A stretch of 64,000 nucleotides of DNA from Synechococcus sp. ROS8604 (GTDB lineage: Bacteria > Cyanobacteriota > Cyanobacteriia > PCC-6307 > Cyanobiaceae): contig NZ_CP047946.1 in assembly GCF_014279655.1 (NCBI RefSeq), forward strand, positions 558,001 through 622,000, read 5' to 3'. This document shows positions 1 to 64,000 of the stretch, piece after piece. How positions within the stretch are numbered: position 1 is the first letter of the stretch; each line of letters starts with the position of its first letter. The notes beneath the pieces were generated by a model. The model ran no database searches. It was not told the origin of the DNA and worked only from the letters and a program-made list of their open reading frames with translations. Made by a program: the position numbers and the translations under genes.

Positions 1-1133
1 GTGGAGAGGAGAAGACCAGATATGCCCGCCATATCACCCTCCCCGAAGTGGGCATTGCCGGACAGCAACGCTTAAAAGCAGGCTCGGTGTTGTGCATTGG
101 TGCTGGTGGCCTGGGTTCGCCGCTCCTGCTTTATTTGGCGGCGGCAGGGGTGGGTCGCATCGGGGTTGTGGATGATGACCTTGTTGAGCCCTCCAACCTG
201 CAACGTCAGGTGATCCATGGCACGGGAACGGTGGGCCAGGCCAAAACGTCATCAGCGGGTTCTCGAATAAAAGATCTCAATCCCTTTTGTCGGGTGGAAG
301 AGCATGGTGTCCGCTTGTCGGCGAGCAATGCGCTGGAGCTGGTTTCTGCGTACGACGTGGTGGTAGACGGAACGGATAATTTCGCCAGTCGCTATTTGAT
401 TAATGACGCCTGCGTCTTGACCAAGCGACCGTTCGTGTATGGCTCGGTCCAGCGCTTTGAAGGGCAAGTGAGTGTGTTCAATCTTGGGAGTGAATCACCG
501 GATTATCGAGACCTGGTCCCGGAGCCGCCGCCGCAAGGGCTCGTCCCCTCCTGCGCTGATGGAGGAGTGATGGGTGTGATGCCTGGCTTGATTGGCCTGA
601 TTCAGGCCGCTGAGGTCATCAAGCTGATCACCGGAATTGGGACCCCCCTTGATGGTCGGTTGCTCTTAGTGGATGGCTTGTCGATGCGGTTTCGCGAGCT
701 CACCTTGCGAAGAAGGCCAAGTCGCGCCCCCGTCGAAAAGCTGATTGACTACCAAGCGTTCTGCACGGCCGGAGGTTCGATCTCCGGGGAGAGATCGAAT
801 CTGATGAAAAGCATTTCTGTGGTTGCGCTCAAAGCCCTGTTGGATCAGAACCAAGACTTGGCGTTGATCGATGTGCGCAATCCAGCAGAAGTTGAGGTTG
901 CTGTGATCGCTGGCTCCGAATTGATCCCGTTGTCCACGCTTGAGAGTGATGAGGTGATCGAACGCATCCAGGCCATCGCGGCGAGCCGAACGGTTTATGT
1001 GCACTGCAAACTGGGAGGACGTTCGGCTAAGGCGGTAGAGCTTCTTGCCAGCCACGGCATCGATGCGGTCAACGTGGAAGGCGGGATTGATGCCTGGTCA
1101 GAGCAGATTGACCCTTCCGTTCCGCGCTATTGA
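1..1133 (+). CDS. moeB: MoeB/ThiF-type adenylyltransferase with C-terminal rhodanese domain (5' partial)
   Basis: Open from the left window edge; the frame reads RYARHITLPEVG before the first internal GTG (48), which is the conserved MoeB/UBA4 N-terminus, so the true start lies just outside. The E1-like nucleotide-binding motif GAGGLGSP, the DDDLVEPSNLQRQ segment and the adenylation-site D-G-T-D-N-F are clear. A C-terminal rhodanese domain ends with the loop HCKLGGRS, whose Cys would carry the persulfide. The family activates the C-terminal glycine of MoaD/ThiS-like sulfur carriers for molybdopterin or thiamin synthesis. Odd: the usual CPxCG zinc knuckle before the LIDYxxFC motif is missing here (the segment reads RRRPSRAPVEKLIDY), although PSCADGG is present. 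MoeB versus a general sulfur-carrier activator cannot be decided from sequence alone. Confidence 0.9.
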   Translation, partial: GEEKTRYARHITLPEVGIAGQQRLKAGSVLCIGAGGLGSPLLLYLAAAGVGRIGVVDDDLVEPSNLQRQVIHGTGTVGQAKTSSAGSRIKDLNPFCRVEEHGVRLSASNALELVSAYDVVVDGTDNFASRYLINDACVLTKRPFVYGSVQRFEGQVSVFNLGSESPDYRDLVPEPPPQGLVPSCADGGVMGVMPGLIGLIQAAEVIKLITGIGTPLDGRLLLVDGLSMRFRELTLRRRPSRAPVEKLIDYQAFCTAGGSISGERSNLMKSISVVALKALLDQNQDLALIDVRNPAEVEVAVIAGSELIPLSTLESDEVIERIQAIAASRTVYVHCKLGGRSAKAVELLASHGIDAVNVEGGIDAWSEQIDPSVPRY

Positions 1134-1139
1134 GCGCGA

Positions 1140-2333
1140 TTAGTAATCGACACCGCGCTTGAGATCAACGCCCTGCTCGGCGTAGTGCTTGTGGCACACC
1201 ATCTCTGAATGGACGCTTGCAAGGTCGAAATAGGCCGGCTGGTGTTTGCACCGGCCGGTAATAATCACCTCCGTCTCTGTGGGCTTACGGAGCAAGGCCT
1301 GAACGATGGGTTCAACCGGTAGAAGCTCGAGATCCACTGTGGGGTTCAACTCATCGAGAATCACGGTTTTGTAGAGCCCACTTGCGATCGCAGCTCTGGC
1401 GATTTCCCAGGCGCGTTCTGCTTCTACGTAGTCGATGGGTTGTTGCTGGCCACGCCAAACGATGGCATCACGCCCTGAGCGAAGGTGATCGACCAAATGG
1501 GGATAACTCTCACGCAAGGCTGCGATCGCGGCGTCTTCTGTATACCCACTTCCTCCTTTAAGCCATTGCAGGATCAGTACGCGATGGCTTTTGTCCTGGC
1601 TGATTCCTCTGCCGATCGCTTGCAGAGCTTTTCCGAGGGCACTGGTGGATTTCCCTTTTCCTTCACCGGTGTAGATCTCGATGCCGCCTGCCGTGACAAA
1701 CGACAGCGCTGCGTTGTTGTCCACCTCTGGGCGTCGGTGCGCGCGCATTTCAGAGTGAAGATCTGCAATTTCCACTAATGGGCGTGGAGCTCCACGCCCG
1801 GTGACGATGATTTCCATGCCTTCCGGTCGGCTCTTCAGCGACCGAATCACATCTTCGGTTTCGAGTAAGCCGAGATCCAGCACTGGATTGAGTTCATCGA
1901 GAACGACGACGGAGTACAAAGCGCTTGCAATGGCTCCTTTGGCGATGTCCCAGCCCCGTTGAGCTTCCTGTCGGTCGAAGCGTTTCACCTCATCCACACT
2001 GAAATAGTCTCCCCGGCCCGTTCGAACCTGATCAATTAAGTGGGGGAAACCCTGTTGCAGAGCTTCGATCGCGGCATCTTCGTCGTAAGCCCGTCCTGGC
2101 CCTTTGAGGAATCGAAGCAACAGAACCCTTGTGCGTCTTTGCTCGCAGATCCCAAGGCCGATGGTGCGCAGCACAACACCCAAGGCTGCTTGGCTTTTGC
2201 CCTTGCCCTCACCGTCATACACATGCAACTGACCGAGGCTCCGCTCGCGGCTGTCAGCAGCCGTGACGATTCCGACGCCGCGGTTGCCGCGAGAGCGGTT
2301 GGCTTGTGACGTACCGGATGAGACTGCATCCAT
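1140..2333 (-). CDS. cobO: Tandem-domain corrinoid (cob(I)alamin) adenosyltransferase, CobO/BtuR family
   Basis: About 397 aa made of two BtuR/CobO domains in tandem, each starting with a P-loop GEGKGKS (Q or T follows) and each repeating the block DEDAAI/TEDAAI...PHL...R(T/S)GR and the VVLDELNP / VILDELNP strand. CobO adenosylates cob(I)yrinic acid a,c-diamide on the way to adenosylcobalamin. Usual family members have one domain of about 200 aa, so this is an internal duplication or fusion. I chose the ATG at 2333 (MDAVSSGTSQ); the open frame extends further upstream but that stretch lies antisense to the larE start and shows no homology. It is convergent with moeB, with only 6 bp between the ends. 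Marine Synechococcus make cobalamin-type corrinoids, which fits. Confidence 0.88.
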   Translation of the reverse strand: MDAVSSGTSQANRSRGNRGVGIVTAADSRERSLGQLHVYDGEGKGKSQAALGVVLRTIGLGICEQRRTRVLLLRFLKGPGRAYDEDAAIEALQQGFPHLIDQVRTGRGDYFSVDEVKRFDRQEAQRGWDIAKGAIASALYSVVVLDELNPVLDLGLLETEDVIRSLKSRPEGMEIIVTGRGAPRPLVEIADLHSEMRAHRRPEVDNNAALSFVTAGGIEIYTGEGKGKSTSALGKALQAIGRGISQDKSHRVLILQWLKGGSGYTEDAAIAALRESYPHLVDHLRSGRDAIVWRGQQQPIDYVEAERAWEIARAAIASGLYKTVILDELNPTVDLELLPVEPIVQALLRKPTETEVIITGRCKHQPAYFDLASVHSEMVCHKHYAEQGVDLKRGVDY

Positions 2334-2393
2334 TGGCGGGAAAAGGATGAGTCTTCTTACGCTGGGAGCATACAGAGATTTCGAGCAACGGCA

Positions 2394-3233
2394 GTGACCA
2401 ACGTGATCTTCCGCCAGCTCGAATCGTTGTCCGAGCTGGAATGTGACCTCTTGGAGCGGTTGCGTAATGACGTTGCGGCTCAGAAGCACGTGTGTGTTGC
2501 TTATTCGGGTGGTGTTGACAGCAGCCTCGTTGCAGCAATCGCCCATGAGCAGCTCGGCGAACAGGCCTTAGCGATTACGGGCGTTTCACCCTCCCTAGCG
2601 CCCCATCTCCTGGTGGAAGCACGTCAGCAGGCAGCCTGGCTTGGGATGCGGCATCAGGAGGTGTCCACTCTTGAGCTTGAAGATCCGAGTTACACCAGCA
2701 ATCCTCAGGACCGTTGCTATGCCTGCAAGCGAGAGCTGCATCGCCATCTCGCTCCGATTGCGGCTGAAGCCAACGGCGCCCTTGTCCTCGATGGGGTGAA
2801 TCAAGATGATTTAGGTGATCATCGTCCTGGGATTGCGGCAGCGCTGGAAGCTGGTGTTCGCTCCCCATTGGCTGAACTTGGCATCACGAAGGCGACCGTT
2901 CGCCGCTTGTCTTGGGCGCTTGGTTTCCCTTGGTGGGATAAGCCTGCGCAGCCTTGCCTTGCTTCCCGCTTCCCCTACGGAGAAGCCATCAGCAGTGAAC
3001 GCCTTCAGCGGGTGGGACAGGCAGAAGCCTGGTTGATTCAGCACGGATTTGATCAGGTTCGGGTGCGTAGCCACGGACTGGCGGCTCGGGTGGAGGTTCC
3101 AGAGGAGCGAATTGCCGATCTTTTGCAGCCTTTGCTGCGGCGTGAATTGGTGAAAACCCTTCTCAGTCTTGGTTTCACCTCCGTGAGTGTGGACGTGGAG
3201 GGTCTGGTGAGCGGCAAGCTCAATCGCGTTTAG
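2394..3233 (+). CDS. larE: LarE-family ATP-dependent sacrificial sulfur transferase
   Basis: PP-loop ATPase motif SGGVDSS near residue 40, followed by the LarE-specific segment RCYACKRELH and the later PCLASRFPYGE containing the Cys equivalent to the sulfur-donating Cys176 of Lactobacillus LarE. Three Cys (CxxC plus CLASR) are arranged as in LarE proteins that hold a [4Fe-4S] cluster instead of sacrificing a Cys; that reading is inference. LarE sulfurates the nickel-pincer precursor of lactate racemase cofactor. No larB, larC or larA is visible nearby, so the in vivo acceptor is open. GTG start at 2394; the gene is divergent from the corrinoid adenosyltransferase with 60 bp between starts. 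Confidence 0.82.
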   Translation: MTNVIFRQLESLSELECDLLERLRNDVAAQKHVCVAYSGGVDSSLVAAIAHEQLGEQALAITGVSPSLAPHLLVEARQQAAWLGMRHQEVSTLELEDPSYTSNPQDRCYACKRELHRHLAPIAAEANGALVLDGVNQDDLGDHRPGIAAALEAGVRSPLAELGITKATVRRLSWALGFPWWDKPAQPCLASRFPYGEAISSERLQRVGQAEAWLIQHGFDQVRVRSHGLAARVEVPEERIADLLQPLLRRELVKTLLSLGFTSVSVDVEGLVSGKLNRV

Positions 3234-3275
3234 ACGTTCGATCAAACATCGACTTCGTAACGACTGTGGCGCTGG

Positions 3276-4712
3276 TTGCCCGCTCTGAATAGTTTCTATA
3301 AAGATGAATCCTTTCTTGTGGCACTGCATCAATCCCGTCATTATCTCCATGACAGTGAGGAGCAGGCCATGGTTGATGCCATGCTCTCTCCGCTGCCAAA
3401 GCATCATTTCCCAGGAGTAGGGCGTGAGGGCAATTCCACAGTGCAACTTTTGAAAGAAGAGTTGCTTCTTGATGGAAATAGTAAGCAGAACTTGGCCACA
3501 TTTTGTCAGACCTATCAAGCGCAAAGTGCGATGGAGTTGATGACTCTGGGAGTGGATAAAAATCTGATCGATAAAGATGAATATCCTCAGACGGCGGAGC
3601 TTGAGAGTCGCTGCGTTTCAATGATGGCCGACTTGTGGAATGCCCCTGGTGCCGCCGTTGGATGCTCCACCATTGGCAGTAGTGAAGCGGCCATGCTTGG
3701 AGGGATGGCCGCGAAGTGGCGGTGGCGCAAACGTCGCGAGGCGGCAGGCTTGCCAACCGATAAGCCCAACATGGTGTGTGGCAGTGTGCAGATCTGCTGG
3801 AAGAAATTTGCGCGCTATTGGGATATTGAAATGCGTGAATTAGAGATGCTTACTGGTGAATTATGTATCAGTCCTGAGCGTGTTATCGAGGCTGTGGATG
3901 AGAACACGATTTTTGTGGTGCCCACGCTTGGGGTGACGTATCACGGCCTTTATGAGGACATTGAGTCCATCAGCAAGGCTTTGGATGACCTTCAGGCTCG
4001 TACAGGCCTTGATGTGCCGATTCACGTGGATGCGGCCAGTGGTGGCTTTCTTGCTCCGTTCTGCGCACCGGATCTCCCCCTGTGGGACTTTCGCTTGGAA
4101 CGCGTGAAATCGATTAATGCTTCAGGCCATAAATTTGGTTTGGCACCCCTGGGCGTGGGCTGGGTTCTCTGGCGTAGTCAGGATGATCTGCCCGATGAGC
4201 TGGTCTTTCACGTGACCTATCTGGGTGGAGACATGCCGACATTCCAGATTAATTTTTCAAGGCCGGCAGGTCAGGTGATCGCTCAATATCACGAATTTGT
4301 GCGCTTAGGTCGAGAGGGCTATCGCATGCTTCATATGGCCAGTCATGCCAATGCGCAGTACTTCGCCGAAAAATTACGGGAGATGGACCTGTTCAAAATC
4401 ATCCATGACGGTGCTCCCGACCAGGGCATTCCCACCGTGGTTTGGACTCTTGATGACAATCCGGATCATGGCTTCAACCTCTATGACTTTGCCGATCGGT
4501 TGCGGATGCGTGGCTGGCAGGTGCCTGCCTACCCCTTTACAGGAGAACTGGAATCAACAGCCTTCCAACGAATTTTGGTGAAGCGAGACTTCACTCGCGA
4601 CATGGCGGACCTGCTTCTGCAAGACATCAGGCAAGCCATTGAACATTTTCAAAAGCACCCGATTACGAACAATCTGCTCGCCGCAGAGGCGGCGTCTTAC
4701 AACCACCTCTGA
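3276..4712 (+). CDS. gad: Glutamate decarboxylase (PLP-dependent, group II)
   Basis: Highly similar in layout to GadB: DGNSKQNLATFCQTY near residue 75, the substrate and PLP loop GCSTIGSSEA, HVDAASGGF with the PLP-contacting Asp, and SINASGHKFG with the Schiff-base Lys. It converts glutamate to GABA and CO2 in the cytoplasm, consuming a proton. Length (478 aa) is normal for the family. The first in-frame start after the upstream stop is TTG at 3276; an ATG occurs only about 31 codons later, inside the region with an ordinary family N-terminus, so TTG (or the GTG in the first 15 codons) is preferred. The next gene, speD, is convergent with about 15 bp between the ends. Confidence 0.93.
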   Translation: MPALNSFYKDESFLVALHQSRHYLHDSEEQAMVDAMLSPLPKHHFPGVGREGNSTVQLLKEELLLDGNSKQNLATFCQTYQAQSAMELMTLGVDKNLIDKDEYPQTAELESRCVSMMADLWNAPGAAVGCSTIGSSEAAMLGGMAAKWRWRKRREAAGLPTDKPNMVCGSVQICWKKFARYWDIEMRELEMLTGELCISPERVIEAVDENTIFVVPTLGVTYHGLYEDIESISKALDDLQARTGLDVPIHVDAASGGFLAPFCAPDLPLWDFRLERVKSINASGHKFGLAPLGVGWVLWRSQDDLPDELVFHVTYLGGDMPTFQINFSRPAGQVIAQYHEFVRLGREGYRMLHMASHANAQYFAEKLREMDLFKIIHDGAPDQGIPTVVWTLDDNPDHGFNLYDFADRLRMRGWQVPAYPFTGELESTAFQRILVKRDFTRDMADLLLQDIRQAIEHFQKHPITNNLLAAEAASYNHL

Positions 4713-4727
4713 ACCCAGGTCTTGCAC

Positions 4728-5237
4728 TCAGGCCGCGATCGGAACGGCCGGCATCCGCTCGGTTGTTCCAAGCGCTGCCGGTGTTTCCCGTAAGAAGCTG
4801 CGTAGGGCGTGACGACCAGCACCTAGGTCTTCGCACAGCACCTCACAGGCTTTCTCCGGCATGGTGTGGTCACCACAGGTAAAAACATCCACGGCTGCGT
4901 ATCCGTTTTCAGGCCAGGTGTGAATGGAGATGTGGGATTCAGCCAGGAGTGCCAGACCTGTCACCCCTTGGGGTTCGAAGCGGTGGGTGATCAGGTTGAG
5001 CAGAGTTGCACCAGCACGGTGGGCTGCTGTCGTGATGGTGTGTCTGAGAAAAGTTTCGTCGTCGAGCTTTGAAGGATCGCAGTCGTAGAGCTCGAGAATG
5101 CAGTGTTTACCAACCATGTCGGTTGCACTGGTGTCGGTTGCACTGCGCGTGGTCGCGTCGGAGCTGAGGTCTGTAGTGCTCTCTTTCGTCGCCCATCCCG
5201 GGTTGGGATGCAGGCTGAACAAGGACTGCTCCATCAA
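4728..5237 (-). CDS. speD: S-adenosylmethionine decarboxylase proenzyme (bacterial type 1B)
   Basis: Contains the self-cleavage site [13 protein letters not shown]: cleavage between Glu and Ser generates the pyruvoyl cofactor from Ser. Other family landmarks are DCDPSKLDD, GxTLLNLxxHxF and FTCGDH. It makes decarboxylated SAM for spermidine synthesis. The chain has about 40 extra residues before [14 protein letters not shown], where typical short proteins begin; that extension contains a Thr/Ser/Asp-rich repeat (TSATD), so the true start could be the internal ATG of MVGKHC near 5117. It is followed closely on the same strand by nothing, and preceded by recF with about 27 bp between them, possibly co-transcribed. 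Confidence 0.92.
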
Positions 5238-5264
5238 GAATCTTCATGTAAATGGCTCGCGACC

Positions 5265-6383
5265 CTACCGCGTCTCGGACTGTGATCTCAAGCTGTCTGC
5301 CTCGAGAATCTGCGACTGCTCACGCCATCCGCCTTCAAAGGCGTCGAGATGGGTGGCACTAACAAGGCATTGATGGTTTTCTCCAACGGCCTCGAGGAGG
5401 GCCAGCTGCCGTGTGGGGTCGAGTTCTGCCAAAACGTCATCCAGCAAAAGAAGGGGAGGTTCGCCACAGAGTTCCCCGACCAGTTGTAACTCCGCCATCT
5501 TCAAGGCCAGCACTAGGGTGCGTTGTTGGCCAGATGAGCCGAAACGTCTTGCCGCGGTTCCATTGATCCGCATTTCGATTTCGTCGCGATGAGGTCCAAC
5601 TCGGCAGCTGCCTAAACGTTCTTCTTCCTTGCGTTGGTCTCGGAGCTGTTGCTCAATCGTCAGTCGCCAGGATTCCTCCTGTTCTTCTCCGATCAAGGCA
5701 CTGCCAGGGGTGTAGCAAAGCTGAAGTTGCTCCCGGCCTTCACTCAGCCTGTCTTGCCATACAGCGGCTAGGGGCTCTAGTCGGGCAAGGGCTCGCAGAC
5801 GCCTGCGATGAATGCGTGTGCTCACAAGAGCCATTTGGCTATCAAAGCTTTCGAGGAGCGCTTGCGGTTCCATGCCTGTTGATAACCCTCCCCGTCGCCA
5901 GAATTGGGCCCGCTGTCTCAGCAAGCGCCCGTAGCGACTGATGAGATCGGCATAAACAGGCTCCAGCTGAAGCACAACACGATCGAGCCACTGGCGGCGC
6001 AGGGCGGGCTCGCCTCTCACGAGATGCAGGTCGAGGGCGCTGAAGCCCACGCAGCGCAGAGGACCAATCAAGTCCAGCTGTCGTTGCAGTGGTTTCCCGT
6101 TGCGCTTGGCTTGGCGGCCGCCGCGGCGACGCAGTTCCAGTTCAAGGATCTGCTGGTCTGCGCAGGTTGCCTTTAGCAGGGCACGGCTGGCGTCCCAATG
6201 GATGAGATCTCCATCCTGGCTGGCTCGGTGCGAGCGCAGGCTGCCGAGGAGCTCCACGGATTCCAGCAGGTTTGATTTGCCCACACCGTTGCTACCGATC
6301 ACCAGGAGGCGTGGTGCTTTGATCTCCAGCTGCAGGTTGCTGTGATTGCGAAAGCCCTGCAGTTGAAGCTGGAGAAGCCGAAT
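5265..6383 (-). CDS. recF: RecF, DNA repair and recombination ATPase
   Basis: SMC-like ATPase with Walker [10 protein letters not shown], signature region [15 protein letters not shown] and Walker [15 protein letters not shown]. RecF with RecO/RecR loads RecA at gaps. The canonical N-terminus reads (I)[20 protein letters not shown], but no ATG/GTG/TTG precedes it after the in-frame TAG: the codon in the expected place is ATT at 6381-6383. A GTG at 6302 lies just before Walker A and would delete the first beta strand, so I annotate the ATT start (372 aa, a normal RecF length) as inference. Upstream of the start lies tRNA-Arg on the other strand. Confidence 0.88.
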
Positions 6384-6466
6384 TGGTCCGAATGCGTCGT
6401 GTCGCTAAGGTACTTGGATCGGCTGATTTTGCCGATCAATACCGGCAGCTGTCGCGGCAGCCGCAG

Positions 6467-6540
6467 GGGCATGTAGCTCAGTTGGATAGAGCATCAGATT
6501 CCGGTTCTGAGGGTCGGGGGTTCGAGTCCCTCCATGCTCG
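6467..6540 (+). tRNA. tRNA-Arg (anticodon CCG)
   Basis: Cloverleaf read by eye: acceptor GGGCATG pairing with CATGCTC (one G-T), D arm GCTC/GAGC, anticodon stem TCAGA/TCTGA around loop TTCCGGT giving anticodon CCG, T arm GGGGG/CCCTC with TTCGAGT loop, discriminator G. CCA is not encoded. It would read the CGG codon. Confidence 0.95.
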
Positions 6541-6561
6541 TGATACTTCAGGCTCCAGCCT

Positions 6562-7023
6562 TTATCGGAGCCTCAAGCCCATGGCGCGAATCCCGCCAGG
6601 GTCAAGGATAAACCCTTGTTTTTTCAATCCCTCAAGTGCAATGGCGGGTGCGGAGATCGAGATGCTGCATCCTGGCAATTCTTTTTTTAAGCTTGCAAGG
6701 GCGTGATGCAACAAGGCGTTTAGTAGCGCGTTCTGGTCGTCGCCAGGACAGGCGGCGAGATTCCAGAGATTGGCATTTAAGGCCAGGTCACTCGTGGCTC
6801 GAATGAAGCCAACCAGCGTTTGATCGCGCTCGTCGACGATGCTGAGCTGCCAGAGGCTGCGACTAAGAGCTAAAGACCAACGCTCCTCGGGATGAGCGGG
6901 CTCACCGCATGAGATCAGCAGCGCGTTGATTGCCTCACCGCTCGGATAGGGCTCAGTCTGCAACCGGTAGTGGGTAGGCAGTCTTGGTGCAGCGGCTTGC
7001 TGCCGGAATGGAAGCGGTGACAC
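6562..7023 (-). CDS. GNAT-family N-acetyltransferase
   Basis: 153 aa with a GNAT fold layout: beta strand LVGFIRATSDL, then LWNLAACPGDDQNALLNALL in the acetyl-CoA binding region (the Q/RxxGxG/A motif is weak), and the closing GFILDPGGIRAMGLRL strand. Substrate unknown. GTG start at 7023, directly abutting the stop codon of ppc (7024-7026), so the two are very likely translated from one message. Similar small GNATs often follow ppc in marine picocyanobacteria as far as I recall; that part is memory, not sequence evidence. Confidence 0.75.
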   Translation of the reverse strand: MSPLPFRQQAAAPRLPTHYRLQTEPYPSGEAINALLISCGEPAHPEERWSLALSRSLWQLSIVDERDQTLVGFIRATSDLALNANLWNLAACPGDDQNALLNALLHHALASLKKELPGCSISISAPAIALEGLKKQGFILDPGGIRAMGLRLR

Positions 7024-10000
7024 TCAGCCTGTATTGCGCATGCCTGCAGCGATGCCGTTGATGGTGAGAAGTGCACCGCGCAGGAGCTCGCTACGGCTGT
7101 AGGTGCGTCCGTCTCCGTCGCTGCTGGGCGATTCACTCATCGGAGGTTGACGGTTTTGATCTCTCAGGCGACGCAACAACGCAACTTGAAGAAAGCCAAG
7201 CGGAACGATCGTGCGATTGCGTAGATCAACCGAGAGCTGCAGGGCGGGATCGGCATCAAGAAGCCTCTCCTGGCCTGTGATGGCCAACACAAGCTCCTTC
7301 GTTCGTGCGTATTCCTCGGCTACCGTCGCGTAAATCTGTTCAAACGCTTCGTGGTTCTCAGCACTGCCCAAACTGGTCACGTAATGACGCGCTAAATCAA
7401 GATCCACCTTGGAGAGCGTCATCTCCACTTTGGAAATCAGCATGCGGAAGAAAGGCCAGCGCTGATGCAAGGTGCGCAACAAGGTGAGTTGGTCTGGATC
7501 GGCCTCCAGCTCTTCACTCAGGGCTGAACCAACTCCAAACCAGCTGGGTAGTAGGAAGCGGCTCTGGGTCCAACCGAACACCCAGGGAATGGCCCTCAGA
7601 CTGGAAAGGTCCCGAGCGCCTGTTTTCCTTCGTGCGGGGCGACTGGAAATCTGCAGTTTGCTGATTTCCTCGATGGGAGTGACCTGTTGGAAAAAGGCGA
7701 CAAGATCAGGGTTGTCGTGCACCAAGGCCCTGTAATGGCGCCGTGAGCTCTTGGCGACCCGGGACATCAATTCATTCCAGCTCGGTGTTGCATCGAGTTG
7801 GTTGGTCACCAGGCTGTTTTGGACAACTGCGGTGGTTACTGTCTCAAGGTTGTAGAGGGCCAGCTCCGGCAAGCTGTACTTCGAGGCCAGGACTTCGCCT
7901 TGCTCCGTAATTTTGATGCGTCCCTGCAGAGTGCCACTTGGCTGAGCCAAGATCGCTTGGTAGGCCGGGCCACCACCACGCCCGACAGACCCGCCACGCC
8001 CGTGGAATAAACGCAGGGCAATGCCCTGACGAGATGCCAAATCTTGCAATGCGATCTGGGCTTGATGGATCTCCCAGTTGCTGGAGAGAAACCCTGAATC
8101 CTTATTGCTATCGGAGTATCCGAGCATGAGCTCTTGCAGAAGCAGCCCCTGGGTGCCGACCTTGGGCAACAAATCTCGATAGAGCGGGGTCTGGAATAGT
8201 TGCTCCATCACCTCAGGGGCCCTTTGCAGATCTTCCACGGTCTCGAACAGTGGGACGACAAGGAGGTCGGCATGGCGGGACGACGGATCAACCAAGCCCG
8301 CTTCTTTTGCGAGCAGAAGCACCTCGAGTAAATCGGAGACGCTGTGACTCATTGAGATCACGTAGGTCCCACAAATACGGCTACCGAATTCATCCTGCAA
8401 ACGGTGGAGCATCCGGAATACGTCCACCGTTTCAGCTGTGGCCGCAGACCAGCTAACAGCCGGTGGAATCAAGGGACGACGCGTTTGCAATTCCTCCATC
8501 AACCAGGCCACTCGCTCCGCCTCGTCCATCTCTCCGTAGGCACGATCTGGATTGATGTAGCGGCTTAGTTCGTCAAGGGCATCACTGTGTCGCGTGCTTT
8601 CTTGCCGAATGTCGAGACCTGCCAGTGAAAACGCAAAAATATGCACTTGCGTGAGCAGGGTGTCGAGGGGTTCACAGCTCAGATCTGTGTTGACCAAGCT
8701 GGTGCGGATCAGTTCGAGCTCGCTGCGGAACTCAGCAATCGAGCCGTAGTGGAGAGCATCACTTGGGGCGTTACCTGGAGTACTGGATGGCAATCCTTCA
8801 GGCGGGGTTCGCCAACCGGCATCAGCCAGTTGCTGGTTGCGCAACTGTGTGAGACGTAAGCGCTCCAACACGAAGCTGAGCTTGAGCCGATAGGGCTCAA
8901 GCCGGTATCGGGTGGCACGCTCCTCATAGACATCTGGGAAGCGCAGTCGGTCCATTTCCAAGGATTCGAGCAGTGGAGCACTCACCTGGCTCCATTGCAT
9001 GGAAATGCTGAGTTGATTGCGAAGGTGTTGAACGGCGCTCACGTACCGGTCAAGCATTAACTGGCGTTGATAACAGGCTGTACGCCAGGTGATTTCAGTG
9101 GTGACGGAGGGGTTTCCATCCCGGTCGGATCCCACCCATGATCCAAACGTGCAAAACGATGACGAAGGAACCCTGACGTCTGGATAGCTCGCCGCAAGGG
9201 ACGCGACGATCCGCCGCCGCAGCTGCGGCATGGCATTGAACAGAACCTGCTGGAAGTAATGGAGGGCGTAGTCCACTTCATCCAGAACCGATGGCTTGAA
9301 CTGATGGAGCTCATCGGTTCTCCACCAAAGCCGAATCTCTTCTTCCAGCTGAAGTCGCACGCTGTCTGTAGCCCCTGAGGGTGTCAGTGGCTGCGTCTCA
9401 AGTTGCTGCAGGAGACTGGCAACGCGTCGCTGTTTATGGCGCACGGTATGGCGCACGATCTCCGTGGGGTGGGCCGTGAAGACCAAACGGATATCGAGTT
9501 CTTGGAGCAGGGCCTCAAGCTGGGCTGGAGGAACGTTGAGTCGTCTCAGGCGTTCAAATAATTCTCTAAACGTTGCCGGTTCGGTCTGGGTGGCTAGAGG
9601 CGGGGCAAAGGGATCGAATTGCTCTGCCTGGTCTTGGGATCGATTAATGCTCTCGAGGTAGGTGTCCTCTTCGATGCGTTGTTCCAGGATGTTGACGAGC
9701 TGGAAATACAACGAGAACGCTCTTGCGGCAGCGATGGCCTCGGCAAGATCCATCTCTTTAATGAGATCAATCAGTGCATCGGTTCCAGCTGGATGCTCGC
9801 CAGGAAGGACCGGATCACTGAGCTGCTTCATTCGCAGCAGTCGCTCGGCCTGCTCCGGTGGACATTCGCTGCGCAGAACCGTTCGCCACAGGTCTTCAAC
9901 CAGAGCAAGCCGTTGCTGCAGGAGCTGTCCACCGCCTGCTTCGTTGCCATCAGCCCTGGGCTGTGTGCTCTCAGGAATCAGGGCTGAGGACGAATGCATC

Positions 10001-10035
10001 GATGGGAAACCGCTATCAGATGGAATCATGATCAT
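7024..10035 (-). CDS. ppc: Phosphoenolpyruvate carboxylase
   Basis: 1003 aa, full length. Catalytic His in [12 protein letters not shown], substrate loops [29 protein letters not shown] and the glycine-rich [28 protein letters not shown], and the C-terminal MRNTG that closes the active site. The enzyme carboxylates PEP to oxaloacetate, an anaplerotic route needed because cyanobacteria draw off 2-oxoglutarate for nitrogen assimilation. Its start overlaps the gshA stop by 4 bp (10032-10035), and gshA in turn overlaps trpE, indicating one leftward operon trpE-gshA-ppc-GNAT. Confidence 0.98.
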
Positions 10036-11177
10036 CCCAAAGCGTCAGCGAGGAATCGGTCGACCGGCTGTTCTTCCTGTTCCATCTCGAGAATTCCCGT
10101 GCGGAATTCCTCTTCAAGGCTGCGTCCACTCTCGATTCCTTTGAGCCAACGCATGGCTTGATTCCCTTCTGCGAGAACGACTTCGAGAGGAAGCAAGCAA
10201 GATGCAAGGCCAAGCTCGTGCGCTGCAGGCATCACGGCGTTGATCATGTCCTTGAGCCAGTCACGACATAACCGTTGGCGACCATCACGCCAATCATGCA
10301 ACTGTGCATCGAGGCTATGCCTGGCGGCAGCGGCGTCATTGCGATCGCTGAGCACCATGAGCTGGTCGGCGCTCAGGTCACTTGCCTTGAAGGGGTCGAG
10401 TTGTTCGGGCTCCCGAAGCAACATCAACACGCGCAGTTCCATCAGGGCAGTAATCGCCAGCAGCAGATCTGGATTGGTGACGAGATCGCAGATCCGTAGC
10501 TCGAGCCGGTTGAGGTCAAAGGGCCGCTGTGGACCATTGGGACGGACGGACGTCCATAGATGGCGCACGTTGTGCATGCGCCCCTCCACCAGCTGGATGT
10601 CAGTCCATTCAACGAAATGCTCGAGATCGCGAAACAGGGGGACCTGTTTGGGAGTGAGGGGGAATTGCAGCCAACGTTGTGAATGGGCGCCGGTGATCTG
10701 GCGGTTGAGAAAGGGTGAACTAGCGCTCAGGGCAAGCAGAAGGGCTGCTTCACAACGCACAAGCCGAAGAGCGGGAAATAAATCGGCCGGTTCACTGATC
10801 CCCAAGTTGATATGGATGCTGGCTGTGACGACCGTGGTGCCATAGGTGGCTTCGATCAGGTCGTGATAAGGGTCGTTTGGATTGGATCGTTCAAATCGCG
10901 TGGCATCTCCCAAGGTGAGAGTGCTGCCTGGGAGCAAGGTGAGATCACGTTCTGCAAGCCAAGTCCGTAGGCGCCGGCGGGGGGCTAGAAGGGCTTCTTT
11001 GAGTTTTCCATAATCGGATTCAGGCTCTGTGATGTATTCCAGATTGCGGTGGTCGGGCTCCACGCAAAATTCAGTGAGATCCTGCTTGACCAGCTCTGCT
11101 ACACCAACGTTTTCACCGGTGCTTCGACCGGTGAACAGCTCTACTTCAAATCCTTTGAGTCTGAGTTTTTGGATCAT
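10032..11177 (-). CDS. gshA: Glutamate-cysteine ligase, cyanobacterial (GCS2-like) type
   Basis: 381 aa. Landmarks of the GCS2/plant-cyanobacterial group: [14 protein letters not shown] at the N-terminus, [13 protein letters not shown] (a glutamate-binding Glu region), SIHINLGI and [14 protein letters not shown] followed by the RLELRICD motif that lines the ATP/metal site. It forms gamma-glutamylcysteine, the first step of glutathione synthesis. Starts in a 4-bp overlap with the trpE stop and ends in a 4-bp overlap with ppc, so expression is coupled to both. Confidence 0.88.
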
Positions 11178-12706
11178 GACTTCGCATCCTCAAGGCAAGC
11201 GAGAGCGGTGAGCATGGCGCGGGCCTTGTTCAGGGTTTCTTGATACTCAGAAGCAGGGTCGGAATCGGCGACGACGCCAGCGCCAGCTTGCACTTGAATC
11301 TTCCACCCCCCCTCAGGGTGAGGACGGACCACCATCGTGCGAATGGTGATAGCCGTGTTGAGAGCGCCGGCTAGATCTACGGAACCGTAGACGCCGGAGT
11401 AAGGCCCTCGAGCATCGGGCTCCAACTGATGGATCAGCTGCATGGCCCTGATTTTTGGCGCGCCGCTCACCGTTCCCGCCGGGAACGAGGCCATCAGCAA
11501 ATCCCAGATGTCTAGTCCTTGAGCCAAGCGTCCTTCAACTTGGCTCACGATGTGCATGACATGGGAGTAGCGCTCGATCACCATCAGCTCCTTGACATCC
11601 ACCGTGCCAGCGGCGCAAACCCGGCCTAGGTCATTGCGGCCAAGGTCAACCAACATCACGTGTTCAGCCCGCTCTTTGGGATCAGCAAGAAGATCCACTT
11701 CAAAATTTCGGTCTTCCAGTTCATTGCGCCCGCGTGGGCGCGTGCCAGCGATGGGCCTCAAGCTGGCACGAATACCTCCCTGGTCTGGTTCTGCCTTGAC
11801 CATCACTTCAGGGCTTGAGCCGATCAGGTACCAGTCCCCGAAATCAAAGAAGGCCATGTAAGGGGATGGATTGACCATCCTCAAGCTCCGGTAGATCTCT
11901 AAGGGTGGCTGCGAGACGCGTGTTTCCAGCCGTTGGCTGATCACGAGCTGGAAGGCGTCTCCTGCGGCGATGTGTTCTTGGGCCGTGGCAACGGCTTGTT
12001 GATAATTGTCTGGGGATCGATTGCTCTCTGTTTCAGGGGTAGGCCTCGCATCAGGCTTCCAGCGCAGGGGACGCACTTGGGGGAGAGGTGATGCCATGCG
12101 GTTTTCAAGCCCATCGATGCGACCCATGGCTTCGTCCCAGGCCTGATCTGCGGTCTTGGCCGCGGCCCTCGTGCTGCTCAAATCTCCGTAAGCCACAGCC
12201 GTGATCAAACGCTTCACTTGATCGATGATCAAGATGCTGTCCATCAGCATCCAAATGCCGTCAGGAGGGGCGTCCTCGTCGGCTTGATGCACGGGAACGC
12301 TGGGTTCAATCCAGCGGATCAGCTCATACCCCCACATGCCATACAACTGGCCAAGGGGTGGCAGCCCTGGGAGAGAGACGGGCTTGTAGGCATTCGTGCA
12401 TTCACGAAGAACGTCGAGGGGATTGCCTTGAAAGCTCTCTTCGTAGCCGTCTCGCCAGCGGCGGGTTAGGGCATTCCCTCTGGCTGAGAGGGTCCATAAA
12501 GGATCACAGGCAATCACACTCCAACGTCCAAGGTTCTCGCCACCTTCGACAGATTCGAGTAAGACCCCAGGCGGGTGGCCTTCACCGACCTTGAGCCAGG
12601 TGGTGAGAGGGGTTTCCAGATCAGCGGGCCAGCTATGGGCTACGGGAATGAAGGTTGCCCCGCAGCGTGCTGCTTCAAAAAAGGCGGAGCGGTCGGGGCA
12701 GAGCAT
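11174..12706 (-). CDS. trpE: Anthranilate synthase component I
   Basis: 510 aa chorismate-utilising enzyme. The N-terminal tryptophan-feedback motif is visible as VLLESVEGGENLGRWS (LLES box), and the C-terminal catalytic half has RPIAGTRPRG, DLGRNDLGRVC, HIVSQVEG and FPAGTVSGAPKIRAM. The LLES box argues for TrpE rather than PabB. It makes anthranilate from chorismate with an amidotransferase partner (TrpG) not present here. ATG start at 12706 is about 47 bp from the psaD stop on the same strand. Confidence 0.93.
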   Translation of the reverse strand: MLCPDRSAFFEAARCGATFIPVAHSWPADLETPLTTWLKVGEGHPPGVLLESVEGGENLGRWSVIACDPLWTLSARGNALTRRWRDGYEESFQGNPLDVLRECTNAYKPVSLPGLPPLGQLYGMWGYELIRWIEPSVPVHQADEDAPPDGIWMLMDSILIIDQVKRLITAVAYGDLSSTRAAAKTADQAWDEAMGRIDGLENRMASPLPQVRPLRWKPDARPTPETESNRSPDNYQQAVATAQEHIAAGDAFQLVISQRLETRVSQPPLEIYRSLRMVNPSPYMAFFDFGDWYLIGSSPEVMVKAEPDQGGIRASLRPIAGTRPRGRNELEDRNFEVDLLADPKERAEHVMLVDLGRNDLGRVCAAGTVDVKELMVIERYSHVMHIVSQVEGRLAQGLDIWDLLMASFPAGTVSGAPKIRAMQLIHQLEPDARGPYSGVYGSVDLAGALNTAITIRTMVVRPHPEGGWKIQVQAGAGVVADSDPASEYQETLNKARAMLTALACLEDAKS

Positions 12707-12753
12707 GAGGAGATTGTCGCAACCGACCGCTAGGCATCATGGCCGAACGCGGG

Positions 12754-13185
12754 TCAGGAGTCGAACGTATTGCGGCCGCTGAACTTAATGTTTGCGGGAT
12801 TGGGATTCGCTCCGATTCTCCTGGGGTTGTGTCCCACCATGGGCCGTCCCTCGTTGACCTTCTCCGAGAAGACACCATCCAATGGATGGAGGAACTCGGT
12901 GTCACCACCAGGGAAGATCCGATAGATCTTGAAGTCTTCGATCCGAGGCTTGAACTTGGTGCGGAGTTGGGTGCCTAAGGCCAAGCACTGTTCTTTGCGG
13001 GCGAAATACATGATGTTTTCGCCAGAAACCATCATCGCGGCTCCGCCTGTGGGCAGTTCAAAGGCTTGCGCGCTTTTGCTGGTCCAGGTGATCGCGTACT
13101 TCTCTTCCGTTTCAGCGGAATTGAGCAGCCCGCCGGTGCTTCCGATGTACTGGGGGAGCTGACCGGTTAAAGCGGATGCTGTCAT
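12754..13185 (-). CDS. psaD: Photosystem I reaction center subunit II (PsaD)
   Basis: 143 aa, typical cyanobacterial length. Contains [20 protein letters not shown], the [11 protein letters not shown] segment, the ferredoxin-docking basic stretch [21 protein letters not shown] and the C-terminal [19 protein letters not shown]. PsaD sits on the stromal side of PSI, binds PsaC and docks ferredoxin. The gene is monocistronic-looking with 93 bp upstream before the histidine kinase stop; trpE follows 47 bp downstream. Confidence 0.98.
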
Positions 13186-13278
13186 AGCTTTCCTCGGAAT
13201 TCGGCATGCCGTGATGTCAAAAAATTAGCATCGCGGTTCTGCTCTGATCGCCCTTCTGGCCTGGAAGCTTCACACCCG

Positions 13279-14691
13279 TCAACAATGCGGAGATAAAGGG
13301 AAAAATACAGTCAAACCACGATCTCGTCGCTGGGTGAGTCGGCCTCCTAGCCGGGCGAGTAAACGCCGGGTAGCGGTCTGACTGAGCTGCAAACTTCCCG
13401 TGTCTGGATTCCAGCTCAGTACGGGGCCAAGTTGGGCGATGGGTTCTGGACTGGCGCCCTCTTCTCCACGTTCTGCAGGACTCTGGCCATGCAGTTGCAA
13501 CTTGAGACGTGCTCCAGCGGGTTGCAGGGTTAGAACGAGCTGGCTTCCACTGGGAAGACCTCGACTGCAACGGTCGACCAGGCCTCCCAGCATCGGCTCC
13601 AGGCGACTTGGATCGCTGAGAACGTACGGCAGGTTGCTGGCGATGGAAAGACTGAGCTCGATGCCGCGCCGCTGGAGCTGCTGTTCCCAGGAGGGCGTTA
13701 AGAGGCTGATCATGCTGCCGAGATCCGTCTGAGCCAGCACGGAGGGCCTTTCTGGCTGGCGTTGTAGTTCTGCCGCCTGAAAGATCAGGCCAAAGCGGTC
13801 AATTTGTTCGCTGCATTCGGTGTCGATCATCTGAAGGCGCTTGATCGCGGTTTCGGGCAAGTCATTGCGCCTCAACAAGGAGCGGATCAAGGTGCGAATC
13901 GTTGAAAGAGGTGTTCGCACTTCATGGGCGATGGCCTCAAGCAAGGACAACTCCTCATCCACCTTGTTCGCCGCTGAATCTTGTTCACTCGTTTTTTGTG
14001 GGTGCTGTTGGCCCTCGGCAGGAGCTGATGCCGATGCCTGCAAGGTCACGGTGGGAGCCATGCTCGCGAGTCGCACCGCCAGGCTTGGCCAGAACGTTTG
14101 TCCGAGGGCACAGCTGCTTTGCAGAGGGCCGAGCGCTTCGAGGGCTTGATGAAGAGTCAGTGCTTGATCGGGGGCATCCTGTTTCAGCCTTTGTTCAATC
14201 AGCCCAAGCACGGTGCCAAGGGTTTCAGGCTCACTGCGCATGAGCAGCTGCCGTTGGTTTGGTTCTCCATGGAGGGCTAAGGCAATTTGCACCTTGGCTG
14301 TGATCACAACCAACAGCGGGTCGTGGCTGTCCCCCTCATGAAGGGGCAGGTGCCTGAAGGTCGATGCCTGGAGTGACTGGGTGGCTCCTCCCTGGCTGTT
14401 GCCAGCTCTCAAGAGGTCTGCAGGCAGGAGGCTTGTGGTGGGCGAGGTGAGAGCTCCGAGTGCCTGCGGTCCCCAGACCCATCCCTGAAGGCTGTTCAAG
14501 AGCTGGGGTGAATACAGCGCGGGCAAGGGGGCAGCAAGCCAAACGCCAGCAGGGGCTTTTTCGTTCTGTTGAAGCGTTTCCTGAAGCGTTTCCAACGCAG
14601 CCCACCACATCCGCCGCGCCGTTGAGTCATCGGAGCATCCCGCGCTCACGCCCTGGGCCATCTGTTGGTGAATGCTCTGGAGCAACATCAC
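13279..14691 (-). CDS. Sensor histidine kinase with divergent ATP-binding domain
   Basis: 470 aa, no membrane segment seen. A HisKA dimerisation box is clear (EAIAHEVRTPLSTIRTLIRS, phospho-acceptor His near residue 256). The N-terminal 230 residues lack an obvious PAS/GAF signature but have a WWAALETLQETL...VWLAAPLPALY layout seen in cyanobacterial soluble kinases. The catalytic half is degenerate: the expected N-box helix reads MLGGLVDRCSRGLPSGSQLVLTL without the usual Asn, and G-boxes are only hinted at by RLLARLGGRLTQRRDRG. It may be an atypical kinase or a phosphatase-type regulator. Lies just downstream (5 bp) of rodA on the same strand; no response regulator is adjacent. Confidence 0.8.
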   Translation of the reverse strand: MMLLQSIHQQMAQGVSAGCSDDSTARRMWWAALETLQETLQQNEKAPAGVWLAAPLPALYSPQLLNSLQGWVWGPQALGALTSPTTSLLPADLLRAGNSQGGATQSLQASTFRHLPLHEGDSHDPLLVVITAKVQIALALHGEPNQRQLLMRSEPETLGTVLGLIEQRLKQDAPDQALTLHQALEALGPLQSSCALGQTFWPSLAVRLASMAPTVTLQASASAPAEGQQHPQKTSEQDSAANKVDEELSLLEAIAHEVRTPLSTIRTLIRSLLRRNDLPETAIKRLQMIDTECSEQIDRFGLIFQAAELQRQPERPSVLAQTDLGSMISLLTPSWEQQLQRRGIELSLSIASNLPYVLSDPSRLEPMLGGLVDRCSRGLPSGSQLVLTLQPAGARLKLQLHGQSPAERGEEGASPEPIAQLGPVLSWNPDTGSLQLSQTATRRLLARLGGRLTQRRDRGLTVFFPLSPHC

Positions 14692-14695
14692 TGGC

Positions 14696-15967
14696 TCATC
14701 GGTTCAGGGAGCGCTTGGAGCGCCTTGACACCGAAAGACATAGGCCTAAGGCGAGGAAATTCACGACCATGGCGCTTCGGCCGTAACTCATAAACGGAAG
14801 GGGGATGCCAGTCACAGGACCCAGGCCAATGGTCATGAAGATGTTCACGACCACTTGAAACATCAGCATGGTGGCGACACCAATCACCACGAGTGATTCG
14901 AAATCAGAACGGCTTTGCCCTGCCACCTGCAGGAGGCGCCCCATTAAGAGGGCAAATCCGATCACAACGAGCAGCGTTCCTAAGAATCCAGTCTCTTCCC
15001 CAAGGGCACTGAAAATGAAGTCGGTGTGTTGTTCAGGAATAAAGCGCAATTTCGTGAGTTGCCCTTGAAGCAGCCCCATCCCAAACAAGCCACCCGATCC
15101 AATGCCAACGGTGCTTTGCAACAGGTGATAGCCACCCCCGAGGGGGTCTTTGGCCGGGGCCAGAAACAGTACGAGGCGATCACGCTGATAGTCCTGTAAG
15201 CCGTGCATCCACATCCAAGGGGTGACGAGGGCCGCCGCCGATTGCACGATCATCACCAGTGCGAGCGCCACCCGTTTCCAGGGCAATGATCGGTAGGCAA
15301 TGATCATGGTTAAAGGGATCCAGGCCGCGAGTCCCCAGGGGAACAGGCCTGCGAGTAGGGCCGTCGCCAAGGGTGAGAGCAGCAGTACGAGCCACTCAAT
15401 CGGCATGCCAGACCAATAGAGCATCGTGAGAAGCAGCGCTCCAAAAACGAGCGATGTTCCGAGATCAGGCTGGATGAACACCAGCAACCAAGGAATCGAG
15501 ATGATTCCCAGCGGACGCAGCAGATCGACGGGCCGTTCGACAGGGTGCCGATCGAGCACGGCCGCCAGCAAAAGAATGGCCGACAATTTGGCAAACTCGG
15601 ACGGCTGCACGTGCACTCCGCCAATGCTGATCCAGCGTTGAGCGCCGAGCGCAGTGGTGCCGATCAGGCGAACGGCCACCAGGCTGATCACCGTGATGGC
15701 GTAGATCGGAATCAGCAGTGGTTTCAGCCGAAGCAAGGGAAGCCGGGCGAGCACCAGCGCGATCACAACTCCCACGGCAGCCGTGATCCAGTGGTGATAC
15801 CAGTCGGCGTAATCAGCTTGGCGCTGGGTGCTTGCGATCAAGAGACCCGCCACCATGACCATGGCGAGGGGGACACCCCACAACACCGGCTCCTTGAGTC
15901 GCCAGCCTTTGCGGCGGCGGTTGAGAGCGAACAGGCTGTGTTCACGACTCATCGGGCCCATTTTCAT
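14696..15967 (-). CDS. rodA: RodA/FtsW-type SEDS peptidoglycan glycosyltransferase
   Basis: 423 aa, about ten hydrophobic segments. SEDS hallmarks: GAQRWISIGGVHVQPSEFAKLS, WLLVFIQPDLGTS, EQHTDFIFSALGEETGF and the C-terminal GLGPVTGIPLPFMSYGRSAM. RodA polymerises lipid II during cell elongation with a class B PBP partner. RodA rather than FtsW is chosen from the VQPSEFAK loop and GIPLPF motif, with moderate certainty. The gene follows mrp by 2 bp and is followed by the histidine kinase after 5 bp, so all three may be one unit. Confidence 0.9.
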   Translation of the reverse strand: MKMGPMSREHSLFALNRRRKGWRLKEPVLWGVPLAMVMVAGLLIASTQRQADYADWYHHWITAAVGVVIALVLARLPLLRLKPLLIPIYAITVISLVAVRLIGTTALGAQRWISIGGVHVQPSEFAKLSAILLLAAVLDRHPVERPVDLLRPLGIISIPWLLVFIQPDLGTSLVFGALLLTMLYWSGMPIEWLVLLLSPLATALLAGLFPWGLAAWIPLTMIIAYRSLPWKRVALALVMIVQSAAALVTPWMWMHGLQDYQRDRLVLFLAPAKDPLGGGYHLLQSTVGIGSGGLFGMGLLQGQLTKLRFIPEQHTDFIFSALGEETGFLGTLLVVIGFALLMGRLLQVAGQSRSDFESLVVIGVATMLMFQVVVNIFMTIGLGPVTGIPLPFMSYGRSAMVVNFLALGLCLSVSRRSKRSLNR

Positions 15968-15969
15968 GC

Positions 15970-17046
15970 TCAGCTGATCGCTTGAAGGCTGTTGGCAACT
16001 GTCTCAGCCAGCTCTTTGAAGGCCTGTGCACTCACGGAGCTGGGGTGGCTGATGCTGATAGGCCGGCCTTGATCGCCTCCCTCTTGCACAGACATTTCCA
16101 TCGGGATCTGCGCTAAAAGAGGCACGTCGAAGGCGTCCGCCAATGTTTGTCCGCCCCCGGATCCAAACAAGGCATAGCTCCTGTGGGGCTGATCTGGTGG
16201 GATGAAGGCGCTCATGTTCTCAACGACGCCGAGAACCGGGACGCCCATCTGAAGGAACATGGCCAAGCCTCGCCTGGCATCTTGCAACGCCACTTTTTGC
16301 GGCGTGGTCACGATCACCACTCCTGCCATGGGAACGGCCTGGGCCAGGGAAAGTTGGGCATCGCCAGTTCCAGGAGGAAGATCGACAACCAGCACATCGC
16401 GCTCGCTCCAGTCCACCTGATAGAGAAACTGTCGAATAATCCCGTTCAGCATCGGTCCACGCCAGATGACTGGTTGGTTTTCTTCGATCAACAACCCCAT
16501 CGAGACCACGGCGACCCCGCAGCTCTCCAGTGGGATCATCCGCTGCTCATCACCAGAGCCATTGACCTCGGGGCTTTGATCGGCAACTCCAAGCATGATC
16601 GGTGCATTAGGGCCGTAAATATCAGCATCGAGTAAGCCAACACGCAGTCCCTGTTTTGCCAGGGAGCAAGCAAGATTGACCGCCACGGTGCTTTTGCCGA
16701 CGCCTCCTTTCCCACTGCTAACGGCAATGACTTGTTTGACCCCTGGGATGGGCTGGCGTTCGGCTGCTTGGCCATGGCCGGCTTGACCAATGCCACCTTG
16801 AGAAGGAGGGGTGCCTACTTCAATTTGGACGTCCTGAATGGTTTCAAGGGCTAAAAGTCGTTCCCGTGCCTCAGCGACGATCCTGTCCCGTTGGCCTTGG
16901 GCAAAGCCAGGCAGATTGAGACGGAGCACCGCTCGGGGGGGATCCACTCGCACACGATCCAGCCAGCCGAGATCCACAACAGAGCGATTGCTCCCTGCAT
17001 CCACAATCCCTTTAAGTAACTCAGCTGCCTGTTCTGCTATGGCCAT
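15970..17046 (-). CDS. mrp: Mrp/ApbC/NBP35-family iron-sulfur cluster carrier ATPase
   Basis: 358 aa: N-terminal MIP18/DUF59 domain (WLDRVRVDPPRAVLRLNLPGF) followed by a ParA-like P-loop domain with the deviant Walker A SSGKGGVGKSTVAVNL, Walker A' DADIYGPN and Walker B LVVDLPPGTGD. The usual CxxC cluster ligands of bacterial Mrp near the C-terminal third are not evident here (VENMSAFIPPDQ instead of a CxxC-containing stretch), typical of some cyanobacterial members. Acts in Fe-S cluster trafficking, relevant for PSI assembly. Divergent from hemF with 114 bp between starts. Confidence 0.9.
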   Translation of the reverse strand: MAIAEQAAELLKGIVDAGSNRSVVDLGWLDRVRVDPPRAVLRLNLPGFAQGQRDRIVAEARERLLALETIQDVQIEVGTPPSQGGIGQAGHGQAAERQPIPGVKQVIAVSSGKGGVGKSTVAVNLACSLAKQGLRVGLLDADIYGPNAPIMLGVADQSPEVNGSGDEQRMIPLESCGVAVVSMGLLIEENQPVIWRGPMLNGIIRQFLYQVDWSERDVLVVDLPPGTGDAQLSLAQAVPMAGVVIVTTPQKVALQDARRGLAMFLQMGVPVLGVVENMSAFIPPDQPHRSYALFGSGGGQTLADAFDVPLLAQIPMEMSVQEGGDQGRPISISHPSSVSAQAFKELAETVANSLQAIS

Positions 17047-17160
17047 GCATCTGTTGCGTTGGGATGGATCCTAGGGGCGCCGCCCATGACAGTCCTTCAC
17101 ACATGCTTGTCGGGACCGCTGTCAGGCTGAAATGGTCGTTTGATCGTTCATCGCCATTTC

Positions 17161-18246
17161 ATGGTTCGCTCTCTCCTTAAGCGCCTCAAGGGCAAGGTCT
17201 TGCTCTCCTCGGATGCCACTGGGGAGAGACCACCTTCCGATTCCCGCACGCGAGCCAGGGCGCTGGTGCAGGGACTCCAAGATGAAATTTGCGCTGGTCT
17301 CGAGCAACTGGATGGCAGCGCCCATTTTCAGGAGGAGAGTTGGGATCGTCCGGAAGGAGGTGGTGGACGTTCGCGGGTGATGACCGAGGGGCGGGTGTTT
17401 GAGCAGGGAGGGGTGAACTTTTCCGAGGTCCACGGCAAAGAATTGCCACCATCAATCCTCAAGCAGCGTCCTGAGGCCAAAGGGCATCCCTGGTTCGCAA
17501 CCGGAACGTCGATGGTGTTGCACCCTCGCAATCCCTTCATTCCGACCGTTCATTTGAACTATCGCTACTTCGAGGCGGGCCCTGTTTGGTGGTTTGGAGG
17601 GGGTGCCGATCTCACGCCTTTTTATCCGTTCCTCGAGGATGCCCGCCACTTCCACCGAGAGCACCAGCGGGCCTGTGATTCCATCGACCCCAAGCTTTAC
17701 ACCGTGTTTAAGCCTTGGTGCGATGAATATTTCTTCCTGAAGCACCGCCAGGAGACAAGGGGGATCGGGGGGATTTTCTACGACTACCAAGATGGAAGTG
17801 GTCGCCTGTATCGAGGCCAGGACGCAGAGGGACCTGCGGCGCGTCAAGCCGCAGAAATTGGCGCGTGCCCACTGGGTTGGGACCAATTGCACGACCTGGC
17901 GCGCGCTTGTGGACAAGCCTTCTTGCCTGCCTACACCCCGATTGTGGAGAAGCGCAATCCACTCCCCTATGGAGAGAGAGAACGTCAATTTCAGCTCTAC
18001 CGGCGTGGCCGCTACGTGGAATTCAATCTGGTCTGGGATCGGGGCACGATTTTTGGATTGCAGACCAACGGTCGTACGGAATCGATCCTGATGTCTCTTC
18101 CTCCGATGGCACGCTGGCAGTACGGCTATCGAGCCCCTGAAGGATCACGGGAGGAATTGCTCACAGACCTGTTTACCCGTCCGCAGGATTGGTTTGCAGA
18201 TTCGACCCTTGAGGACCGTTGCCGCCCTCATCAGGCGATCGATTAA
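17161..18246 (+). CDS. hemF: Coproporphyrinogen III oxidase, oxygen-dependent
   Basis: 361 aa. Family landmarks: [82 protein letters not shown] and [12 protein letters not shown]. It decarboxylates coproporphyrinogen III to protoporphyrinogen IX using O2, feeding heme, chlorophyll and bilins. ATG at 17161 gives the usual N-terminus; the in-frame TTG at 17140 is less likely. The last ~74 bp overlap the 3' end of the amidase-like gene on the opposite strand. Confidence 0.97.
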
Positions 18247-19072
18247 CGCCTTGCTCCAAGGCATCCACCACACGTAGCGCCAAGCATTCAATGGTTTGGA
18301 GTTGCGTGTTGGGGTCGCGGAGCTTTTGCTCTAAGGGCGGTTCCAGCATTCCAATTTCGAGAATGCCGATTCCCCGCCGTGGCCCGCCTAAACCACCTCG
18401 GAACAGTCTCGGGAAGCGCCCAAAGGCCTTGCCCAGGCTTTCATCAACCGTGTTGAGGGGTCTGTTGATGGCTGGGATGAGGCCTGAGCCGAATCCATAG
18501 GGGCTATAGGCATCGAAATGAATTTCGAGGATGTATTCGCCTTTGGCTGAACGCACCCTCGCCTGCGACCAGTTGGTCTTGGGGTGATTGTCATTCCGGA
18601 TCGTGAGCGCCGGTGGGTTGTAGGCGCTGATATTGAGAGCTCGGGCCTTCCCTTGGCGAACCACGGCCTTTTGAACCTTCAAATTCCAGTACAGCTCGTC
18701 GCGCATGCGTGCATCCATCGGAGCTTGCTTCTTCACTCCAACAGCAAATCCAGGCGTGCCTGCACTGTTCATCCCCTGGGAGTCGGCATGCCCCGCCATG
18801 ACGACTATGGGGGCGTCTTTTGCCATAGGGGTGGTCCCCACCCAACGGCCAGGCTTACGGGTCCTAGCTCCCAGCAACGGGTCAGGGTTGGCTGGAGCTT
18901 GGCAGGCTGATGGCTTAACAAGCGTGCTGTCTGTCTTCGCAGCGGCGCTGTCTGGACTCAAAAGGTTCTGCTCTTTTGCTTGCGTGAGCACCAGGGCGGC
19001 CATGGTCAGCACGGTGACGCCGATCGGGATGGTGACCCGTTTGCGCTGCAGCCAGGCCGGAATGGGGGGCAT
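18173..19072 (-). CDS. N-acetylmuramoyl-L-alanine amidase-like (Amidase_3 fold) protein, membrane-anchored or exported
   Basis: 299 aa. One N-terminal hydrophobic segment ([20 protein letters not shown]) after a basic start suggests a signal anchor. The zinc amidase pattern is recognisable though divergent: [11 protein letters not shown] (first His), ILEIHFDAY (second His) and the terminal catalytic GILEIGML Glu. That argues for a peptidoglycan amidase-like hydrolase in the periplasm. The C-terminus ([14 protein letters not shown]) overlaps hemF antisense by 74 bp. Six bp separate it from the upstream CCB gene, so the two are likely co-transcribed. Confidence 0.7.
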
Positions 19073-19077
19073 GGGTT

Positions 19078-19632
19078 TCAGATGGGGGAGGAGAGCAAAG
19101 AGCCATCGCTGGCGAGTTCAAGGGGTTCGCCTAAAGCCAGCTCGAGGGCGATCAATTCGTCGCGGTGCGCACGAAGCCTGAGGGTGCTTCCTTCTTGGGG
19201 TGCTGGTTCGATCAAACGGATTTGGATGCTTTCCTGACGGGCCGCTCGTCGGCTGTAAACCCAACCGGCGAGGGGCCCAAGCAGGATGAGCGAGAGCGGC
19301 CACCAGCCAAGCGATGGGTTGAGCTCACGCAGCACGAGCCCAAGGCAACCTGCGCCAACCCCGCCGAGAATGGAGAGCAACATCGCTAATGGGTTGCTGG
19401 AGGCCACGCGACCGCGATATTCGAGCAAACAACGCTCTGCATCGCCGCCATCGCGAATCCAACCGCGACTCTCGAGCCACGTGCAGAGTCCTTCCATGAC
19501 TTCAAGCGCGGGCCTTGGGGAGTGCACCTCCACCACGGTGGTGCGATCTTTGCTGGCGGCTCGCAAGAAGAACACGAGTCCAATGGCCAGCAGCAGGGTC
19601 AGCAACAATGTGGATGTCTGTGTGGTTGGCAT
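19078..19632 (-). CDS. Cofactor assembly of complex C subunit B (CCB2/CCB4-like)
   Basis: 184 aa, N-terminal transmembrane segment (LLLTLLLAIGLVFFLRAAS) and a central pair of hydrophobic segments (AMLLSILGGVGAGCLGLVL, PLSLILLGPLAGWVYSRRA). The pattern of FFLRAASKDRTTVV...LCTWLESRGW is that of cyanobacterial/chloroplast CCB proteins, which help attach heme c(i) to cytochrome b6. Identification rests on remembered family features, so it is given with moderate confidence. Confidence 0.72.
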   Translation of the reverse strand: MPTTQTSTLLLTLLLAIGLVFFLRAASKDRTTVVEVHSPRPALEVMEGLCTWLESRGWIRDGGDAERCLLEYRGRVASSNPLAMLLSILGGVGAGCLGLVLRELNPSLGWWPLSLILLGPLAGWVYSRRAARQESIQIRLIEPAPQEGSTLRLRAHRDELIALELALGEPLELASDGSLLSSPI

Positions 19633-19663
19633 CCGCCGCGCTTGGTCTTTTGGCCCACCTGTT

Positions 19664-20065
19664 CTAGGTGGTCACGGGGTCATGTTCGAGGAGCCAGCGC
19701 TGCCATGGTTCCATCAACCGCTCAGCCTCGGCTCTGGCCTCCTCATGGAGATGGAGCATGCGGCGAGGACGGCCGCGGCTTGGACAGCGCTTGCTGTAGC
19801 ACTCGAGCAGTTCTTGCTGATTTAAAAAGTCAACGGCCTGGTGCAGGACGGTTTCAGACACGCGCAACTGTGGATGTTCCCGTTGAAGTCTCTGGAGCAG
19901 TCCAGAGGGATAGCTGTCGTGTTGGAGAAGGCAGGCCAGGATCCAGCACACCGCCAGTTCGAGATCTAAAAACAGTGGTGGTGGTTGCTGAAAATAATGT
20001 TCGATATCGGCCAGGCAGTTGTGAGTGGCGCTGCGACGGTGGAGCATAAAGCCGATTGATCTCAA
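19664..20065 (-). CDS. Winged-helix (PadR-like) cyanobacterial DNA-binding protein
   Basis: 133 aa. The core LELAVCWILACLLQHDSYPSGLLQRL...VSETVLHQAVDFLNQQELLECY resembles a PadR/MarR-type winged helix: helices, a recognition helix around residues 70-85 and a wing containing RGRPRRMLHLHEE. Conserved as a short protein in marine picocyanobacteria as far as I recall. A regulatory role is inference; no target is visible. Lies 31 bp upstream of the CCB gene on the same strand. Confidence 0.6.
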   Translation of the reverse strand: MRSIGFMLHRRSATHNCLADIEHYFQQPPPLFLDLELAVCWILACLLQHDSYPSGLLQRLQREHPQLRVSETVLHQAVDFLNQQELLECYSKRCPSRGRPRRMLHLHEEARAEAERLMEPWQRWLLEHDPVTT

Positions 20066-20173
20066 GTTGGTCTAGCTCGGTCTCGGTTTGATTTTCAAGC
20101 CGCGAATGGGAAAACATTCCGCGTGCGGACAGGAGGTCAAAGTGGTGAGCTGAGTCCCCACTTCTCTGTTGCC

Positions 20174-20818
20174 ATGACTGACATCACTGCACAGCCTCGA
20201 GCGTTTGCTGTTTTCGATGGCGATCTTGATGCGGACTGGGCGGAGCGTTACAGCCATGCCACCGCTCTCGCTGTGGATACGGAAGCGATGGGTTTGATTC
20301 ATGGACGGGATCGTCTCTGTCTGGTTCAAATCTGTGATGCCGAAGATCAGGTGTCCTGCGTTCGCATCGCCCTGGGGCAAACCGAGGCTCCACGCCTTAA
20401 AGCGTTGATGGAACAGGCCTCGATCGAGAAGGTGTTCCATTTCGCCCGCTTTGATGTGGCGGCGCTGGCGACCGGGCTGGGCATCAGGGTGAACCCCATT
20501 TTCTGCACCAAGGTTGGGAGTCGGTTAGCTCGCACCTACAGCCCTCGCCATGGACTCAAGGAGGTGGTGATGGAGCTGGTGGGTGTGGAGCTGGATAAGC
20601 AGGCCCAAAGCAGTGATTGGGGTCGTGTGGATGAACTCAGCCACACCCAACTCGCCTATGCGGCGAACGATGCGCGCTACTTACTCCCCGCCCGAGACCG
20701 CCTCAAGGAGATGTTGCAGCGTGAGGGTCGCTGGGACCTTGCCGAGCGTTGCTTTGGTTGCATTCCGGTGATGTCTGATCTCGATCGCTTTCGCTTCACC
20801 CAGACCTTTGAGCATTAA
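20174..20818 (+). CDS. RNase D-like 3'-5' exonuclease
   Basis: 214 aa from the ATG at 20174. DEDDy exonuclease motifs: ALAVDTEAMG (Exo I, D and E), HFARFDVAAL (Exo II, D) and YAANDARYLLPARD (Exo III, Y...D). There is no HRDC domain, so it is a minimal RND-type nuclease of the kind common in cyanobacteria, likely acting on structured RNA 3' ends. An upstream in-frame start at 20123 would add 17 residues lacking homology. Confidence 0.88.
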   Translation: MTDITAQPRAFAVFDGDLDADWAERYSHATALAVDTEAMGLIHGRDRLCLVQICDAEDQVSCVRIALGQTEAPRLKALMEQASIEKVFHFARFDVAALATGLGIRVNPIFCTKVGSRLARTYSPRHGLKEVVMELVGVELDKQAQSSDWGRVDELSHTQLAYAANDARYLLPARDRLKEMLQREGRWDLAERCFGCIPVMSDLDRFRFTQTFEH

Positions 20819-20852
20819 GGCCCTGGCCTCTGCCGTGCTGGTGGCCTGGACT

Positions 20853-21122
20853 TCAATCCTCCAGCATGAATTTCTCATCCAGGGGCTCTGCTTCGAGCAA
20901 GCGGTCGAGGACTTGCCCCTGATCGTGTTCTCCTTGTGAGCGTTCGTTTTGTGCGTCTGCAAGCAGGGTTGTGGCCACCTCTTTACGGGACGTCAAATCC
21001 TTGGCGCCTATCTTGCTGGCAGCCAGTTCCACCCTTCGGCGGGCTGACGACTGGCTGATGCCAAGTTCGGTGGCCAGTTCCGCGCAGAGCCTGAGGTAGT
21101 CATGGTCCTGAATCGCGGGCAT
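20853..21122 (-). CDS. Conserved small helical protein of unknown function
   Basis: 89 aa, predicted almost wholly alpha-helical: DYLRLCAELATELGISQSSARRRVELAASKIG resembles a helix-turn-helix, followed by a charged tail rich in Asp, Glu and Gln. It could bind DNA, but no family is recognised. Twenty bp downstream of the LpxB-like gene stop on the same strand, which suggests an operon. Confidence 0.6.
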   Translation of the reverse strand: MPAIQDHDYLRLCAELATELGISQSSARRRVELAASKIGAKDLTSRKEVATTLLADAQNERSQGEHDQGQVLDRLLEAEPLDEKFMLED

Positions 21123-21142
21123 GGCTGAAGGACGATTGCCTC

Positions 21143-22393
21143 TCAGTATCCGTGTCCGAGCGGCAGTTGGATCAGAACTCGCTTCGCGATGGCTTCACTG
21201 CCACCGGCAGGCCCCATGCGTTGTCGACCTCTTCGACCCATTTGCAATCTCAAAGATGGGTCCTCGAGGAGCTGTTTCAGACGTGTGTTGAGCTCATGGC
21301 TCGATTGGCAAGAACGCACCGCTCCACCGAGCAAACGACTTTGGCGTTTTGCGAACCCTTGGGTGAATTGAGGTCCTTTCCCAGGAAGGGAGAGAGCGGG
21401 AATGCCCAAGCCGACGAGTTGCTCGGTGGCTGTTCCGGCCGTGGCGACGCCCACTTCAGCCCATGGAGCCCAAAGCTCGAACTGTCCGGTCCCTAAGAGG
21501 ACAAGGATCTGCCCTCTTAGCCAGCATGCTCCCGCCTGCAACGCATCACTGGGTGGTGGACTGGATCGAAATCCTTGGCGCTTGAGCTCTGAGCCAAGGG
21601 CTTGAAGGCTTGGCGTGCTGCCAAGCGCGACCAGCACGGCAATCGGTCGGTCGCTGGGCAACGGTGCCAACCCGAGCAGTAAGCGGCTGAAGTTGCGCTC
21701 CGCTTCTGGCATGCGGCTTCCGCACAGCAGCAGGATGCGCCTGCAGCGACTCAGGCTGGCAGGGGCGGATGTGTTACTCAACCCATCCATCATCGGATTG
21801 CCAGGGGCTTCCGCGCGGACCCCATGCTTTCGCAGTCCTCGCGCTGTTAAGCGGTCACGGGTGACCACCAAACGGCAGCGTTTGTTGCGCATGAGCAGCC
21901 ATTCCCACGGATCCCATTCGCTCCCTTTAAGGGCGTGATAGTGATCGCTGAGGTCACGACCAGGGCCGCTGGACCAGGTGTAATCGCTTTTTGGGGTGCC
22001 CACAACGGCGAAGTGCCGTCCCGAACCCCAAGCCATCAAGAGCGGGAGCAGGTCTCCCACGGCAAGGACGGCGTCAATCTCAGCGCGAAGTTTGCGCAGG
22101 CATCGCCATTGCTGCCATGTGAGCAGGGGTAGCCCAGCGATTAAATCCGCAAAGAGGCCACTCAGGCTTTGATTGCTAAATCCGCCACTTGGGAGCGGCG
22201 CAGCGGGCCCAACCTGTTGGACCCAGCCTTCTTCGATGGCTGGCCTGAAGCTTCCGCCCGTCCCAACCAGTGGCAACACCTTCAGGGTGAGTTGCGGACG
22301 TTGGGTCCGAAGTGCCTCGATGATCTTTAAGGCGATGAGGTCTTCCCCGTGACCATTGCTGATGAGCAGCAGGGAACCTGAACCCTCGCTGAT
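21143..22393 (-). CDS. Lipid-A-disaccharide synthase-related glycosyltransferase-like protein
   Basis: About 416 aa. The start motif LLLISNGHGEDLIALKI, VGTGGSFRPA, AVLAVGDLLPLLMAW, FAVVGTPKSDYTW and the C-terminal GTATEQLVGLGIPALSLPGKGPQFT are typical of the cyanobacterial LpxB-related family (GT-B fold), distinct from true LpxB. The frame stays open upstream across the tRNA-Cys gene, so a far-upstream ATG is unlikely to be real; between the tRNA and the motif there is no ATG/GTG/TTG. Candidates are ATC at 22391-22393 or CTG at 22370-22372. Start is therefore uncertain; the body of the gene is not. Confidence 0.78.
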   Translation of the reverse strand: MSEGSGSLLLISNGHGEDLIALKIIEALRTQRPQLTLKVLPLVGTGGSFRPAIEEGWVQQVGPAAPLPSGGFSNQSLSGLFADLIAGLPLLTWQQWRCLRKLRAEIDAVLAVGDLLPLLMAWGSGRHFAVVGTPKSDYTWSSGPGRDLSDHYHALKGSEWDPWEWLLMRNKRCRLVVTRDRLTARGLRKHGVRAEAPGNPMMDGLSNTSAPASLSRCRRILLLCGSRMPEAERNFSRLLLGLAPLPSDRPIAVLVALGSTPSLQALGSELKRQGFRSSPPPSDALQAGACWLRGQILVLLGTGQFELWAPWAEVGVATAGTATEQLVGLGIPALSLPGKGPQFTQGFAKRQSRLLGGAVRSCQSSHELNTRLKQLLEDPSLRLQMGRRGRQRMGPAGGSEAIAKRVLIQLPLGHGY

Positions 22394-22426
22394 ACGATCC
22401 GCTAGTGGAGCTGACGCTCCCCGAAT

Positions 22427-22497
22427 GGCGGCATGGCCAAGTGGTAAGGCAGAGGATTGCAAATCCTTTATCCCCAGTTCGAATCTGGGTGCCGCCT
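22427..22497 (+). tRNA. tRNA-Cys (anticodon GCA)
   Basis: Acceptor GGCGGCA pairs with TGCCGCC, D arm GCC/GGC, anticodon stem GAGGA/TCCTT with loop TTGCAAA (anticodon GCA), T arm CCCAG/CTGGG with TTCGAAT, discriminator T. It runs antisense to the start region of the LpxB-like gene. Its 3' half is the integration site of the element that follows. Confidence 0.96.
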
Positions 22498-22499
22498 TT
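22467..22499 (+). repeat. attL: 33-bp att core within tRNA-Cys 3' end
   Basis: Identical over all 33 bp to 28570-28602. It runs from the 3' side of the anticodon stem through the T arm and acceptor to 2 bp past the discriminator. After insertion the tRNA is left complete. Confidence 0.93.
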
Positions 22500-22501
22500 A
22501 A

Positions 22502-22551
22502 GAAATTCCCTGAGAGTGCTGACTGTGATTGCATTCTCGGGGATTTCTTTT
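22502..22551 (+). terminator. Rho-independent terminator just inside the element, downstream of tRNA-Cys
   Basis: Stem 22502-22519 pairs with 22531-22547 (about 16 pairs including G-T, one bulge), followed by TTTT. As it lies inside attL, the element itself supplies the terminator for the tRNA it entered. Confidence 0.8.
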
Positions 22552-22562
22552 GGGACGACACG

Positions 22563-22582
22563 GGTAGGTAAACGGTAGGTAA
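22563..22582 (+). promoter_or_regulatory. Paired GGTAGGTAA sites (putative left arm-type recombinase sites)
   Basis: GGTAGGTAA occurs at 22563-22571 and 22574-22582, 11 bp apart, 64 bp inside attL. The same pair with the same 11-bp spacing recurs near attR. Tyrosine recombinases often bind short repeated arm sites flanking the core. Confidence 0.6.
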
Positions 22583-22782
22583 CCGTCTGGTTCCTTCCAG
22601 TCTCCCAAACGTCCGAGAACTTACCTGCTTCACCTCTGCTGAGGGGGGTTCTGAACGCAAGTGGTTTTGCGTGAAACCGCTGCCCCTCTGTCCCAAAACC
22701 CAAGAGTTGCCAGGACGCCAAAAACTGCCGTCACAACAGGGGTTTTGCCGTGTTCAAAACTCTGTACGGTTGATTTGTGCTG

Positions 22783-22799
22783 AAAACCCACTGGGTTTT
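22783..22799 (+). promoter_or_regulatory. Small inverted repeat directly before the serine recombinase start
   Basis: AAAACCC-ACT-GGGTTTT, a 7-bp perfect inverted repeat ending 4 bp before the ATG at 22804. It occupies the place of a ribosome binding site, so it may be an operator or a translation-control hairpin. Function is inference. Confidence 0.4.
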
Positions 22800-22803
22800 G
22801 ACC

Positions 22804-23382
22804 ATGTCGCGATCAATCGGGTACGCCCGCTGTTCCACCACCCACCAAGACACCGCTGCTCAGACCGCTGAACTGAAGGGTGCGGGATGCGTGCAGGTGT
22901 TTGCCGAGAAGGTGTCCTCTCGTGCACCGCTGGAGAAACGTCACCAGTTGCGTGCCTGCCTGGAGACGCTGCAGAAGGGAGATGAACTGGTAATTTCCAA
23001 ACTTGACCGCTTGGGACGGTCCCAGGTGGAGGTGATCAACCGTCTTGCTGACCTGCAGGAGAAGGGAATTCACATCAGGACCCTGGATGGACTGATCAAC
23101 ACCAGAGGACTGGGACGACTCGCCCCTTTGGTGATTGGACTGCTGACGGGTCTTTCTGAGGTTGAGAGGTCATTGATCCAAGAACGCACCAGAGAGTCCG
23201 TTGAACACCGCAGGAAGACGGGTGGAAACCTTGGTGGGAGACCCAAGACCTCAGAGAAGAAAGAACGTCTTGTGCTGCGTCTGAGGAGTGAGGGGGAGTC
23301 CTACAGGTCGATTCGTGATCAAACAGGGATCTCTGTATCAACGATTCAACGAATCCTCCAGAACCAGGAGGTCGCGTCATGA
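22804..23382 (+). CDS. Small serine recombinase (resolvase/invertase family)
   Basis: 192 aa from the ATG at 22804. Catalytic N-domain: IGYARCSTTHQDTAAQ with the nucleophilic Ser near residue 11, LVISKLDRLGRS (conserved D and R residues) and ERSLIQERTRES at the dimer helix. C-terminal Hin-type helix-turn-helix: SYRSIRDQTGISVSTIQRIL. The layout and length match Tn3/Hin-type resolvases. In an element that already has a tyrosine recombinase it may resolve dimers or invert a segment. Stop overlaps the start of the next small gene (ATGA at 23379-23382), so they are coupled. Confidence 0.93.
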   Translation: MSRSIGYARCSTTHQDTAAQTAELKGAGCVQVFAEKVSSRAPLEKRHQLRACLETLQKGDELVISKLDRLGRSQVEVINRLADLQEKGIHIRTLDGLINTRGLGRLAPLVIGLLTGLSEVERSLIQERTRESVEHRRKTGGNLGGRPKTSEKKERLVLRLRSEGESYRSIRDQTGISVSTIQRILQNQEVAS

Positions 23383-23552
23383 CCAAGATCGATATCCAGT
23401 ACCAGGATCAGTTCGGGAGATGGAGACACCTCCAGACCAAACACAATGAAGGTGATGCGTATCGCTCTGCCTCTCACCGCGCACGATCGACCGGGAAACG
23501 CCATCGACTGGTGGATCAAGACGGAACTCTTCTGGACTTGATCGATCCCTGA
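23379..23552 (+). CDS. 57-aa protein translationally coupled to the serine recombinase
   Basis: ATG at 23379 overlaps the recombinase stop by 4 bp. The product (MTKIDIQYQDQFGRWRH..., ending LLDLIDP) looks like a small beta-rich domain with the pattern QYxDxFGRWRHLQT...AxRxAxSxAR...HRLVDxDGxLLDL, reminiscent of short phage/plasmid proteins. No family is recognised and the function is unknown. Confidence 0.6.
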   Translation: MTKIDIQYQDQFGRWRHLQTKHNEGDAYRSASHRARSTGKRHRLVDQDGTLLDLIDP

Positions 23553-23955
23553 AATAAAAATCAAATAGTTAATCTATAAAGAGTGTATAGGGATCCTATT
23601 TGCCGAAATCAGTTTAAAAATATTGCTGCCTTCTGCGCCTCTTGTTGCCTAACCCTGTAAACACAAAGACTCGCTTGACCTGTATGAATAATCTCTGTAT
23701 AATTGCTGAACACAAAGACAAAGATATTTAGACCCTCTGCAGAGGTAGAGATCGTCAAACTTTGCTTTAAGAGTCTCTGGAGTCCATTGGATTCCCCAAG
23801 GGACTCGGTGTACCCAGAGATAACCCTTAAATCTCAGAACTATTCCATAAGACCAGTAATACCAATGAGTTACCCCAAGTCAACCAAAACAAATCACCAG
23901 AGAAGAACCGATCGAAGAGAGGTTCATTCACGACCAACGGGAGTGAATGAGTCAA
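23553..23955. other. AT-rich non-coding stretch upstream of the hairpin and HUH-like gene
   Basis: 403 bp with low GC compared with the rest of the window and no convincing long gene. An open frame starting at 23865 (ATG, 42 codons, very basic, ending at the TGA 23991-23993) would overlap the TTG start of the next gene in a TTGA junction; it might be a coupled leader peptide but cannot be supported further. The stretch is a plausible site for a promoter or replication origin. Confidence 0.5.
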
Positions 23956-23998
23956 GATCCTCAAGGACGTTTCTGAATCAGAAACGTCCTTGAGGATC
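23956..23998 (+). promoter_or_regulatory. Perfect 20-bp hairpin at the start of the HUH-like gene
   Basis: Positions 23956-23975 pair without a mismatch with 23979-23998, loop AAT. There is no T-tract after it, so it is not a simple terminator. It contains the TTG start codon (23990) of the following gene. Candidate roles are a nick site or single-strand origin for the HUH protein, or a translation switch. Confidence 0.75.
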
Positions 23999-24544
23999 CA
24001 TCAAGAGACCAGTTCTCATCCAAAGGTCCTCCAGGAACTGATCAGAGATCAATGGGAGAACAATTTCCAACCCCAGTGGTTCATCACATTGCTATGGAAC
24101 GATCTCCCCACTCAATTCGATGTAGTTAAGGGTCATGCAGGAACATTTAGGAACGTCTTTTTGACCCAACTCATGGATTGCAATTCACCCACCAGGATTC
24201 CTGATCCTCCAGAACGACCATCCTTGATCTTTATGCAGGAGAGGAAACCAGTGATCGTTAAAGGACGACAGATCACTGCATTCCACACCCATCTCCATCT
24301 GGGTGCTCTACCTGACCCTCTGAACCACCTCTGGTACCTGGATCACCTGATTCATCAGAAGGTTTCTCCAAAGGTCCGGAAACTCCTCAAGACCACCTCA
24401 GAGGGGAACAGGGGTGTGGTGATCAAACCCTGGAACTGGGATCACCATGCGTTCTACAACCTGAAGGATTACTACTCCTACAGACACCATCAGGATCCTG
24501 ATTTGGTTTTGGACTATGAGAATTCAGACCTTCTCTTTAACTAA
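23990..24544 (+). CDS. Putative HUH-type replication/relaxase protein (Rep-like)
   Basis: 184 aa. Three stretches match the order of Rep HUH endonuclease motifs: motif I-like WFITLLWND (residues ~29-37), motif II-like FHTHLHLGA (His-x-His-x-His, ~98-106) and motif III-like AFYNLKDYYSY (Tyr...Lys...Tyr, ~154-164). Proteins of this class nick at a hairpin and become covalently bound through Tyr. The adjacent 43-nt hairpin and the CopG-like gene downstream fit a small rolling-circle-plasmid-like module. The only start after the upstream stop is TTG at 23990. Assignment is by motif reading only; similarity could be spurious. Confidence 0.55.
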   Translation: MRIHQETSSHPKVLQELIRDQWENNFQPQWFITLLWNDLPTQFDVVKGHAGTFRNVFLTQLMDCNSPTRIPDPPERPSLIFMQERKPVIVKGRQITAFHTHLHLGALPDPLNHLWYLDHLIHQKVSPKVRKLLKTTSEGNRGVVIKPWNWDHHAFYNLKDYYSYRHHQDPDLVLDYENSDLLFN

Positions 24545-24561
24545 TCACTTTTACAAACATT

Positions 24562-24807
24562 ATGAAACTCAAATTCTACGACCAGATCCCTTCTGCGCAA
24601 ATTACCTTGTCAATAAGAGAACTGGTGATTCTTCAGTCACTTGCATCAAAACTTTTGACAGAAGACAAAATTTATGAATAAGCACTCCCTACTCTTTGCA
24701 ATGAAGAGGATTCAGAATCGATTGTGGAGTTCGCTAAACAGTTAAGAGAAGAACTCGACACCTTGGTTGATGAGTCAGTTCTCACTCTTCCGTCAAAGAA
24801 TCTTTAA
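24562..24807 (+). pseudogene. Small gene interrupted by one in-frame TAA (39 + 41 codons)
   Basis: ATG at 24562 opens MKLKFYDQIPSAQITLSIRE..., reaches TAA at 24679-24681, then the same frame continues for 41 sense codons (…EEDSESIVEFAKQLREELDT…) to TAA at 24805-24807. Both halves have coherent helical character, so this is either a recently inactivated ~81-aa gene or one that needs readthrough. Product unknown. Confidence 0.5.
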
Positions 24808-24816
24808 ATAGAATAA

Positions 24817-24847
24817 ATAGAGATGTCCCCACCAGAGACATCTCTAT
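24817..24847 (+). promoter_or_regulatory. 11-bp perfect hairpin overlapping the next start codon
   Basis: ATAGAGATGTC (24817-24827) pairs perfectly with GACATCTCTAT (24837-24847); the ATG of the following gene is at 24846-24848, so its first two bases lie in the 3' arm. Probably a translation control element or terminator-like structure. Confidence 0.65.
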
Positions 24848-25031
24848 GAAGACCCTTGCCAAACCAGATCAAAGGAATATCAATCTGTTCTTTGGGAAAA
24901 GGAATCAGACCACTCTGCAAAAGTTTGATTCCTTATACCATCAACTCAGACGATCCAGAACGGGTACTCTGGATTTCTTGATCACTCACTATGAATGGTT
25001 CCAGAACAATCGTAGTGAGGTGGTCAGATGA
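24846..25031 (+). CDS. 61-aa protein of the element, unknown function
   Basis: Basic, helical (GKRNQTTLQKFDSLYHQLRRSRTGTLDFLITHYEWF). The pattern RxQTTLQKFDSL... might be a small DNA-binding fold. The stop overlaps the start of the ribbon-helix-helix-like gene (ATGA at 25028-25031), so both are translated together, as in antitoxin/toxin or copy-control pairs. No homologue is recognised. Confidence 0.55.
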   Translation: MKTLAKPDQRNINLFFGKRNQTTLQKFDSLYHQLRRSRTGTLDFLITHYEWFQNNRSEVVR

Positions 25032-25174
25032 ATATCACCATTCGGTTGACCAAGGTTGAGCACGAGATGCTGAAGGAACTTCAGAAGAGGGACAAGAGGT
25101 ACAAGAAGGGATTGGAGGAAAAGTTTATGTCTGAAATGATTCAAGATTTCACCCTTCTGAGAAAGAAGCGGTGA
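25028..25174 (+). CDS. Ribbon-helix-helix-like (CopG/Arc-type) small protein
   Basis: 48 aa: the N-terminal strand MNITIRLTKVE followed by helices HEMLKELQKRDKRYKKGLEEKFMSEMIQD matches the ribbon-helix-helix layout. CopG-type repressors control Rep synthesis in rolling-circle plasmids, consistent with the HUH-like gene 0.5 kb upstream. The last 26 bp overlap the 3' end of the minus-strand TPR gene. Function is inference. Confidence 0.55.
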   Translation: MNITIRLTKVEHEMLKELQKRDKRYKKGLEEKFMSEMIQDFTLLRKKR

Positions 25175-26405
25175 TTCCTTCAGGCAATTCATTGTAGATC
25201 TCAAATCCACCTTTATTCAACAACTGAATACAATCAGATTCACTTGCGCCGCCTAGGCACAGTTTAATCAGAGGAGAAAGGATTTTGCTTCTTTCTAGAT
25301 CACTATTACAACAGTGTCTGGTCAGTTTAATGGGGATGCATCGACGCTCTTTGATTGGATTCTCAAGAAAACTCTTATATTGCGACAGGTCATGCTTTGT
25401 ATCCCCAGAAAATACAAATTCTTGGGAACCATGTTTGTCGACATTTTTTAGAGACTTGTATTTCCATTCTTTAATGCTGTTTATCCTCTTCGCGACACGT
25501 TTATTTCGTCTCATTGTGGCAAAAAGTGATGGATTGTAGTCAGGGAAAACGGTATATTGAGGTGAAAATGCAATGATTGTCTTTGCATTAAGCAAAGGTC
25601 CCAGGAATAATGCGCTGGTGGCATTGCTGCTAACTCCAATGGCGACCACTTCAGAGAAAGATCCGAATAATGCAAAAAAATCCTTTAGGACATCCGTATC
25701 AATAGAATTTGACCAGGTCTCTTCTTTGTCAATAATCCTGAAAACATTGGCATTTTCAAAATCTGTATCTACAAAAGTACTTTCTAGATTAAGAAGTGCA
25801 CCCCCACAATTGACTATGCACGTCGTGCTTTCTTGAACATGTTTGGCGAGTATGCGCAAAAATTCATCTTCGTAGAGGAGAATGAACTGATTTTGCTTTT
25901 TTCTGAATCCCTTTTGAACTTTTATTTTTGCTTCCTCAAGCCGTTTGAGTGCAACGAGATCTTGTGCTGCACGTCCATAACCATTCCAGTTGTCTGGATG
26001 GTGAGTGATTAAGAGTTCAGAATATTCAAGAGATTTTTCACGATCATTAGATGCACGGAAGACATCCGTTGCAATCGTCAGGAGGTTGACCTGGTTAGGG
26101 AGTTTCTCCAGTCCTGATTGAATTTGTTTCTGTGCTTCTTCAAACCGCTTGAGTGCAACTAGTTCTTGTGCTGCACGACCATATCCATTCCAGTTGTCTG
26201 GATGGTGAGTGATTAGAAGTTCAGAATATTCAAGAGATTTCTCACGATCACCTGATGCACGGTAGATATTAGTTGCAATGGTGAGGAGATTGATCTGGTT
26301 AGGGAGTTTTTCTAGACCTATCGCCAGTTCTTCTTTTGCTGCGCTGAGATCTTTGGATTTCAGTAGTTTTTTGATTTTATCTGCGAACGTCTTCCAGTCG
26401 CTCAT
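25149..26405 (-). CDS. TPR protein with degenerate alpha/beta-hydrolase-like C-terminal domain (cargo)
   Basis: 418 aa. The first ~170 residues are tetratricopeptide-like, with two nearly identical 68-residue units (each LEKLPNQ(I/V)NLLTIAT... to EYSELLITHHPDNWNGYGRAAQ). The C-terminal part has IVNCGGALLNLES, VVAIGVSSNATSALFLGPLL and TIIAFSPQYTVFPDYNP, recalling a serine-hydrolase nucleophile elbow (GVSSN instead of GxSxG), as in TPR/polysaccharide-associated proteins of marine cyanobacteria. Likely cargo acting on the cell surface or glycans (inference). An 11-G tract lies 7 bp upstream of the ATG. Confidence 0.7.
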   Translation of the reverse strand: MSDWKTFADKIKKLLKSKDLSAAKEELAIGLEKLPNQINLLTIATNIYRASGDREKSLEYSELLITHHPDNWNGYGRAAQELVALKRFEEAQKQIQSGLEKLPNQVNLLTIATDVFRASNDREKSLEYSELLITHHPDNWNGYGRAAQDLVALKRLEEAKIKVQKGFRKKQNQFILLYEDEFLRILAKHVQESTTCIVNCGGALLNLESTFVDTDFENANVFRIIDKEETWSNSIDTDVLKDFFALFGSFSEVVAIGVSSNATSALFLGPLLNAKTIIAFSPQYTVFPDYNPSLFATMRRNKRVAKRINSIKEWKYKSLKNVDKHGSQEFVFSGDTKHDLSQYKSFLENPIKERRCIPIKLTRHCCNSDLERSKILSPLIKLCLGGASESDCIQLLNKGGFEIYNELPEGITASFSEG

Positions 26406-26411
26406 GGGTTC

Positions 26412-26422
26412 GGGGGGGGGGG
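26412..26422. repeat. Homopolymer of 11 G upstream of the TPR gene
   Basis: Eleven consecutive G on the plus strand (C on the coding strand), 7 bp before the TPR start codon. Such tracts slip during replication and can alter spacing to the ribosome site or promoter. Confidence 0.9.
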
Positions 26423-26511
26423 ATAGGTAATTATTGCATGGTCTGCTCTTCGTAGTGACTAGAGGGTCGTGATGAAGTCGCTACCCTTTGTTTGCCCAAG
26501 ACCAATTGCAT

Positions 26512-26856
26512 ATGGTCGCTCAAAAACTGCGAGTGATTCAGTCCAACGAGATGGGGTTTCGCTCTGCGGTTGGTGATGTGTGCTGGTCGGGTCTCAAATC
26601 CTTTACTGCCAAAGAAGAGAAATCTGGGTCAACGCTTAGGAAGACACTATTCATTTTGAAAAGATCAGACGGTCTCCGCGATTTTGCGGTTTTTGATTCT
26701 GTCTTTAACCACTTCAGAGACACTGACAGTAAATATGTCTTTGAGATCACTTCTGCCCCTATCGCGCTTCGGGATCAGATGATGATGGTTCATCTGATGT
26801 CTCGGAAGGATGTCAAACTTTCCGCAGTGGAACTGGTAGAGGAATTTGGTGAGTGA
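26512..26856 (+). CDS. Hypothetical protein of the element (114 aa)
   Basis: ATG at 26512 (an in-frame TTG at 26488 would add 8 residues). Mixed alpha/beta composition, with KTLFILKRSDGLRDFAVFD and KYVFEITSAPIALRDQMMM. No recognisable family. It is divergent from the TPR gene. Confidence 0.5.
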   Translation: MVAQKLRVIQSNEMGFRSAVGDVCWSGLKSFTAKEEKSGSTLRKTLFILKRSDGLRDFAVFDSVFNHFRDTDSKYVFEITSAPIALRDQMMMVHLMSRKDVKLSAVELVEEFGE

Positions 26857-26865
26857 GTCTGGTTT

Positions 26866-27030
26866 TCATGAATCGTGAACGTATGGATCTCGCATCCAGT
26901 CGGTCCCGGTCGCTCCTTTGAGTTGTCCACGACCAGTTGCGAGTGCGTCAGTCGCTCTCTTCGCGTCGTAGTGGAAGTAGTGCTCCTGGACGTACTGGAT
27001 TGAGGTGTCGCAGTTGTTGCTTGAGTGCTG
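26866..27030 (-). pseudogene. Remnant of the C-terminus of a second tyrosine recombinase
   Basis: The minus-strand frame reads NNCDTSIQYVQEHYFHYDAKRATDAL... and ends in a stop at 26866-26868. The segment TSIQYVQEHYFHYD resembles the catalytic Tyr region of phage-type integrases (GTSxxMIExHYxHL). No R or HxxR box exists upstream in this frame, because there the neighbouring integrase gene is read instead. It is therefore a decayed fragment, likely from an earlier integration. Confidence 0.5.
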
Positions 27031-27031
27031 A

Positions 27032-28438
27032 TTAATAGTCCTCGTCTGTTCTCTTGACCATCGTCCACTTCCCTTCTTCAATCGTTTGACGCGATTCGTG
27101 TGCTGTCCGCTCTGCATCGATGTATCTCAGGTATGTGTTCCTGAGTTGGTCTGGACTGGTGTGACCGTTGTCCGCGAAAGAGTTGATCTTTGGAGGGATT
27201 GCTAATCCAGGGTCTTCTTCAAGGGTTAAACGAAATGCCGTGTGTCGAATGGTTGTCCATTTTCTGCCTGATGCAGGGAACTCGTTTTCGAAGGTTTTCG
27301 CCATTACGTGCTTAAGAAGGAAGTTCAGAGTCTTCAGGACATGACTGTCTGCCGGATTGCCTTCTGGTCTCTCGATCTGAGGAAGAACCAGGTATCCAGA
27401 TGGTTTCCTCCTATGGAGTCGTTCCCAAAATCTGAATCCATCTTTTCTGTAGTGGGTCGTTTGATGAATTGGACGATCCTTTTTAGTTGTCTCCAAATTG
27501 CAGACAACAGTTTGGTTCCCCTGGTCCCTGAACCACTCGCTCTTGATTCGGTACATGTCTTCTGCTCGCAGGTAAAAGAACCACTCCAAGAGAAGTGCGT
27601 CATAGAGATCGCCCCAGTTGCGTTGGTTCAGTCGATTGCTCTTGCTCCACTCCAACTCCCAGTACTCGTCTGGATCCAGGAGTTGTCTCGCTGAGTCGAG
27701 AGACAAGTCCACCACTGCTGCCAGGAGTTGGTCCCACTGCTTTTGTGTCAGATGCTGAACCTGTTTGGTCTGCTTGCTGATCGCAGGGAATCTTGGAAAT
27801 GCATGTCCAGGGAAGTCGTCCTCTGCCAGTGCCAGGAGTTTGTTGATCAGGGTCTTCTGCTGCCCCTTCATCCCACTGCCATTGGATCCGCCGCTTCCAC
27901 GTGCACGTCTCTCCATAAGAGAGAAGTAGTCCTTGAAGTCCTGACTCGTAATCAGGTCAACGCTTCTGGACGCCCATGGTTGGTGACGGATGCCGTATTC
28001 GCTTGCTTCCCATTTCAGGGACTCCTCTCGCTTCCACCGCTTGAAATTGCGTTGGGTCTCCCGAGTTCGGGATTCAGACGTGAAATACCGCTCCCAATAC
28101 TCGCCAAGTGAGTTCTTGCTCTGTTCTTCCTGTAAGTCCAGGACTGCTTTGCTTTCGTCCTGCCACTTCTGGAACAGGGTGACCGACCTCTTTGCCGCCT
28201 CGTGAGGGTCTTCTGTCCCCGTGGTCCTCTGGATGGTCAGACGCTTCCCTAGACCTCCCTTAGATCGCCCCTGATGGGGTCTTGGGTCGTCGCTGGGGTC
28301 TGGTAACCACTCTGCGTACAGAACCCGTGTATGGGTCTGTCGCTTGATCCTGAGGTTCTGCGGGTACGAACCACGCACTCCAAAAACCTTCGACACGTTC
28401 AGGGTCGTCCAGTTCTCGGGGAGTGATGCTTTGCCCAC
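27032..28438 (-). CDS. int: Tyrosine recombinase (integrase) of the tRNA-Cys element
   Basis: 468 aa. Arg box YLRAEDMYRIKSEW (~residues 290-300), His-x-x-Arg box TTIRHTAFRL (~390-400) and the C-terminal FADNGHTSPDQLRNTYLRYI with the presumed nucleophilic Tyr. Residues ~100-200 look like the SAM-like core-binding domain and the N-terminal 90 residues like an arm-binding region. It reads away from attR, starting 130 bp from it, with the arm-like repeats in between. GTG start at 28438. It is long for the family because of the N-terminal extension. Confidence 0.9.
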   Translation of the reverse strand: MGKASLPENWTTLNVSKVFGVRGSYPQNLRIKRQTHTRVLYAEWLPDPSDDPRPHQGRSKGGLGKRLTIQRTTGTEDPHEAAKRSVTLFQKWQDESKAVLDLQEEQSKNSLGEYWERYFTSESRTRETQRNFKRWKREESLKWEASEYGIRHQPWASRSVDLITSQDFKDYFSLMERRARGSGGSNGSGMKGQQKTLINKLLALAEDDFPGHAFPRFPAISKQTKQVQHLTQKQWDQLLAAVVDLSLDSARQLLDPDEYWELEWSKSNRLNQRNWGDLYDALLLEWFFYLRAEDMYRIKSEWFRDQGNQTVVCNLETTKKDRPIHQTTHYRKDGFRFWERLHRRKPSGYLVLPQIERPEGNPADSHVLKTLNFLLKHVMAKTFENEFPASGRKWTTIRHTAFRLTLEEDPGLAIPPKINSFADNGHTSPDQLRNTYLRYIDAERTAHESRQTIEEGKWTMVKRTDEDY

Positions 28439-28443
28439 CTCGC

Positions 28444-28519
28444 TTACCTACCTGGGTCTTGTCGCCCAGTTCTGAACACTGACCCACTTTGCCGTCTCTG
28501 GTAGGTAAGTGGTAGGTAA
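28444..28519 (+). promoter_or_regulatory. Right-end GGTAGGTAA sites between integrase and attR
   Basis: One inverted copy at 28444-28452 and a tandem pair at 28500-28508 and 28511-28519, with the same 11-bp spacing as near attL. They lie between the int start and attR, so they could serve as recombinase arm sites and as autoregulatory operators. Confidence 0.6.
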
Positions 28520-28569
28520 GTTGTCGGTTTTCTTCGACTAGACCCCCGTGTTTATAGGGTTTTTATCTG

Positions 28570-28602
28570 TTTATCCCCAGTTCGAATCTGGGTGCCGCCT
28601 TT
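28570..28602 (+). repeat. attR: second 33-bp att core
   Basis: Exact copy of 22467-22499 without the rest of a tRNA. It marks the right end of the element; the chromosome resumes at 28603. Confidence 0.93.
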
Positions 28603-28631
28603 GATCTCAAAAGACCCGAACGAGATCTTTT
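28603..28631 (+). terminator. Hairpin with T-tract right after attR (probable original tRNA-Cys terminator)
   Basis: GATCTC 28603-28608 pairs with GAGATC 28622-28627, then TTTT. It sits where the tRNA-Cys terminator would be without the element. Confidence 0.6.
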
Positions 28632-28734
28632 CATGATTTGGCGTATCTCCACGCTACGCACAATCCTCGAATGTCTTGCTCAGAATCTGTCTCATTTGAG
28701 ATGGGTTGTGGGCTCTGCGTTGAAGGGCTCTCAT

Positions 28735-28756
28735 GGGGCTTGCGCTTGCCCCTTTT
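28735..28756 (+). terminator. Short GC hairpin with TTTT
   Basis: GGGGC (28735-28739) pairs with GCCCC (28748-28752), followed by TTTT. No gene upstream of it on this strand is visible. Confidence 0.45.
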
Positions 28757-28905
28757 AGGCATCTTCCCAGATCTTCGTTAGGGCAACGCTTGATCGTGCA
28801 CTTGGGTTCGTGCCTCGCACAGGGGTGCTTGGTTGTTGGGGATGAAGGTTGAGCCTTGAGGGGTTGGCTCTTGTGAATGACGCGCTGGAGGTCGAGGGTT
28901 AAGCG

Positions 28906-29120
28906 AAAAAAAAAGCCCCAGGAGCGTTCGATCTCCTGAGGCCTGAGTCGTTCTCATGCGACCGAACCGTTCTATCCGAATTGCTGAGTATTTGTGCTTA
29001 CAGAATGCCGGCGGTTGAGGTTCGGCTCTCCGTGGCAGCTCCCGTTCACTCGCACCTGATCTGCCTTGGTGCCTGGGTGGCGATGGAGGGGCTTCAGCGG
29101 CAAAATGCAAGTTCTTTGCG
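28906..29120 (-). ncRNA. Candidate small RNA (or leftover transcript) ending at a strong terminator
   Basis: On the minus strand a 10-position stem (28933-28942 with 28915-28924, one mismatch, 8-nt loop) is followed by nine U at 28914-28906, a textbook terminator with no protein gene ahead of it. The ~200 nt upstream contain several GC-rich self-complementary segments but no convincing coding frame. The 5' end is unknown; no known RNA family was recognised. Confidence 0.35.
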
Positions 29121-29131
29121 AGGAAGATTAG

Positions 29132-29869
29132 GTGAAAAATATTAGAAATAGGGTTTGTGTTTTGCTCGGAGAAGAGCAAAGTGGTCGAAAAAGCACGTTT
29201 GTTGTTTAGGCTATTGGGCTTTTAATTCTCTTCTCCATTCCGCTGGCAATTCTTGCGACGGAGCCTGCGACGGAGCCGGTGGTTCGTGGCCCTCATTTTG
29301 GTCTTTTGGCGAAATTAGACCTGGTTGTCGCAATCTTGTTTCTTGTGGAATACCTCTCCCGTTTATGGATTGCGCCGCTCCGAGATGGGGCAGGGAAAGG
29401 GGTGAGAGGCGCCTTGGGTTACGCGATCACTCCAATGGCGATTCTTGATCTTGTTGCGATTGCGCCAACGATCCTTGGATTTATTAGTCCTGAGCTCTAT
29501 CTGCTTCGACTGATTCGTCTTGTGCGAATTGGCAAGATAGGGCGTTCTAAGTGCTTTCAGAACTGCAAATTTCTGCCATCTATTCGGCTGTCGTGATTTG
29601 CATCAGTAGTGCATTGATGTATGTGGTTGAAGGAAGCGTGCGAACCGAGCAATTTGGCTCCATCCCTCGGTGCTTATGGTGGTCAGTGATTACCGTAACG
29701 ACGGTTGGCTATGGAGATGTATCCCCAGAAACGGCAGCTGGAAAGATTGTTGCTGCGATGACGGCATGTTTGGATTGCTGTGATCGCAATCCCTATTGGC
29801 ATTATTTCTTCTGGATTCACAGATTCTCTGAGTTTAGAAAAAACGGATTTAGATTCCAAGCGTGGTTGA
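29132..29869 (+). pseudogene. Decayed voltage-gated potassium channel gene
   Basis: Pieces of a six-transmembrane K+ channel in different frames: GTG at 29132, in-frame TAG at 29207-29209 inside S1, then S1-S4 (…LDLVVAILFLVEYLSRLW…LYLLRLIRLVRIGK), a frameshift with lost S4-S5 sequence near 29545-29551, then S5-pore (GSIPRCLWWSVITVTTVGYGDVSPETAAGK) with the TVGYGD selectivity filter, and another shift near 29770 after which S6 continues (IGIISSGFTDSLSLEKTD) to TGA at 29867-29869. At least three lesions make it non-functional as one chain. It lies just outside the integration site. Confidence 0.85.
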
Positions 29870-29956
29870 GATTGCAGCCCAACTAGTAGAAGACCTGATC
29901 TCTTGGTTGTCATTTGTTCGCTTTGTTTAATACAGTCAAATAAAAAATTTTGAAAT

Positions 29957-30469
29957 CTAGAAATGAGCCTCTGCTTTGTAGATCTCACCATTGATGTGCA
30001 GAGCGCTGCAGCGCAATACTCTGTCTTTCAATCTGCATTCTCCGTTGTTAGCGGCCCAAGCCTTGGGTAAGCCCGTTGCAATTCCATTGGAGTTGAATGA
30101 TGCTTCTGCCACGCTTGAGACTGCGCTTTGCCACGACTGGGCGTCTAAGCGACAGGTTCCAGCGCTGCATTCCAAAGGTGATTCTCCCTGTGTTGTCAGG
30201 GTGACGAACGTGAGCTGCCTACGGGAATTTTTGGTGCTGCCGTGGCCAATCAAGCGGACCGCTACGACGGAGGCACTGCGTCCTTTGAGCTGCAAGGTGA
30301 TGCAATCAGAGCTTTCTTGCTTGCTGCCGGTGAAGGAACACTCCTTCGTGTTCGTTTCATAGCGGCCAATTTTTAGATTCGGATCGGCAGCCCCTCTTAA
30401 AGGAAAGCTCATCGTGCTGCTCAGCAGCAGCAGGGTGCTGAGGCGCAAAGCAAGAGAGCGATCCATCAT
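29957..30469 (-). CDS. Putative secreted protein of unknown function
   Basis: 170 aa with a signal peptide (MMDRSLALRLSTLLLLSSTMSFPLRGA, cleavage near AA-DP). The mature part has about six Cys (ECSF, SSDCIT, LECSAGTCRL, ECRLKD, LRCSALH), implying disulfides, and looks beta-rich. No family recognised. Convergent with the channel pseudogene. Confidence 0.65.
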   Translation of the reverse strand: MMDRSLALRLSTLLLLSSTMSFPLRGAADPNLKIGRYETNTKECSFTGSKQESSDCITLQLKGRSASVVAVRLIGHGSTKNSRRQLTFVTLTTQGESPLECSAGTCRLDAQSWQSAVSSVAEASFNSNGIATGLPKAWAANNGECRLKDRVLRCSALHINGEIYKAEAHF

Positions 30470-30488
30470 CTGTTCAGTAATTGTTTGT

Positions 30489-30668
30489 TCAGTAGTCGTT
30501 ATCAGCTACGCAAATCCCCATGCATCGGATGCCATTGGTGGCGGTGCGGCGGCAGTGGGGACAAAGGACCTTTTCGCTTTGGCCTGTGGTCATTCCATCT
30601 CCTGCTCGATCGGATTCGGAGCCGGATGGGTTGCTCGTTTGCATGATGGATTCCGCGATCGATGCCAT
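30489..30668 (-). CDS. Small zinc-ribbon-like protein (59 aa)
   Basis: The C-terminal LCPHCRRTATNGIRCMGICVADNDY has a CxxC...CxxxC arrangement typical of a short family conserved in marine picocyanobacteria (as I recall, CPHCGRTASNG...CVADSDY). ATG at 30668 chosen; the internal ATG (MTTGQSEK) 34 codons from the end is an alternative start. Function unknown, metal binding inferred. It lies 20 bp upstream of the secreted-protein gene on the same strand. Confidence 0.6.
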   Translation of the reverse strand: MASIAESIMQTSNPSGSESDRAGDGMTTGQSEKVLCPHCRRTATNGIRCMGICVADNDY

Positions 30669-30717
30669 GGCGAACGCTGCTTTACGACGATCATGGCGTG
30701 AACAGTGAAAGGCCGGC

Positions 30718-31677
30718 GTGACGGGAATCGGATTTGGGACTTGGGCCTGGGGCAATCAATTGCTGTGGGGTTACCAGCCGGAGCGTGATGATCCCGATCT
30801 TGCGGCCACTCTGAGTGCAGCTGTTCAAGGCGGATTGTCGCTTGTGGACACCGCCGATTCCTATGGCACAGGACGCCTCAATGGGCGTAGCGAACGGTTG
30901 CTGGGTCAGTTTCTGCGTGCCATTGATCCTGTTCAGTCCCAAAAGCTCAAGGTGGCAACCAAGTTGGCTCCATTCCCTTGGAGGCTGGGACGCGGCGGGT
31001 TTAAGCGTGCGTTTGATGCCAGTAAAGAGCGTTTGGGAGGACGTTTGGATCGAATCCAATTGCATTGGTCCACGGCTCGCTATGCCCCTTGGCAAGAGTT
31101 GCCTTTGCTCGATGGGCTTGGGGACCTAGTCGAGCAAGGCTTGGTGCCAGAACTGGGCTTGTCCAACGTGGGGCCCAAGCGTCTTCGCTTCCTCCATGAA
31201 CATCTCTTGAACAGAGGGATCTCCCTAAAAAGCGTGCAAGTTCAGCTGTCTCTGCTTGCTCCTGAACCGGTTCTCCATGGCGAGTTGGCGGATGTGTGCC
31301 GGGAGCTTGGTGTTGAGTTGTTGGCCTATAGCCCTCTATCTCTCGGGATTTTGGCGATTCCTCCAGGAGCGCAAGGCACCACCGCAACGATGTTGCGTTC
31401 AAGGTTGTTTCGGCGTCTGCTGCCAGCCAGTGAGGGCTTGCGTGCCGTCATGGTTGAAATCGCTGCAAGCCGAAGCGCTTCGATGGCCCAAGTGGCTTTG
31501 AATTGGTGCCGGGCCCATGGTGCTTGTCCGATTCCAGGATTGCGCCGCCCAGCCCAAGTGATTGATGTCACTCAAGCTTTGCAATGGTCGCTGAGTGAAA
31601 CCGAGAGGCAAGCTTTGGATCAAGCCAGCAAAACAACAGTGGCACGCATGCCAGCTAATCCATTTCAGAGTGCCTGA
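30718..31677 (+). CDS. Aldo/keto reductase
   Basis: 319 aa TIM-barrel oxidoreductase. Catalytic tetrad in order: Asp-Tyr in LVDTADSYGTG, Lys in VATKLAPFPW, His in IQLHWST. NADPH-site features AQVALNWCRAHG and PIPGLRRPAQV at the end. Substrate unknown; related proteins in plants and cyanobacteria include PLR1-like and general aldehyde reductases. The 3' end overlaps the next convergent gene by 13 bp. Confidence 0.92.
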   Translation: MTGIGFGTWAWGNQLLWGYQPERDDPDLAATLSAAVQGGLSLVDTADSYGTGRLNGRSERLLGQFLRAIDPVQSQKLKVATKLAPFPWRLGRGGFKRAFDASKERLGGRLDRIQLHWSTARYAPWQELPLLDGLGDLVEQGLVPELGLSNVGPKRLRFLHEHLLNRGISLKSVQVQLSLLAPEPVLHGELADVCRELGVELLAYSPLSLGILAIPPGAQGTTATMLRSRLFRRLLPASEGLRAVMVEIAASRSASMAQVALNWCRAHGACPIPGLRRPAQVIDVTQALQWSLSETERQALDQASKTTVARMPANPFQSA

Positions 31678-32291
31678 TCAGCAGGATCAGGATCAGGACT
31701 TACAACCACTGGCAAAGAGGATGCTTTGCCCTGGAATGGAATGACCTTGACCGGAGATGGATTGGACGTCTCTTCCTGCGCCTTGGATTGTTCACAGGCA
31801 TTCAAAGCTTCTTGAAGAAGAGAATCGAATGTGGCCCCTGGCAGACGATGCCGGGCGATTTCAAGAAATGTTCTCGGTAGGGACTCTCCTGCAGCGCTCA
31901 GGACCGCTGGGTTTTCACGGCGCTGTTGTTGCTCATCTTCAATGGCACGAAGGAAACGATGGGTCACGTCTCGCTTGGTGCAGGCCTTAATCAGGGTGTC
32001 ACGGTTGGCAATCGGCTGATCCGGAATCTCTTCAAGTTCAACGATCCTGCGCTCGAGGCTCTCGAGAACTTCAGCTGCTTCTTTGGTGATGTTGGCGAGT
32101 TGTCCGTCCGACAGGAAGGGCATATCGGCCACAAAGACCTTTCCATGATCTTTGAGGGCTAGAAAAGTAGGCCTGGCCCCTTGTCGATGGCCTGATGCAC
32201 GGTCATAATTCCCGCCAAGAGGCCTCCGTGGAGGCGTAGGACCAGCAGAAGAGCGTCTACGGGTCGTTCTTTGAATTCTATCGAAAGCCAT
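31665..32291 (-). CDS. Conserved cyanobacterial protein of unknown function
   Basis: 208 aa. Basic low-complexity N-terminus (RTTRRRSSAGPTPPRRPLGG), then a helical region with HGKVFVADMPFLSDGQLANITKEAAEVLESLERRIVELE (coiled-coil character) and a Pro/Asp-rich tail. No family assigned. The N-terminal extension may be over-called; the internal Met of ADMPFLS is an alternative. Confidence 0.6.
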   Translation of the reverse strand: MAFDRIQRTTRRRSSAGPTPPRRPLGGNYDRASGHRQGARPTFLALKDHGKVFVADMPFLSDGQLANITKEAAEVLESLERRIVELEEIPDQPIANRDTLIKACTKRDVTHRFLRAIEDEQQQRRENPAVLSAAGESLPRTFLEIARHRLPGATFDSLLQEALNACEQSKAQEETSNPSPVKVIPFQGKASSLPVVVSPDPDPADQAL

Positions 32292-32429
32292 TCCTAATTA
32301 AAGATTTAATGCTCTGCTTGCGGCGAATGCCGAAGTGCCATAGCAACACTAACGATTTATATCCTAAATGGGTTTGGGAGCGCAGCCAGTTTGATGAACT
32401 GACGTCTTCTATCGAATGGGGGGCGGAAT

Positions 32430-33470
32430 TCATGTTGGCAGTCCCAAGACGGGTCCGTTTCCATCCCCGCCTGTTGAACGTTCGATCCGTCCGATGGTCC
32501 AGGCCTGAAGTTTCTCCGCTTCGCATGCTTTCTTAGCGACCGCAACCCCTTCTTCGGGGACGATTAAGCAGTAACCAATGCCGAGATTGAAGGTATGCCA
32601 GAGGTCTCGTTCGGGGATGCCGCCATGGGATTGCAGCCAGTCATAGACAGCCGGGCGTACCCAGCTCGAAGGGTCCACGCTTGCTTGTAAACCGTTCGGT
32701 AGGCAACGAGGCAGGTTTTCTGGAAGCCCGCCTCCTGTGATGTGAGCCATTCCGTGAAGGGGTGTTCCTGCTTCGAGCAGGGTTTTCACAAGACGCCCAT
32801 AGAGCTGTGTGGGGGTGAGCAAGGTCTCGATCAGAGATTGATCGTCGGGGCCTAATCTGGTTTCAGCATTGGCGCCAGCTTGGGTGAGCACCCTGCGGAC
32901 CAGGCTGAAGCCATTGCTGTGAATGCCGCTGCTGGCAATGCCCAGAATGATGTCTCCTGCGCGGATCTGCCGCCCGTCGATCAGCTGCTCTTCTTCAACA
33001 ACAGCCACGCAGAAGCCTGCTAGGTCGTAACGCCCTGGTGGATAGAACCCTGGCATTTCAGCGGTTTCACCACCCAACAAAGCGCAGCCACTCATGCGAC
33101 ATCCCTCGGCAATGCCCTCCACCACCGTGGCCATCGCTTCAGGGCTCAAAGCTCCAGTGGCCATGTAGTCGAGGAAAAAGAGGGGTTCTGCCCCACTGGT
33201 GATCACGTCGTTGACACACATGGCGACAAGGTCGATCCCCACGTCGTGATGCCGGCCATGGTCTTGAGCGAGTTCAAGCTTGGTGCCAACGCCATCAGTC
33301 CCTGACACCAACAGGGGTTTCTTGAGTCCTGCGGGAAGGCGCATCAGGCCGCCAAAACCACCGAGTCCGCCCACGACCTCTGGCCGGTGCGTGGCTTCCA
33401 CGCTCTGGCGGATTCTGTTGACGAAGGCGCGCCCCGCCTCCACATCGACCCCAGCGGTTTTGTAGTCCAT
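32430..33470 (-). CDS. purM: Phosphoribosylformylglycinamidine cyclo-ligase (AIR synthetase)
   Basis: 346 aa. [20 protein letters not shown] start, [51 protein letters not shown] and [13 protein letters not shown] are diagnostic. Fifth step of purine synthesis, making AIR from FGAM. Normal length. It stands alone, divergent from the RlpA-like gene with 337 bp between. Confidence 0.98.
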
Positions 33471-33807
33471 TCAAAAATGCTTCACTTCAATGATCCTCCT
33501 CTTTCATGGCTTGTGCTGTGCCTGATCTGAGATCGTCCGGACTACTGATGAGTGTGGCTTTTCCCTGGGATCAGGCTCCCTAATGCGTTATTGATTCTGT
33601 TGTGTTGCGTAGCCCTGTGCAGGTGTGACATCTCAGGGTTGCGTCAACGATTTCGTTCAAGCGAGATGTCTCAGCGTTCCTGAACACGATTGAAAAAGGT
33701 TTTTAGTTTGATCAAAGTTTGAAACGAGAGATCGTTCGCACCAGACGACTTTTTCCGCTTTGCTTGCGGACAAGGGTCGCTCTGCCAAGGCCGAACCATC
33801 GACTTGT
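33471..33807. other. 337-bp intergenic region between purM and the RlpA-like gene
   Basis: Divergent promoter region. No convincing gene, tRNA or repeat seen. A TTGAAA...-like stretch and the GAGATG repeats (around 33660 and 33730) are not distinctive enough to call. Confidence 0.5.
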
Positions 33808-34317
33808 ATGTTCCGATCTTTCCCCTTCGCAACGCTCGCCACTGGGCTCTTCGCTACAGGCTTTGCCCTGTTTCCAGTCTTGGCGCGTGACGTACCCACC
33901 CTTGATCTCTACGACCCTTTCGAACCCTTGAGTTCAGAGACCGTTCAGGCCTCTGCTCCAACAGCCCCAGTGGTGGCTCCACCCCCTGCCGTCGCTCCGC
34001 CGAAACCTGCCAAAACGTTGGTTGTCTCCACCTCAACGGGAGAAGCCAGCTGGTACGGACCTGGCTTTTTTGGCAATCGCACCGCCAATGGAGAGGTGTT
34101 CAGGCCAGGAACCATGACCGCAGCGCATCGCACGTTGCCTTTTGGAACGAAAGTGAAGGTGACGAATCTCAGAAACGGCAAAGAAACGATCGTACGAATT
34201 AATGACAGGGGCCCATTCAGTGGCCATCGCGTCATCGATATCGCCCATGGCGCCGCTCAGCACCTTGGGTTGGTGTCAAGCGGCATCGCTCAAGTGCGCC
34301 TCGAGGTGCTGCGCTGA
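33808..34317 (+). CDS. rlpA: RlpA-like double-psi beta-barrel protein (septal ring lytic transglycosylase family)
   Basis: 169 aa from ATG at 33808. N-terminal signal sequence (FATLATGLFATGFALFPVLA), a Pro/Ala linker, then the DPBB domain: GEASWYGPGFFGNRTANGE, AAHRTLPFGTKVKVTNL, VRINDRGPFSGHRVIDI, with the catalytic Asp of NDRGPF. RlpA cleaves denuded peptidoglycan at septa in other bacteria. No SPOR domain follows, so it is a short version. Its stop overlaps or abuts the start of panC-cmk. Confidence 0.87.
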   Translation: MFRSFPFATLATGLFATGFALFPVLARDVPTLDLYDPFEPLSSETVQASAPTAPVVAPPPAVAPPKPAKTLVVSTSTGEASWYGPGFFGNRTANGEVFRPGTMTAAHRTLPFGTKVKVTNLRNGKETIVRINDRGPFSGHRVIDIAHGAAQHLGLVSSGIAQVRLEVLR

Positions 34318-34319
34318 GC

Positions 34320-35870
34320 ATTCAGGTTTGTCAATCCCTGCATGAACTTCAACGTTGGCGTCAATCCTGTGACGCCTCCGTGCATTTTGTTCCAACGATG
34401 GGGGGTCTTCATCACGGCCACGCCAGCCTGATTGCCGCGGCCTCCCTCCCAAAGTCAGGTGTGGCAGAGACCTTGGTGAGCGTGTTCGTCAATCCTTTGC
34501 AGTTTGGTGCGAATGAGGATTTCGCTCGCTACCCACGAACCTTTGAAGCGGACAGCGAACTGGCGGAGCTGTCTGGTGCTTCTGCAATCTGGTGTCCAAA
34601 CGAGCAGCAGATTTACCCCGGTGGGATGGCTGAATCGTGGAGGGTTCAGGCGCCGAAATCGTTGCAGTCACGATTGTGCGGATCAACGAGGCCTGGTCAC
34701 TTCGATGGTGTCGTCACAGTGGTGTGCCGTCTGTTGGCATTGGTCAGGCCGCATCAGTTGTTTTTGGGGGAAAAGGATTGGCAGCAACTCACTATTCTTC
34801 GCCGCATGGTGGTGGACTTGGGCTTGGAGGTTCGGGTGCGCAGTGTGCCCACCGTGAGGGATGGTGATGGTCTGGCTAGCAGTTCACGCAACCGTTACCT
34901 CAATGCTCATGAGCGCCAGCAAGGGGTGTTGTTTGCCCAGGTTCTACGCGATGCGAAATCTGCGTTCTTGAGTGGCGGCATGTCGCCGGACCCTGGTCAA
35001 GTTCGCCGTCATCTTGAGGAGGGAGGACTCGGAGTGGAATACGTCGACGTTGTTGACCCCTGGCTCTTACAGCCTTCCCAGCCCCATGAGGCATCCATTA
35101 ATTTGCTTGCAGCTGCTGTTCGATGTGGCAGCACTCGCCTGATTGATCATGTCTTTTTAATGACGCGTTCTCCCCTCGTTGCCATTGATGGTCCTGCTGG
35201 TGCTGGTAAAAGCACGGTGACCAGGGCCTTTGCTGAGCGCCTCGGACTGGTCTACCTCGATACGGGAGCGATGTATCGCGCCGTGACGTGGTTGGTGCTC
35301 GAGCAGGGAATTGATCCTACTGATTCTGCGGCTGTGGACGTTGTGTTGCAGGATCTCGAGGTAGAACTTGCGCCCTTGCAGCGAGGTGTGCAGGCGGTGC
35401 GTGTCAATGGCCACGAGGTCACCGATGCCATTCGCGATCCGCGGGTGACGGCGTCGGTATCAGCGGTCGCGGCCCATGCTTGTGTCCGTGCTGCGCTGAC
35501 TGCCCAGCAGCAGCGCATGGGCGCAGCGGGCGGTCTGGTCGCTGAAGGTCGTGACATTGGCACTGCAGTGTTTCCGGATGCAGAGCTCAAGGTGTTTCTC
35601 ACTGCAACGCCGAAAGAGCGCGCTCGACGCCGTGCCCTCGATTTGGAGGAGAGAGGACATGAGGTGCCAGCTCTGCCTGACCTAGAAGCACAGATTGTTG
35701 AACGCGATCGCCTTGACAGCACCCGTGAGGTGGCGCCCCTGCTTCAGGCCGACGATGCCATCGAGTTGATCAGCGATGGCATGAGCATCGACCAAGTGAT
35801 TGATGCCTTGGAAGATCTGTTCCGTCGTCGGGTGGCGGAAGAGGTCTGGCCAACCCCGCCTAACGGTTAG
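34320..35870 (+). CDS. panC/cmk: Bifunctional pantothenate synthetase / cytidylate kinase
   Basis: Fusion typical of cyanobacteria. PanC: HFVPTMGGLHHGHASLI, VSVFVNPLQFG, FDGVVTVVCRLL, LFLGEKDWQQLT and the SSRNRYL loop; linker; then CMK from LVAIDGPAGAGKSTV (P-loop), YLDTGAMYRAVTW and GRDIGTAVFPDAELK. Makes pantothenate from pantoate and beta-alanine, and CDP from CMP. The family N-terminus (xQVCQSLHELQRWRQ) starts at ATT 34320 or, two codons earlier, at CTG 34314 whose last two bases share the TGA of rlpA; the GTG at 34380 would cut off the first strand. I use 34320 and mark the start as inferred. Confidence 0.9.
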   Translation: MQVCQSLHELQRWRQSCDASVHFVPTMGGLHHGHASLIAAASLPKSGVAETLVSVFVNPLQFGANEDFARYPRTFEADSELAELSGASAIWCPNEQQIYPGGMAESWRVQAPKSLQSRLCGSTRPGHFDGVVTVVCRLLALVRPHQLFLGEKDWQQLTILRRMVVDLGLEVRVRSVPTVRDGDGLASSSRNRYLNAHERQQGVLFAQVLRDAKSAFLSGGMSPDPGQVRRHLEEGGLGVEYVDVVDPWLLQPSQPHEASINLLAAAVRCGSTRLIDHVFLMTRSPLVAIDGPAGAGKSTVTRAFAERLGLVYLDTGAMYRAVTWLVLEQGIDPTDSAAVDVVLQDLEVELAPLQRGVQAVRVNGHEVTDAIRDPRVTASVSAVAAHACVRAALTAQQQRMGAAGGLVAEGRDIGTAVFPDAELKVFLTATPKERARRRALDLEERGHEVPALPDLEAQIVERDRLDSTREVAPLLQADDAIELISDGMSIDQVIDALEDLFRRRVAEEVWPTPPNG

Positions 35871-36355
35871 CGCTGAGTGGTTGGAGCCAAGAGGTCGTCT
35901 AGAAGGCCTTCGCAGGCATCGTCGAGTAGATCGAGCACATGTTCGAAGCCCCTCTCCCCTCCGTAATAGGGATCTGGAACCTCGAGCGTGTCTGCCCGAC
36001 GCGCATGGCTGAGCATGAGGCGAATCTGGGCTGTGCTTCTGAGGCCGAATTCTTTGGCCATGCTGGTCACATTGCGCAAGTTGTCTCGATCCATGGTGAG
36101 AACGTGATCAAAGCTCTCTAAGTCGCCGCGTTCGAGTTGGCGGGCACGACTGGGCAGATGAATCCCTCGCCGCATGGCGGCTGCTTGCATGCGCTGATCG
36201 GCTGGATTGCCCACATGCCACCCACCGGTGCCAGCGGAATCAACAAGAAACTGGTCCGTGAGCTCTCTCTGCTCGATGAGGTGAAGAAACACGCCTTCAG
36301 CGGCGGGTGAACGGCAGATATTGCCAAGACAGACAAACAGCAACTTTGTTGTCAT
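35867..36355 (-). CDS. Low-molecular-weight protein-tyrosine phosphatase
   Basis: 162 aa. P-loop VCLGNICRSPAAEG (C-x4-NICRS) near the N-terminus and the catalytic DPYYGG motif near residue 130 (DPYY). Dephosphorylates tyrosine or arginine residues in other bacteria. Its start overlaps the cpcF stop by 4 bp, placing it at the end of the rpc/cpc lyase cluster; it flanks the phycobilisome region in other marine Synechococcus genomes as I recall. Confidence 0.94.
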   Translation of the reverse strand: MTTKLLFVCLGNICRSPAAEGVFLHLIEQRELTDQFLVDSAGTGGWHVGNPADQRMQAAAMRRGIHLPSRARQLERGDLESFDHVLTMDRDNLRNVTSMAKEFGLRSTAQIRLMLSHARRADTLEVPDPYYGGERGFEHVLDLLDDACEGLLDDLLAPTTQR

Positions 36356-36987
36356 GAGGCCTTCAGGCGTTGCAGTGCCAACTTTGCCCTGAGACGCACC
36401 ACGCCCACCTCTTCAGACTCCCCCGCAAGGATGTTCAGCGTGCTGCTGGCTTGATCACGAATGCTCCCAAGAAGCCTGCAATGGAGGAGGCAAAACTCCA
36501 ACCCGTAGGCCACGGCGTAGCGCACGACCCACTCTCCATCCTCCCCTGCGTCAATCAGGGCCTGAAGACAACGCTCTGTTCTGTCTGGCGAATGGATCGA
36601 AGCTCCACTGATGGCGGCCAAACCTTTGGCCGCGGCGCGTCGCACGCTCGGGGCGATGTCCTGTTGGAGGGCCTGAATCAGCACATCGGTGCCGCGAGGA
36701 TCCTTCAGTTCGGCCAAGGCGCGAATCGCCCATGCCCTAGCGCCGTAATCATGGGCATTGAGATTGCGAAGCAGGATCGGCACCACATCAGGGCCAAGGG
36801 CAATCAGTCCTCCCATCGCCACCGCTCCCACCGCTGGGTTGTTGAAGCTGAGCACTTCGATCAGTTTTGGCGCTGCCTTGAGATCCTTCAGGGTCGATAG
36901 CGATCGGGTGGCTTGGATCAGATCTGGAGTTGTGCGGGCACGATCGAGCTCTCGAATCGTGCTGCTTAGAAGGTCGGAGTGCGTCAC
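36352..36987 (-). CDS. cpcF: Phycocyanin alpha-subunit bilin lyase, F subunit (CpcF/RpcF)
   Basis: 211 aa of HEAT/armadillo-like repeats of the E/F lyase clan (AVGAVAMGGLIALGPDVVPILL, RAWAIRALAELKDPRGTDVLIQAL, RRAAAKGLAAI, WVVRYAVAYGLE). CpcE/F heterodimers attach a bilin to Cys84 of phycocyanin alpha. Start is GTG at 36987 with a GTGA overlap of the cpcE stop. Which bilin (PCB or PEB) it attaches cannot be told from sequence. Confidence 0.88.
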   Translation of the reverse strand: MTHSDLLSSTIRELDRARTTPDLIQATRSLSTLKDLKAAPKLIEVLSFNNPAVGAVAMGGLIALGPDVVPILLRNLNAHDYGARAWAIRALAELKDPRGTDVLIQALQQDIAPSVRRAAAKGLAAISGASIHSPDRTERCLQALIDAGEDGEWVVRYAVAYGLEFCLLHCRLLGSIRDQASSTLNILAGESEEVGVVRLRAKLALQRLKAS

Positions 36988-37793
36988 AGCAGTGAATCCA
37001 TGGCATCCAAAACCTTGGAATCGCCAGATTGTTCGGCCAATCCACGTAAGGCAACCAATTTGAGGCTGTTCTCAGCGGCGGTGGCTTGAATGGCTGGAAG
37101 GGAGGGGAGCCATCCTGTGGCCCCGAGATCGAGCAGCGCTCCACGGCGAACGAGCGGTGTTGGATCGTTGAGCAGTTGTTCCAATTGTTGGGCCCATTGC
37201 CCGTCTTGGGTGAGCTGCAGCATCGCTCGACACGCTGCACTACGAATCAAAGCTCGAGCGTGGTTGCAAAAGGGACGAATCACATTCAGCACGTCGGCTC
37301 TGTTGCTGCCAATCGATCCAAGCGCTTCAAGAATGGCTTCACAGGGCTCTTGCAACAGAGCTGAGTTCGGACGTTCTTGGCCAGCGATGGTTGGCCCGCT
37401 GGCGAGAAGGGAGCAAAGCGCTTTTACGGCGTTGGGGGCTTGCATCGAACCCAAGCTGCGTGCGGCTGCTTCTCGGATGCCGTAGTCATTGGATTGAAGG
37501 AGGCCTGAAAGGATGTCGGACGTCGAGGTCTCTTGGAGCCAACCAAGAGAGCGAATGGCATTGAGTGCAACCCCGCGACGATCTTGATCGTCTGGATGCT
37601 CCTGAAAAGTTTGCAGGGTTTTCAGGAGCAGGGGCACTGTCTGGGGATGTCGACTGCGCATCCTTCCGAGCCACCATGCGGCGTAGTACTGGTCGGATAG
37701 ATCTGATTCTTGCTGCAAATTGCTGATGACTTGCTCTTCACTGAGGGGAGGGTGGTCGGCAGCGTCTGCAGCTGGAGTGTTGATTATGTCCAT
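36984..37793 (-). CDS. cpcE: Phycocyanin alpha-subunit bilin lyase, E subunit (CpcE/RpcE)
   Basis: 269 aa. The N-terminal SDQYYAAWWLGRMRSRHPQTVPLLL is the CpcE signature; further HEAT repeats follow (RRGVALNAIRSLGWL, IREAAARSLGSMQ). Partners with CpcF, next gene. ATG at 37793 (MDIINTPAADAA) preferred to the GTG eight codons upstream. It overlaps the 3' end of cpcT by 10 bp. Confidence 0.9.
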   Translation of the reverse strand: MDIINTPAADAADHPPLSEEQVISNLQQESDLSDQYYAAWWLGRMRSRHPQTVPLLLKTLQTFQEHPDDQDRRGVALNAIRSLGWLQETSTSDILSGLLQSNDYGIREAAARSLGSMQAPNAVKALCSLLASGPTIAGQERPNSALLQEPCEAILEALGSIGSNRADVLNVIRPFCNHARALIRSAACRAMLQLTQDGQWAQQLEQLLNDPTPLVRRGALLDLGATGWLPSLPAIQATAAENSLKLVALRGLAEQSGDSKVLDAMDSLL

Positions 37794-38374
37794 TGCGCAG
37801 GGATTTCCTCGTCCCATGTTCTGGTGCGTAAAAACCGAAACTCGCCCGCGATGGATCCCCAGCAGCGTTCATGGGTGACCGGGTCATGCCCTCGGTCGAG
37901 TGTTTCTAAAGCATCACCTTTGAGATGAAAGGTGCTGACTAAAACCGTGTCTTTTCCATCGCGTCGCACGATGCATTGGCATCCCGGTTCCATTTCACCG
38001 CGGTAGCCGCCATCAACCTCTGTGACTTGGTAATGGCATTGATCCATGGAGATCAGATCCTTGTCTTGAATTTGTCCTCGACAATCTGGATCAAACGTCG
38101 CTTCTGCAAAGCGATCCGGGTCCAGGAAGGTGTGGTTCCAGAGCTTGATCACTCCTGGGGATCGTTCTTCTGCTCTGATGACCCTTAAGCGGTAGGGATG
38201 GCTGGGATCTACGGCATAGGTCTGCTCCAGCAAAATCGATCCAGGTTGTAAGTGGAGGAGAGGTGTGTAGCGCAGAAAGATGTGAGCAAAAAAAGGCGGA
38301 TTTTCGAATGCCTGCTCTTGGTTGCTGTATTCACCACAAATCTGCTGAACAAAACGGCGTACGGATGGCGTCAT
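37784..38374 (-). CDS. cpcT: Phycobiliprotein lyase CpcT
   Basis: 196 aa CpcT/CpeT family: N-terminal ICGEYSNQEQAFENPPFFAHIFLRYTPL, QTYAVDPSHPYRLRV, CHYQVTEVDGGYRGEMEPGCQCIVRRDG and the DRGHDPVTHERCWGSIAGEF end. CpcT attaches bilin to Cys153 of phycocyanin beta; RpcB here has that Cys (SGDCSS). Position right after rpcBA supports the assignment over CpeT, a paralogue at 51.4-52.0 kb. Confidence 0.9.
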   Translation of the reverse strand: MTPSVRRFVQQICGEYSNQEQAFENPPFFAHIFLRYTPLLHLQPGSILLEQTYAVDPSHPYRLRVIRAEERSPGVIKLWNHTFLDPDRFAEATFDPDCRGQIQDKDLISMDQCHYQVTEVDGGYRGEMEPGCQCIVRRDGKDTVLVSTFHLKGDALETLDRGHDPVTHERCWGSIAGEFRFLRTRTWDEEIPAQWT

Positions 38375-38400
38375 GTTCCGCTTTTAGGAGTTGCTTGACA

Positions 38401-38436
38401 ATAAAAAAGAGCCCCTGGATGGGGGCCCCTTTTGAC
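38401..38436 (-). terminator. Terminator after rpcA
   Basis: GC-rich inverted repeat (CCCC...GGGG core, extended with G-C pairs) flanked by A6 on one side and TTTT on the other, so it can act on the minus strand after rpcA. cpcT starts only 27 bp further, so attenuation between rpcBA and the lyases is likely. Confidence 0.7.
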
Positions 38437-38460
38437 CAAAAACTCTTGGATTGATTTAGA

Positions 38461-38949
38461 TCAGATCAGAGCGTTAATGGCGTAGTCGATGTAGCTGTTG
38501 GCTTCAGTGCCGGCATTGCCAGACAGACCGTGGTTGGCCTTGATGTACTTAAGGGCTTCCACATACCAGGATGGAGAAAGCTCAAAGGTGCGGTTGATCT
38601 CATCGAGACCAGCGATCAGGTAATCGTCCATGGGGCCTGTGCCACCAGCCACCAGGCAGTAGGTGATCATGCGCAAGTAGTAACCGATATCACGGGCACA
38701 CTTGGCTTTGCCTTCACTGGTGGTGGAGTAGTTCGAACCCTGCATCTGAGTGGTGTAAGGGAACTTGGTGTAAACGGCTTGAGCGGCACCGTTCACCAAG
38801 GAGTCAGCCTTGGCGGTGAGACCTTTGGCAGCCTCGAGGCTGGCTTTGGCGCGATTGAAACGACCAGAAGCAGCCTGAACTTCAGTGTTGCTGAGGAAGC
38901 GGCCTTGTGAATCGGCTGCTGCTACAGCTTCGGTGAGGGGAGTTTTCAT
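38461..38949 (-). CDS. rpcA: Phycocyanin alpha subunit (RpcA)
   Basis: 162 aa phycobiliprotein alpha chain. Bilin-binding Cys84 in [15 protein letters not shown]-terminal [20 protein letters not shown] and C-terminal [10 protein letters not shown] are typical. With RpcB it forms the phycocyanin at the base of rods. R-PC (Rpc) rather than C-PC (Cpc) is inferred from the PE-rich context and separate E/F lyases. Confidence 0.95.
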
Positions 38950-38989
38950 TGTTGAAAAGGGATTGAATCGTCGAGTCGGCTATGCCTGA

Positions 38990-39508
38990 TCAGGCCACTG
39001 CAGCAGCAGCGCGGTCGAAATAGGTGCCGATTTCACTGGAGAGGGAAGAGCAATCACCTGAGGAGATGCCGGCTTTGTCGTTGACGATTGCCAGGGCAGC
39101 TTCTTTCATCAAGCTGACGCCAGCTGCAACGGAGGCGCCTGGTGTGCCCAAAGCCAAATAGGTCTCGCGCAGACCGTTCAGGCAACGATCATCGAGGACA
39201 GAAGCGTCACCTGTGAATGCTGAGTAGGTGACATAGCGCAGGATGATCTCCATGTCGCGAAGGCAAGCAGCCATGCGACGACTGGTGTAAGCATTGCCAC
39301 CAGGAGCGATCAATGCAGGCTGCTGAGCAAACAGCTGGCGAGCAGCGTTGGCAACGATTGTGGAAGCGTTGCTGGAGAGACGACTCACAGAGTCGAGTCG
39401 CTTGTCGCTGTCGGAAACCATTGCCGACAGGGCATCGATTTCGCTGGAACTGATGAACTGGCCCCGGGCATCGGCCTGGGCGACAACCTTAGTGAAGGCG
39501 TCGAACAT
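38990..39508 (-). CDS. rpcB: Phycocyanin beta subunit (RpcB)
   Basis: 172 aa. Cys82 ([13 protein letters not shown]) and Cys153 (SGDCSSL) are the two bilin sites; Asn72 in [11 protein letters not shown] is the usual methylated Asn position. Upstream of rpcA by 40 bp, same strand, with a long 5' leader (39509-39692) after pebB. Confidence 0.96.
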
Positions 39509-39692
39509 GGGAGAACTCCTTGGAACTGTCTGGAGGGGAAAAAGTCTTCAGACCTGGATGAGGACGGCACGGAAGCTGTGCCCATCCCGTCGGAACCGAT
39601 TCTGACTAAAGAGGCTTGTCGCCCTCGACAGCTGTTCATAATGTTTAACTCCCCAGGTGGCAGAGGCCATCTGCTCAGGGCGTTTTCTCCCC

Positions 39693-41848
<2,156 letters not shown>

Positions 41849-41849
<1 letters not shown>

Positions 41850-42067
41850 TAATTGGAGGCTTTCACCGTTCGAACTTGTTCTTCGAGTTGATGAAGGATT
41901 TGGGTCAGACGTTGAAGCTCTGGATGCTCCGCAATGGAGGCATCGATGCGTTTCTGAGGGAGTTTGAGCTTTTGACCCATGCCAATCACATCTTTGCGTA
42001 GCCGTTCCATGTAGGCCGTGAGCTCCTCAATCGACTCTTGAAGTTCGCTCAAAGATGATTCAGCCAT
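41849..42067 (-). CDS. Small coiled-coil protein of the phycobilisome region
   Basis: 72 aa: SSLSELQESIEELTAYMERLRKDVIGM...LQRLTQILHQLEEQVR, two amphipathic helices forming a likely coiled coil. First gene of the leftward unit (then cpeU, pebA, pebB) and adjacent to the palindromic promoter region. Function unknown; conserved 'unk' genes sit here in related genomes as I recall. Confidence 0.75.
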
Positions 42068-42113
42068 CGCCTTTCAAGGGTTTTGGAAAGGCTAATAGAG
42101 GGGTTTGCTTGGA

Positions 42114-42135
42114 AAATCGCTAGCGCTAGCGATTT
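42114..42135. promoter_or_regulatory. Perfect 22-bp palindrome in the divergent cpeU/cpeB promoter
   Basis: AAATCGCTAGC followed directly by its reverse complement GCTAGCGATTT. It sits 46 bp before the leftward gene and about 270 bp before cpeB, in the only intergenic region shared by pebAB and cpeBA. A dimeric regulator site is the natural reading. Confidence 0.65.
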
Positions 42136-42312
42136 AAATCTGAAGCAAATGTTAAATACTGCCCCTCCCTGTGCTGGTTGAGAAGGGTTTTGGGCTTTTC
42201 TCGGTCATCGAACCCTTTCCAGGACAGGTTCTCTCAGTGATCGGCTCAAAACGGTGACGAACCTTTGCGTGATCTGCGCAAAACGCACGGCCCCCCAGTT
42301 TGCGCCCCTTAA

Positions 42313-42960
<648 letters not shown>

Positions 42961-43001
42961 GTCATCCGGTTTTTCTTTTTTTAACGCAAACCTCCATCTA
43001 A

Positions 43002-43508
<507 letters not shown>

Positions 43509-43538
43509 AGACGTTGGTTTAGGTCCTTAAACGGAACG

Positions 43539-43566
43539 AAAGGAGGCCAATTGGCCTCCTTTTTTT
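43539..43566 (+). terminator. Terminator of cpeBA
   Basis: AAAGGAGGCC-AATT-GGCCTCCTTT with further T: a 10-bp perfect stem and T-tract starting 30 bp after the cpeA stop. Confidence 0.9.
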
Positions 43567-43664
43567 ATGCCATTTCCTAAGCTAGCGAGGCAGTGGATTG
43601 GTTTTCTAGTAGATTTATATGGACGATTTGATGGGTTTCAAGCGTCTTTCATTGCTTTGATTTC

Positions 43665-44279
43665 ATGGCTTCTTCGAATGACCAGCGTCGTGAATTGGAT
43701 GATCTCTTCGCTGATCTAGCCCATCCCAATCCGAGGATTCAGCAAGAGGCTTATACAGCAATGGTTGATGATTGGCCGGAAGAATCTGTTCCACGCTTGT
43801 TGTCTTTACTCGATCAACCAGATGTTTCTTTGCGCCGCGCCGCGGTGCGAGGTTTAGGTGCTTTTGGAGTGTCGACTCTGCACCCTCTAGCTGACTTATT
43901 TGCTCAGAGCACCGATGGAACGGTGCGGGCAAGTTGTGTGAAAGCCTATGCGCAGATCGCCTCAAACTATCCAGAGCAAGACTTCAGCTCCGAGGCGATG
44001 TCTCTCTTGGAAGTTGCTCTCGATGATGTCTCGCCAGTTGTTTCTCAGTCTGCCGTGATGGCATTGGGCCAAGTGGGCACGCAAGCACTCCCTCTTTTGA
44101 TTCGCATTTGCAAGGGTGGCAATATTGCTCATATTCAGTCTGCAGCGATGGCATTAGCAGAAATTCCAGATCCTGCGGCGGAACAGTGCTTAAGAGACAT
44201 TTTGGCTGACCCTGAAACAGATCCACTCTCGCGTGAGACTGTCGATGCTTCTTTAAGTCGGTTGATTGGCCAAAGGTAA
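43665..44279 (+). CDS. cpeZ: CpeZ, chaperone-like partner of phycoerythrin bilin lyases
   Basis: 204 aa HEAT-repeat protein of the E/F clan (RRAAVRGLGAFGVSTLHPLADLF, SQSAVMALGQVGTQALPLLIRI, AMALAEIPDPAAEQCL). Downstream of cpeBA on the same strand, as known for cpeYZ in PE-containing cyanobacteria. CpeZ assists CpeY in adding PEB to CpeA Cys82. Confidence 0.85.
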   Translation: MASSNDQRRELDDLFADLAHPNPRIQQEAYTAMVDDWPEESVPRLLSLLDQPDVSLRRAAVRGLGAFGVSTLHPLADLFAQSTDGTVRASCVKAYAQIASNYPEQDFSSEAMSLLEVALDDVSPVVSQSAVMALGQVGTQALPLLIRICKGGNIAHIQSAAMALAEIPDPAAEQCLRDILADPETDPLSRETVDASLSRLIGQR

Positions 44280-44316
44280 TGCCAGGGGAAGATGATCGCT
44301 GAGGCTTTGAAATTGA

Positions 44317-45243
44317 TTAATCATTTTCGTCGCGAGATAGTTGATTGATTGCAAGGTTGAAAATGGTTATCACGCTGCTGTCTTGTTCATGCTCAAGTTC
44401 TGTGCGGAGTCTCGAGATCACCTGCGGATCCCTAAGTTTCATGAGTGAAAGTGCTGCATTCTTTCGTACCTGAGCATCTTGATCGCGCAACATTGGCAGT
44501 AGGAGTGGGGCTCCCCAGTTGGTGTCATGAAGCTTCCCTAGCAATGTGGTTGCCTCGGCTCGAACCTCTTCTTCTGGATCCTTCAGTGCATTTTGCAGAA
44601 GTTCACGGGCATCAAGATCGTCAAGTTGTTGGATCTGATCACCCAGGGCTGCAATGGCGGCTGTTCTTACTTGTGCATGTTCTGAACAGGCTGCTTTGCG
44701 CAGGGCTTCTGGTGCTTTTGCTCCCACAAAAGACAACCCCCAACTCGCTAGCCCAATTTGCATTTGACTGCTTTTAGGGTTGATGAGCACATCAAGAAGG
44801 CCATCAACGGATGCTGCACCAATGCATGCCATGGCACCTACTGCAGACCCTTGGACGACAGGATCGGGATCCTCCAAGAGAGCTTCAAGGAGATCGGGTA
44901 GTGCTTTCACGTCATTAATTAACGTCAGCGTTTTGGCAGCAGCTCGACGAACGGTGACGTTCTCGTGCCGTCGCATCGCAATGCAAAGTGAGGGCACGGC
45001 AGCGCTGCCGACCGCACCCAAACTTTCCGCAAAAGTAAGTCGTAATAAGCCACGTTTATCCCCTAATCCAGCCACCATTTTTTCAATGGCATCACTGTCG
45101 CCTGCCGGTATTTCTCCTTGGCGCAACTGTTGCTTAAGTCCTTCGGCAAGCTGCGCTGCTTCTTCTCCACTCAGTTGGATTTGATCAGAGCTATTGGGCT
45201 GAGCTGAAGGGTGTGACACTGGAGGATGAACGCGATAGTCCAT
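44317..45243 (-). CDS. cpeF: E/F-type phycobilin lyase CpeF (MpeV-related)
   Basis: 308 aa, about six HEAT repeats (VRRAAAKTLTLINDVKALPDLL, VVQGSAVGAMACIGAAS, MQIGLASWGLSFVGAKAPEAL, VRTAAIAALGDQIQ, VRAEATTLLGKL). The set matches CpeF, the lyase attaching the doubly linked PEB to Cys50/61 of beta-PE; the related MpeV acts on MpeB. Convergent with cpeZ. CpeF versus MpeV is not certain from motifs alone. Confidence 0.78.
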   Translation of the reverse strand: MDYRVHPPVSHPSAQPNSSDQIQLSGEEAAQLAEGLKQQLRQGEIPAGDSDAIEKMVAGLGDKRGLLRLTFAESLGAVGSAAVPSLCIAMRRHENVTVRRAAAKTLTLINDVKALPDLLEALLEDPDPVVQGSAVGAMACIGAASVDGLLDVLINPKSSQMQIGLASWGLSFVGAKAPEALRKAACSEHAQVRTAAIAALGDQIQQLDDLDARELLQNALKDPEEEVRAEATTLLGKLHDTNWGAPLLLPMLRDQDAQVRKNAALSLMKLRDPQVISRLRTELEHEQDSSVITIFNLAINQLSRDEND

Positions 45244-45290
45244 TATCGACCTCGTTCGATCGCTATGGTCATGAAAGCAACGAGATTTGT

Positions 45291-45725
45291 GTGACTAGCT
45301 ACGTTCTCTCTCATAATCTTCAAGTCCAAGATTCTTGTGTTCCTGCCCTTGGCTTCGAGGAGCTTGCGATTGCTTTGAAGAATGAAGACGCTTCCTTCAC
45401 CTCAGTAGAGGCGCTGACACATCCTCATTGGAAGTTGAAAATCGAATCTTCTCTCGATCCTGAGACGTTTGCAAAACGTCTCAGCTCGTCTTGGCGTGCT
45501 GTTCGAAAAAGCATGGGTCATGGCACGAACCATGCTGTGATGGCTTTGGGCGGCCGCAAAGACAGCCCCGGCAATCCCGGTGCCCCCCTTCAGGAAGGAG
45601 GCTGGGGGGTTGATGTTGTTGAGACCAACGACTCTGATGCGTTTTTAATCGCAATCAATTGGAGCGGGTTGATCTCGGGGCGCCCAGCAGATGGGGTGAT
45701 TCAGGTGATTGATCAGCAGGGTTGA
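45291..45725 (+). CDS. Conserved phycobilisome-region protein of unknown function
   Basis: 144 aa from GTG at 45291 (VTSYVLSHNLQVQDS). Contains HPHWKLKIESSLDPETFAKRL, SSWRAVRKSMGHGTNHAVMALGGRKDSPGNPGAP, a Gly-rich conserved middle, and WSGLISGRPADGVIQV. No catalytic motif recognised. An upstream in-frame start would overlap cpeF antisense. Confidence 0.65.
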   Translation: MTSYVLSHNLQVQDSCVPALGFEELAIALKNEDASFTSVEALTHPHWKLKIESSLDPETFAKRLSSSWRAVRKSMGHGTNHAVMALGGRKDSPGNPGAPLQEGGWGVDVVETNDSDAFLIAINWSGLISGRPADGVIQVIDQQG

Positions 45726-45740
45726 TCAGTCGCTTGTTCT

Positions 45741-46034
45741 TTAATTTCGGCGCTTACGACTAGATCGCTTGGACGAGCTTTTGCTTGATGTCTCAGTCTT
45801 GTTCGCTTTGGGAGAAGCTGCTTTCTTTTGGGACGTCTCTCCTCCGAGTCCTGATCCTGCGGATGCGCCGAAGCCCATGTCGATTGATTCGATTAACAAG
45901 CCTTTGCTATGCATTGCCTGGATTGTCCTTGCAAGATGCTTGAGCGGGACTCTGATCACCTGTTGAGAGGAAAGACGAGAGCCCTGCTCAATCGTGGTTT
46001 TCACTAAGACGGAAGAAGACTGTGTAGGGCCCAT
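45741..46034 (-). CDS. Small CpcD-domain linker-like protein with basic tail
   Basis: 97 aa: the first ~55 residues (RLSSQQVIRVPLKHLARTIQAMHSKGLLIESIDM) follow the CpcD rod-terminating linker fold seen at the ends of rod linkers (VPxxxLSxxxxxIHxxGGxIxSI). The last 40 residues are Lys/Ser-rich (ending SSKRSSRKRRN), so the protein is very basic. Could cap rods or tether them; an independent CpcD-like gene. It is convergent with the gene at 45.3-45.7 kb, so the two are probably not one operon. Confidence 0.6.
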   Translation of the reverse strand: MGPTQSSSVLVKTTIEQGSRLSSQQVIRVPLKHLARTIQAMHSKGLLIESIDMGFGASAGSGLGGETSQKKAASPKANKTETSSKSSSKRSSRKRRN

Positions 46035-46180
46035 GTGTGCGAATCGAACCTTTCACTAGCCTCTCGCAGTTTTTTCCTTTGGCGAGAGTTGCTTAATTTT
46101 CGTTAGAGATTGATTTTGGCCGTCGCTTGTCTCAGCATCCTTCAGACTTAGTGGATTAAGACCCAAAGGTGGCGACAGCG

Positions 46181-47497
46181 ATGAGTGGTGCTTTCGACAA
46201 TATCCATCCTGGACTGACTCAGCCTGACGCCATCCGAATGCTGTTGATGCCAATCGATCAGTTGGAGTCGCAGAGCGATCCTTACATGGCGGCTGCGCAT
46301 CTGCTCAATTTTCCTGGTCAATCCACGGAGCAGGCATTGTTGGCTCTTGTTGACGATCAGGACCAGTCTCAGCCGAGGCGTCTGGCGCGTCGTAAGGCTG
46401 TGGAAGTTTTAGGTCGCTTGAATTGTCATGGCGCCATCCCTGTAATCGGTCGTTGTTTGAAGAGTGATGATCCCTATCTTGTTGAGAATTCAGCATGGGC
46501 TCTCGCTCAACTTGATTGCCAAGTTGATGCATTACACGAAACCATGATTTCGTTGCTGTCCCGTTCTGATCAAAATCAACGTGTCCTAATCCAGAGTTTG
46601 GCGAGTCTTCAAGTGGCCTCTGCTGCTGGGGTGATCGAGCCATTGCAGGACAGTGAAAGTCCCGGAGTTCGTGGTGCCGCCATCAGTGCTTGCATCAAGT
46701 TGGGCGCCTCCTGTGATCGTCTCGATGAGCTCCAACAGCATTTTTTGCTGCCAAATCAGATGGATCGGCAGTCTGGAATTCAGGATGCGATTGATTGTGG
46801 TGCTAGGGATTTACTCCCTGCTATTTTGCAGGCCCCAGTGTCTCCCGTGTTCAGAATGCGGGCGCTTCGTGCGCTTTGGCCAGAAGGGGATTTGATCTTT
46901 GGTGAGTTATCGCTGGTTTCAGTCGTGGATGCTCTGCTTAATGATCATCCTAGTCATTTGGAATTGGTCCATGAATATGATCAAGCTCCTGCAAATGAAT
47001 TTCTGATTCAAGAATTTTTTGGAACGGATTTTAGTCGTTGTTATTTGGCCCTTCAAACTCTCTGTGATCGATCAGCTGTTGAAATATGGCTGCTGCTTCA
47101 TCAGCGTTGGACTGAGGAAGCTCATAATGATTATGGTGCACACTATTTTTTTGTAAAGCTGTTTGGAAGTCGTTGTGACTGGCCCAAGGAGGCATTGCCT
47201 GTTATTGAACAGATCTTAAATGAAGCAATTTTATCTCAACGTCCACAATTCATGAAATCGAAGTCTGCTGCAGTCTTGTCAATGTATCGATTGGGAGTTG
47301 GTTTTGAACAAGAAAGGCTCATTCAACTCTTGTCTTCTGATTCGATGCCTTTTTGGGAGGTGAGATATGCTGTTTTGATGCTTTTGTCTGATTCGAAGTT
47401 CGATTTGGACCGGGACCGTTGCCTTGAATGCTCAGCCGTTGATCCCCATCCTTTTGTTGCCGCTCGGGCCAAGGCGATGACGAGTGATTCTATTTAG
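46181..47497 (+). CDS. cpeY: Phycoerythrin alpha bilin lyase CpeY
   Basis: 438 aa E/F-clan HEAT-repeat lyase. FDNIHPGLTQPDAIRMLL at the start, RRLARRKAVEVLGRLNCHGAIPVIG, DPYLVENSAWALAQLDC, SPVFRMRALRALWP, NDYGAHYFFVKLFGS and QFMKSKSAAVLSMYRLGV are typical of CpeY/MpeY. CpeY adds PEB to Cys82 of CpeA. ATG at 46181 preferred over GTG at 46169. Convergent with mpeA. Confidence 0.88.
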   Translation: MSGAFDNIHPGLTQPDAIRMLLMPIDQLESQSDPYMAAAHLLNFPGQSTEQALLALVDDQDQSQPRRLARRKAVEVLGRLNCHGAIPVIGRCLKSDDPYLVENSAWALAQLDCQVDALHETMISLLSRSDQNQRVLIQSLASLQVASAAGVIEPLQDSESPGVRGAAISACIKLGASCDRLDELQQHFLLPNQMDRQSGIQDAIDCGARDLLPAILQAPVSPVFRMRALRALWPEGDLIFGELSLVSVVDALLNDHPSHLELVHEYDQAPANEFLIQEFFGTDFSRCYLALQTLCDRSAVEIWLLLHQRWTEEAHNDYGAHYFFVKLFGSRCDWPKEALPVIEQILNEAILSQRPQFMKSKSAAVLSMYRLGVGFEQERLIQLLSSDSMPFWEVRYAVLMLLSDSKFDLDRDRCLECSAVDPHPFVAARAKAMTSDSI

Positions 47498-47525
47498 CAG
47501 TGGTGATTGCTTTCCTTTTAAACAT

Positions 47526-47550
47526 AAAAAAGGGGCGAAATGATTCGCCC
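47526..47550 (-). terminator. Terminator of mpeBA
   Basis: GGGCGAA (47533-47539) pairs with TTCGCCC (47544-47550), loop ATGA. On the minus strand a C and six T follow, giving a classical terminator 34 bp after mpeA. Confidence 0.88.
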
Positions 47551-47583
47551 TAAGTCGTTATGGATGAAAAACTCGGCTGAGAA

Positions 47584-48081
47584 TCAGGCGAGTGAATTGA
47601 TCACATAGTCAAGTGCACCGTTGTACTCGGTGAGAGCCTGGGGGCTCAGGTCACGAGGGGCACAACCGTCGTTACGCATGTGGGTGAAACCAGCAACGTA
47701 GGTGCCGGGGTCGATGCTGAGGGCCTTGTAAACCTCACGCTGACCATTGATAGCCAGTTCGTCGAGAGGGCCTGTGCCGCCGACAACCAAGGAGTAGTTG
47801 ATGAGACGGAGGTAGTGCACGAAATCGCGCTTGCACTTCTCTTTGCCTTCAGTCGCGCACTGGCGAGGCTGGCGGCCGGTGGCGCCGTTGGGGTACTGGG
47901 TGTACACAGCGTCAACAGCACGCTGAGCAATCGCATCGTAGTTCTGAGCGATTTTCTCAGCAGCCTCGAGACGGGCAGCAGCGCGTTGCAGGGAACCCTG
48001 TACAGCTTCCAAGTCAGAGCTGGTAGGGAAGCGGGATCCGCTGTCAGCGGATCCGATGGCGGTGGTCAGGACAGACTTCAT
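47584..48081 (-). CDS. mpeA: Class II phycoerythrin alpha subunit
   Basis: 165 aa. Three bilin Cys: Cys75 and Cys83 ([20 protein letters not shown]) and Cys140-type (DGCAPRDLS). The additional Cys75 distinguishes class II alpha. It carries PUB and PEB in the distal rods. Follows mpeB by 41 bp. Confidence 0.97.
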
Positions 48082-48122
48082 TGATTTTAGAGATGTGTTT
48101 GGTTGAAAATCTCAGATGAGCT

Positions 48123-48707
<585 letters not shown>

Positions 48708-48805
48708 TCACCAAGGGACCGTAACTTCATCTGCCAGCTGAGAATCATTCTTTCCTGGCTTCTCAATACAAGTTTGCACTTAAAATGTAAAGAGAATATG
48801 AAGCC

Positions 48806-50014
48806 TCAGTTCATTTTCTCTAAAACCTGAGTACACGACCACTTCAAGGGCTCCCAGGGGTGGTCCGTTGCGAGTTCTGCGATCAGTGGCTTTTGGTCAT
48901 CAAGGCGAAGGCGAAGACAGCTCCAAGCAGCCGCGATTCTTGATTTGGAGTATTGAGGGCCGGTTTCTTGAAGGGCTCCTCTCACCAGGTCGCTTCGTTC
49001 GTGCAGCTCGAGCAGACCAACGCAGCTGGCCAGGAGATAGTGCACCCCATAGTCGCTTCCCTGGTTCTCCTCAAGGTCGTCGATGAGAGCCAGGCGTTCC
49101 GTCGCTGGCATCTCGCATAAGGCTTTGGCGGCTTCGTATTGACGCGCCTCGTCGCGGTGTTGAAGTCCAGCCCGTATCGCTTCTGCTTCTGAGGGAATCG
49201 GAGAGGGGTTGGCGAGAGCAAGCGTGCGCGGATCATCCCTCAGGAGCGTTTCAAGCAAGGCGTCTGAATGGGTTTTGTTGATGTCTTCTCTGTTGCCTTC
49301 GCTTTGGGCCTTGGTAATGAGGAAGGCGCTTTTGGCCCGTAGCGGCATTGACACGGGACAGCGGGTGAGCGCTTCTAAGGCTGCCAAGTGTTGAGCATCG
49401 CCTAAATCAATGACTGCTGCTCTGCGTCGTCCTGGATTGGTGTCTTGTAATTGACTCAGCAATGGCCCCAAGCTTTCGTCTCGATTGGTTAGCCGTAGGG
49501 CATGGGCATGGGCCGCTCCTGCGACTAAAGGATTTAAATCTCCGCGCAGTTCCGCAATCACATCGTTGCTATCTGGAAGGTTCAGACGCGTAAAGGCCTG
49601 GATAACGGCCCGCTTTTGGTTGTCAGGACCGTTCAGTGCAGTCAGTAATTGCTGCTGCTGGGTTTCGGTGAGTGATGCGCCAATGCGTGCAATGGAATCA
49701 ACAGCGTTAACGACCGTTGGTTCATCTTGATCAGTCAGAGCCTCAATCAAGACAGGGAGAGCCGTCTTTTGTTTTCGTCTGCCCAGAGCTTCAAGAGCTT
49801 TTCGTCGGGTGATTCGTTCATAGAGGTCATCGCTTTCCTTTGATGCAACCTCAATCAATCGGTCAAGAGACTGTTGCGATGTGCAGGCTCCTAGGCGTGA
49901 GGCAGCTAAGTACTTAACACCGGGATTATCGAGTTGGCTTGGATCACTAATAATGAGATTGAGAGCATTCTCCTCACTCATTCCCGAAAATAATGTGTCA
50001 AAGCGCTCACTCAT
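48806..50014 (-). CDS. mpeY: Class II phycoerythrin alpha bilin lyase, MpeY-like
   Basis: 402 aa, E/F clan related to CpeY: FSGMSEENALNLII, RRKALEALGRRKQKTALPVLIEAL, EPTVVNAVDSIARIG, GSDYGVHYLLAS and YSKSRIAAAWSCLRLR. MpeY adds PEB to Cys83 of MpeA; the lyase-isomerases MpeQ and MpeZ are close relatives that would give PUB instead, and pattern reading cannot exclude MpeQ. Adjacent to mpeBA, the location reported for mpeY/mpeQ. Confidence 0.8.
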   Translation of the reverse strand: MSERFDTLFSGMSEENALNLIISDPSQLDNPGVKYLAASRLGACTSQQSLDRLIEVASKESDDLYERITRRKALEALGRRKQKTALPVLIEALTDQDEPTVVNAVDSIARIGASLTETQQQQLLTALNGPDNQKRAVIQAFTRLNLPDSNDVIAELRGDLNPLVAGAAHAHALRLTNRDESLGPLLSQLQDTNPGRRRAAVIDLGDAQHLAALEALTRCPVSMPLRAKSAFLITKAQSEGNREDINKTHSDALLETLLRDDPRTLALANPSPIPSEAEAIRAGLQHRDEARQYEAAKALCEMPATERLALIDDLEENQGSDYGVHYLLASCVGLLELHERSDLVRGALQETGPQYSKSRIAAAWSCLRLRLDDQKPLIAELATDHPWEPLKWSCTQVLEKMN

Positions 50015-50131
50015 TGCCTACAGGGAAGAATGGGATTTTGATGCCGGCACTTGTCTAAATGCCCGACGAGGCCAGAGCCTTTGGCTCGGGTTGATCCTTT
50101 TCTCTATAGTAGTGGTCAGCCTCATTGGTGA

Positions 50132-50443
50132 ATGAATGTGACGTCCGCATCTTCTGCATTGAGCGAGATCAACCGCTTTGTCAAAGCATTTGATTTGGAT
50201 GATGCTCTGAATACTATTTCCAGTATCGAGGATCTCAAAAAACTTCTCGTGGATTTTGATAGCCCGCTTTCCGGATCGTTAATCCCACTTGAGCAGGCAA
50301 CGCGGACCCCAAAGATTCTTGTTGACTCTGGTACAACTCAGCTGGGAATCCCATGGAGAACGCTTCAGTGTCCTGGTGGCCCTATTGTTCTACAAATGAT
50401 TTGCGAAAAAGTTAATTTTGCCCTTTGGATTGAGGAGTGTTGA
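50132..50443 (+). CDS. Small phycobilisome-region protein of unknown function
   Basis: 103 aa. LSEINRFVKAFDLDDALNTISSIEDLKKLLVDFD is helical; the second half WRTLQCPGGPIVLQMICEKVNFALWIEEC is beta/Cys-rich. Two bases before the next gene's ATG, so they are coupled. Weak resemblance to Nif11 proteins only through the neighbour. Confidence 0.6.
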   Translation: MNVTSASSALSEINRFVKAFDLDDALNTISSIEDLKKLLVDFDSPLSGSLIPLEQATRTPKILVDSGTTQLGIPWRTLQCPGGPIVLQMICEKVNFALWIEEC

Positions 50444-50445
50444 GT

Positions 50446-51051
50446 ATGTCATCGTCTGAACTTGATCGGTTTATCCAAGCTGTCGTTGATGATCACGGCA
50501 TTGCGACTGGAATTAAGCCTCTTGCTACCCATTATGATCTCGTCGCTTATGCAAACATCAGGGGCTTCTCAATCACATTGGTTGAATGGGGAAGGCATCT
50601 TGCGATGGATTGGCTTCAATCTGCCGATGCAGAATTGGAATTGCTTCAGCTTGCCGACCCTGCCCATTGGAGTTGGGCTTTTAGGCAACTGTCGAGTTGG
50701 CGTCCTTTGTTAATGGAAGGCACCCTTTCTGAGGGGTTGTTGGGAACGATCAATTTTGCCTCCATCTCTGAGTCCGATGATCAAAATGGGCTTAAGGGAA
50801 CGGATGCTGTTGCTCAGCAAGAAAAGCCCCTCACGGATGCTGAGCGAGATGCAGCCCTGGAATCTTTCATTGAAATGCTTAAAAGTAGGCCTGATTTAAA
50901 AGATCAAGTGAAGTTTGCACGGGATCAGGATGCAGTGATTGAACTTGCGAATGCACAAGGCTTTCCGGTTGATTCGTTGACATTATTACGTCGTTGGAAC
51001 AAGGTATCTGACTTCTCCAAGCCGACTTGGTTTGGTTGGTTTGACGAGTAA
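50446..51051 (+). CDS. Tandem Nif11-like domain protein
   Basis: 201 aa. Two copies of a Nif11-like helix bundle: SELDRFIQAVVDDHGIATGIKPLATHYDLVAYANIRGFSI (N-terminal) and ALESFIEMLKSRPDLKDQVKFARDQDAVIELANAQGFPV (C-terminal). Nif11-type leaders often precede modified peptides, but here no precursor tail or modification enzyme is present. The location between mpeY and cpeR suggests a phycobilisome-related role (inference). Convergent with cpeR. Confidence 0.65.
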   Translation: MSSSELDRFIQAVVDDHGIATGIKPLATHYDLVAYANIRGFSITLVEWGRHLAMDWLQSADAELELLQLADPAHWSWAFRQLSSWRPLLMEGTLSEGLLGTINFASISESDDQNGLKGTDAVAQQEKPLTDAERDAALESFIEMLKSRPDLKDQVKFARDQDAVIELANAQGFPVDSLTLLRRWNKVSDFSKPTWFGWFDE

Positions 51052-51056
51052 TTTAT

Positions 51057-51365
51057 TTAGCTGATTTCTGCATAACGAGTTTGCGATGTTCCGCGCTTTG
51101 CCCAATAGGTCACAATGGCTTCTCCCCCTGGCCGGGGGACTGGAGCATTGGCTCGAAGAATTTTGAATGTTCGGTTGGGTCCCATTGGCCAATTGCCTGC
51201 AGCTGAAACGGAACGAATTCTGCCACCAAGTAATTCAATACAACGCTCAAACTTTTCGAGTTGACTTTGATCAACAGTCTCGAAAATAAAATCTGTTCCA
51301 ACACAAATCAAGTGTTGCGACCGGATCCAAGCTTTTAATTGTTTTTCCGCATCTAGCGCGGACAT
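51057..51365 (-). CDS. cpeR: CpeR, phycoerythrin operon activator
   Basis: 102 aa. LGGRIRSVSAAGNWPMGPNRTFKILRANAPVPRPGG and VTYWAKRGTSQTRYAEI are typical CpeR. In Fremyella it activates cpe genes in green light. 30 bp downstream of cpeT, on the same strand (order cpeS-cpeT-cpeR). Confidence 0.88.
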   Translation of the reverse strand: MSALDAEKQLKAWIRSQHLICVGTDFIFETVDQSQLEKFERCIELLGGRIRSVSAAGNWPMGPNRTFKILRANAPVPRPGGEAIVTYWAKRGTSQTRYAEIS

Positions 51366-51395
51366 TCAAACCACATGCTTGCTTGATTAACCATC

Positions 51396-52001
51396 TTATC
51401 GAAGCCAGTCGAGGTTTAGAGAGTCGCCAAGGGATGTCACTCGTTTGAATTTTAAGGGTCCGTGTTCGGAACCCCATTTTTGCGCATGGGTTTCTGGATC
51501 AAAACCGCGATCACGGCTAACCCAAGTTGTGCTGTCTACATCAACCTCGCTGATCAGATAGGTCAATTGCCCATCGCGCGGGACCAAACACTTGTGGCCT
51601 GGCTCCACTTCTCCCCGATAACATCCAGTTTCGACTTCATGAAAATGCATATCACATCCACAGCGCGGTGTGAGGGACTCCACTTTGAGGCTTCGGAGTA
51701 AGTCTGGACGCTGTCCTGAGCCGGCAAGCCTTAGTGAATCAGCAAATCCAAAATTTTCAACAACAAAGATATCTTGAATTTGCTGGAGTCGATGAATCCC
51801 TTGTCGATAGGGACTCCATGGATCATGATCGTAGCTTTGTTCTGAGTAGAAGCCAGGTCCTTTTAAGGTTTCCCATGGTAGGGGCCTGAAATAGATATTA
51901 ATGTGAGCGAAGTCTTTTGGGTTGTCCTGAGATTGCTCAAAATTGCTGTAATGTCCAGCCAGTGTTTTGGCAAATCTCAATAATGCTTCTTTAGAGCTCA
52001 T
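51396..52001 (-). CDS. cpeT: T-type phycobilin lyase CpeT
   Basis: 201 aa: AGHYSNFEQSQDNPKDFAHINIYFRPLP, SEQSYDHDPWSPYRQGIHRL, CDMHFHEVETGCYRGEVEPGHKCLVPRDG, DRGFDPETHAQKWGSEHGPL. Attaches PEB to Cys165 of CpeB. Between cpeS and cpeR, as in other PE-containing strains. Confidence 0.92.
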   Translation of the reverse strand: MSSKEALLRFAKTLAGHYSNFEQSQDNPKDFAHINIYFRPLPWETLKGPGFYSEQSYDHDPWSPYRQGIHRLQQIQDIFVVENFGFADSLRLAGSGQRPDLLRSLKVESLTPRCGCDMHFHEVETGCYRGEVEPGHKCLVPRDGQLTYLISEVDVDSTTWVSRDRGFDPETHAQKWGSEHGPLKFKRVTSLGDSLNLDWLR

Positions 52002-52016
52002 CGATTATTGATGTAG

Positions 52017-52556
52017 TTACTGAATGTTTAAGCGCCTTACTTCTGATGCAAATGAAGTTTGTAGGATTCCCGAGCCTGCGGATGTACGAAGGACGGAGGA
52101 CCGACAGCGCACGTTTTCTGATACAAACCAAATCCTTTCTTCTGCAATGGATTGCTCATATTGAGTCTTGAGCAGAAAGGTGCCATCTTCGAGGAATTTA
52201 TAGTCGGAAACTGCGAATTCAGATTCTGCGTACCCTACGCTTCTGATGATTTTCCCTTCGGTCTCGTTGATGGCGAGGGGAACAAGGAGGCAAGACCCAG
52301 ATGTGACATCGCTTGGATCGTCAGGTTCCCAATCACTTTCTGCTTTCCATTCCATTTGAAATGGGCAGGTTGCGGTTGCCTTGGAATCTAAGTTTGATGA
52401 TTTGATTAGTTCTTGAATACTGCTAGAAAAAGGATCAACTCTTTTGATCTCTACTTCACTTAGCACGTCTTCAAATTGTTGGAAGGCTAGAGAGTGCCCA
52501 GAGCGCATCGAGCGCCATTTGCCTTCGCTTTGATGGACGAAAGTCTCAATATTCAT
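52017..52556 (-). CDS. cpeS: S-type phycobilin lyase CpeS
   Basis: 179 aa: MNIETFVHQSEGKWRSMRSGHSLAFQQFE at the start, CPFQMEWKAESDW, GYAESEFAVSDYKFLEDGTFLLKTQYEQSIAEERIWFVSENVRCRSSVL. Attaches PEB to Cys82 of CpeB-type chains. 15 bp before cpeT. The upstream gene overlaps its start by 11 bp. Confidence 0.92.
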   Translation of the reverse strand: MNIETFVHQSEGKWRSMRSGHSLAFQQFEDVLSEVEIKRVDPFSSSIQELIKSSNLDSKATATCPFQMEWKAESDWEPDDPSDVTSGSCLLVPLAINETEGKIIRSVGYAESEFAVSDYKFLEDGTFLLKTQYEQSIAEERIWFVSENVRCRSSVLRTSAGSGILQTSFASEVRRLNIQ

Positions 52557-52845
52557 TCAGGTGTGCATCAATCGTTGCCGAGGTGGCAGACGGATGAGGT
52601 TGATTGATATGCACCATATTCACCATGGAGTCAATCATCATTGACATGGCCATAGGAACGCCAGAAACAGAATCATGAAAACTCTCGTTTTGCCCTGATG
52701 TTTTCCTGTTGGAAGTGTTTCTAAAGATTGGCATGTCGTTTGGAGTGATTGAAGGTGCTAACGGCTTTGGCTGGGAAAACGCCAGATTGGGCCCTGTGAA
52801 CGACCAAGGCCCAATCATGACCGATTCGATCTGCTCAATGAGCAA
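52546..52845 (-). CDS. Small phycobilisome-region protein, unknown function
   Basis: 99 aa beginning IEQIESVMIGPWSFTGPNLAFSQPKPLAP and ending with Met-rich MAMSMMIDSMVNMVHINQPHPS. Overlaps cpeS by 11 bp and follows cpeE by 13 bp, so it belongs to the linker-lyase unit. No family recognised. Confidence 0.65.
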   Translation of the reverse strand: MLIEQIESVMIGPWSFTGPNLAFSQPKPLAPSITPNDMPIFRNTSNRKTSGQNESFHDSVSGVPMAMSMMIDSMVNMVHINQPHPSATSATIDAHLNEY

Positions 52846-52858
52846 ATCTCTCTAAGGG

Positions 52859-53593
52859 TTAAGCATTCGCAATAGAGATGATGCGACCGCGCTGGGCTTG
52901 GATGCTTCTGATCGTTGTGGACAGGGAGTTGTAGCTGACAACTGATCTTTGGGCTGAACGACGCGCCGTTCCGAGCTGCACACGTGACGTCCAAATGATC
53001 GTGTAGCGACCACCACCGCCAACGGCCTTCCGAGCACCAGCGGCTGTTGGATTGGTGTTCGAAGCAATGCTGCTCAGCAAAATTGATGTTTTGCTTCCAT
53101 CAAAGCCTGCATAGCCAGGGTCAATGGCGATGTTGCGTTGGTAAGCAACGGTGGTTTCGCCAACCACTGATTTGGCTGTTCTGGCATAGGGAACCGTGTC
53201 GATCCCAAAATTCTTGAGATACTCGTCGCTGTAGGTGTAGCTAGCGATCTCAGCTTCAAATCCCTCTGTGGCAAGTCTGTTGACGTGCTCGCTGATCTCA
53301 GCCTGATTGCGTGGAGGACGTCCCATCAGGTGCTTGAAGTTCAGTTCGACGAAACGATAGGGATTGTTGGGCTCGAGCGTGTAACGCCGATAGGTCTCGG
53401 ATTGAGCCAAGGAAGTGATCAGCCCCTGAACGGTGAGATCACCGTTCATGAACAACGCATCGATGGAAGGACAAACATCCAGCTCCATCAGATAACGGTT
53501 GCCGAACACCTGGCGATAAGCGGCTTTGAGAACAACGGAGGCTTGTTCGGTGTCTTGGTTTGCGGCGCAGGTGAGGGTCAGAGGGGCAGTCAT
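52859..53593 (-). CDS. cpeE: Phycoerythrin-associated rod linker CpeE
   Basis: 244 aa from ATG at 53593. PBS_linker_poly domain (AAYRQVFGNRYLMELDVCPS, SETYRRYTLEPNNPYRFVELNFKHLMGRPP, FEAEIASYTYSDEYLKNFGIDTVPY) followed by a CpcD domain (TTIRSIQAQRGRIISI). A single-domain linker joining class I PE hexamers. Confidence 0.85.
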   Translation of the reverse strand: MTAPLTLTCAANQDTEQASVVLKAAYRQVFGNRYLMELDVCPSIDALFMNGDLTVQGLITSLAQSETYRRYTLEPNNPYRFVELNFKHLMGRPPRNQAEISEHVNRLATEGFEAEIASYTYSDEYLKNFGIDTVPYARTAKSVVGETTVAYQRNIAIDPGYAGFDGSKTSILLSSIASNTNPTAAGARKAVGGGGRYTIIWTSRVQLGTARRSAQRSVVSYNSLSTTIRSIQAQRGRIISIANA

Positions 53594-53694
53594 TGTTGGG
53601 GGGAGGGAAAAAGAAGGCTTCATCACAGACGGGGGTCGGATGAAGCCAATGTGCGTCGAAGAAGTTGGAAGGGATGGGTGAATCCCTCCTTAGG

Positions 53695-55341
53695 TCACAT
53701 CACCTCGGTGATGGAGACGATCCGACCTCCGCGGCGGTGGATGTACTTCATCTGGCTGGTCATGTCCTTTCCAGAAACCAAGTAGCTGGCATTGGGAGTC
53801 CTTTGGCGTCCACCTGCGGGTTGTGCTTGCACAACGATGCGGAACCGTCTCTTGGTGGGATCAGGGGAGCCAGCAATCGCGCTATTGCGGTTGCTGCGGA
53901 CGGTTGTTGTGCGCCATCCACTGGGCACAGTCTTGGTGGCGACTGAGGTGACAAGGGACGAGCTGTTCGCTACGGAGTCGCTTGCTGCATAGCCTTCAGA
54001 GAGAGACAGATGGCGGTTGAAGGCCAGCTGGGAGCGTCCTTGCTCGGAGAGGATGCGCATGTAAGGAACGGTGTCCTCACCAAACGTGCTCTGGTATTCG
54101 GCGCTGTCGATGTAGCTATTGATTTCTGCTTCGTATCCTTCGTTTGCAAGGATTTGGATGTGCTCGCTCACCTCTGCTTGTGAGATTGGCGCACGTCCCA
54201 AAATGTGCTTGAAGTTCAGTTCAACGAAGCGGTAGGGAGCATTCGATTCAAAGAAACGACGAACGTATTCGGAAGACAAACAGATCCCACGAACCAACTC
54301 ACGGGTGCTGTAGTAGCCCTCGGTGAACTTGCTTTCAGCAGCCAAGGCCCTCTCTGACTCCATCAAATGGGGATTGCCCATGACCTGGCGGTAGGCAGAA
54401 CGGATCAATGCGTTGATTTGGTCCGCAGTGTCACCAGGGCAGCGTTGGAACACTTCCTGTTCCCGCTGACCAAGACCGAAGCCCACGTATGCATCGCCAC
54501 GGGCTGGCATCGAGTCGCCGCCATCGCTGGACTTGCGCACCTTGGAGCTGAATTTGACATTGGTTCCAGAGCCGCTGCTCTTGGCTCCACGGGAAGAGGA
54601 GACGGAGCTGGGAAGCTGAATGTATGGAACGGCACCACGTGCGAGTGTGTTGCTCAGCTGACTGCGGGCGCCAACAGCACTGTCGCTGATGGCAAAGCCA
54701 CGCTCAAGAGCAGCGATATTGACAAAGCTGCTTGTGGGGATACCAGCCGCAGACGTGAATGAACGGGTGTAGGGAACAACGTCGTTGCCGAACACTTCAG
54801 CGTATTCAGCCGAATCAACGATGAAATCAATCACCGCATCGTGACCAGCGCTTGCTAGCAAGGTGATGTGCGCTGACATCTCTCCTTGAGAAAGAGGAGG
54901 ACGACCAAGCAAATGCTTGATGTTCAGTTCAACGCCCCGCATGGGTGCGACGCCTTGGAAGAAACGCGCGCGATAAAACTCAGTTTTTGCGAGTGCCCGC
55001 ACGAATTCGCGAACGTTCCGTTCGCCATTGCAGAACTGAGCCTCCAATTCTCTCGAGCGCTCATGTTCCATCACATGGGCATTGCCATAAACCTGGCGGT
55101 AGGCGGCATTGATCGCAGCTTCGAGCCCAGCTGCGTCATCGACGGCATAACGCTGCATCGTTCCGCCATGGGGACAATCTTCGTGATTGCGAGGGCCTAT
55201 CGCAATTTTCATTGAGGCGCAGGATTGACGCAGAAACTCAGCGTTGCTCAGGGCTGGCTTGTTTGCTGCATTGCGATTCCTGCTGAATGAGACAGGGTTC
55301 GAATTGAGGGAGCTGGCTCCGAAACCTTGAGAGGCAGACAT
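53695..55341 (-). CDS. cpeC: Phycoerythrin-associated rod linker CpeC, two linker domains
   Basis: 548 aa from ATG at 55341 (MSASQGFGASSL). Two PBS_linker_poly domains (VYGNAHVMEHERSRELEAQF... and VMGNPHLMESERALAAESKF...), then a CpcD domain ending MKYIHRRGGRIVSITEVM. The length and two-domain form match CpeC. It would hold two PE hexamers, so it spans the class I/class II interface. No Cys49-like bilin Cys of MpeC type is clear. Confidence 0.85.
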   Translation of the reverse strand: MSASQGFGASSLNSNPVSFSRNRNAANKPALSNAEFLRQSCASMKIAIGPRNHEDCPHGGTMQRYAVDDAAGLEAAINAAYRQVYGNAHVMEHERSRELEAQFCNGERNVREFVRALAKTEFYRARFFQGVAPMRGVELNIKHLLGRPPLSQGEMSAHITLLASAGHDAVIDFIVDSAEYAEVFGNDVVPYTRSFTSAAGIPTSSFVNIAALERGFAISDSAVGARSQLSNTLARGAVPYIQLPSSVSSSRGAKSSGSGTNVKFSSKVRKSSDGGDSMPARGDAYVGFGLGQREQEVFQRCPGDTADQINALIRSAYRQVMGNPHLMESERALAAESKFTEGYYSTRELVRGICLSSEYVRRFFESNAPYRFVELNFKHILGRAPISQAEVSEHIQILANEGYEAEINSYIDSAEYQSTFGEDTVPYMRILSEQGRSQLAFNRHLSLSEGYAASDSVANSSSLVTSVATKTVPSGWRTTTVRSNRNSAIAGSPDPTKRRFRIVVQAQPAGGRQRTPNASYLVSGKDMTSQMKYIHRRGGRIVSITEVM

Positions 55342-55436
55342 GGGGGGTTGAGGGAGAGGGAAGGGAGAGGTGGTCGCTGGGGGCGACGGCAAACTAAGGA
55401 TTGGCGAGACAGGCAATCGCCAATCCAGGATTAGGT

Positions 55437-56321
55437 TCAGTTCGAGGGGGTGATGCTGGCGATCTTTCCGCCTTCGGCATGAATGCGTTTGAATTGCTCA
55501 GAGAGCTTGTCGAAGGGGACGTAATACACACGGTTTGAGCGGGTGTATCGAGAGATGCGGCGCACATTGTTGGCGCTGTATCCAGTGACTTCGACCCGAT
55601 AGGTCTTGCCTTCGTCGCCAGCGCCAACGCCAAGGCGTGTTGGCGCATCCTGGAGATTCTTGGACGGTCGGAAACTCCAGCCCTGGGTCTCGATAGAGGA
55701 GGGTGGAACGACAGCCAGAGGGCGGTTCTGATAGGCAGCACCACCCAACTTGCTGGTAATTCCTGAGAGGTCGCCTTTCAAGCTGCTGCTGCTATTGCCG
55801 CGCAGAAGCTGGAAGCTCCAGGTGAACTCCTGCATGGTGGTGCAGCTTTCGGTCTTCCATCCCCGCTGATAAGGAACAGTCCATTCACCAAAGGTGTTTT
55901 GGTAATCGTCTGAGTCGAGGAAGCTGTCGATATCGGCGCTAAAACCCTTACTATCCAGGCGTTCGGCGTGAGTGCGCATCTCCTGGAAATCCACAGGAGC
56001 ACGACCAAGAAGATGGCGAAAGGCCAGTTCGATATAGCGATAACGAGGACAGGCATCAAAAAAGCGAGAGCTGTAAAGCTCGCTCTTGGCAACGACGCGA
56101 ACAAACTCGCGAACACTGATTTCGCCAAGTTTGAACTGGGATTCGGCTACGAGCTGACGCTCGCTGTCCATCACGTAGGCATTGCCGAGTACCTGCTTGT
56201 ACACGGCTGTGATGATTTGCTCCTTCTTGGCGTCTTCATCGCCTGGAATCAGTTCAAGGGGAGCTTCGCTCTCTGCGGAGAAGCGCTCAACGCCGAGTAA
56301 CGAAGCGGGACCGAAAGGCAT
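55437..56321 (-). CDS. Phycobilisome rod linker, MpeD/CpcC-like
   Basis: 294 aa: N-terminal FGPASLLGVERFS, PBS_linker_poly (VYKQVLGNAYVMDSERQLVAESQFKLGEISVREFVR...YRYIELAFRHLLGRAP) and a complete CpcD domain (VYYVPFDKLSEQFKRIHAEGGKIASITPSN). No Cys near position 49, the PUB site of MpeC gamma, so it is probably an MpeD-like or CpcC-like linker. Upstream of cpeC on the same strand with 95 bp between. Confidence 0.75.
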   Translation of the reverse strand: MPFGPASLLGVERFSAESEAPLELIPGDEDAKKEQIITAVYKQVLGNAYVMDSERQLVAESQFKLGEISVREFVRVVAKSELYSSRFFDACPRYRYIELAFRHLLGRAPVDFQEMRTHAERLDSKGFSADIDSFLDSDDYQNTFGEWTVPYQRGWKTESCTTMQEFTWSFQLLRGNSSSSLKGDLSGITSKLGGAAYQNRPLAVVPPSSIETQGWSFRPSKNLQDAPTRLGVGAGDEGKTYRVEVTGYSANNVRRISRYTRSNRVYYVPFDKLSEQFKRIHAEGGKIASITPSN

Positions 56322-56493
56322 AGAGCTCGCTGGGTGTTCGCTCTATATGTTCTGACAACCCTTTTCTCAGCAGGGCGATTCTTTATAAAGCTCAATCAAT
56401 TGTGTTGGAGTGTTGCGTGACATGACCATTTTGGCTTTGCTTCGGCAGCTGGGCTGATAAGTGGTAGTCACCGAAACTGTCGCGAAAGCTAGT

Positions 56494-57180
56494 TCAGGAC
56501 AGTGATTCAAGCGCTTCACGCGTGTTTTTACGCGTCATTGGGTTCCAGCAGTCCAGCTCGAGATAAGGACGGGCCCGCAAGGCTCCTAATTGCTCTGCTA
56601 GACCCTTGCACAAAGAAAAGTCGGCGCCTTTGATCGACTCCACGCCCTCAAGTCCGGCATCCGTCAGGTCCGCTCCACGAAAGTCTGCGTAGTCGAGTTG
56701 GCAACCACCGAAGCGTGCCCCTCGGCAGCGGGCACCCCGCAGCACGGCGTGACGCAGGTCGGCTCCGACGAGGCGAACATCATCGAGCAGGGTTCCACTG
56801 AGATCGGCACCACTCAGGTAGGTGCCCATCAAAGAGGCGCCGCGTAAATCCATGCCCCGTAAGTCTGTTCCGTTTAGAAACGCTCCATTGAGCTTGGCTC
56901 CAGGTCCAACCGCTCCTGAGCTGCGCACTTCAAACCTCTCAGGCCAGATTGTGGCTCTGTCGTAGCGGGCTAAACGCAAATCAGCGCCCTCGAGGTTGCA
57001 GCCAGATAGGTCGCAACCGCGCAAATCAACGCGACAGAGAGCTGCTCCGCTGAAATCAGTGGTTCCCAACGATTGCCCTCGCCAGTTAGCTCCTCTGGCA
57101 TCGGTCGTCCCTGAGGCAAAAGCCTCAGGGAGCGTTTGTTCTGGGGGTAGCCAAGAAGAGAGCTCAAGCTCAGCGGTCAC
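56494..57180 (-). CDS. Pentapeptide-repeat protein
   Basis: 228 aa with A(D/N)LxG-type pentapeptides in the middle and end (DLRGCDLSGCNLEGADLRLA, LNGTDLRGMDLRGASLMG, LSGADLSGTLLDDVRLVGADLRHAVLRGARC) that form a right-handed beta helix. A conserved neighbour of cpcG2/cpcL in this region. Function unknown. It follows the CpcL-like gene by 5 bp (57186 to 57180). Confidence 0.8.
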   Translation of the reverse strand: MTAELELSSWLPPEQTLPEAFASGTTDARGANWRGQSLGTTDFSGAALCRVDLRGCDLSGCNLEGADLRLARYDRATIWPERFEVRSSGAVGPGAKLNGAFLNGTDLRGMDLRGASLMGTYLSGADLSGTLLDDVRLVGADLRHAVLRGARCRGARFGGCQLDYADFRGADLTDAGLEGVESIKGADFSLCKGLAEQLGALRARPYLELDCWNPMTRKNTREALESLS

Positions 57181-57185
57181 GGCAA

Positions 57186-57932
57186 TTAACGGGTGCTGAG
57201 CATTGAGCCTGCCACGATGATCAGCACGCGTAGGACTTCGACACTGCCAACCACGGCCAGGCCCAGCCAGAACTTCTTAACCCAGGCTGGTGGCTCTTTG
57301 ATCCATGCGGGAGTGACACCGCCGCCAGACATGTCGCGGGTTTGCAGTTTTTGTTTCCACTGCATGTCACGCCAGTCGCTCCCATAACGCGGGAAGCGCT
57401 GATAGATCGGCATTTCGCCGGTTGCGGCGCCGGGTATGACTCTTGATCGCTGGTTTGGAACTTGGTCGTAGCCAAACGAATCCATGTATTCGCTGCTGTC
57501 GAGTACAGCGTCGACAAAGCCAGCAAACCCGCGATTGCCAATCACAATCGACCAGCTCAGGCGTTCACCGTCTCCATGAACAGGGCGCCCAAGAATTCTT
57601 CCAACAACCTGGTCCACGAGGCGGTAATTGCTGTTGCAAGACACATATCCCTCGGTGAAGCGCCGGGAGAGCAACAGGCCGCGAATGAAGTCGCGCATCG
57701 TGATGCTTCCGTTGCGCAGTTGCGACTCAAGAAAGGGATCTCTGTCTGCCTTCATGGCATGAAAGAACACTTGCCTGTAGGCGCTTTCTATTTGGTTTGT
57801 GAGAGACGTCCAGTTCTCTCCGTTCGCTGCTGCTGCGATCACAGTTTGATCGAGAGGTGCCTCCAGGCCGCCAAGATCGCCAACGCGTTGGTTTTGGCTG
57901 GTGAGGGGGTAGTCAAGCCGTGGCAGAGGCAT
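57186..57932 (-). CDS. cpcG2: Rod-core/membrane-anchored linker CpcL (CpcG2-type)
   Basis: 248 aa. Typical CpcG N-terminus MPLPRLDYPLTSQNQRVGDL and linker domain (SAYRQVFFHAMKADRDPFLESQLRNG, FIRGLLLSRRFTEGYVSCNSNYRLVDQVVGRILGR, NRGFAGFVDAVLDSSEYMDSFG). The C-terminus holds one hydrophobic segment (KKFWLGLAVVGSVEVLRVLII), the CpcL feature that binds rods to the membrane and PSI instead of the core. Marine Synechococcus call this gene cpcG2. Confidence 0.85.
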   Translation of the reverse strand: MPLPRLDYPLTSQNQRVGDLGGLEAPLDQTVIAAAANGENWTSLTNQIESAYRQVFFHAMKADRDPFLESQLRNGSITMRDFIRGLLLSRRFTEGYVSCNSNYRLVDQVVGRILGRPVHGDGERLSWSIVIGNRGFAGFVDAVLDSSEYMDSFGYDQVPNQRSRVIPGAATGEMPIYQRFPRYGSDWRDMQWKQKLQTRDMSGGGVTPAWIKEPPAWVKKFWLGLAVVGSVEVLRVLIIVAGSMLSTR

Positions 57933-58026
57933 TAGGTGCTAATACTCATGAGCAAGGTCGATATTCTCGTTCGATGTTTCCGATGAGGTGGTGTTTCCTT
58001 TGTCTCTCTTTACGTTCTTAAGATTT

Positions 58027-58629
58027 TTAAATCGGCTGCGTGTGATCGAGCTGAAATGCGCTCATTTTTTCGATGAGGTGGTTTAGGGCGCTTTCCAGCA
58101 AGTCCACATCGTGATTGGCCCCAGCGTGGGAATAGGCCTTGCATGCCAAATCGCGAAGCTGGGTGAGGGCGACCAGTAAGGCAGGGACAGGGACCTTTAG
58201 AACGTCGTAGAGCTCTTGCATGGCGTCGAGCCCAGCAGGATCGGTAAACCTTGTCTCGCCTGCGGCAACGGCATAGAGGCTGATCCTTAAGAAGTGAAAG
58301 CAATCACGCCAGCAAGCATCAGCACGCTCCTGAGGGAAAAGAGCTCCCCCGGGTTGTACGAGACCTGGTTGTTGCGTGAGGAGTGCTTCCCGAGCGCTGT
58401 CAACCAAACCAGGAACTTCGCTTTGCAGCTGGATCAGCAGAGCTGGCTTCACGCCAGAGTGCTGGCAAGCAGCGGTGATTTCTTCCGCCGTTAGGAGCCT
58501 CGTCTCATGGTTTGCTTGAGCCAGGGTGGCTCTGAGATCACTGTTGAGCGATTGGCGATCTAGCAGGCCAAAAATCTGCGCTCGTTGGGCTAAGGCCCGA
58601 ATCTGTTCGGAAGATAGGGGCGAGGTCAT
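58027..58629 (-). CDS. aplA: Allophycocyanin-like protein AplA
   Basis: 200 aa phycobiliprotein-fold protein. DACWRDCFHFLRISLYAVAAG corresponds to the bilin-binding helix (ACxRD, Cys106), and GLDAMQELYDVLKVPVPALLVALTQLRDLA to the following helices. An N-terminal ~50-residue extension is unlike pigment subunits. AplA is known from PE-producing strains; whether it binds bilin is not shown here. Confidence 0.7.
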   Translation of the reverse strand: MTSPLSSEQIRALAQRAQIFGLLDRQSLNSDLRATLAQANHETRLLTAEEITAACQHSGVKPALLIQLQSEVPGLVDSAREALLTQQPGLVQPGGALFPQERADACWRDCFHFLRISLYAVAAGETRFTDPAGLDAMQELYDVLKVPVPALLVALTQLRDLACKAYSHAGANHDVDLLESALNHLIEKMSAFQLDHTQPI

Positions 58630-59075
58630 GCCGTGATGGCCGGACTTAAAAGCTGCTCATCAATGATCGGCGAAGCGGTGAGCCAGCCGTGCCTCTCTAA
58701 ATAAAAAGCCCATGTGATCTCTGCCCCAAGGCCAGGGCAGTGGCCTGGTAAAGCTTTGGCAATGTCAACGGGAACGCCCAGTTCGCTCAATAAAGGGACG
58801 ATCCCTTCAGACGAGTCGATGCTGGTTGACCGAATCGCAGCACCAACAACCCAGGTGAGGCGCGTTGCATCGAGAGCATCCCGGTTGCTCTCGCAGGCCA
58901 AAAGAACGTTGCCTGGTTCTTTCAGGCCCAGCAGGGTGTCTCTCCAAAGCTTGAGGTCGTCAGCTTTGAGGTTGATCCTCAACACCCCATCTCCAATGGA
59001 GTGTTGACATTCATTTTCAGGTTGAATCTTTTGGATCAGAGCTCTGATCGCGGAATCGGCTGCACCGTTCATCAC
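58626..59075 (-). CDS. Phycobilisome-edge protein of unknown function
   Basis: 149 aa; starts overlap-coupled to aplA (58626-58629). GNVLLACESNRDALDATRLTWVVGAAIRSTSIDSSEG and LGVPVDIAKALPGHCPGLGAEITWAFYLERHGW suggest an alpha/beta fold. No family recognised. Confidence 0.65.
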   Translation of the reverse strand: MMNGAADSAIRALIQKIQPENECQHSIGDGVLRINLKADDLKLWRDTLLGLKEPGNVLLACESNRDALDATRLTWVVGAAIRSTSIDSSEGIVPLLSELGVPVDIAKALPGHCPGLGAEITWAFYLERHGWLTASPIIDEQLLSPAITA

Positions 59076-59235
59076 AACAGCTCAGATCGAAGAATCTTAT
59101 CTCTGCTCCTTAAAGGCGTTGAGGATGGCAGCACGTTGCCTTGCGAAAGGTACCAGCCGTTGGTGCAGGCGTCTCCTTCAAGAGGTTTGAGATCACTGTG
59201 GACAAGTTGTTTGTGATCGATACCATCGGCTTCCG

Positions 59236-59685
59236 ATGAGCTCGGAGTTCACGCCAATGACCATTTCTAGTCAAGACATGGTTCAGCAGTTGAGCGGACA
59301 ACTGCACTTGGTCAGTGAGATTGCAGAATCTTTGACGCTCAGATTGCTTGCACTCGAAGAGCGATTTCACGAACTCTCAGAGAAGTTGGACTCTGTTGAG
59401 CCGGAACAAGCTGATGATTCCGATAGCTTTTTATTGCTCGCTGATAGCAGTGACCGTCTCGTGCAACTCCGCGGTTTGCTGAATGAGCAAGCAAAAGATG
59501 AGTCGCATGGCGAGGCGCCTCGACTCGAGGTGGTGATCGATTCTCATGTCGACTCAGACAACGACATGGAGGCGCCGGAGGATTTTGGTCTGGAACAAAC
59601 TGTGCATGTCAACGATTCACAGGAACTGCCCTCAGAATGCGTGGATCCAGACCTCGAACAGAGCGACGAACTGCTGTCAGCTTGA
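59236..59685 (+). CDS. Acidic coiled-coil protein
   Basis: 149 aa. QDMVQQLSGQLHLVSEIAESLTLRLLALEERFHELSEKLDS is a strong heptad coiled coil; the rest is an acidic, probably disordered tail. Starts at ATG 59236 divergent from the 58.6-59.1 kb gene. Function unknown. Confidence 0.6.
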   Translation: MSSEFTPMTISSQDMVQQLSGQLHLVSEIAESLTLRLLALEERFHELSEKLDSVEPEQADDSDSFLLLADSSDRLVQLRGLLNEQAKDESHGEAPRLEVVIDSHVDSDNDMEAPEDFGLEQTVHVNDSQELPSECVDPDLEQSDELLSA

Positions 59686-59931
59686 GTGGCTTGCTCCATC
59701 CAGGTTGAGCAAGCGAACCCTAAAAATTGCGATCTGACGAGCTTGCTCGGGCTCAGCCTGGAGGAAGGGATGGTCCTCCATCTTTTCAATGACTGCATCG
59801 ATACGTTGATCAATCGAAAGATCAGCAAATTGCTCAGCTTTGGCTAGGTGCTTCCAGGTTCGGTCGAACACCATCGCAAATCCGTCGGGATTATTGAAAG
59901 TGCGATCGTCATCGATCGGTACGCGAATCAT
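59677..59931 (-). CDS. Conserved small cyanobacterial protein
   Basis: 84 aa from the ATG at 59931 (MIRVPIDDDRTFNNPDG): DGFAMVFDRTWKHLAKAEQFADLSIDQRIDAVIEKMEDHPFLQAEPEQARQIAIFRVRLL, entirely helical and acidic, a common cyanobacterial hypothetical pattern. Convergent with the coiled-coil gene by a 9-bp overlap. Confidence 0.65.
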   Translation of the reverse strand: MIRVPIDDDRTFNNPDGFAMVFDRTWKHLAKAEQFADLSIDQRIDAVIEKMEDHPFLQAEPEQARQIAIFRVRLLNLDGASHSS

Positions 59932-60327
59932 CGACTGTTGCTTGCAAATGTCAGAACCCAGATTTGAATTGGGGGCGTTTCGACAATTTGCCCCTTCAAG
60001 CATTCAAATTGGTTGAGCAGTCATGCCGAAAAGCGCCTAGGAGGCGTTTCCCTTGCTGCTGATCCACCTCTCCCCAGCCGAAAGGCATGGTGTCGGGTAG
60101 GCCCATGGCACTTCTGAGGGGTGCATGGACCGAACAACTCTATGCCTCGCTCGAGTCTGCAGGGTTCATGCGCCGATGCCAGGCCTCGAGCTTCTTTGCA
60201 TCGATTCAGGCGGCAAGAATGGTGCTCATCCATCCAAATCATTTTTATTGGTAGAACGAATATGATGAAATGTTTTTGGATTAGACGTGGTGGAGTGAGT
60301 TTTTGCGCTTGGCTTTAGCGCTTGTTT
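59932..60327. other. ~400-bp stretch without a supported gene
   Basis: A 49-codon frame starts with ATG at 60105 (MALLRGAWTEQLYASLESAGF...) and ends at TAG 60252-60254; it has fair composition but no recognised homology, so it is not called as a gene. Otherwise nothing distinct. Confidence 0.5.
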
Positions 60328-60993
60328 CTAGCGCTTCATATAAGCATTGGCGTATTGATCAATAACGCTTGGGTCATAATGGTGGGATGACAAGACTTCG
60401 GTGATTCTATGGGCCATGGCCCTCGATGTTGCTGAATATCGATTGCCTAATGGTTTAAGTTTTTTCCCTTGATCTCTCAATGTAGGAATTTTGCTGGCTT
60501 GATACTGCTCTTCCGCTAGATCGATCATGTCTCCACTGCTGTTCTCAAGCCACCAGTGATAATCATCAGTTTCTTCAAGCTTGCGCGAACCTCTGATGCA
60601 GTCAAAGTCTTTCCAAAAAAAGCGATGTAACGTATGCATGACAAACAAGTGCCACCCTCTCGTTTGATGGGGCGAAGCATGGGGAGAGCCTTTTGAGGAC
60701 TGCTTTTGAGCTTCTTCTGCTTGGAAGGATTCGCCAAACTCCCTTTCGATCTCAAGAGTGGAGTGCAACCATTTTTTCCCTTTAGCTCTCTTTTCTTGAA
60801 GCAATCCCATTGGATTGATATAGAGGTCGAGGAAGCACTGAGAGATCGTGAGGATGTTTCGATCTGTTGAAGGAATGGAGAGATCACCGCTGCAAAATTG
60901 ATCTGATGGAAAGAGTCCATCTGTATGGGGCTTTAAGACCCTCTTCCCGTCAATGTAAAGATGACCAGATCGGCTCGAAAGAAGAAAACCCAT
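60328..60993 (-). CDS. Unknown protein (possibly horizontally acquired)
   Basis: 221 aa, aromatic-rich: GWHLFVMHTLHRFFWKDFDCIRGSRKLEETDDYHWWLENSSGDMIDLAEEQYQ. No family recognised; the WWLxxxxGxxxDLxEEQY pattern is distinctive. Lower GC than the flanking phycobilisome genes. Confidence 0.6.
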   Translation of the reverse strand: MGFLLSSRSGHLYIDGKRVLKPHTDGLFPSDQFCSGDLSIPSTDRNILTISQCFLDLYINPMGLLQEKRAKGKKWLHSTLEIEREFGESFQAEEAQKQSSKGSPHASPHQTRGWHLFVMHTLHRFFWKDFDCIRGSRKLEETDDYHWWLENSSGDMIDLAEEQYQASKIPTLRDQGKKLKPLGNRYSATSRAMAHRITEVLSSHHYDPSVIDQYANAYMKR

Positions 60994-61254
60994 ATGGTTT
61001 GGTTAAAGCTTCCCTGATTGAATTAATATTCCAAGTTTACCTTGTGGCTGCTCGATTTTATTGGTTTTTCAAGGACTTCTAGGTGTCTCATCCATTGATG
61101 TTATTCCGCCCATCTTATTCTGCCCATCCTTCGTCGAGCGACGGGCCTCACCCCAGGCTTTGATCGGCCACAGGCTCTAGATGAAACAGGAACAGTGCAA
61201 GTGGGACCGATTGTTTGAATGCTTGGTAGGAGAGGGGGTGCCGCCTCGTTCTCT

Positions 61255-61794
61255 TCAGATTACTGAGCTGTTCCAGCCAAAAACCTGAACCATTTGTGCC
61301 CTCAGTTGTGCGGTTGTTTCCAGCGCAGGAGAAAGGCTGCGTTCTCGTTGAGGGCTTTGCTTCATGACATAGTCGAGGTCCTGTAAAAGCATGGAATTCA
61401 TGTTCATAGCAAGGATGCACTGTGCATTCTCGCAGTGATTCTGCTTTGTATCGTTGTACATGGACACAACATCTTTGATGTAATCAATGAAGACCTTTCT
61501 TGACTGTTCCATTGTTAAGACCTGCTCTTGATTCCATCCAAGAAATGCAATGAGTTGATGGCATGAGCTAAAAGCAGCAACGGTGTGCTCGGTTTCTTTG
61601 AAGTATGTTTTGATGAATGCAGCGATGTTGGCGATGCAAAATTGCATTCCAAACACCATGCTATCGGCTTGTTCTAAATCATCTTGAATTCTGTCCCAAG
61701 TGATGCGCGCAATGCGGTCGTCTGGCTGCATCTCAGCTAGCGCTGCCAATTGGAGCGACCTTGAAATAAGTTCTTTATTTAGCTTGCTATTCAT
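61255..61794 (-). CDS. Unknown helical protein
   Basis: 179 aa, almost all helical (SLQLAALAEMQPDDRIARITWDRIQDDLEQADSMVFGMQFCIANIAAFI...). No motif recognised. AT-rich relative to neighbours, with no visible partner gene. Together with the previous gene it forms a lineage-specific patch at the edge of the phycobilisome region. Confidence 0.55.
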   Translation of the reverse strand: MNSKLNKELISRSLQLAALAEMQPDDRIARITWDRIQDDLEQADSMVFGMQFCIANIAAFIKTYFKETEHTVAAFSSCHQLIAFLGWNQEQVLTMEQSRKVFIDYIKDVVSMYNDTKQNHCENAQCILAMNMNSMLLQDLDYVMKQSPQRERSLSPALETTAQLRAQMVQVFGWNSSVI

Positions 61795-62260
61795 GGATCT
61801 CTAGTAAACACGATGTTTGATGACATCACTCATGAGGCTAAGTACCTCTGCTGCTGATTGGTCATGGCTGAGCCGAGGGAGGGTGTCTGATGATCTTGAG
61901 TCTGCTCTGGCCCAATTGTGCATGAGCCAACGCAGGAGCATCGTTTTTCATGCGCAACTGTTTTCATGCGCAACTGTGGAGAATGTCATTGCGTGAAAAT
62001 TTGGCGGTTGAAGATGATATTCGGCTTGTGGGAATCTCTCAAGCTCTAGCGCAGTTGCTTCTGTCATTGCCTTATGGGTGAGTTGGTCTGGGTCCTGCCC
62101 CTTCATTCAAGGGTTCAGGCGTTTCATCGCTCTATTGCTGAGGTCATGAAAGAAGGCGAGCCAATTCTCGGATTGTTCGCGTCTGCAAGGCATGGCGTGA
62201 CGACTTCGGAATCCATTGGTGTGACCGCTTCAGCAAGATGGGTTCTACAGCGTTTGGTTT
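61795..62260. other. 466-bp region with a tandem repeat and weak open frames
   Basis: Contains a tandem 16-bp repeat (TTTTCATGCGCAACTG twice, 61945-61976). Two short frames could be remnants of a gene: one starting at ATG 61983 (32 codons) and one from 62074 to 62289, which overlaps the next gene. Neither is convincing. Confidence 0.45.
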
Positions 62261-62455
62261 ATGACATACGAGCAAGAGGTCATCATTAAGTGCGCCATCA
62301 AGGGCGTCCTTGGCGGTCTTGACAGGAAAATGACGTCTGAGGAGCTTGATGAGTTGCTGAACGGCTCACAGGATTGGAGAAAGCATTTGGTGATTGAGGA
62401 GATCACAGAGGTGGCCACCATCCATGCAGGGCGCCGTCGTCCAGAAATCGACTAG
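62261..62455 (+). CDS. Small conserved protein (64 aa)
   Basis: MTYEQEVIIKCAIKGVLGGLDRKMTSEELDELLNGSQDWRKHLVIEEI..., helical, acidic; the composition and periodicity look genuine. No family recognised. Confidence 0.45.
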   Translation: MTYEQEVIIKCAIKGVLGGLDRKMTSEELDELLNGSQDWRKHLVIEEITEVATIHAGRRRPEID

Positions 62456-62581
62456 CTGTTATGGCTCTGCCGTTGTACGAGCGACCCCAAATCAGGTAGC
62501 AGGTTGGCGATTGGCAGCACGCCTACAGCTTCCAATGCCCATGGAGAGGTGACTCCATTGCGTCGATCAAGATTCAGTCAA

Positions 62582-62654
62582 TGCCAGGACCCAGATTTGA
62601 ACTGGGGACACGGCGATTTTCAGTCGCCTGCTCTACCAACTGAGCTATCCCGGC
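62582..62654 (-). tRNA. tRNA-Phe (anticodon GAA)
   Basis: Minus-strand cloverleaf: acceptor GCCGGGA with TCCTGGC, D arm GCTC/GAGC, anticodon stem GGCGA/TCGCC around CTGAAAA (anticodon GAA), T arm with TTCAAAT, discriminator A. No CCA encoded. Confidence 0.95.
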
Positions 62655-62684
62655 ACGTCGTTTTCACGACAACGGAATCTTAAA

Positions 62685-63314
62685 TCACGGGGTGCGCCCC
62701 AGACAGATCAATCCCCTGACCTCAAACCCAGCATGTTTCAACGTCTTCAATGCTTCTTGGGCCGTGGCTCCACTGGTGAGGATGTCGTCGACAATCCATG
62801 TGGGCCTTGCGGCAACGCAGCTGGATCGGTGGTCTGGATCGATGGCGAAGGCAGATTTCATGTTCACAAGCCGCTGACGACGACTGAGGTGGTGTTGCCC
62901 CACGGTGGGCCGACAACGTTTCAGCAGTGTCTTGGTGGTGCGTCCAAGGCTTTGGCAGATCAATGCCGGCAGAGGATTGGCTCGTTTTTCCGCTTTCCAA
63001 CTGGGGATCGGAACCAAAAGAGCCCTTGCCGGAAGGGTTGGCTGTAGAGCGAAGGTGATGGCCTTCAGGACTGATAAATCTTGATTGAGCCTCAGGCGCA
63101 GGATGTGTCGGCGAAGCTCTCCTCGATACCAACCGGCCGCGTTGAAGCGAACAGGAGTGATGCCTCGCAGGCCAAATTCCACAAGGCCGAGCTTTTGCGT
63201 GCACTCACTACAGGGATGATCCGCTTGTGGACGGGGTTGGATGGCCTTCTTGCAAATCGGACAAAAAGGCACAACGAACAGGTCTTTCAGGCAATCGTGA
63301 AGTGCGACTAGCAA
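62685..63314 (-). CDS. comF: ComF-family phosphoribosyltransferase-like protein
   Basis: 209 aa. N-terminal zinc finger CPICKK...CSECTQ, PRTase domain with LLVPIPSWKAEKRAN, QHHLSRRQRLVNMKSAF and the PRPP loop WIVDDILTSGATAQEAL. In naturally competent bacteria ComF acts in DNA uptake; in many cyanobacteria it is conserved with similar roles. The gene reads leftward, followed by tRNA-Phe after 30 bp. Confidence 0.92.
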   Translation of the reverse strand: MLVALHDCLKDLFVVPFCPICKKAIQPRPQADHPCSECTQKLGLVEFGLRGITPVRFNAAGWYRGELRRHILRLRLNQDLSVLKAITFALQPTLPARALLVPIPSWKAEKRANPLPALICQSLGRTTKTLLKRCRPTVGQHHLSRRQRLVNMKSAFAIDPDHRSSCVAARPTWIVDDILTSGATAQEALKTLKHAGFEVRGLICLGRTP

Positions 63315-63333
63315 AGCGTCAGAACGACTGCCT

Positions 63334-63621
63334 TCAGGATTCCCCTTTGCTTTCGTCAGACGGCATGGCTCTCAGCATGGCCACCATGGTGCGGTGGGCG
63401 TCCTCACTGTCAGTGAGGGTGTGATCAAACGGGATCCGGACGGTTTTTCCGTCTACTTCAAGGCTCATCGCATCAGGGCTGACGGCCGTCATGGTGGCGT
63501 TGTTAGCAGCACTCACTCCTCCGTAATGGAGGGCGTACTGAAGCACTGCATCGCCATGGTCATCGTTCATGTGACGACAGATGCGTTCGCTAACAGCGGG
63601 GGTAAGCGGATCAGCGGTCAT
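63334..63621 (-). CDS. DUF2470 domain protein
   Basis: 95 aa: ERICRHMNDDHGDAVLQYALHYGGV at the start and a conserved DAMSLEVDGKTVRIPFDHTLTDSEDAHRTMVAMLRAM end, the DUF2470 fold found at the C-terminus of HugZ-like heme-binding proteins. Possible heme-related role (family knowledge). Nineteen bp before comF on the same strand. Confidence 0.88.
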   Translation of the reverse strand: MTADPLTPAVSERICRHMNDDHGDAVLQYALHYGGVSAANNATMTAVSPDAMSLEVDGKTVRIPFDHTLTDSEDAHRTMVAMLRAMPSDESKGES

Positions 63622-63658
63622 GGTTGAAGAAGAGAAGGGTTAAGAGCGGGGGATTGAC

Positions 63659-63784
63659 TTAGCTAAAGCGTTGCCAGAGCAGAAGGGCGAGCCGAAACCC
63701 GCTGAATCCCACATATCCGGCAAGCACGATGAACAGGCCAATGGCAAGGCCGTCACGAAGTCGGTTGGGCAAGGGTTCGGGGAT
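63659..63784 (-). CDS. Small single-pass membrane protein (~41 aa)
   Basis: Minus-strand frame PEPLPNRLRDGLAIGLFIVLAGYVGFSGFRLALLLWQRFS with one hydrophobic helix. It follows the kinase stop by 6 bp. No ATG/GTG precedes it after the in-frame TAA: the candidates are ATC at 63782-63784 or TTG at 63770-63772 (37 aa). A GGGGAG ribosome site in the kinase end lies 12 bp before the ATC. Start is inference. Confidence 0.5.
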   Translation of the reverse strand: MPEPLPNRLRDGLAIGLFIVLAGYVGFSGFRLALLLWQRFS

Positions 63785-63790
63785 GCTGCC

Positions 63791-64000
63791 TTAATTCTCC
63801 CCTAGATGGATCGTCTTGTCTGGTGCTTGTACAGCCTGAAGAGCTAAACGAGCAACTCCGGCGGCTGGAGGTGTGTTGCAACTGCGGATCGGAACCCCGA
63901 GTTGGCGCTCGCGCAGGCGACGCCATTGAGGATTGCGCGCTCCACCACCAAGGGTCACGATCTTCTTGGGAGGATCAGCTCCAAGGCTTGTGAGGCGTTG
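63791..64000 (-). CDS. FGGY-family carbohydrate kinase, C-terminal end (partial)
   Basis: 69 codons reading in from the right edge to TAA at 63791-63793. PKKIVTLGGGARNPQWRRLRERQLGVPIR and PPAAGVARLALQA are the C-terminal phosphate-loop and helix of xylulokinase/ribulokinase-like enzymes. Substrate unknown; the catalytic domain lies outside. Confidence 0.8.
   Translation of the reverse strand, partial: QRLTSLGADPPKKIVTLGGGARNPQWRRLRERQLGVPIRSCNTPPAAGVARLALQAVQAPDKTIHLGEN

Follow-up and report, generated by a model that had tools for sequence, protein, structure and literature searches.

What is the 6.1-kb block of DNA that lies against the tRNA-Cys gene of Synechococcus sp. ROS8604, how did it arrive there, and does it carry the means of its own replication? 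The window analysed here, a stretch of 64,000 nucleotides from contig NZ_CP047946.1 (positions 558,001 to 622,000), had been predicted from its letters to hold a tycheposon-like integrative element with a replication-type module. Small marine picocyanobacteria exchange genomic islands, and to our knowledge few plasmids are known from them. The block is very probably an integrative element of a picocyanobacterial family that uses tRNA-Cys and tRNA-Phe genes, and the mechanism of integration and replication proposed below would account for it as a whole.

Site and Boundaries of the Insertion

The target is a tRNA-Cys (GCA) gene located by ARAGORN at 22427–22497 on the plus strand. Two 33-bp copies of the att core, attL at 22467–22499 and attR at 28570–28602 (both on the plus strand), are 100% identical and lie 6103 bp apart, in agreement with the original prediction. 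The left copy begins right before the T-arm of the tRNA and stops two bases beyond the gene, thus covering the T-arm to the tRNA 3' end. GC content is 0.40–0.50 within the element versus 0.55–0.60 outside it, and the element occurs once in the complete 2.88-Mb genome.

The tRNA-Cys locus was retrieved from 20 congeners for comparison of empty sites. Six have the window's left and right flanks contiguous and joined at one 33-mer, and are true empty sites. The element was also removed from the window in silico, by deleting the interior plus one repeat, and the resulting sequence was aligned to the congeners; it runs straight across the junction in the same six, one 33-mer in each, and the nearest empty site (G126) is 94.6% identical to it over 3.5 kb. 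Since the excised sequence aligns through the junction to six genomes, the repeats and the insertion are not the products of chance. Judged from these alignments, insertion in tRNA-Cys is precise, without gain or loss of DNA. The prediction had pointed to an empty tRNA-Cys site with a single 33-bp core in relatives as its check, and to decayed repeats and relatives without any empty site as the outcome that would count against it. Six empty sites exist and the repeats are exact, so that the case for site-specific insertion stands.

Comparison of core copies across elements in tRNA-Cys offers a hint of where the strands are exchanged. The copies always share the TTCGAAT of the T-loop, and identity extends from there to the tRNA 3' end; to the left of TTCGAAT the bases differ between copies (L028, L030, L032). 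Because the heptamer is always identical and the bases leftward are variable, the comparison suggests that exchange takes place in or near the T-loop. A divergent tyrosine recombinase would join a circular form of the element to the T-loop/3' region of tRNA-Cys, and the 3' part of the gene would be restored by sequence that the element brings with it. A tRNA-Phe gene is also present in the window; none of its 14-mers is repeated there, and integration at that gene was rejected.

The Tyrosine Recombinase

The candidate for this reaction is an open reading frame of 468 residues on the minus strand (27032–28438). Pfam and PHROG gave no family match for it and no meaningful one for its homologues, and a PDB profile search likewise returned nothing meaningful. 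It aligns by hhalign to the Phage_integrase proteins of related genomes with 93% probability over 267 columns (negative control, 0.1%), and the LRxxE, lysine, RH, GH and tyrosine columns are in register. Arg291, Lys319, Arg398 and Tyr436 are invariant among eight homologues, and dN/dS is 0.07–0.12. By profile comparison only, the frame is a tyrosine recombinase, as had been proposed. An AlphaFold model with three sequences as input reached a pLDDT of 33 and was unusable.

Matches to this integrase were found in 43 of 400 family genomes. Many genomes carry homologous integrases in elements that, where their ends are visible, are bounded by repeats of the tRNA-Cys or tRNA-Phe 3' end.

Putative Arm-Type Sites

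Short repeated sequences flank the core on both sides. At the left end GGTAGGTAA occurs twice at 11-bp spacing (22563–22582, plus strand), and the pair recurs at the right end, where TGGTAGGTAAG is repeated at 11 bp (28499–28521, plus strand); such pairs occur at the two ends of the element and nowhere else inside it. An inverted site, GGTAGGTAAG, lies on the minus strand at 28443–28452, and a weaker match, AGGTAAGT on the minus strand at 22619–22626, may be its counterpart on the left.

The arrangement is general. In 19 of 19 integrase loci the stretch between the integrase start and att holds a motif that recurs at a spacing of exactly 11 bp, a count that overstates independence because several of the loci are closely related; the background for an 11-bp-spaced pair is 12 of 1174 segments (1%). 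The same pair stands at both ends in five of the six elements with both ends defined (controls: 0 of 1000 shuffles per element and 0 of 3000 random pairs). In several tRNA-Phe loci exact matching detected no second copy of the pair at the far end.

The motif itself is not constant. The window element and that of G092 use GGTAGGTAA, L028 uses GGTAGGAAA, L029, L114 and L180 share GGAAGGTGA, and most tRNA-Phe elements carry GGTATGGGA. Similarity of motif correlates with similarity of integrase (Mantel r = 0.41, p = 0.004, for 12 non-redundant integrases). As far as sequence can indicate, the repeated pairs behave as expected of arm-type sites whose motif varies with the integrase. In having such sites to either side of the core the element also resembles systems of the lambda-type heterobivalent integrase, and its recombinase is probably a two-domain enzyme like that of lambda, which would bind the paired, 11-bp-spaced sites. 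The one exception among the six elements, in UW105 (L069), has TGTAGGGGA pairs at the left and GGTAGGTAA pairs at the right; the different pairs at its two ends suggest a composite of two elements.

A Candidate Replication Initiator

The putative replication module is centered on an HUH-Rep-like core of 184 residues (23990–24544, plus strand), in which motif I (WFITLLW), the HxH metal motif (HTHLH) and a catalytic tyrosine with lysine (YNLKD) follow one another in the order I-II-III. Two histidines, a glutamate, the tyrosine and the lysine (HxHxH, E, YNxK) are invariant in 12 homologues that are 33–75% identical, and a more distant group with common motifs aligns at an hhalign probability of 97.6%. 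Homologues occur in 22 of 300 family genomes, and dN/dS among rep copies is mostly 0.1–0.25. Like the HUH Reps of small plasmids, microviruses and CRESS viruses, the protein carries motif I, then HxH, then YxxK, which is the Rep order, and it has weak fold matches among such proteins; unlike them, it matches no Pfam, PHROG or PDB family significantly at the level of sequence. Weak matches to dynein light chain in a PDB profile search are unrelated. No homologue was found in plasmid (tblastn), phage (tblastn) or viral-contig collections, and the protein has been found so far only in picocyanobacteria.

The predicted structure (pLDDT 85) has the order beta-alpha-beta-beta(HxH)-alpha-beta-alpha(Y); its first strand bears motif I and its third HxH, and the tyrosine comes just ahead of a late helix. 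A Foldseek search of the PDB with this model returned no solved structure at E ≤ 0.001. Matches to viral structures are weak (best E, 5e-3), and those with names are mostly Rep, replication-associated or NS1 proteins. The invariant residues support the predicted HUH protein and its reading as a plasmid-type replication gene, and the 184-residue frame is likely, though unproven, to encode an HUH Rep. The excised circle would probably replicate for a brief period by means of this protein and its small partners.

In the window, the rep frame is interrupted. A perfect 21-nt inverted repeat with a 1-nt loop (23956–23998, plus strand; z = −7.2) lies across the interruption; the hairpin that had been noticed beside the HUH gene is thus real. 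It is not a conserved replication origin, because relatives lack it: aligned sequences of G092 and G115 carry only an imperfect version. The right arm in the window has been altered to match the left and 2 extra nucleotides are present, splitting the frame into an N-terminal part (23703–23993, plus strand, with rep beginning at about 23867) and the catalytic core. From this alignment the hairpin is best described as a strain-specific mutation. The core could still be made by translational coupling, since the TTG at which it starts overlaps the stop of the first frame; because the frame is interrupted, replication in this strain may nevertheless be impaired.

Damage to rep is not confined to this strain. 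The gene of G092 contains an in-frame stop, and UW105 and AG-683-C23 retain C-terminal fragments only. In light of these broken or partial copies, Rep seems dispensable once the element is integrated and often lost afterwards, although dN/dS is low. The same observations invite the view that the window holds a degenerate and immobile remnant, its Rep broken, which is kept only for its cargo. That view is unlikely, given that the 33-bp att repeats are exact, both sets of arm sites are intact, the integrase and serine recombinase are intact, and dN/dS is low; moreover, loss of rep need not block excision.

A different function for the HUH-like protein must also be weighed. In principle, relaxases and Y1 transposases share the signature of HUH and tyrosine, and the protein could serve transfer or transposition. 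HxH precedes the tyrosine motif in Rep proteins and in Y1 transposases, and the order is reversed in conjugative relaxases. The order found here is that of Rep, YNLKD is similar to the YxxK of Rep proteins, and Rep initiators predominate among the named viral fold matches; a search of the element by Pfam or PHROG disclosed no relaxase or transfer gene. A role in transfer or transposition is accordingly quite improbable beside one in replication.

The most constant partner of Rep is p61, a 61-residue frame (24846–25031, plus strand) that lies 3' of it in nearly all Rep loci. Overlapping p61 is p48, of 48 residues (25028–25174, plus strand), which accompanies Rep in several loci; p48 has no family match, and its earlier designation as a CopG-like gene is unsupported. 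The Rep–p61 pair is common to marine and freshwater picocyanobacteria. It also adjoins unrelated genes of Phage_integrase type (L025, L027, L109, L110, L115–L118), and in L116 Rep and the integrase lie together between the copies of a 44-bp direct repeat. In one tRNA-Cys element (L032) a different protein with similar motifs takes the place of Rep, and in four others (L028, L029, L181, L188) none of the Rep types searched was detected. Since several related tRNA-Cys elements are without these Rep types, Rep is not essential to the tRNA-Cys/tRNA-Phe family. Its presence beside other integrases, its replacement in L032 and its apparent absence from other elements together indicate that the module is exchangeable.

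A phage satellite, in which Rep would make DNA for packaging by a cyanophage, would likewise be small, would pair an integrase with a replication gene, and would have no conjugation genes, of which Pfam and PHROG found none here. There is no PHROG match to capsid, terminase or packaging genes in the element, although gene-poor satellites could still fit. A scan of viral contigs found no relative of the integrase or of Rep, and phage genomes contained no Rep. The satellite explanation is thus hardly probable.

Relationship to Known Elements

Actinomycete integrative and conjugative elements of the pSAM2 type join a tRNA-targeting tyrosine integrase to a rolling-circle Rep, and to this extent resemble the present element. 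It differs from them in host phylum, in its much smaller size, and in having no DNA translocase or transfer gene that could be found.

A closer relationship is evident with a picocyanobacterial integrase family (cluster158946) described in PMC10187409. Its integrases occur in Prochlorococcus and Synechococcus near tRNA-Cys or tRNA-Phe, often near a small serine recombinase, and are phylogenetically distinct from those of tycheposons; the integration mechanism is called unknown in that account. The element fits this family in its picocyanobacterial host, its divergent integrase of tyrosine type that PHROG models fail to recognize, its tRNA-Cys/tRNA-Phe target, its nearby small serine recombinase and its variable cargo, and its assignment there is by these described features. 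The exact att boundaries, the arm sites and the Rep module are not mentioned where PMC10187409 treats the family. The original prediction considered the mixture of integrase and rolling-circle-plasmid-like genes unusual for picocyanobacterial tRNA elements; because the published family is frequently found near a small serine recombinase, the combination of two recombinases was already known. It is highly improbable that the element is a tycheposon of the kind known in Prochlorococcus, in which a cargo transposon aimed at tRNA genes has a tyrosine recombinase of a type of its own, for although target, recombinase class, variable cargo, marine picocyanobacterial host and size (within the 4–200 kb of PMC10872708) would all suit, its features are those of a family set apart from the tycheposon integrases in PMC10187409, which leaves the label tycheposon-like unsupported.

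The integrase family was therefore known before, and the matched att and arm-site architecture and the shared plasmid-style Rep module appear to be undescribed in the open-licence literature; both extend knowledge of the family. For a family published without a mechanism, the exact att sites, the empty sites and the arm repeats open integration and excision to direct tests, and the arm motif lets such elements be recognized and grouped independently of annotation. If the Rep family does act, it would constitute a replication system that current annotation leaves unnamed in these hosts and a possible starting point for vectors. A broader reading, plausible but tentative enough that it may well prove wrong, is that these are widespread small integrative plasmids of picocyanobacteria, with a new HUH Rep family and its 61-residue partner, interchangeable integrases for tRNA-Cys and other sites, and each tRNA-Cys/tRNA-Phe integrase coupled to its own co-varying arm sites at 11-bp spacing.

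The Serine Recombinase and the Cargo

The second recombinase of the element, also anticipated, is a small serine recombinase of 192 residues (22804–23382, plus strand) with Resolvase and HTH domains (PF00239, E = 1.6e-30; phrog_125) and a possible earlier GTG start at 22777. It is conserved in related elements and would probably resolve multimers. Overlapping its stop is p57, a conserved frame of 57 residues (23379–23552, plus strand) with homologues in related elements that are 41–93% identical.

The predicted TPR cargo gene is borne out by a match to PF14559. It encodes 418 residues on the minus strand (25149–26405) and contains two 204-bp repeats; it is absent from the related elements compared and patchy across family genomes. 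A 122-residue frame (26488–26856, plus strand) may be further cargo and has no homologue in the elements compared. PADLOC gave no match that would mark the cargo as defence genes. The DNA between p48 and the integrase is an exchangeable compartment: the interval holds the TPR gene and the 122-residue frame in the window, and a GSCFA-family gene with another frame in G092.

The tRNA-Cys element of Synechococcus UW105 (locus L069, 2003-10368) is probably a composite in which two elements have merged. Its left side carries arm repeats (putative integrase arm-type sites; TGTAGGGGA) and a serine recombinase, unlike the arm repeats and integrase of its right side, which agree with those of the window element. 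At two other picocyanobacterial loci, L028 (3925-3998 and 10507-10574) and L188 (3144 and 15927), the sequence that starts the left end recurs directly beyond the right att, suggesting tandem or successive insertions into a single tRNA-Cys.

Locus L116 appears to be a Rep element with a different target. A 44-bp direct repeat (5866 and 12465) flanks its Rep-p61 module, an HUH-Rep-like gene with a 61-aa ORF, together with a Phage_integrase-type gene; ARAGORN found no tRNA at this locus.

Besides tRNA-Cys, tRNA-Phe is the second known target of the integrase family of the window element. Phycobilisome linker-like ORFs (52859-57932) lie upstream of tRNA-Phe (62581-62655) in the window, and no repeat of the tRNA-Phe end was found within the window.

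The sister element at L024 carries a GSCFA-family gene as cargo (8170-9303), whereas the window element has its TPR gene in the corresponding place.

Follow-up and report, generated by a model that had tools for sequence, protein, structure and literature searches.

Islands integrated at tRNA genes are known from marine picocyanobacteria, tycheposons being one example. They typically combine a tRNA target and a direct repeat with a small mobile cargo, in genomes of the Synechococcus type. HUH proteins, in turn, often nick DNA at hairpins. Single-domain HUH Reps consist of a small stand-alone endonuclease domain encoded in a mobile element, with motif I, the HUH (HxH) motif II and the YxxK motif III in this order (PMC6668415). 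Hairpins can also arise by mutation. In E. coli, the conversion of a quasipalindrome into a more perfect inverted repeat is an established signature of template switching (PMC7202029), and a single template switch can produce a perfect stem (PMC8794818). We describe here a locus of Synechococcus sp. ROS8604 that shares features with these systems. The window, i.e. the whole stretch of DNA analyzed, is 64 kb long and spans positions 558001-622000 of the genome, and all positions below refer to it.

The hairpin at this locus, GATCCTCAAGGACGTTTCTGA-A-TCAGAAACGTCCTTGAGGATC, consists of two 21-nt arms (23956-23976 and 23978-23998) that are 100% complementary around a 1-nt centre. When folded, it forms 20 bp around a 3-nt loop. 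The predicted folding energy was -23.3 kcal/mol for the DNA form, far beyond chance (z = -10.0), and -35.3 kcal/mol for the RNA form. Among perfect inverted repeats with arms of at least 14 nt and a spacer of at most 10 nt, it was the sole case in the window, and a 400-kb sample of this genome contained only two perfect inverted repeats with arms of at least 13 nt (18 and 17 nt). The description of this element as a 43-nt mismatch-free hairpin without a T-tract was therefore confirmed. No terminator-like T-tract was found at the hairpin, ruling out that it is a terminator. A repeated or mobile palindrome was ruled out as well, because no second copy was present in 119 genomes even when up to 3 mismatches were allowed. 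At the hairpin itself, an Rfam search returned only chance matches of microRNA type.

The origin of the hairpin was suggested by an alignment of the region in the window with the corresponding regions of L002, L010, L013, L009 and L006. Homologous sequence was present at both arms in these relatives. Relatives had no stable hairpin at the site (folding z of -1.3, -0.7, 0.1, 0.4 and 0.3, versus -10.0 in the window). Insertion of a 43-nt palindromic element was thus ruled out, also because the net gain in the window is only 2 nt. The 5' arm of the window is close to that of the relatives. The 3' arm reads AAACGTCCTTGAGGATC in the window and AAACTCCAAAGGATC or AAACTTGAAAGGATC in the relatives, and its window version matches the reverse complement of the 5' arm exactly. 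When a single reverse-complement copy event was modelled, the number of differences to the window dropped from 14 to 7 for L009, from 13 to 7 for L002, and from 14 to 9 for L010. The clustered changes thus match a copy of the other arm, with one event removing 5-7 edits. A further difference from the relatives, T23970 in the 5' arm, requires an ordinary substitution.

Because the sequence of the 3' arm was replaced by the reverse complement of the 5' arm, with a net gain of 2 nt, we read the hairpin as a template-switch mutation. With a probability of roughly 0.74, it is the scar of a lineage-specific quasipalindrome template switch in the HUH initiator gene of a mobile island, and this switch frameshifted the gene. 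The event itself is most likely, with the ancestral imperfect repeat approximated by the relatives. In the proposed course of events, replication would have been briefly templated on the other arm, so that an inverted repeat in the part of the gene encoding the N-terminus changed from imperfect to perfect. Copying of the arm would have added 2 nt and shifted the reading frame; the old frame now ends at the TGA at 23991-23993, stranding the catalytic domain behind the TTG at 23990. The likeness to E. coli thyA and lacZ reporters and to phage T4 (PMC7202029) is close: an imperfect repeat turned perfect, clustered substitutions accompanied by a small indel that opposite-arm copying would explain, and a frameshift. 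In contrast to these assays, the window presents a natural difference between species-level relatives, in which the direct ancestor is approximated.

The consequences for the gene were apparent from the reading frames. An open frame extends from an upstream ATG (equivalent to window position 23865) through the hairpin site in L010, L002, L009 and L018, and the relatives start at this ATG, about 42 codons before the TTG at 23990. In the window, the upstream frame ends at the TGA because of the +2 nt shift. The frame that follows, from TTG 23990 in the 3' arm to 24544, encodes 184 aa. Since its 184 codons are stop-free, the catalytic domain shows no visible decay, and its length matches that of family members without an N-terminal part (178-187 aa). 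The original prediction had placed the start of the protein inside the hairpin. A TTG is indeed located there, but it is merely the mechanical first start after the stop, whereas the relatives use the upstream ATG. With the domain left behind this TTG, the gene in the window probably has no activity, or weak expression by reinitiation at most. A product reinitiated at the TTGA is conceivable, because the 184 codons are stop-free and match the full length of the short members.

The protein contains the strings FITLLW, HTHLHLG and YNLKDYY. Homologues were found in 30 of 400 genomes searched within the same taxonomic family, and class-wide genome samples gave matches solely inside that family. 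In an alignment of 17 diverse homologues, all from this picocyanobacterial family, only six positions were invariant: P28, H99, H101, Y156, K159 and D175. H99 and H101 form motif II; the residue between them is Thr or Ser and not bulky hydrophobic, and the surrounding FHTHLHL pattern fits. Y156 and K159 form the YxxK of motif III with the catalytic tyrosine; motif III of Reps has been described as YxxK and motif II as HUH (PMC6668415). A WFIT-type strand that may correspond to motif I is present in most members with variable residues, and aligns at low probability with the FLTLTY of Microviridae. Compared by profile with nine Rep proteins of Microviridae, motifs I and II aligned in register, although the match was weak (probability 5.6%, P = 0.007). 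Where measurable, dN/dS between copies was 0.13-0.38, indicating that the family is under purifying selection.

A profile search against known families, as proposed with the original prediction, gave a divided answer. The window protein matched no Pfam, NCBIfam or other curated family above cut-off, including PHROG 3584 and PF23343. Two family members matched PHROG 3584, "replication initiation protein" (L035, E = 6e-6; L031, E = 3.8e-4), over residues 6-162, the whole domain, and one member weakly matched Pfam PF23343 REP_ORF2-G2P (0.023). PDB profile searches found nothing meaningful. In phage, plasmid and IMG/VR collections, the window protein had no match, and the family members found one distant relative, L051. 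The links to PHROG 3584 and PF23343 run through few members. Like the single-domain HUH Reps, the family has a putative motif I, HxH and YxxK in order in a small stand-alone domain within a mobile element. It differs from them in lying outside the Pfam and NCBIfam models, in residing in picocyanobacterial chromosomal islands, and in being unmatched in the searched plasmid and phage collections. Within this known enzyme class, the family seems to form a branch that has not been catalogued. By analogy with HUH initiators, an intact protein would introduce a single-strand nick into the excised circle of the element and stay bound via Tyr156, with a metal ion bound by HxH, and the nick would prime rolling-circle replication or transfer.

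Several other explanations deserve consideration. The protein might not be a nuclease and its HUH-like strings might be due to chance, as the lack of a Pfam or NCBIfam match above cut-off could indicate. We regard this as quite improbable, because four of the six invariant columns are H, H, Y and K in the HUH arrangement and the PHROG replication initiation match spans the whole domain. The claim that HUH-like motifs occur in the right order was borne out by the same columns, and at the level of motifs the protein is very probably a HUH-type (rolling-circle) initiator. A sequencing or assembly artefact at the quasipalindrome, hiding an open frame in the real genome, is a somewhat smaller concern still. 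Inverted repeats are difficult sequence, the change is present in one genome only, and the 184-aa frame is otherwise intact; but the genome is a single contig of 2.88 Mb with 99.97% completeness, and the change corresponds precisely to a reverse-complement copy, a known biological signature.

Two functional roles had been proposed for the hairpin. As the double-strand origin or nick site of the HUH protein, carried within its own gene, it would fit with the adjacency of the two features and with the frequent nicking of hairpins by HUH proteins. This link was rejected because no homologue has the hairpin, the site is coding in the relatives, and the hairpin coincides with the +2-nt frameshift. 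The hairpin was thus not conserved alongside the initiator gene, neither in the folds of the relatives nor across the 119 genomes, and the conserved non-coding leader upstream (23707-23864) is a better origin candidate. We therefore consider a self-contained origin at the hairpin very improbable. The same three observations leave an evolved start-codon switch unsupported. In such a switch, ribosomes on the 42-codon frame would melt the hairpin, stop at the TGA (23991-23993) and restart at the overlapping TTG (23990-23992), so that synthesis of the domain would depend on translation of the leader peptide. The TTGA stop-start overlap is present in the sequence, the RNA hairpin is very stable, and the remaining 184 aa equal in length the complete members that have always lacked an N-terminal part. 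However, the arrangement is unique to the window copy and hence not selected across the family, no ribosome-binding site is visible before the TTG, and the neighbouring gene is broken too. Start-codon control is accordingly unlikely, if less so than the other alternatives. Quite improbable, again, is the more far-reaching idea that a one-step template switch created a regulated split gene, in which a ribosome on the leader frame would melt the 20-bp hairpin and hand over at the TTGA to a complete HUH domain, and that the HUH family, together with the structured leader, would constitute an undescribed group of picocyanobacterial-island initiators.

The region upstream of the gene contains a sigma-70-like promoter (Table 1), a type of site that shuffled sequence yields 1.8 times on average. 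The leader that follows it had a mean column identity of 83% in 5 relatives and 32 consensus pairs, 3 of which were changed on both sides. It is probably structured, and it may be the likely nicking place instead of the hairpin, although the evidence is suggestive only. Within the leader, the motif GGGACTCGGTGTACC is located at 23800-23814. In both sub-groups of the family, ACTCGGTG or ACTCGGTC is located some 50-110 nt ahead of the start (at 23800-23814 in the window, and upstream of the gene in L033 and L051), a possible recognition or nick site. Weighed as a family-wide nick site, ACTCGGTG was found in only 7 of 23 upstream regions. A leader hairpin, GAGTCTCTGGAGTCC...GGGACTC, varies in sequence, yet its pairing is kept in most relatives; the leader may be a regulatory RNA or an origin. 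An HDV-like or other ribozyme, suspected in the leader by eye, had no Rfam match and was not supported. Four exact 19-mer matches of the leader in IMG/VR were also discarded, since they belong to unrelated sequence without a HUH gene.

Judging from its boundaries, the HUH gene is in a 6.1-kb tRNA-integrated mobile island: 33-nt repeats of the tRNA-Cys 3' end lie at both ends, 6103 bp apart. The predicted element is composed of a serine recombinase, a 57-aa ORF, the structured leader, the HUH gene and small ORFs, and is present in a number of picocyanobacterial genomes. The recombinase adjoins the HUH gene in 6 of the 10 relatives searched. The tRNA target, the direct repeat, the small mobile cargo and the Synechococcus-type genome are shared with tRNA-integrated islands such as tycheposons. 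In contrast to islands of the tycheposon type, the window island carries a serine recombinase and a HUH gene, and its 468-aa ORF is an integrase only by position, with no identifying match in Pfam, PHROG or PDB. In L008, a Phage_integrase gene adjoins the HUH gene. Beside the 468-aa ORF, about 150 nt (26869-27020) are 84-92% identical in the islands of L007, L010, L012 and L013, the cargo of which otherwise differs. Two 204-nt tandem copies with 80% identity were noted at 25876-26283, within a TPR-containing ORF of 418 aa on the minus strand.

Nine other genomes have HUH copies that are truncated or interrupted. Together with the TAA stop in the gene that follows the HUH gene in the window (24562), these copies indicate that decay is common, and the window island is probably decaying. 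The copies in L005, L011 and L012 are 5'-truncated near residues 91-108; each retains the 3' part and the following small ORFs, and each is fused to unrelated upstream sequence. In L002 (G120), a TAG stop directly follows YNLKD (motif III) in a copy that is otherwise 80% identical, reflecting decay or recent inactivation.

Table 1. Features of the island and the HUH gene region (window coordinates).
Feature	Position	Strand	Basis
tRNA-Cys (GCA), integration target of the island	22427..22497	+	ARAGORN; Rfam tRNA, 67 bits
33-bp direct repeat, tRNA-Cys 3' end, attL-like	22467..22499	+	identical to 28570-28602
Serine recombinase (resolvase/invertase), 201-aa mechanical ORF	22777..23382	+	Pfam Resolvase, 1.8e-30; PHROG 125 DNA invertase, 1e-48
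Small conserved ORF, 57 aa	23379..23552	+	also in L010, 4382-4555; no PHROG match
Sigma-70-like promoter, TTGACC-17-TATAAT	23675..23703	+	11/12 matches; similar sites visible in relatives
Conserved leader of HUH gene, candidate regulatory RNA or origin	23707..23864	+	identity and consensus fold
Original 5' part of HUH gene (MSYPKSTK...FLNQKRP)	23865..23993	+	ATG 23865; TGA 23991-23993 inside hairpin; homologues open here
Perfect hairpin, probable rewritten quasipalindrome, net +2 nt	23956..23998		alignment, folding, genome sampling
HUH-like endonuclease domain, 184 codons; WFITLLW (codons 30-36), HTH (H99, H101), YNLK (Y156, K159)	23990..24544	+	ORF, conservation, PHROG
Downstream small gene (MKLKFYDQIPS...), broken	24562..24807	+	TAA where UW105 (L011) has TAT
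Small conserved ORF, 61 aa, after HUH gene in relatives	24846..25031	+	comparison
Small ORF, possibly ribbon-helix-helix-like (by eye)	25031..25174	+	similar small ORFs after HUH gene in L008 and L051; no Pfam match
468-aa ORF adjoining right repeat, integrase by position only	27032..28438	-	position
33-bp direct repeat, attR-like, far end of the island	28570..28602	+	identical to 22467-22499

The combination of a perfect hairpin with HUH motifs is a striking but misleading coincidence, in which two ordinary parts are overlaid. The hairpin would be a clear case of a quasipalindrome mutation that arose naturally in a cyanobacterium, ordinary as a mutation and modestly interesting. The protein points to a HUH-type initiator family that has no name in curated protein libraries and resides in islands of marine Synechococcus and its relatives; intact homologues exist, for example in AG-679-C18 (L010).
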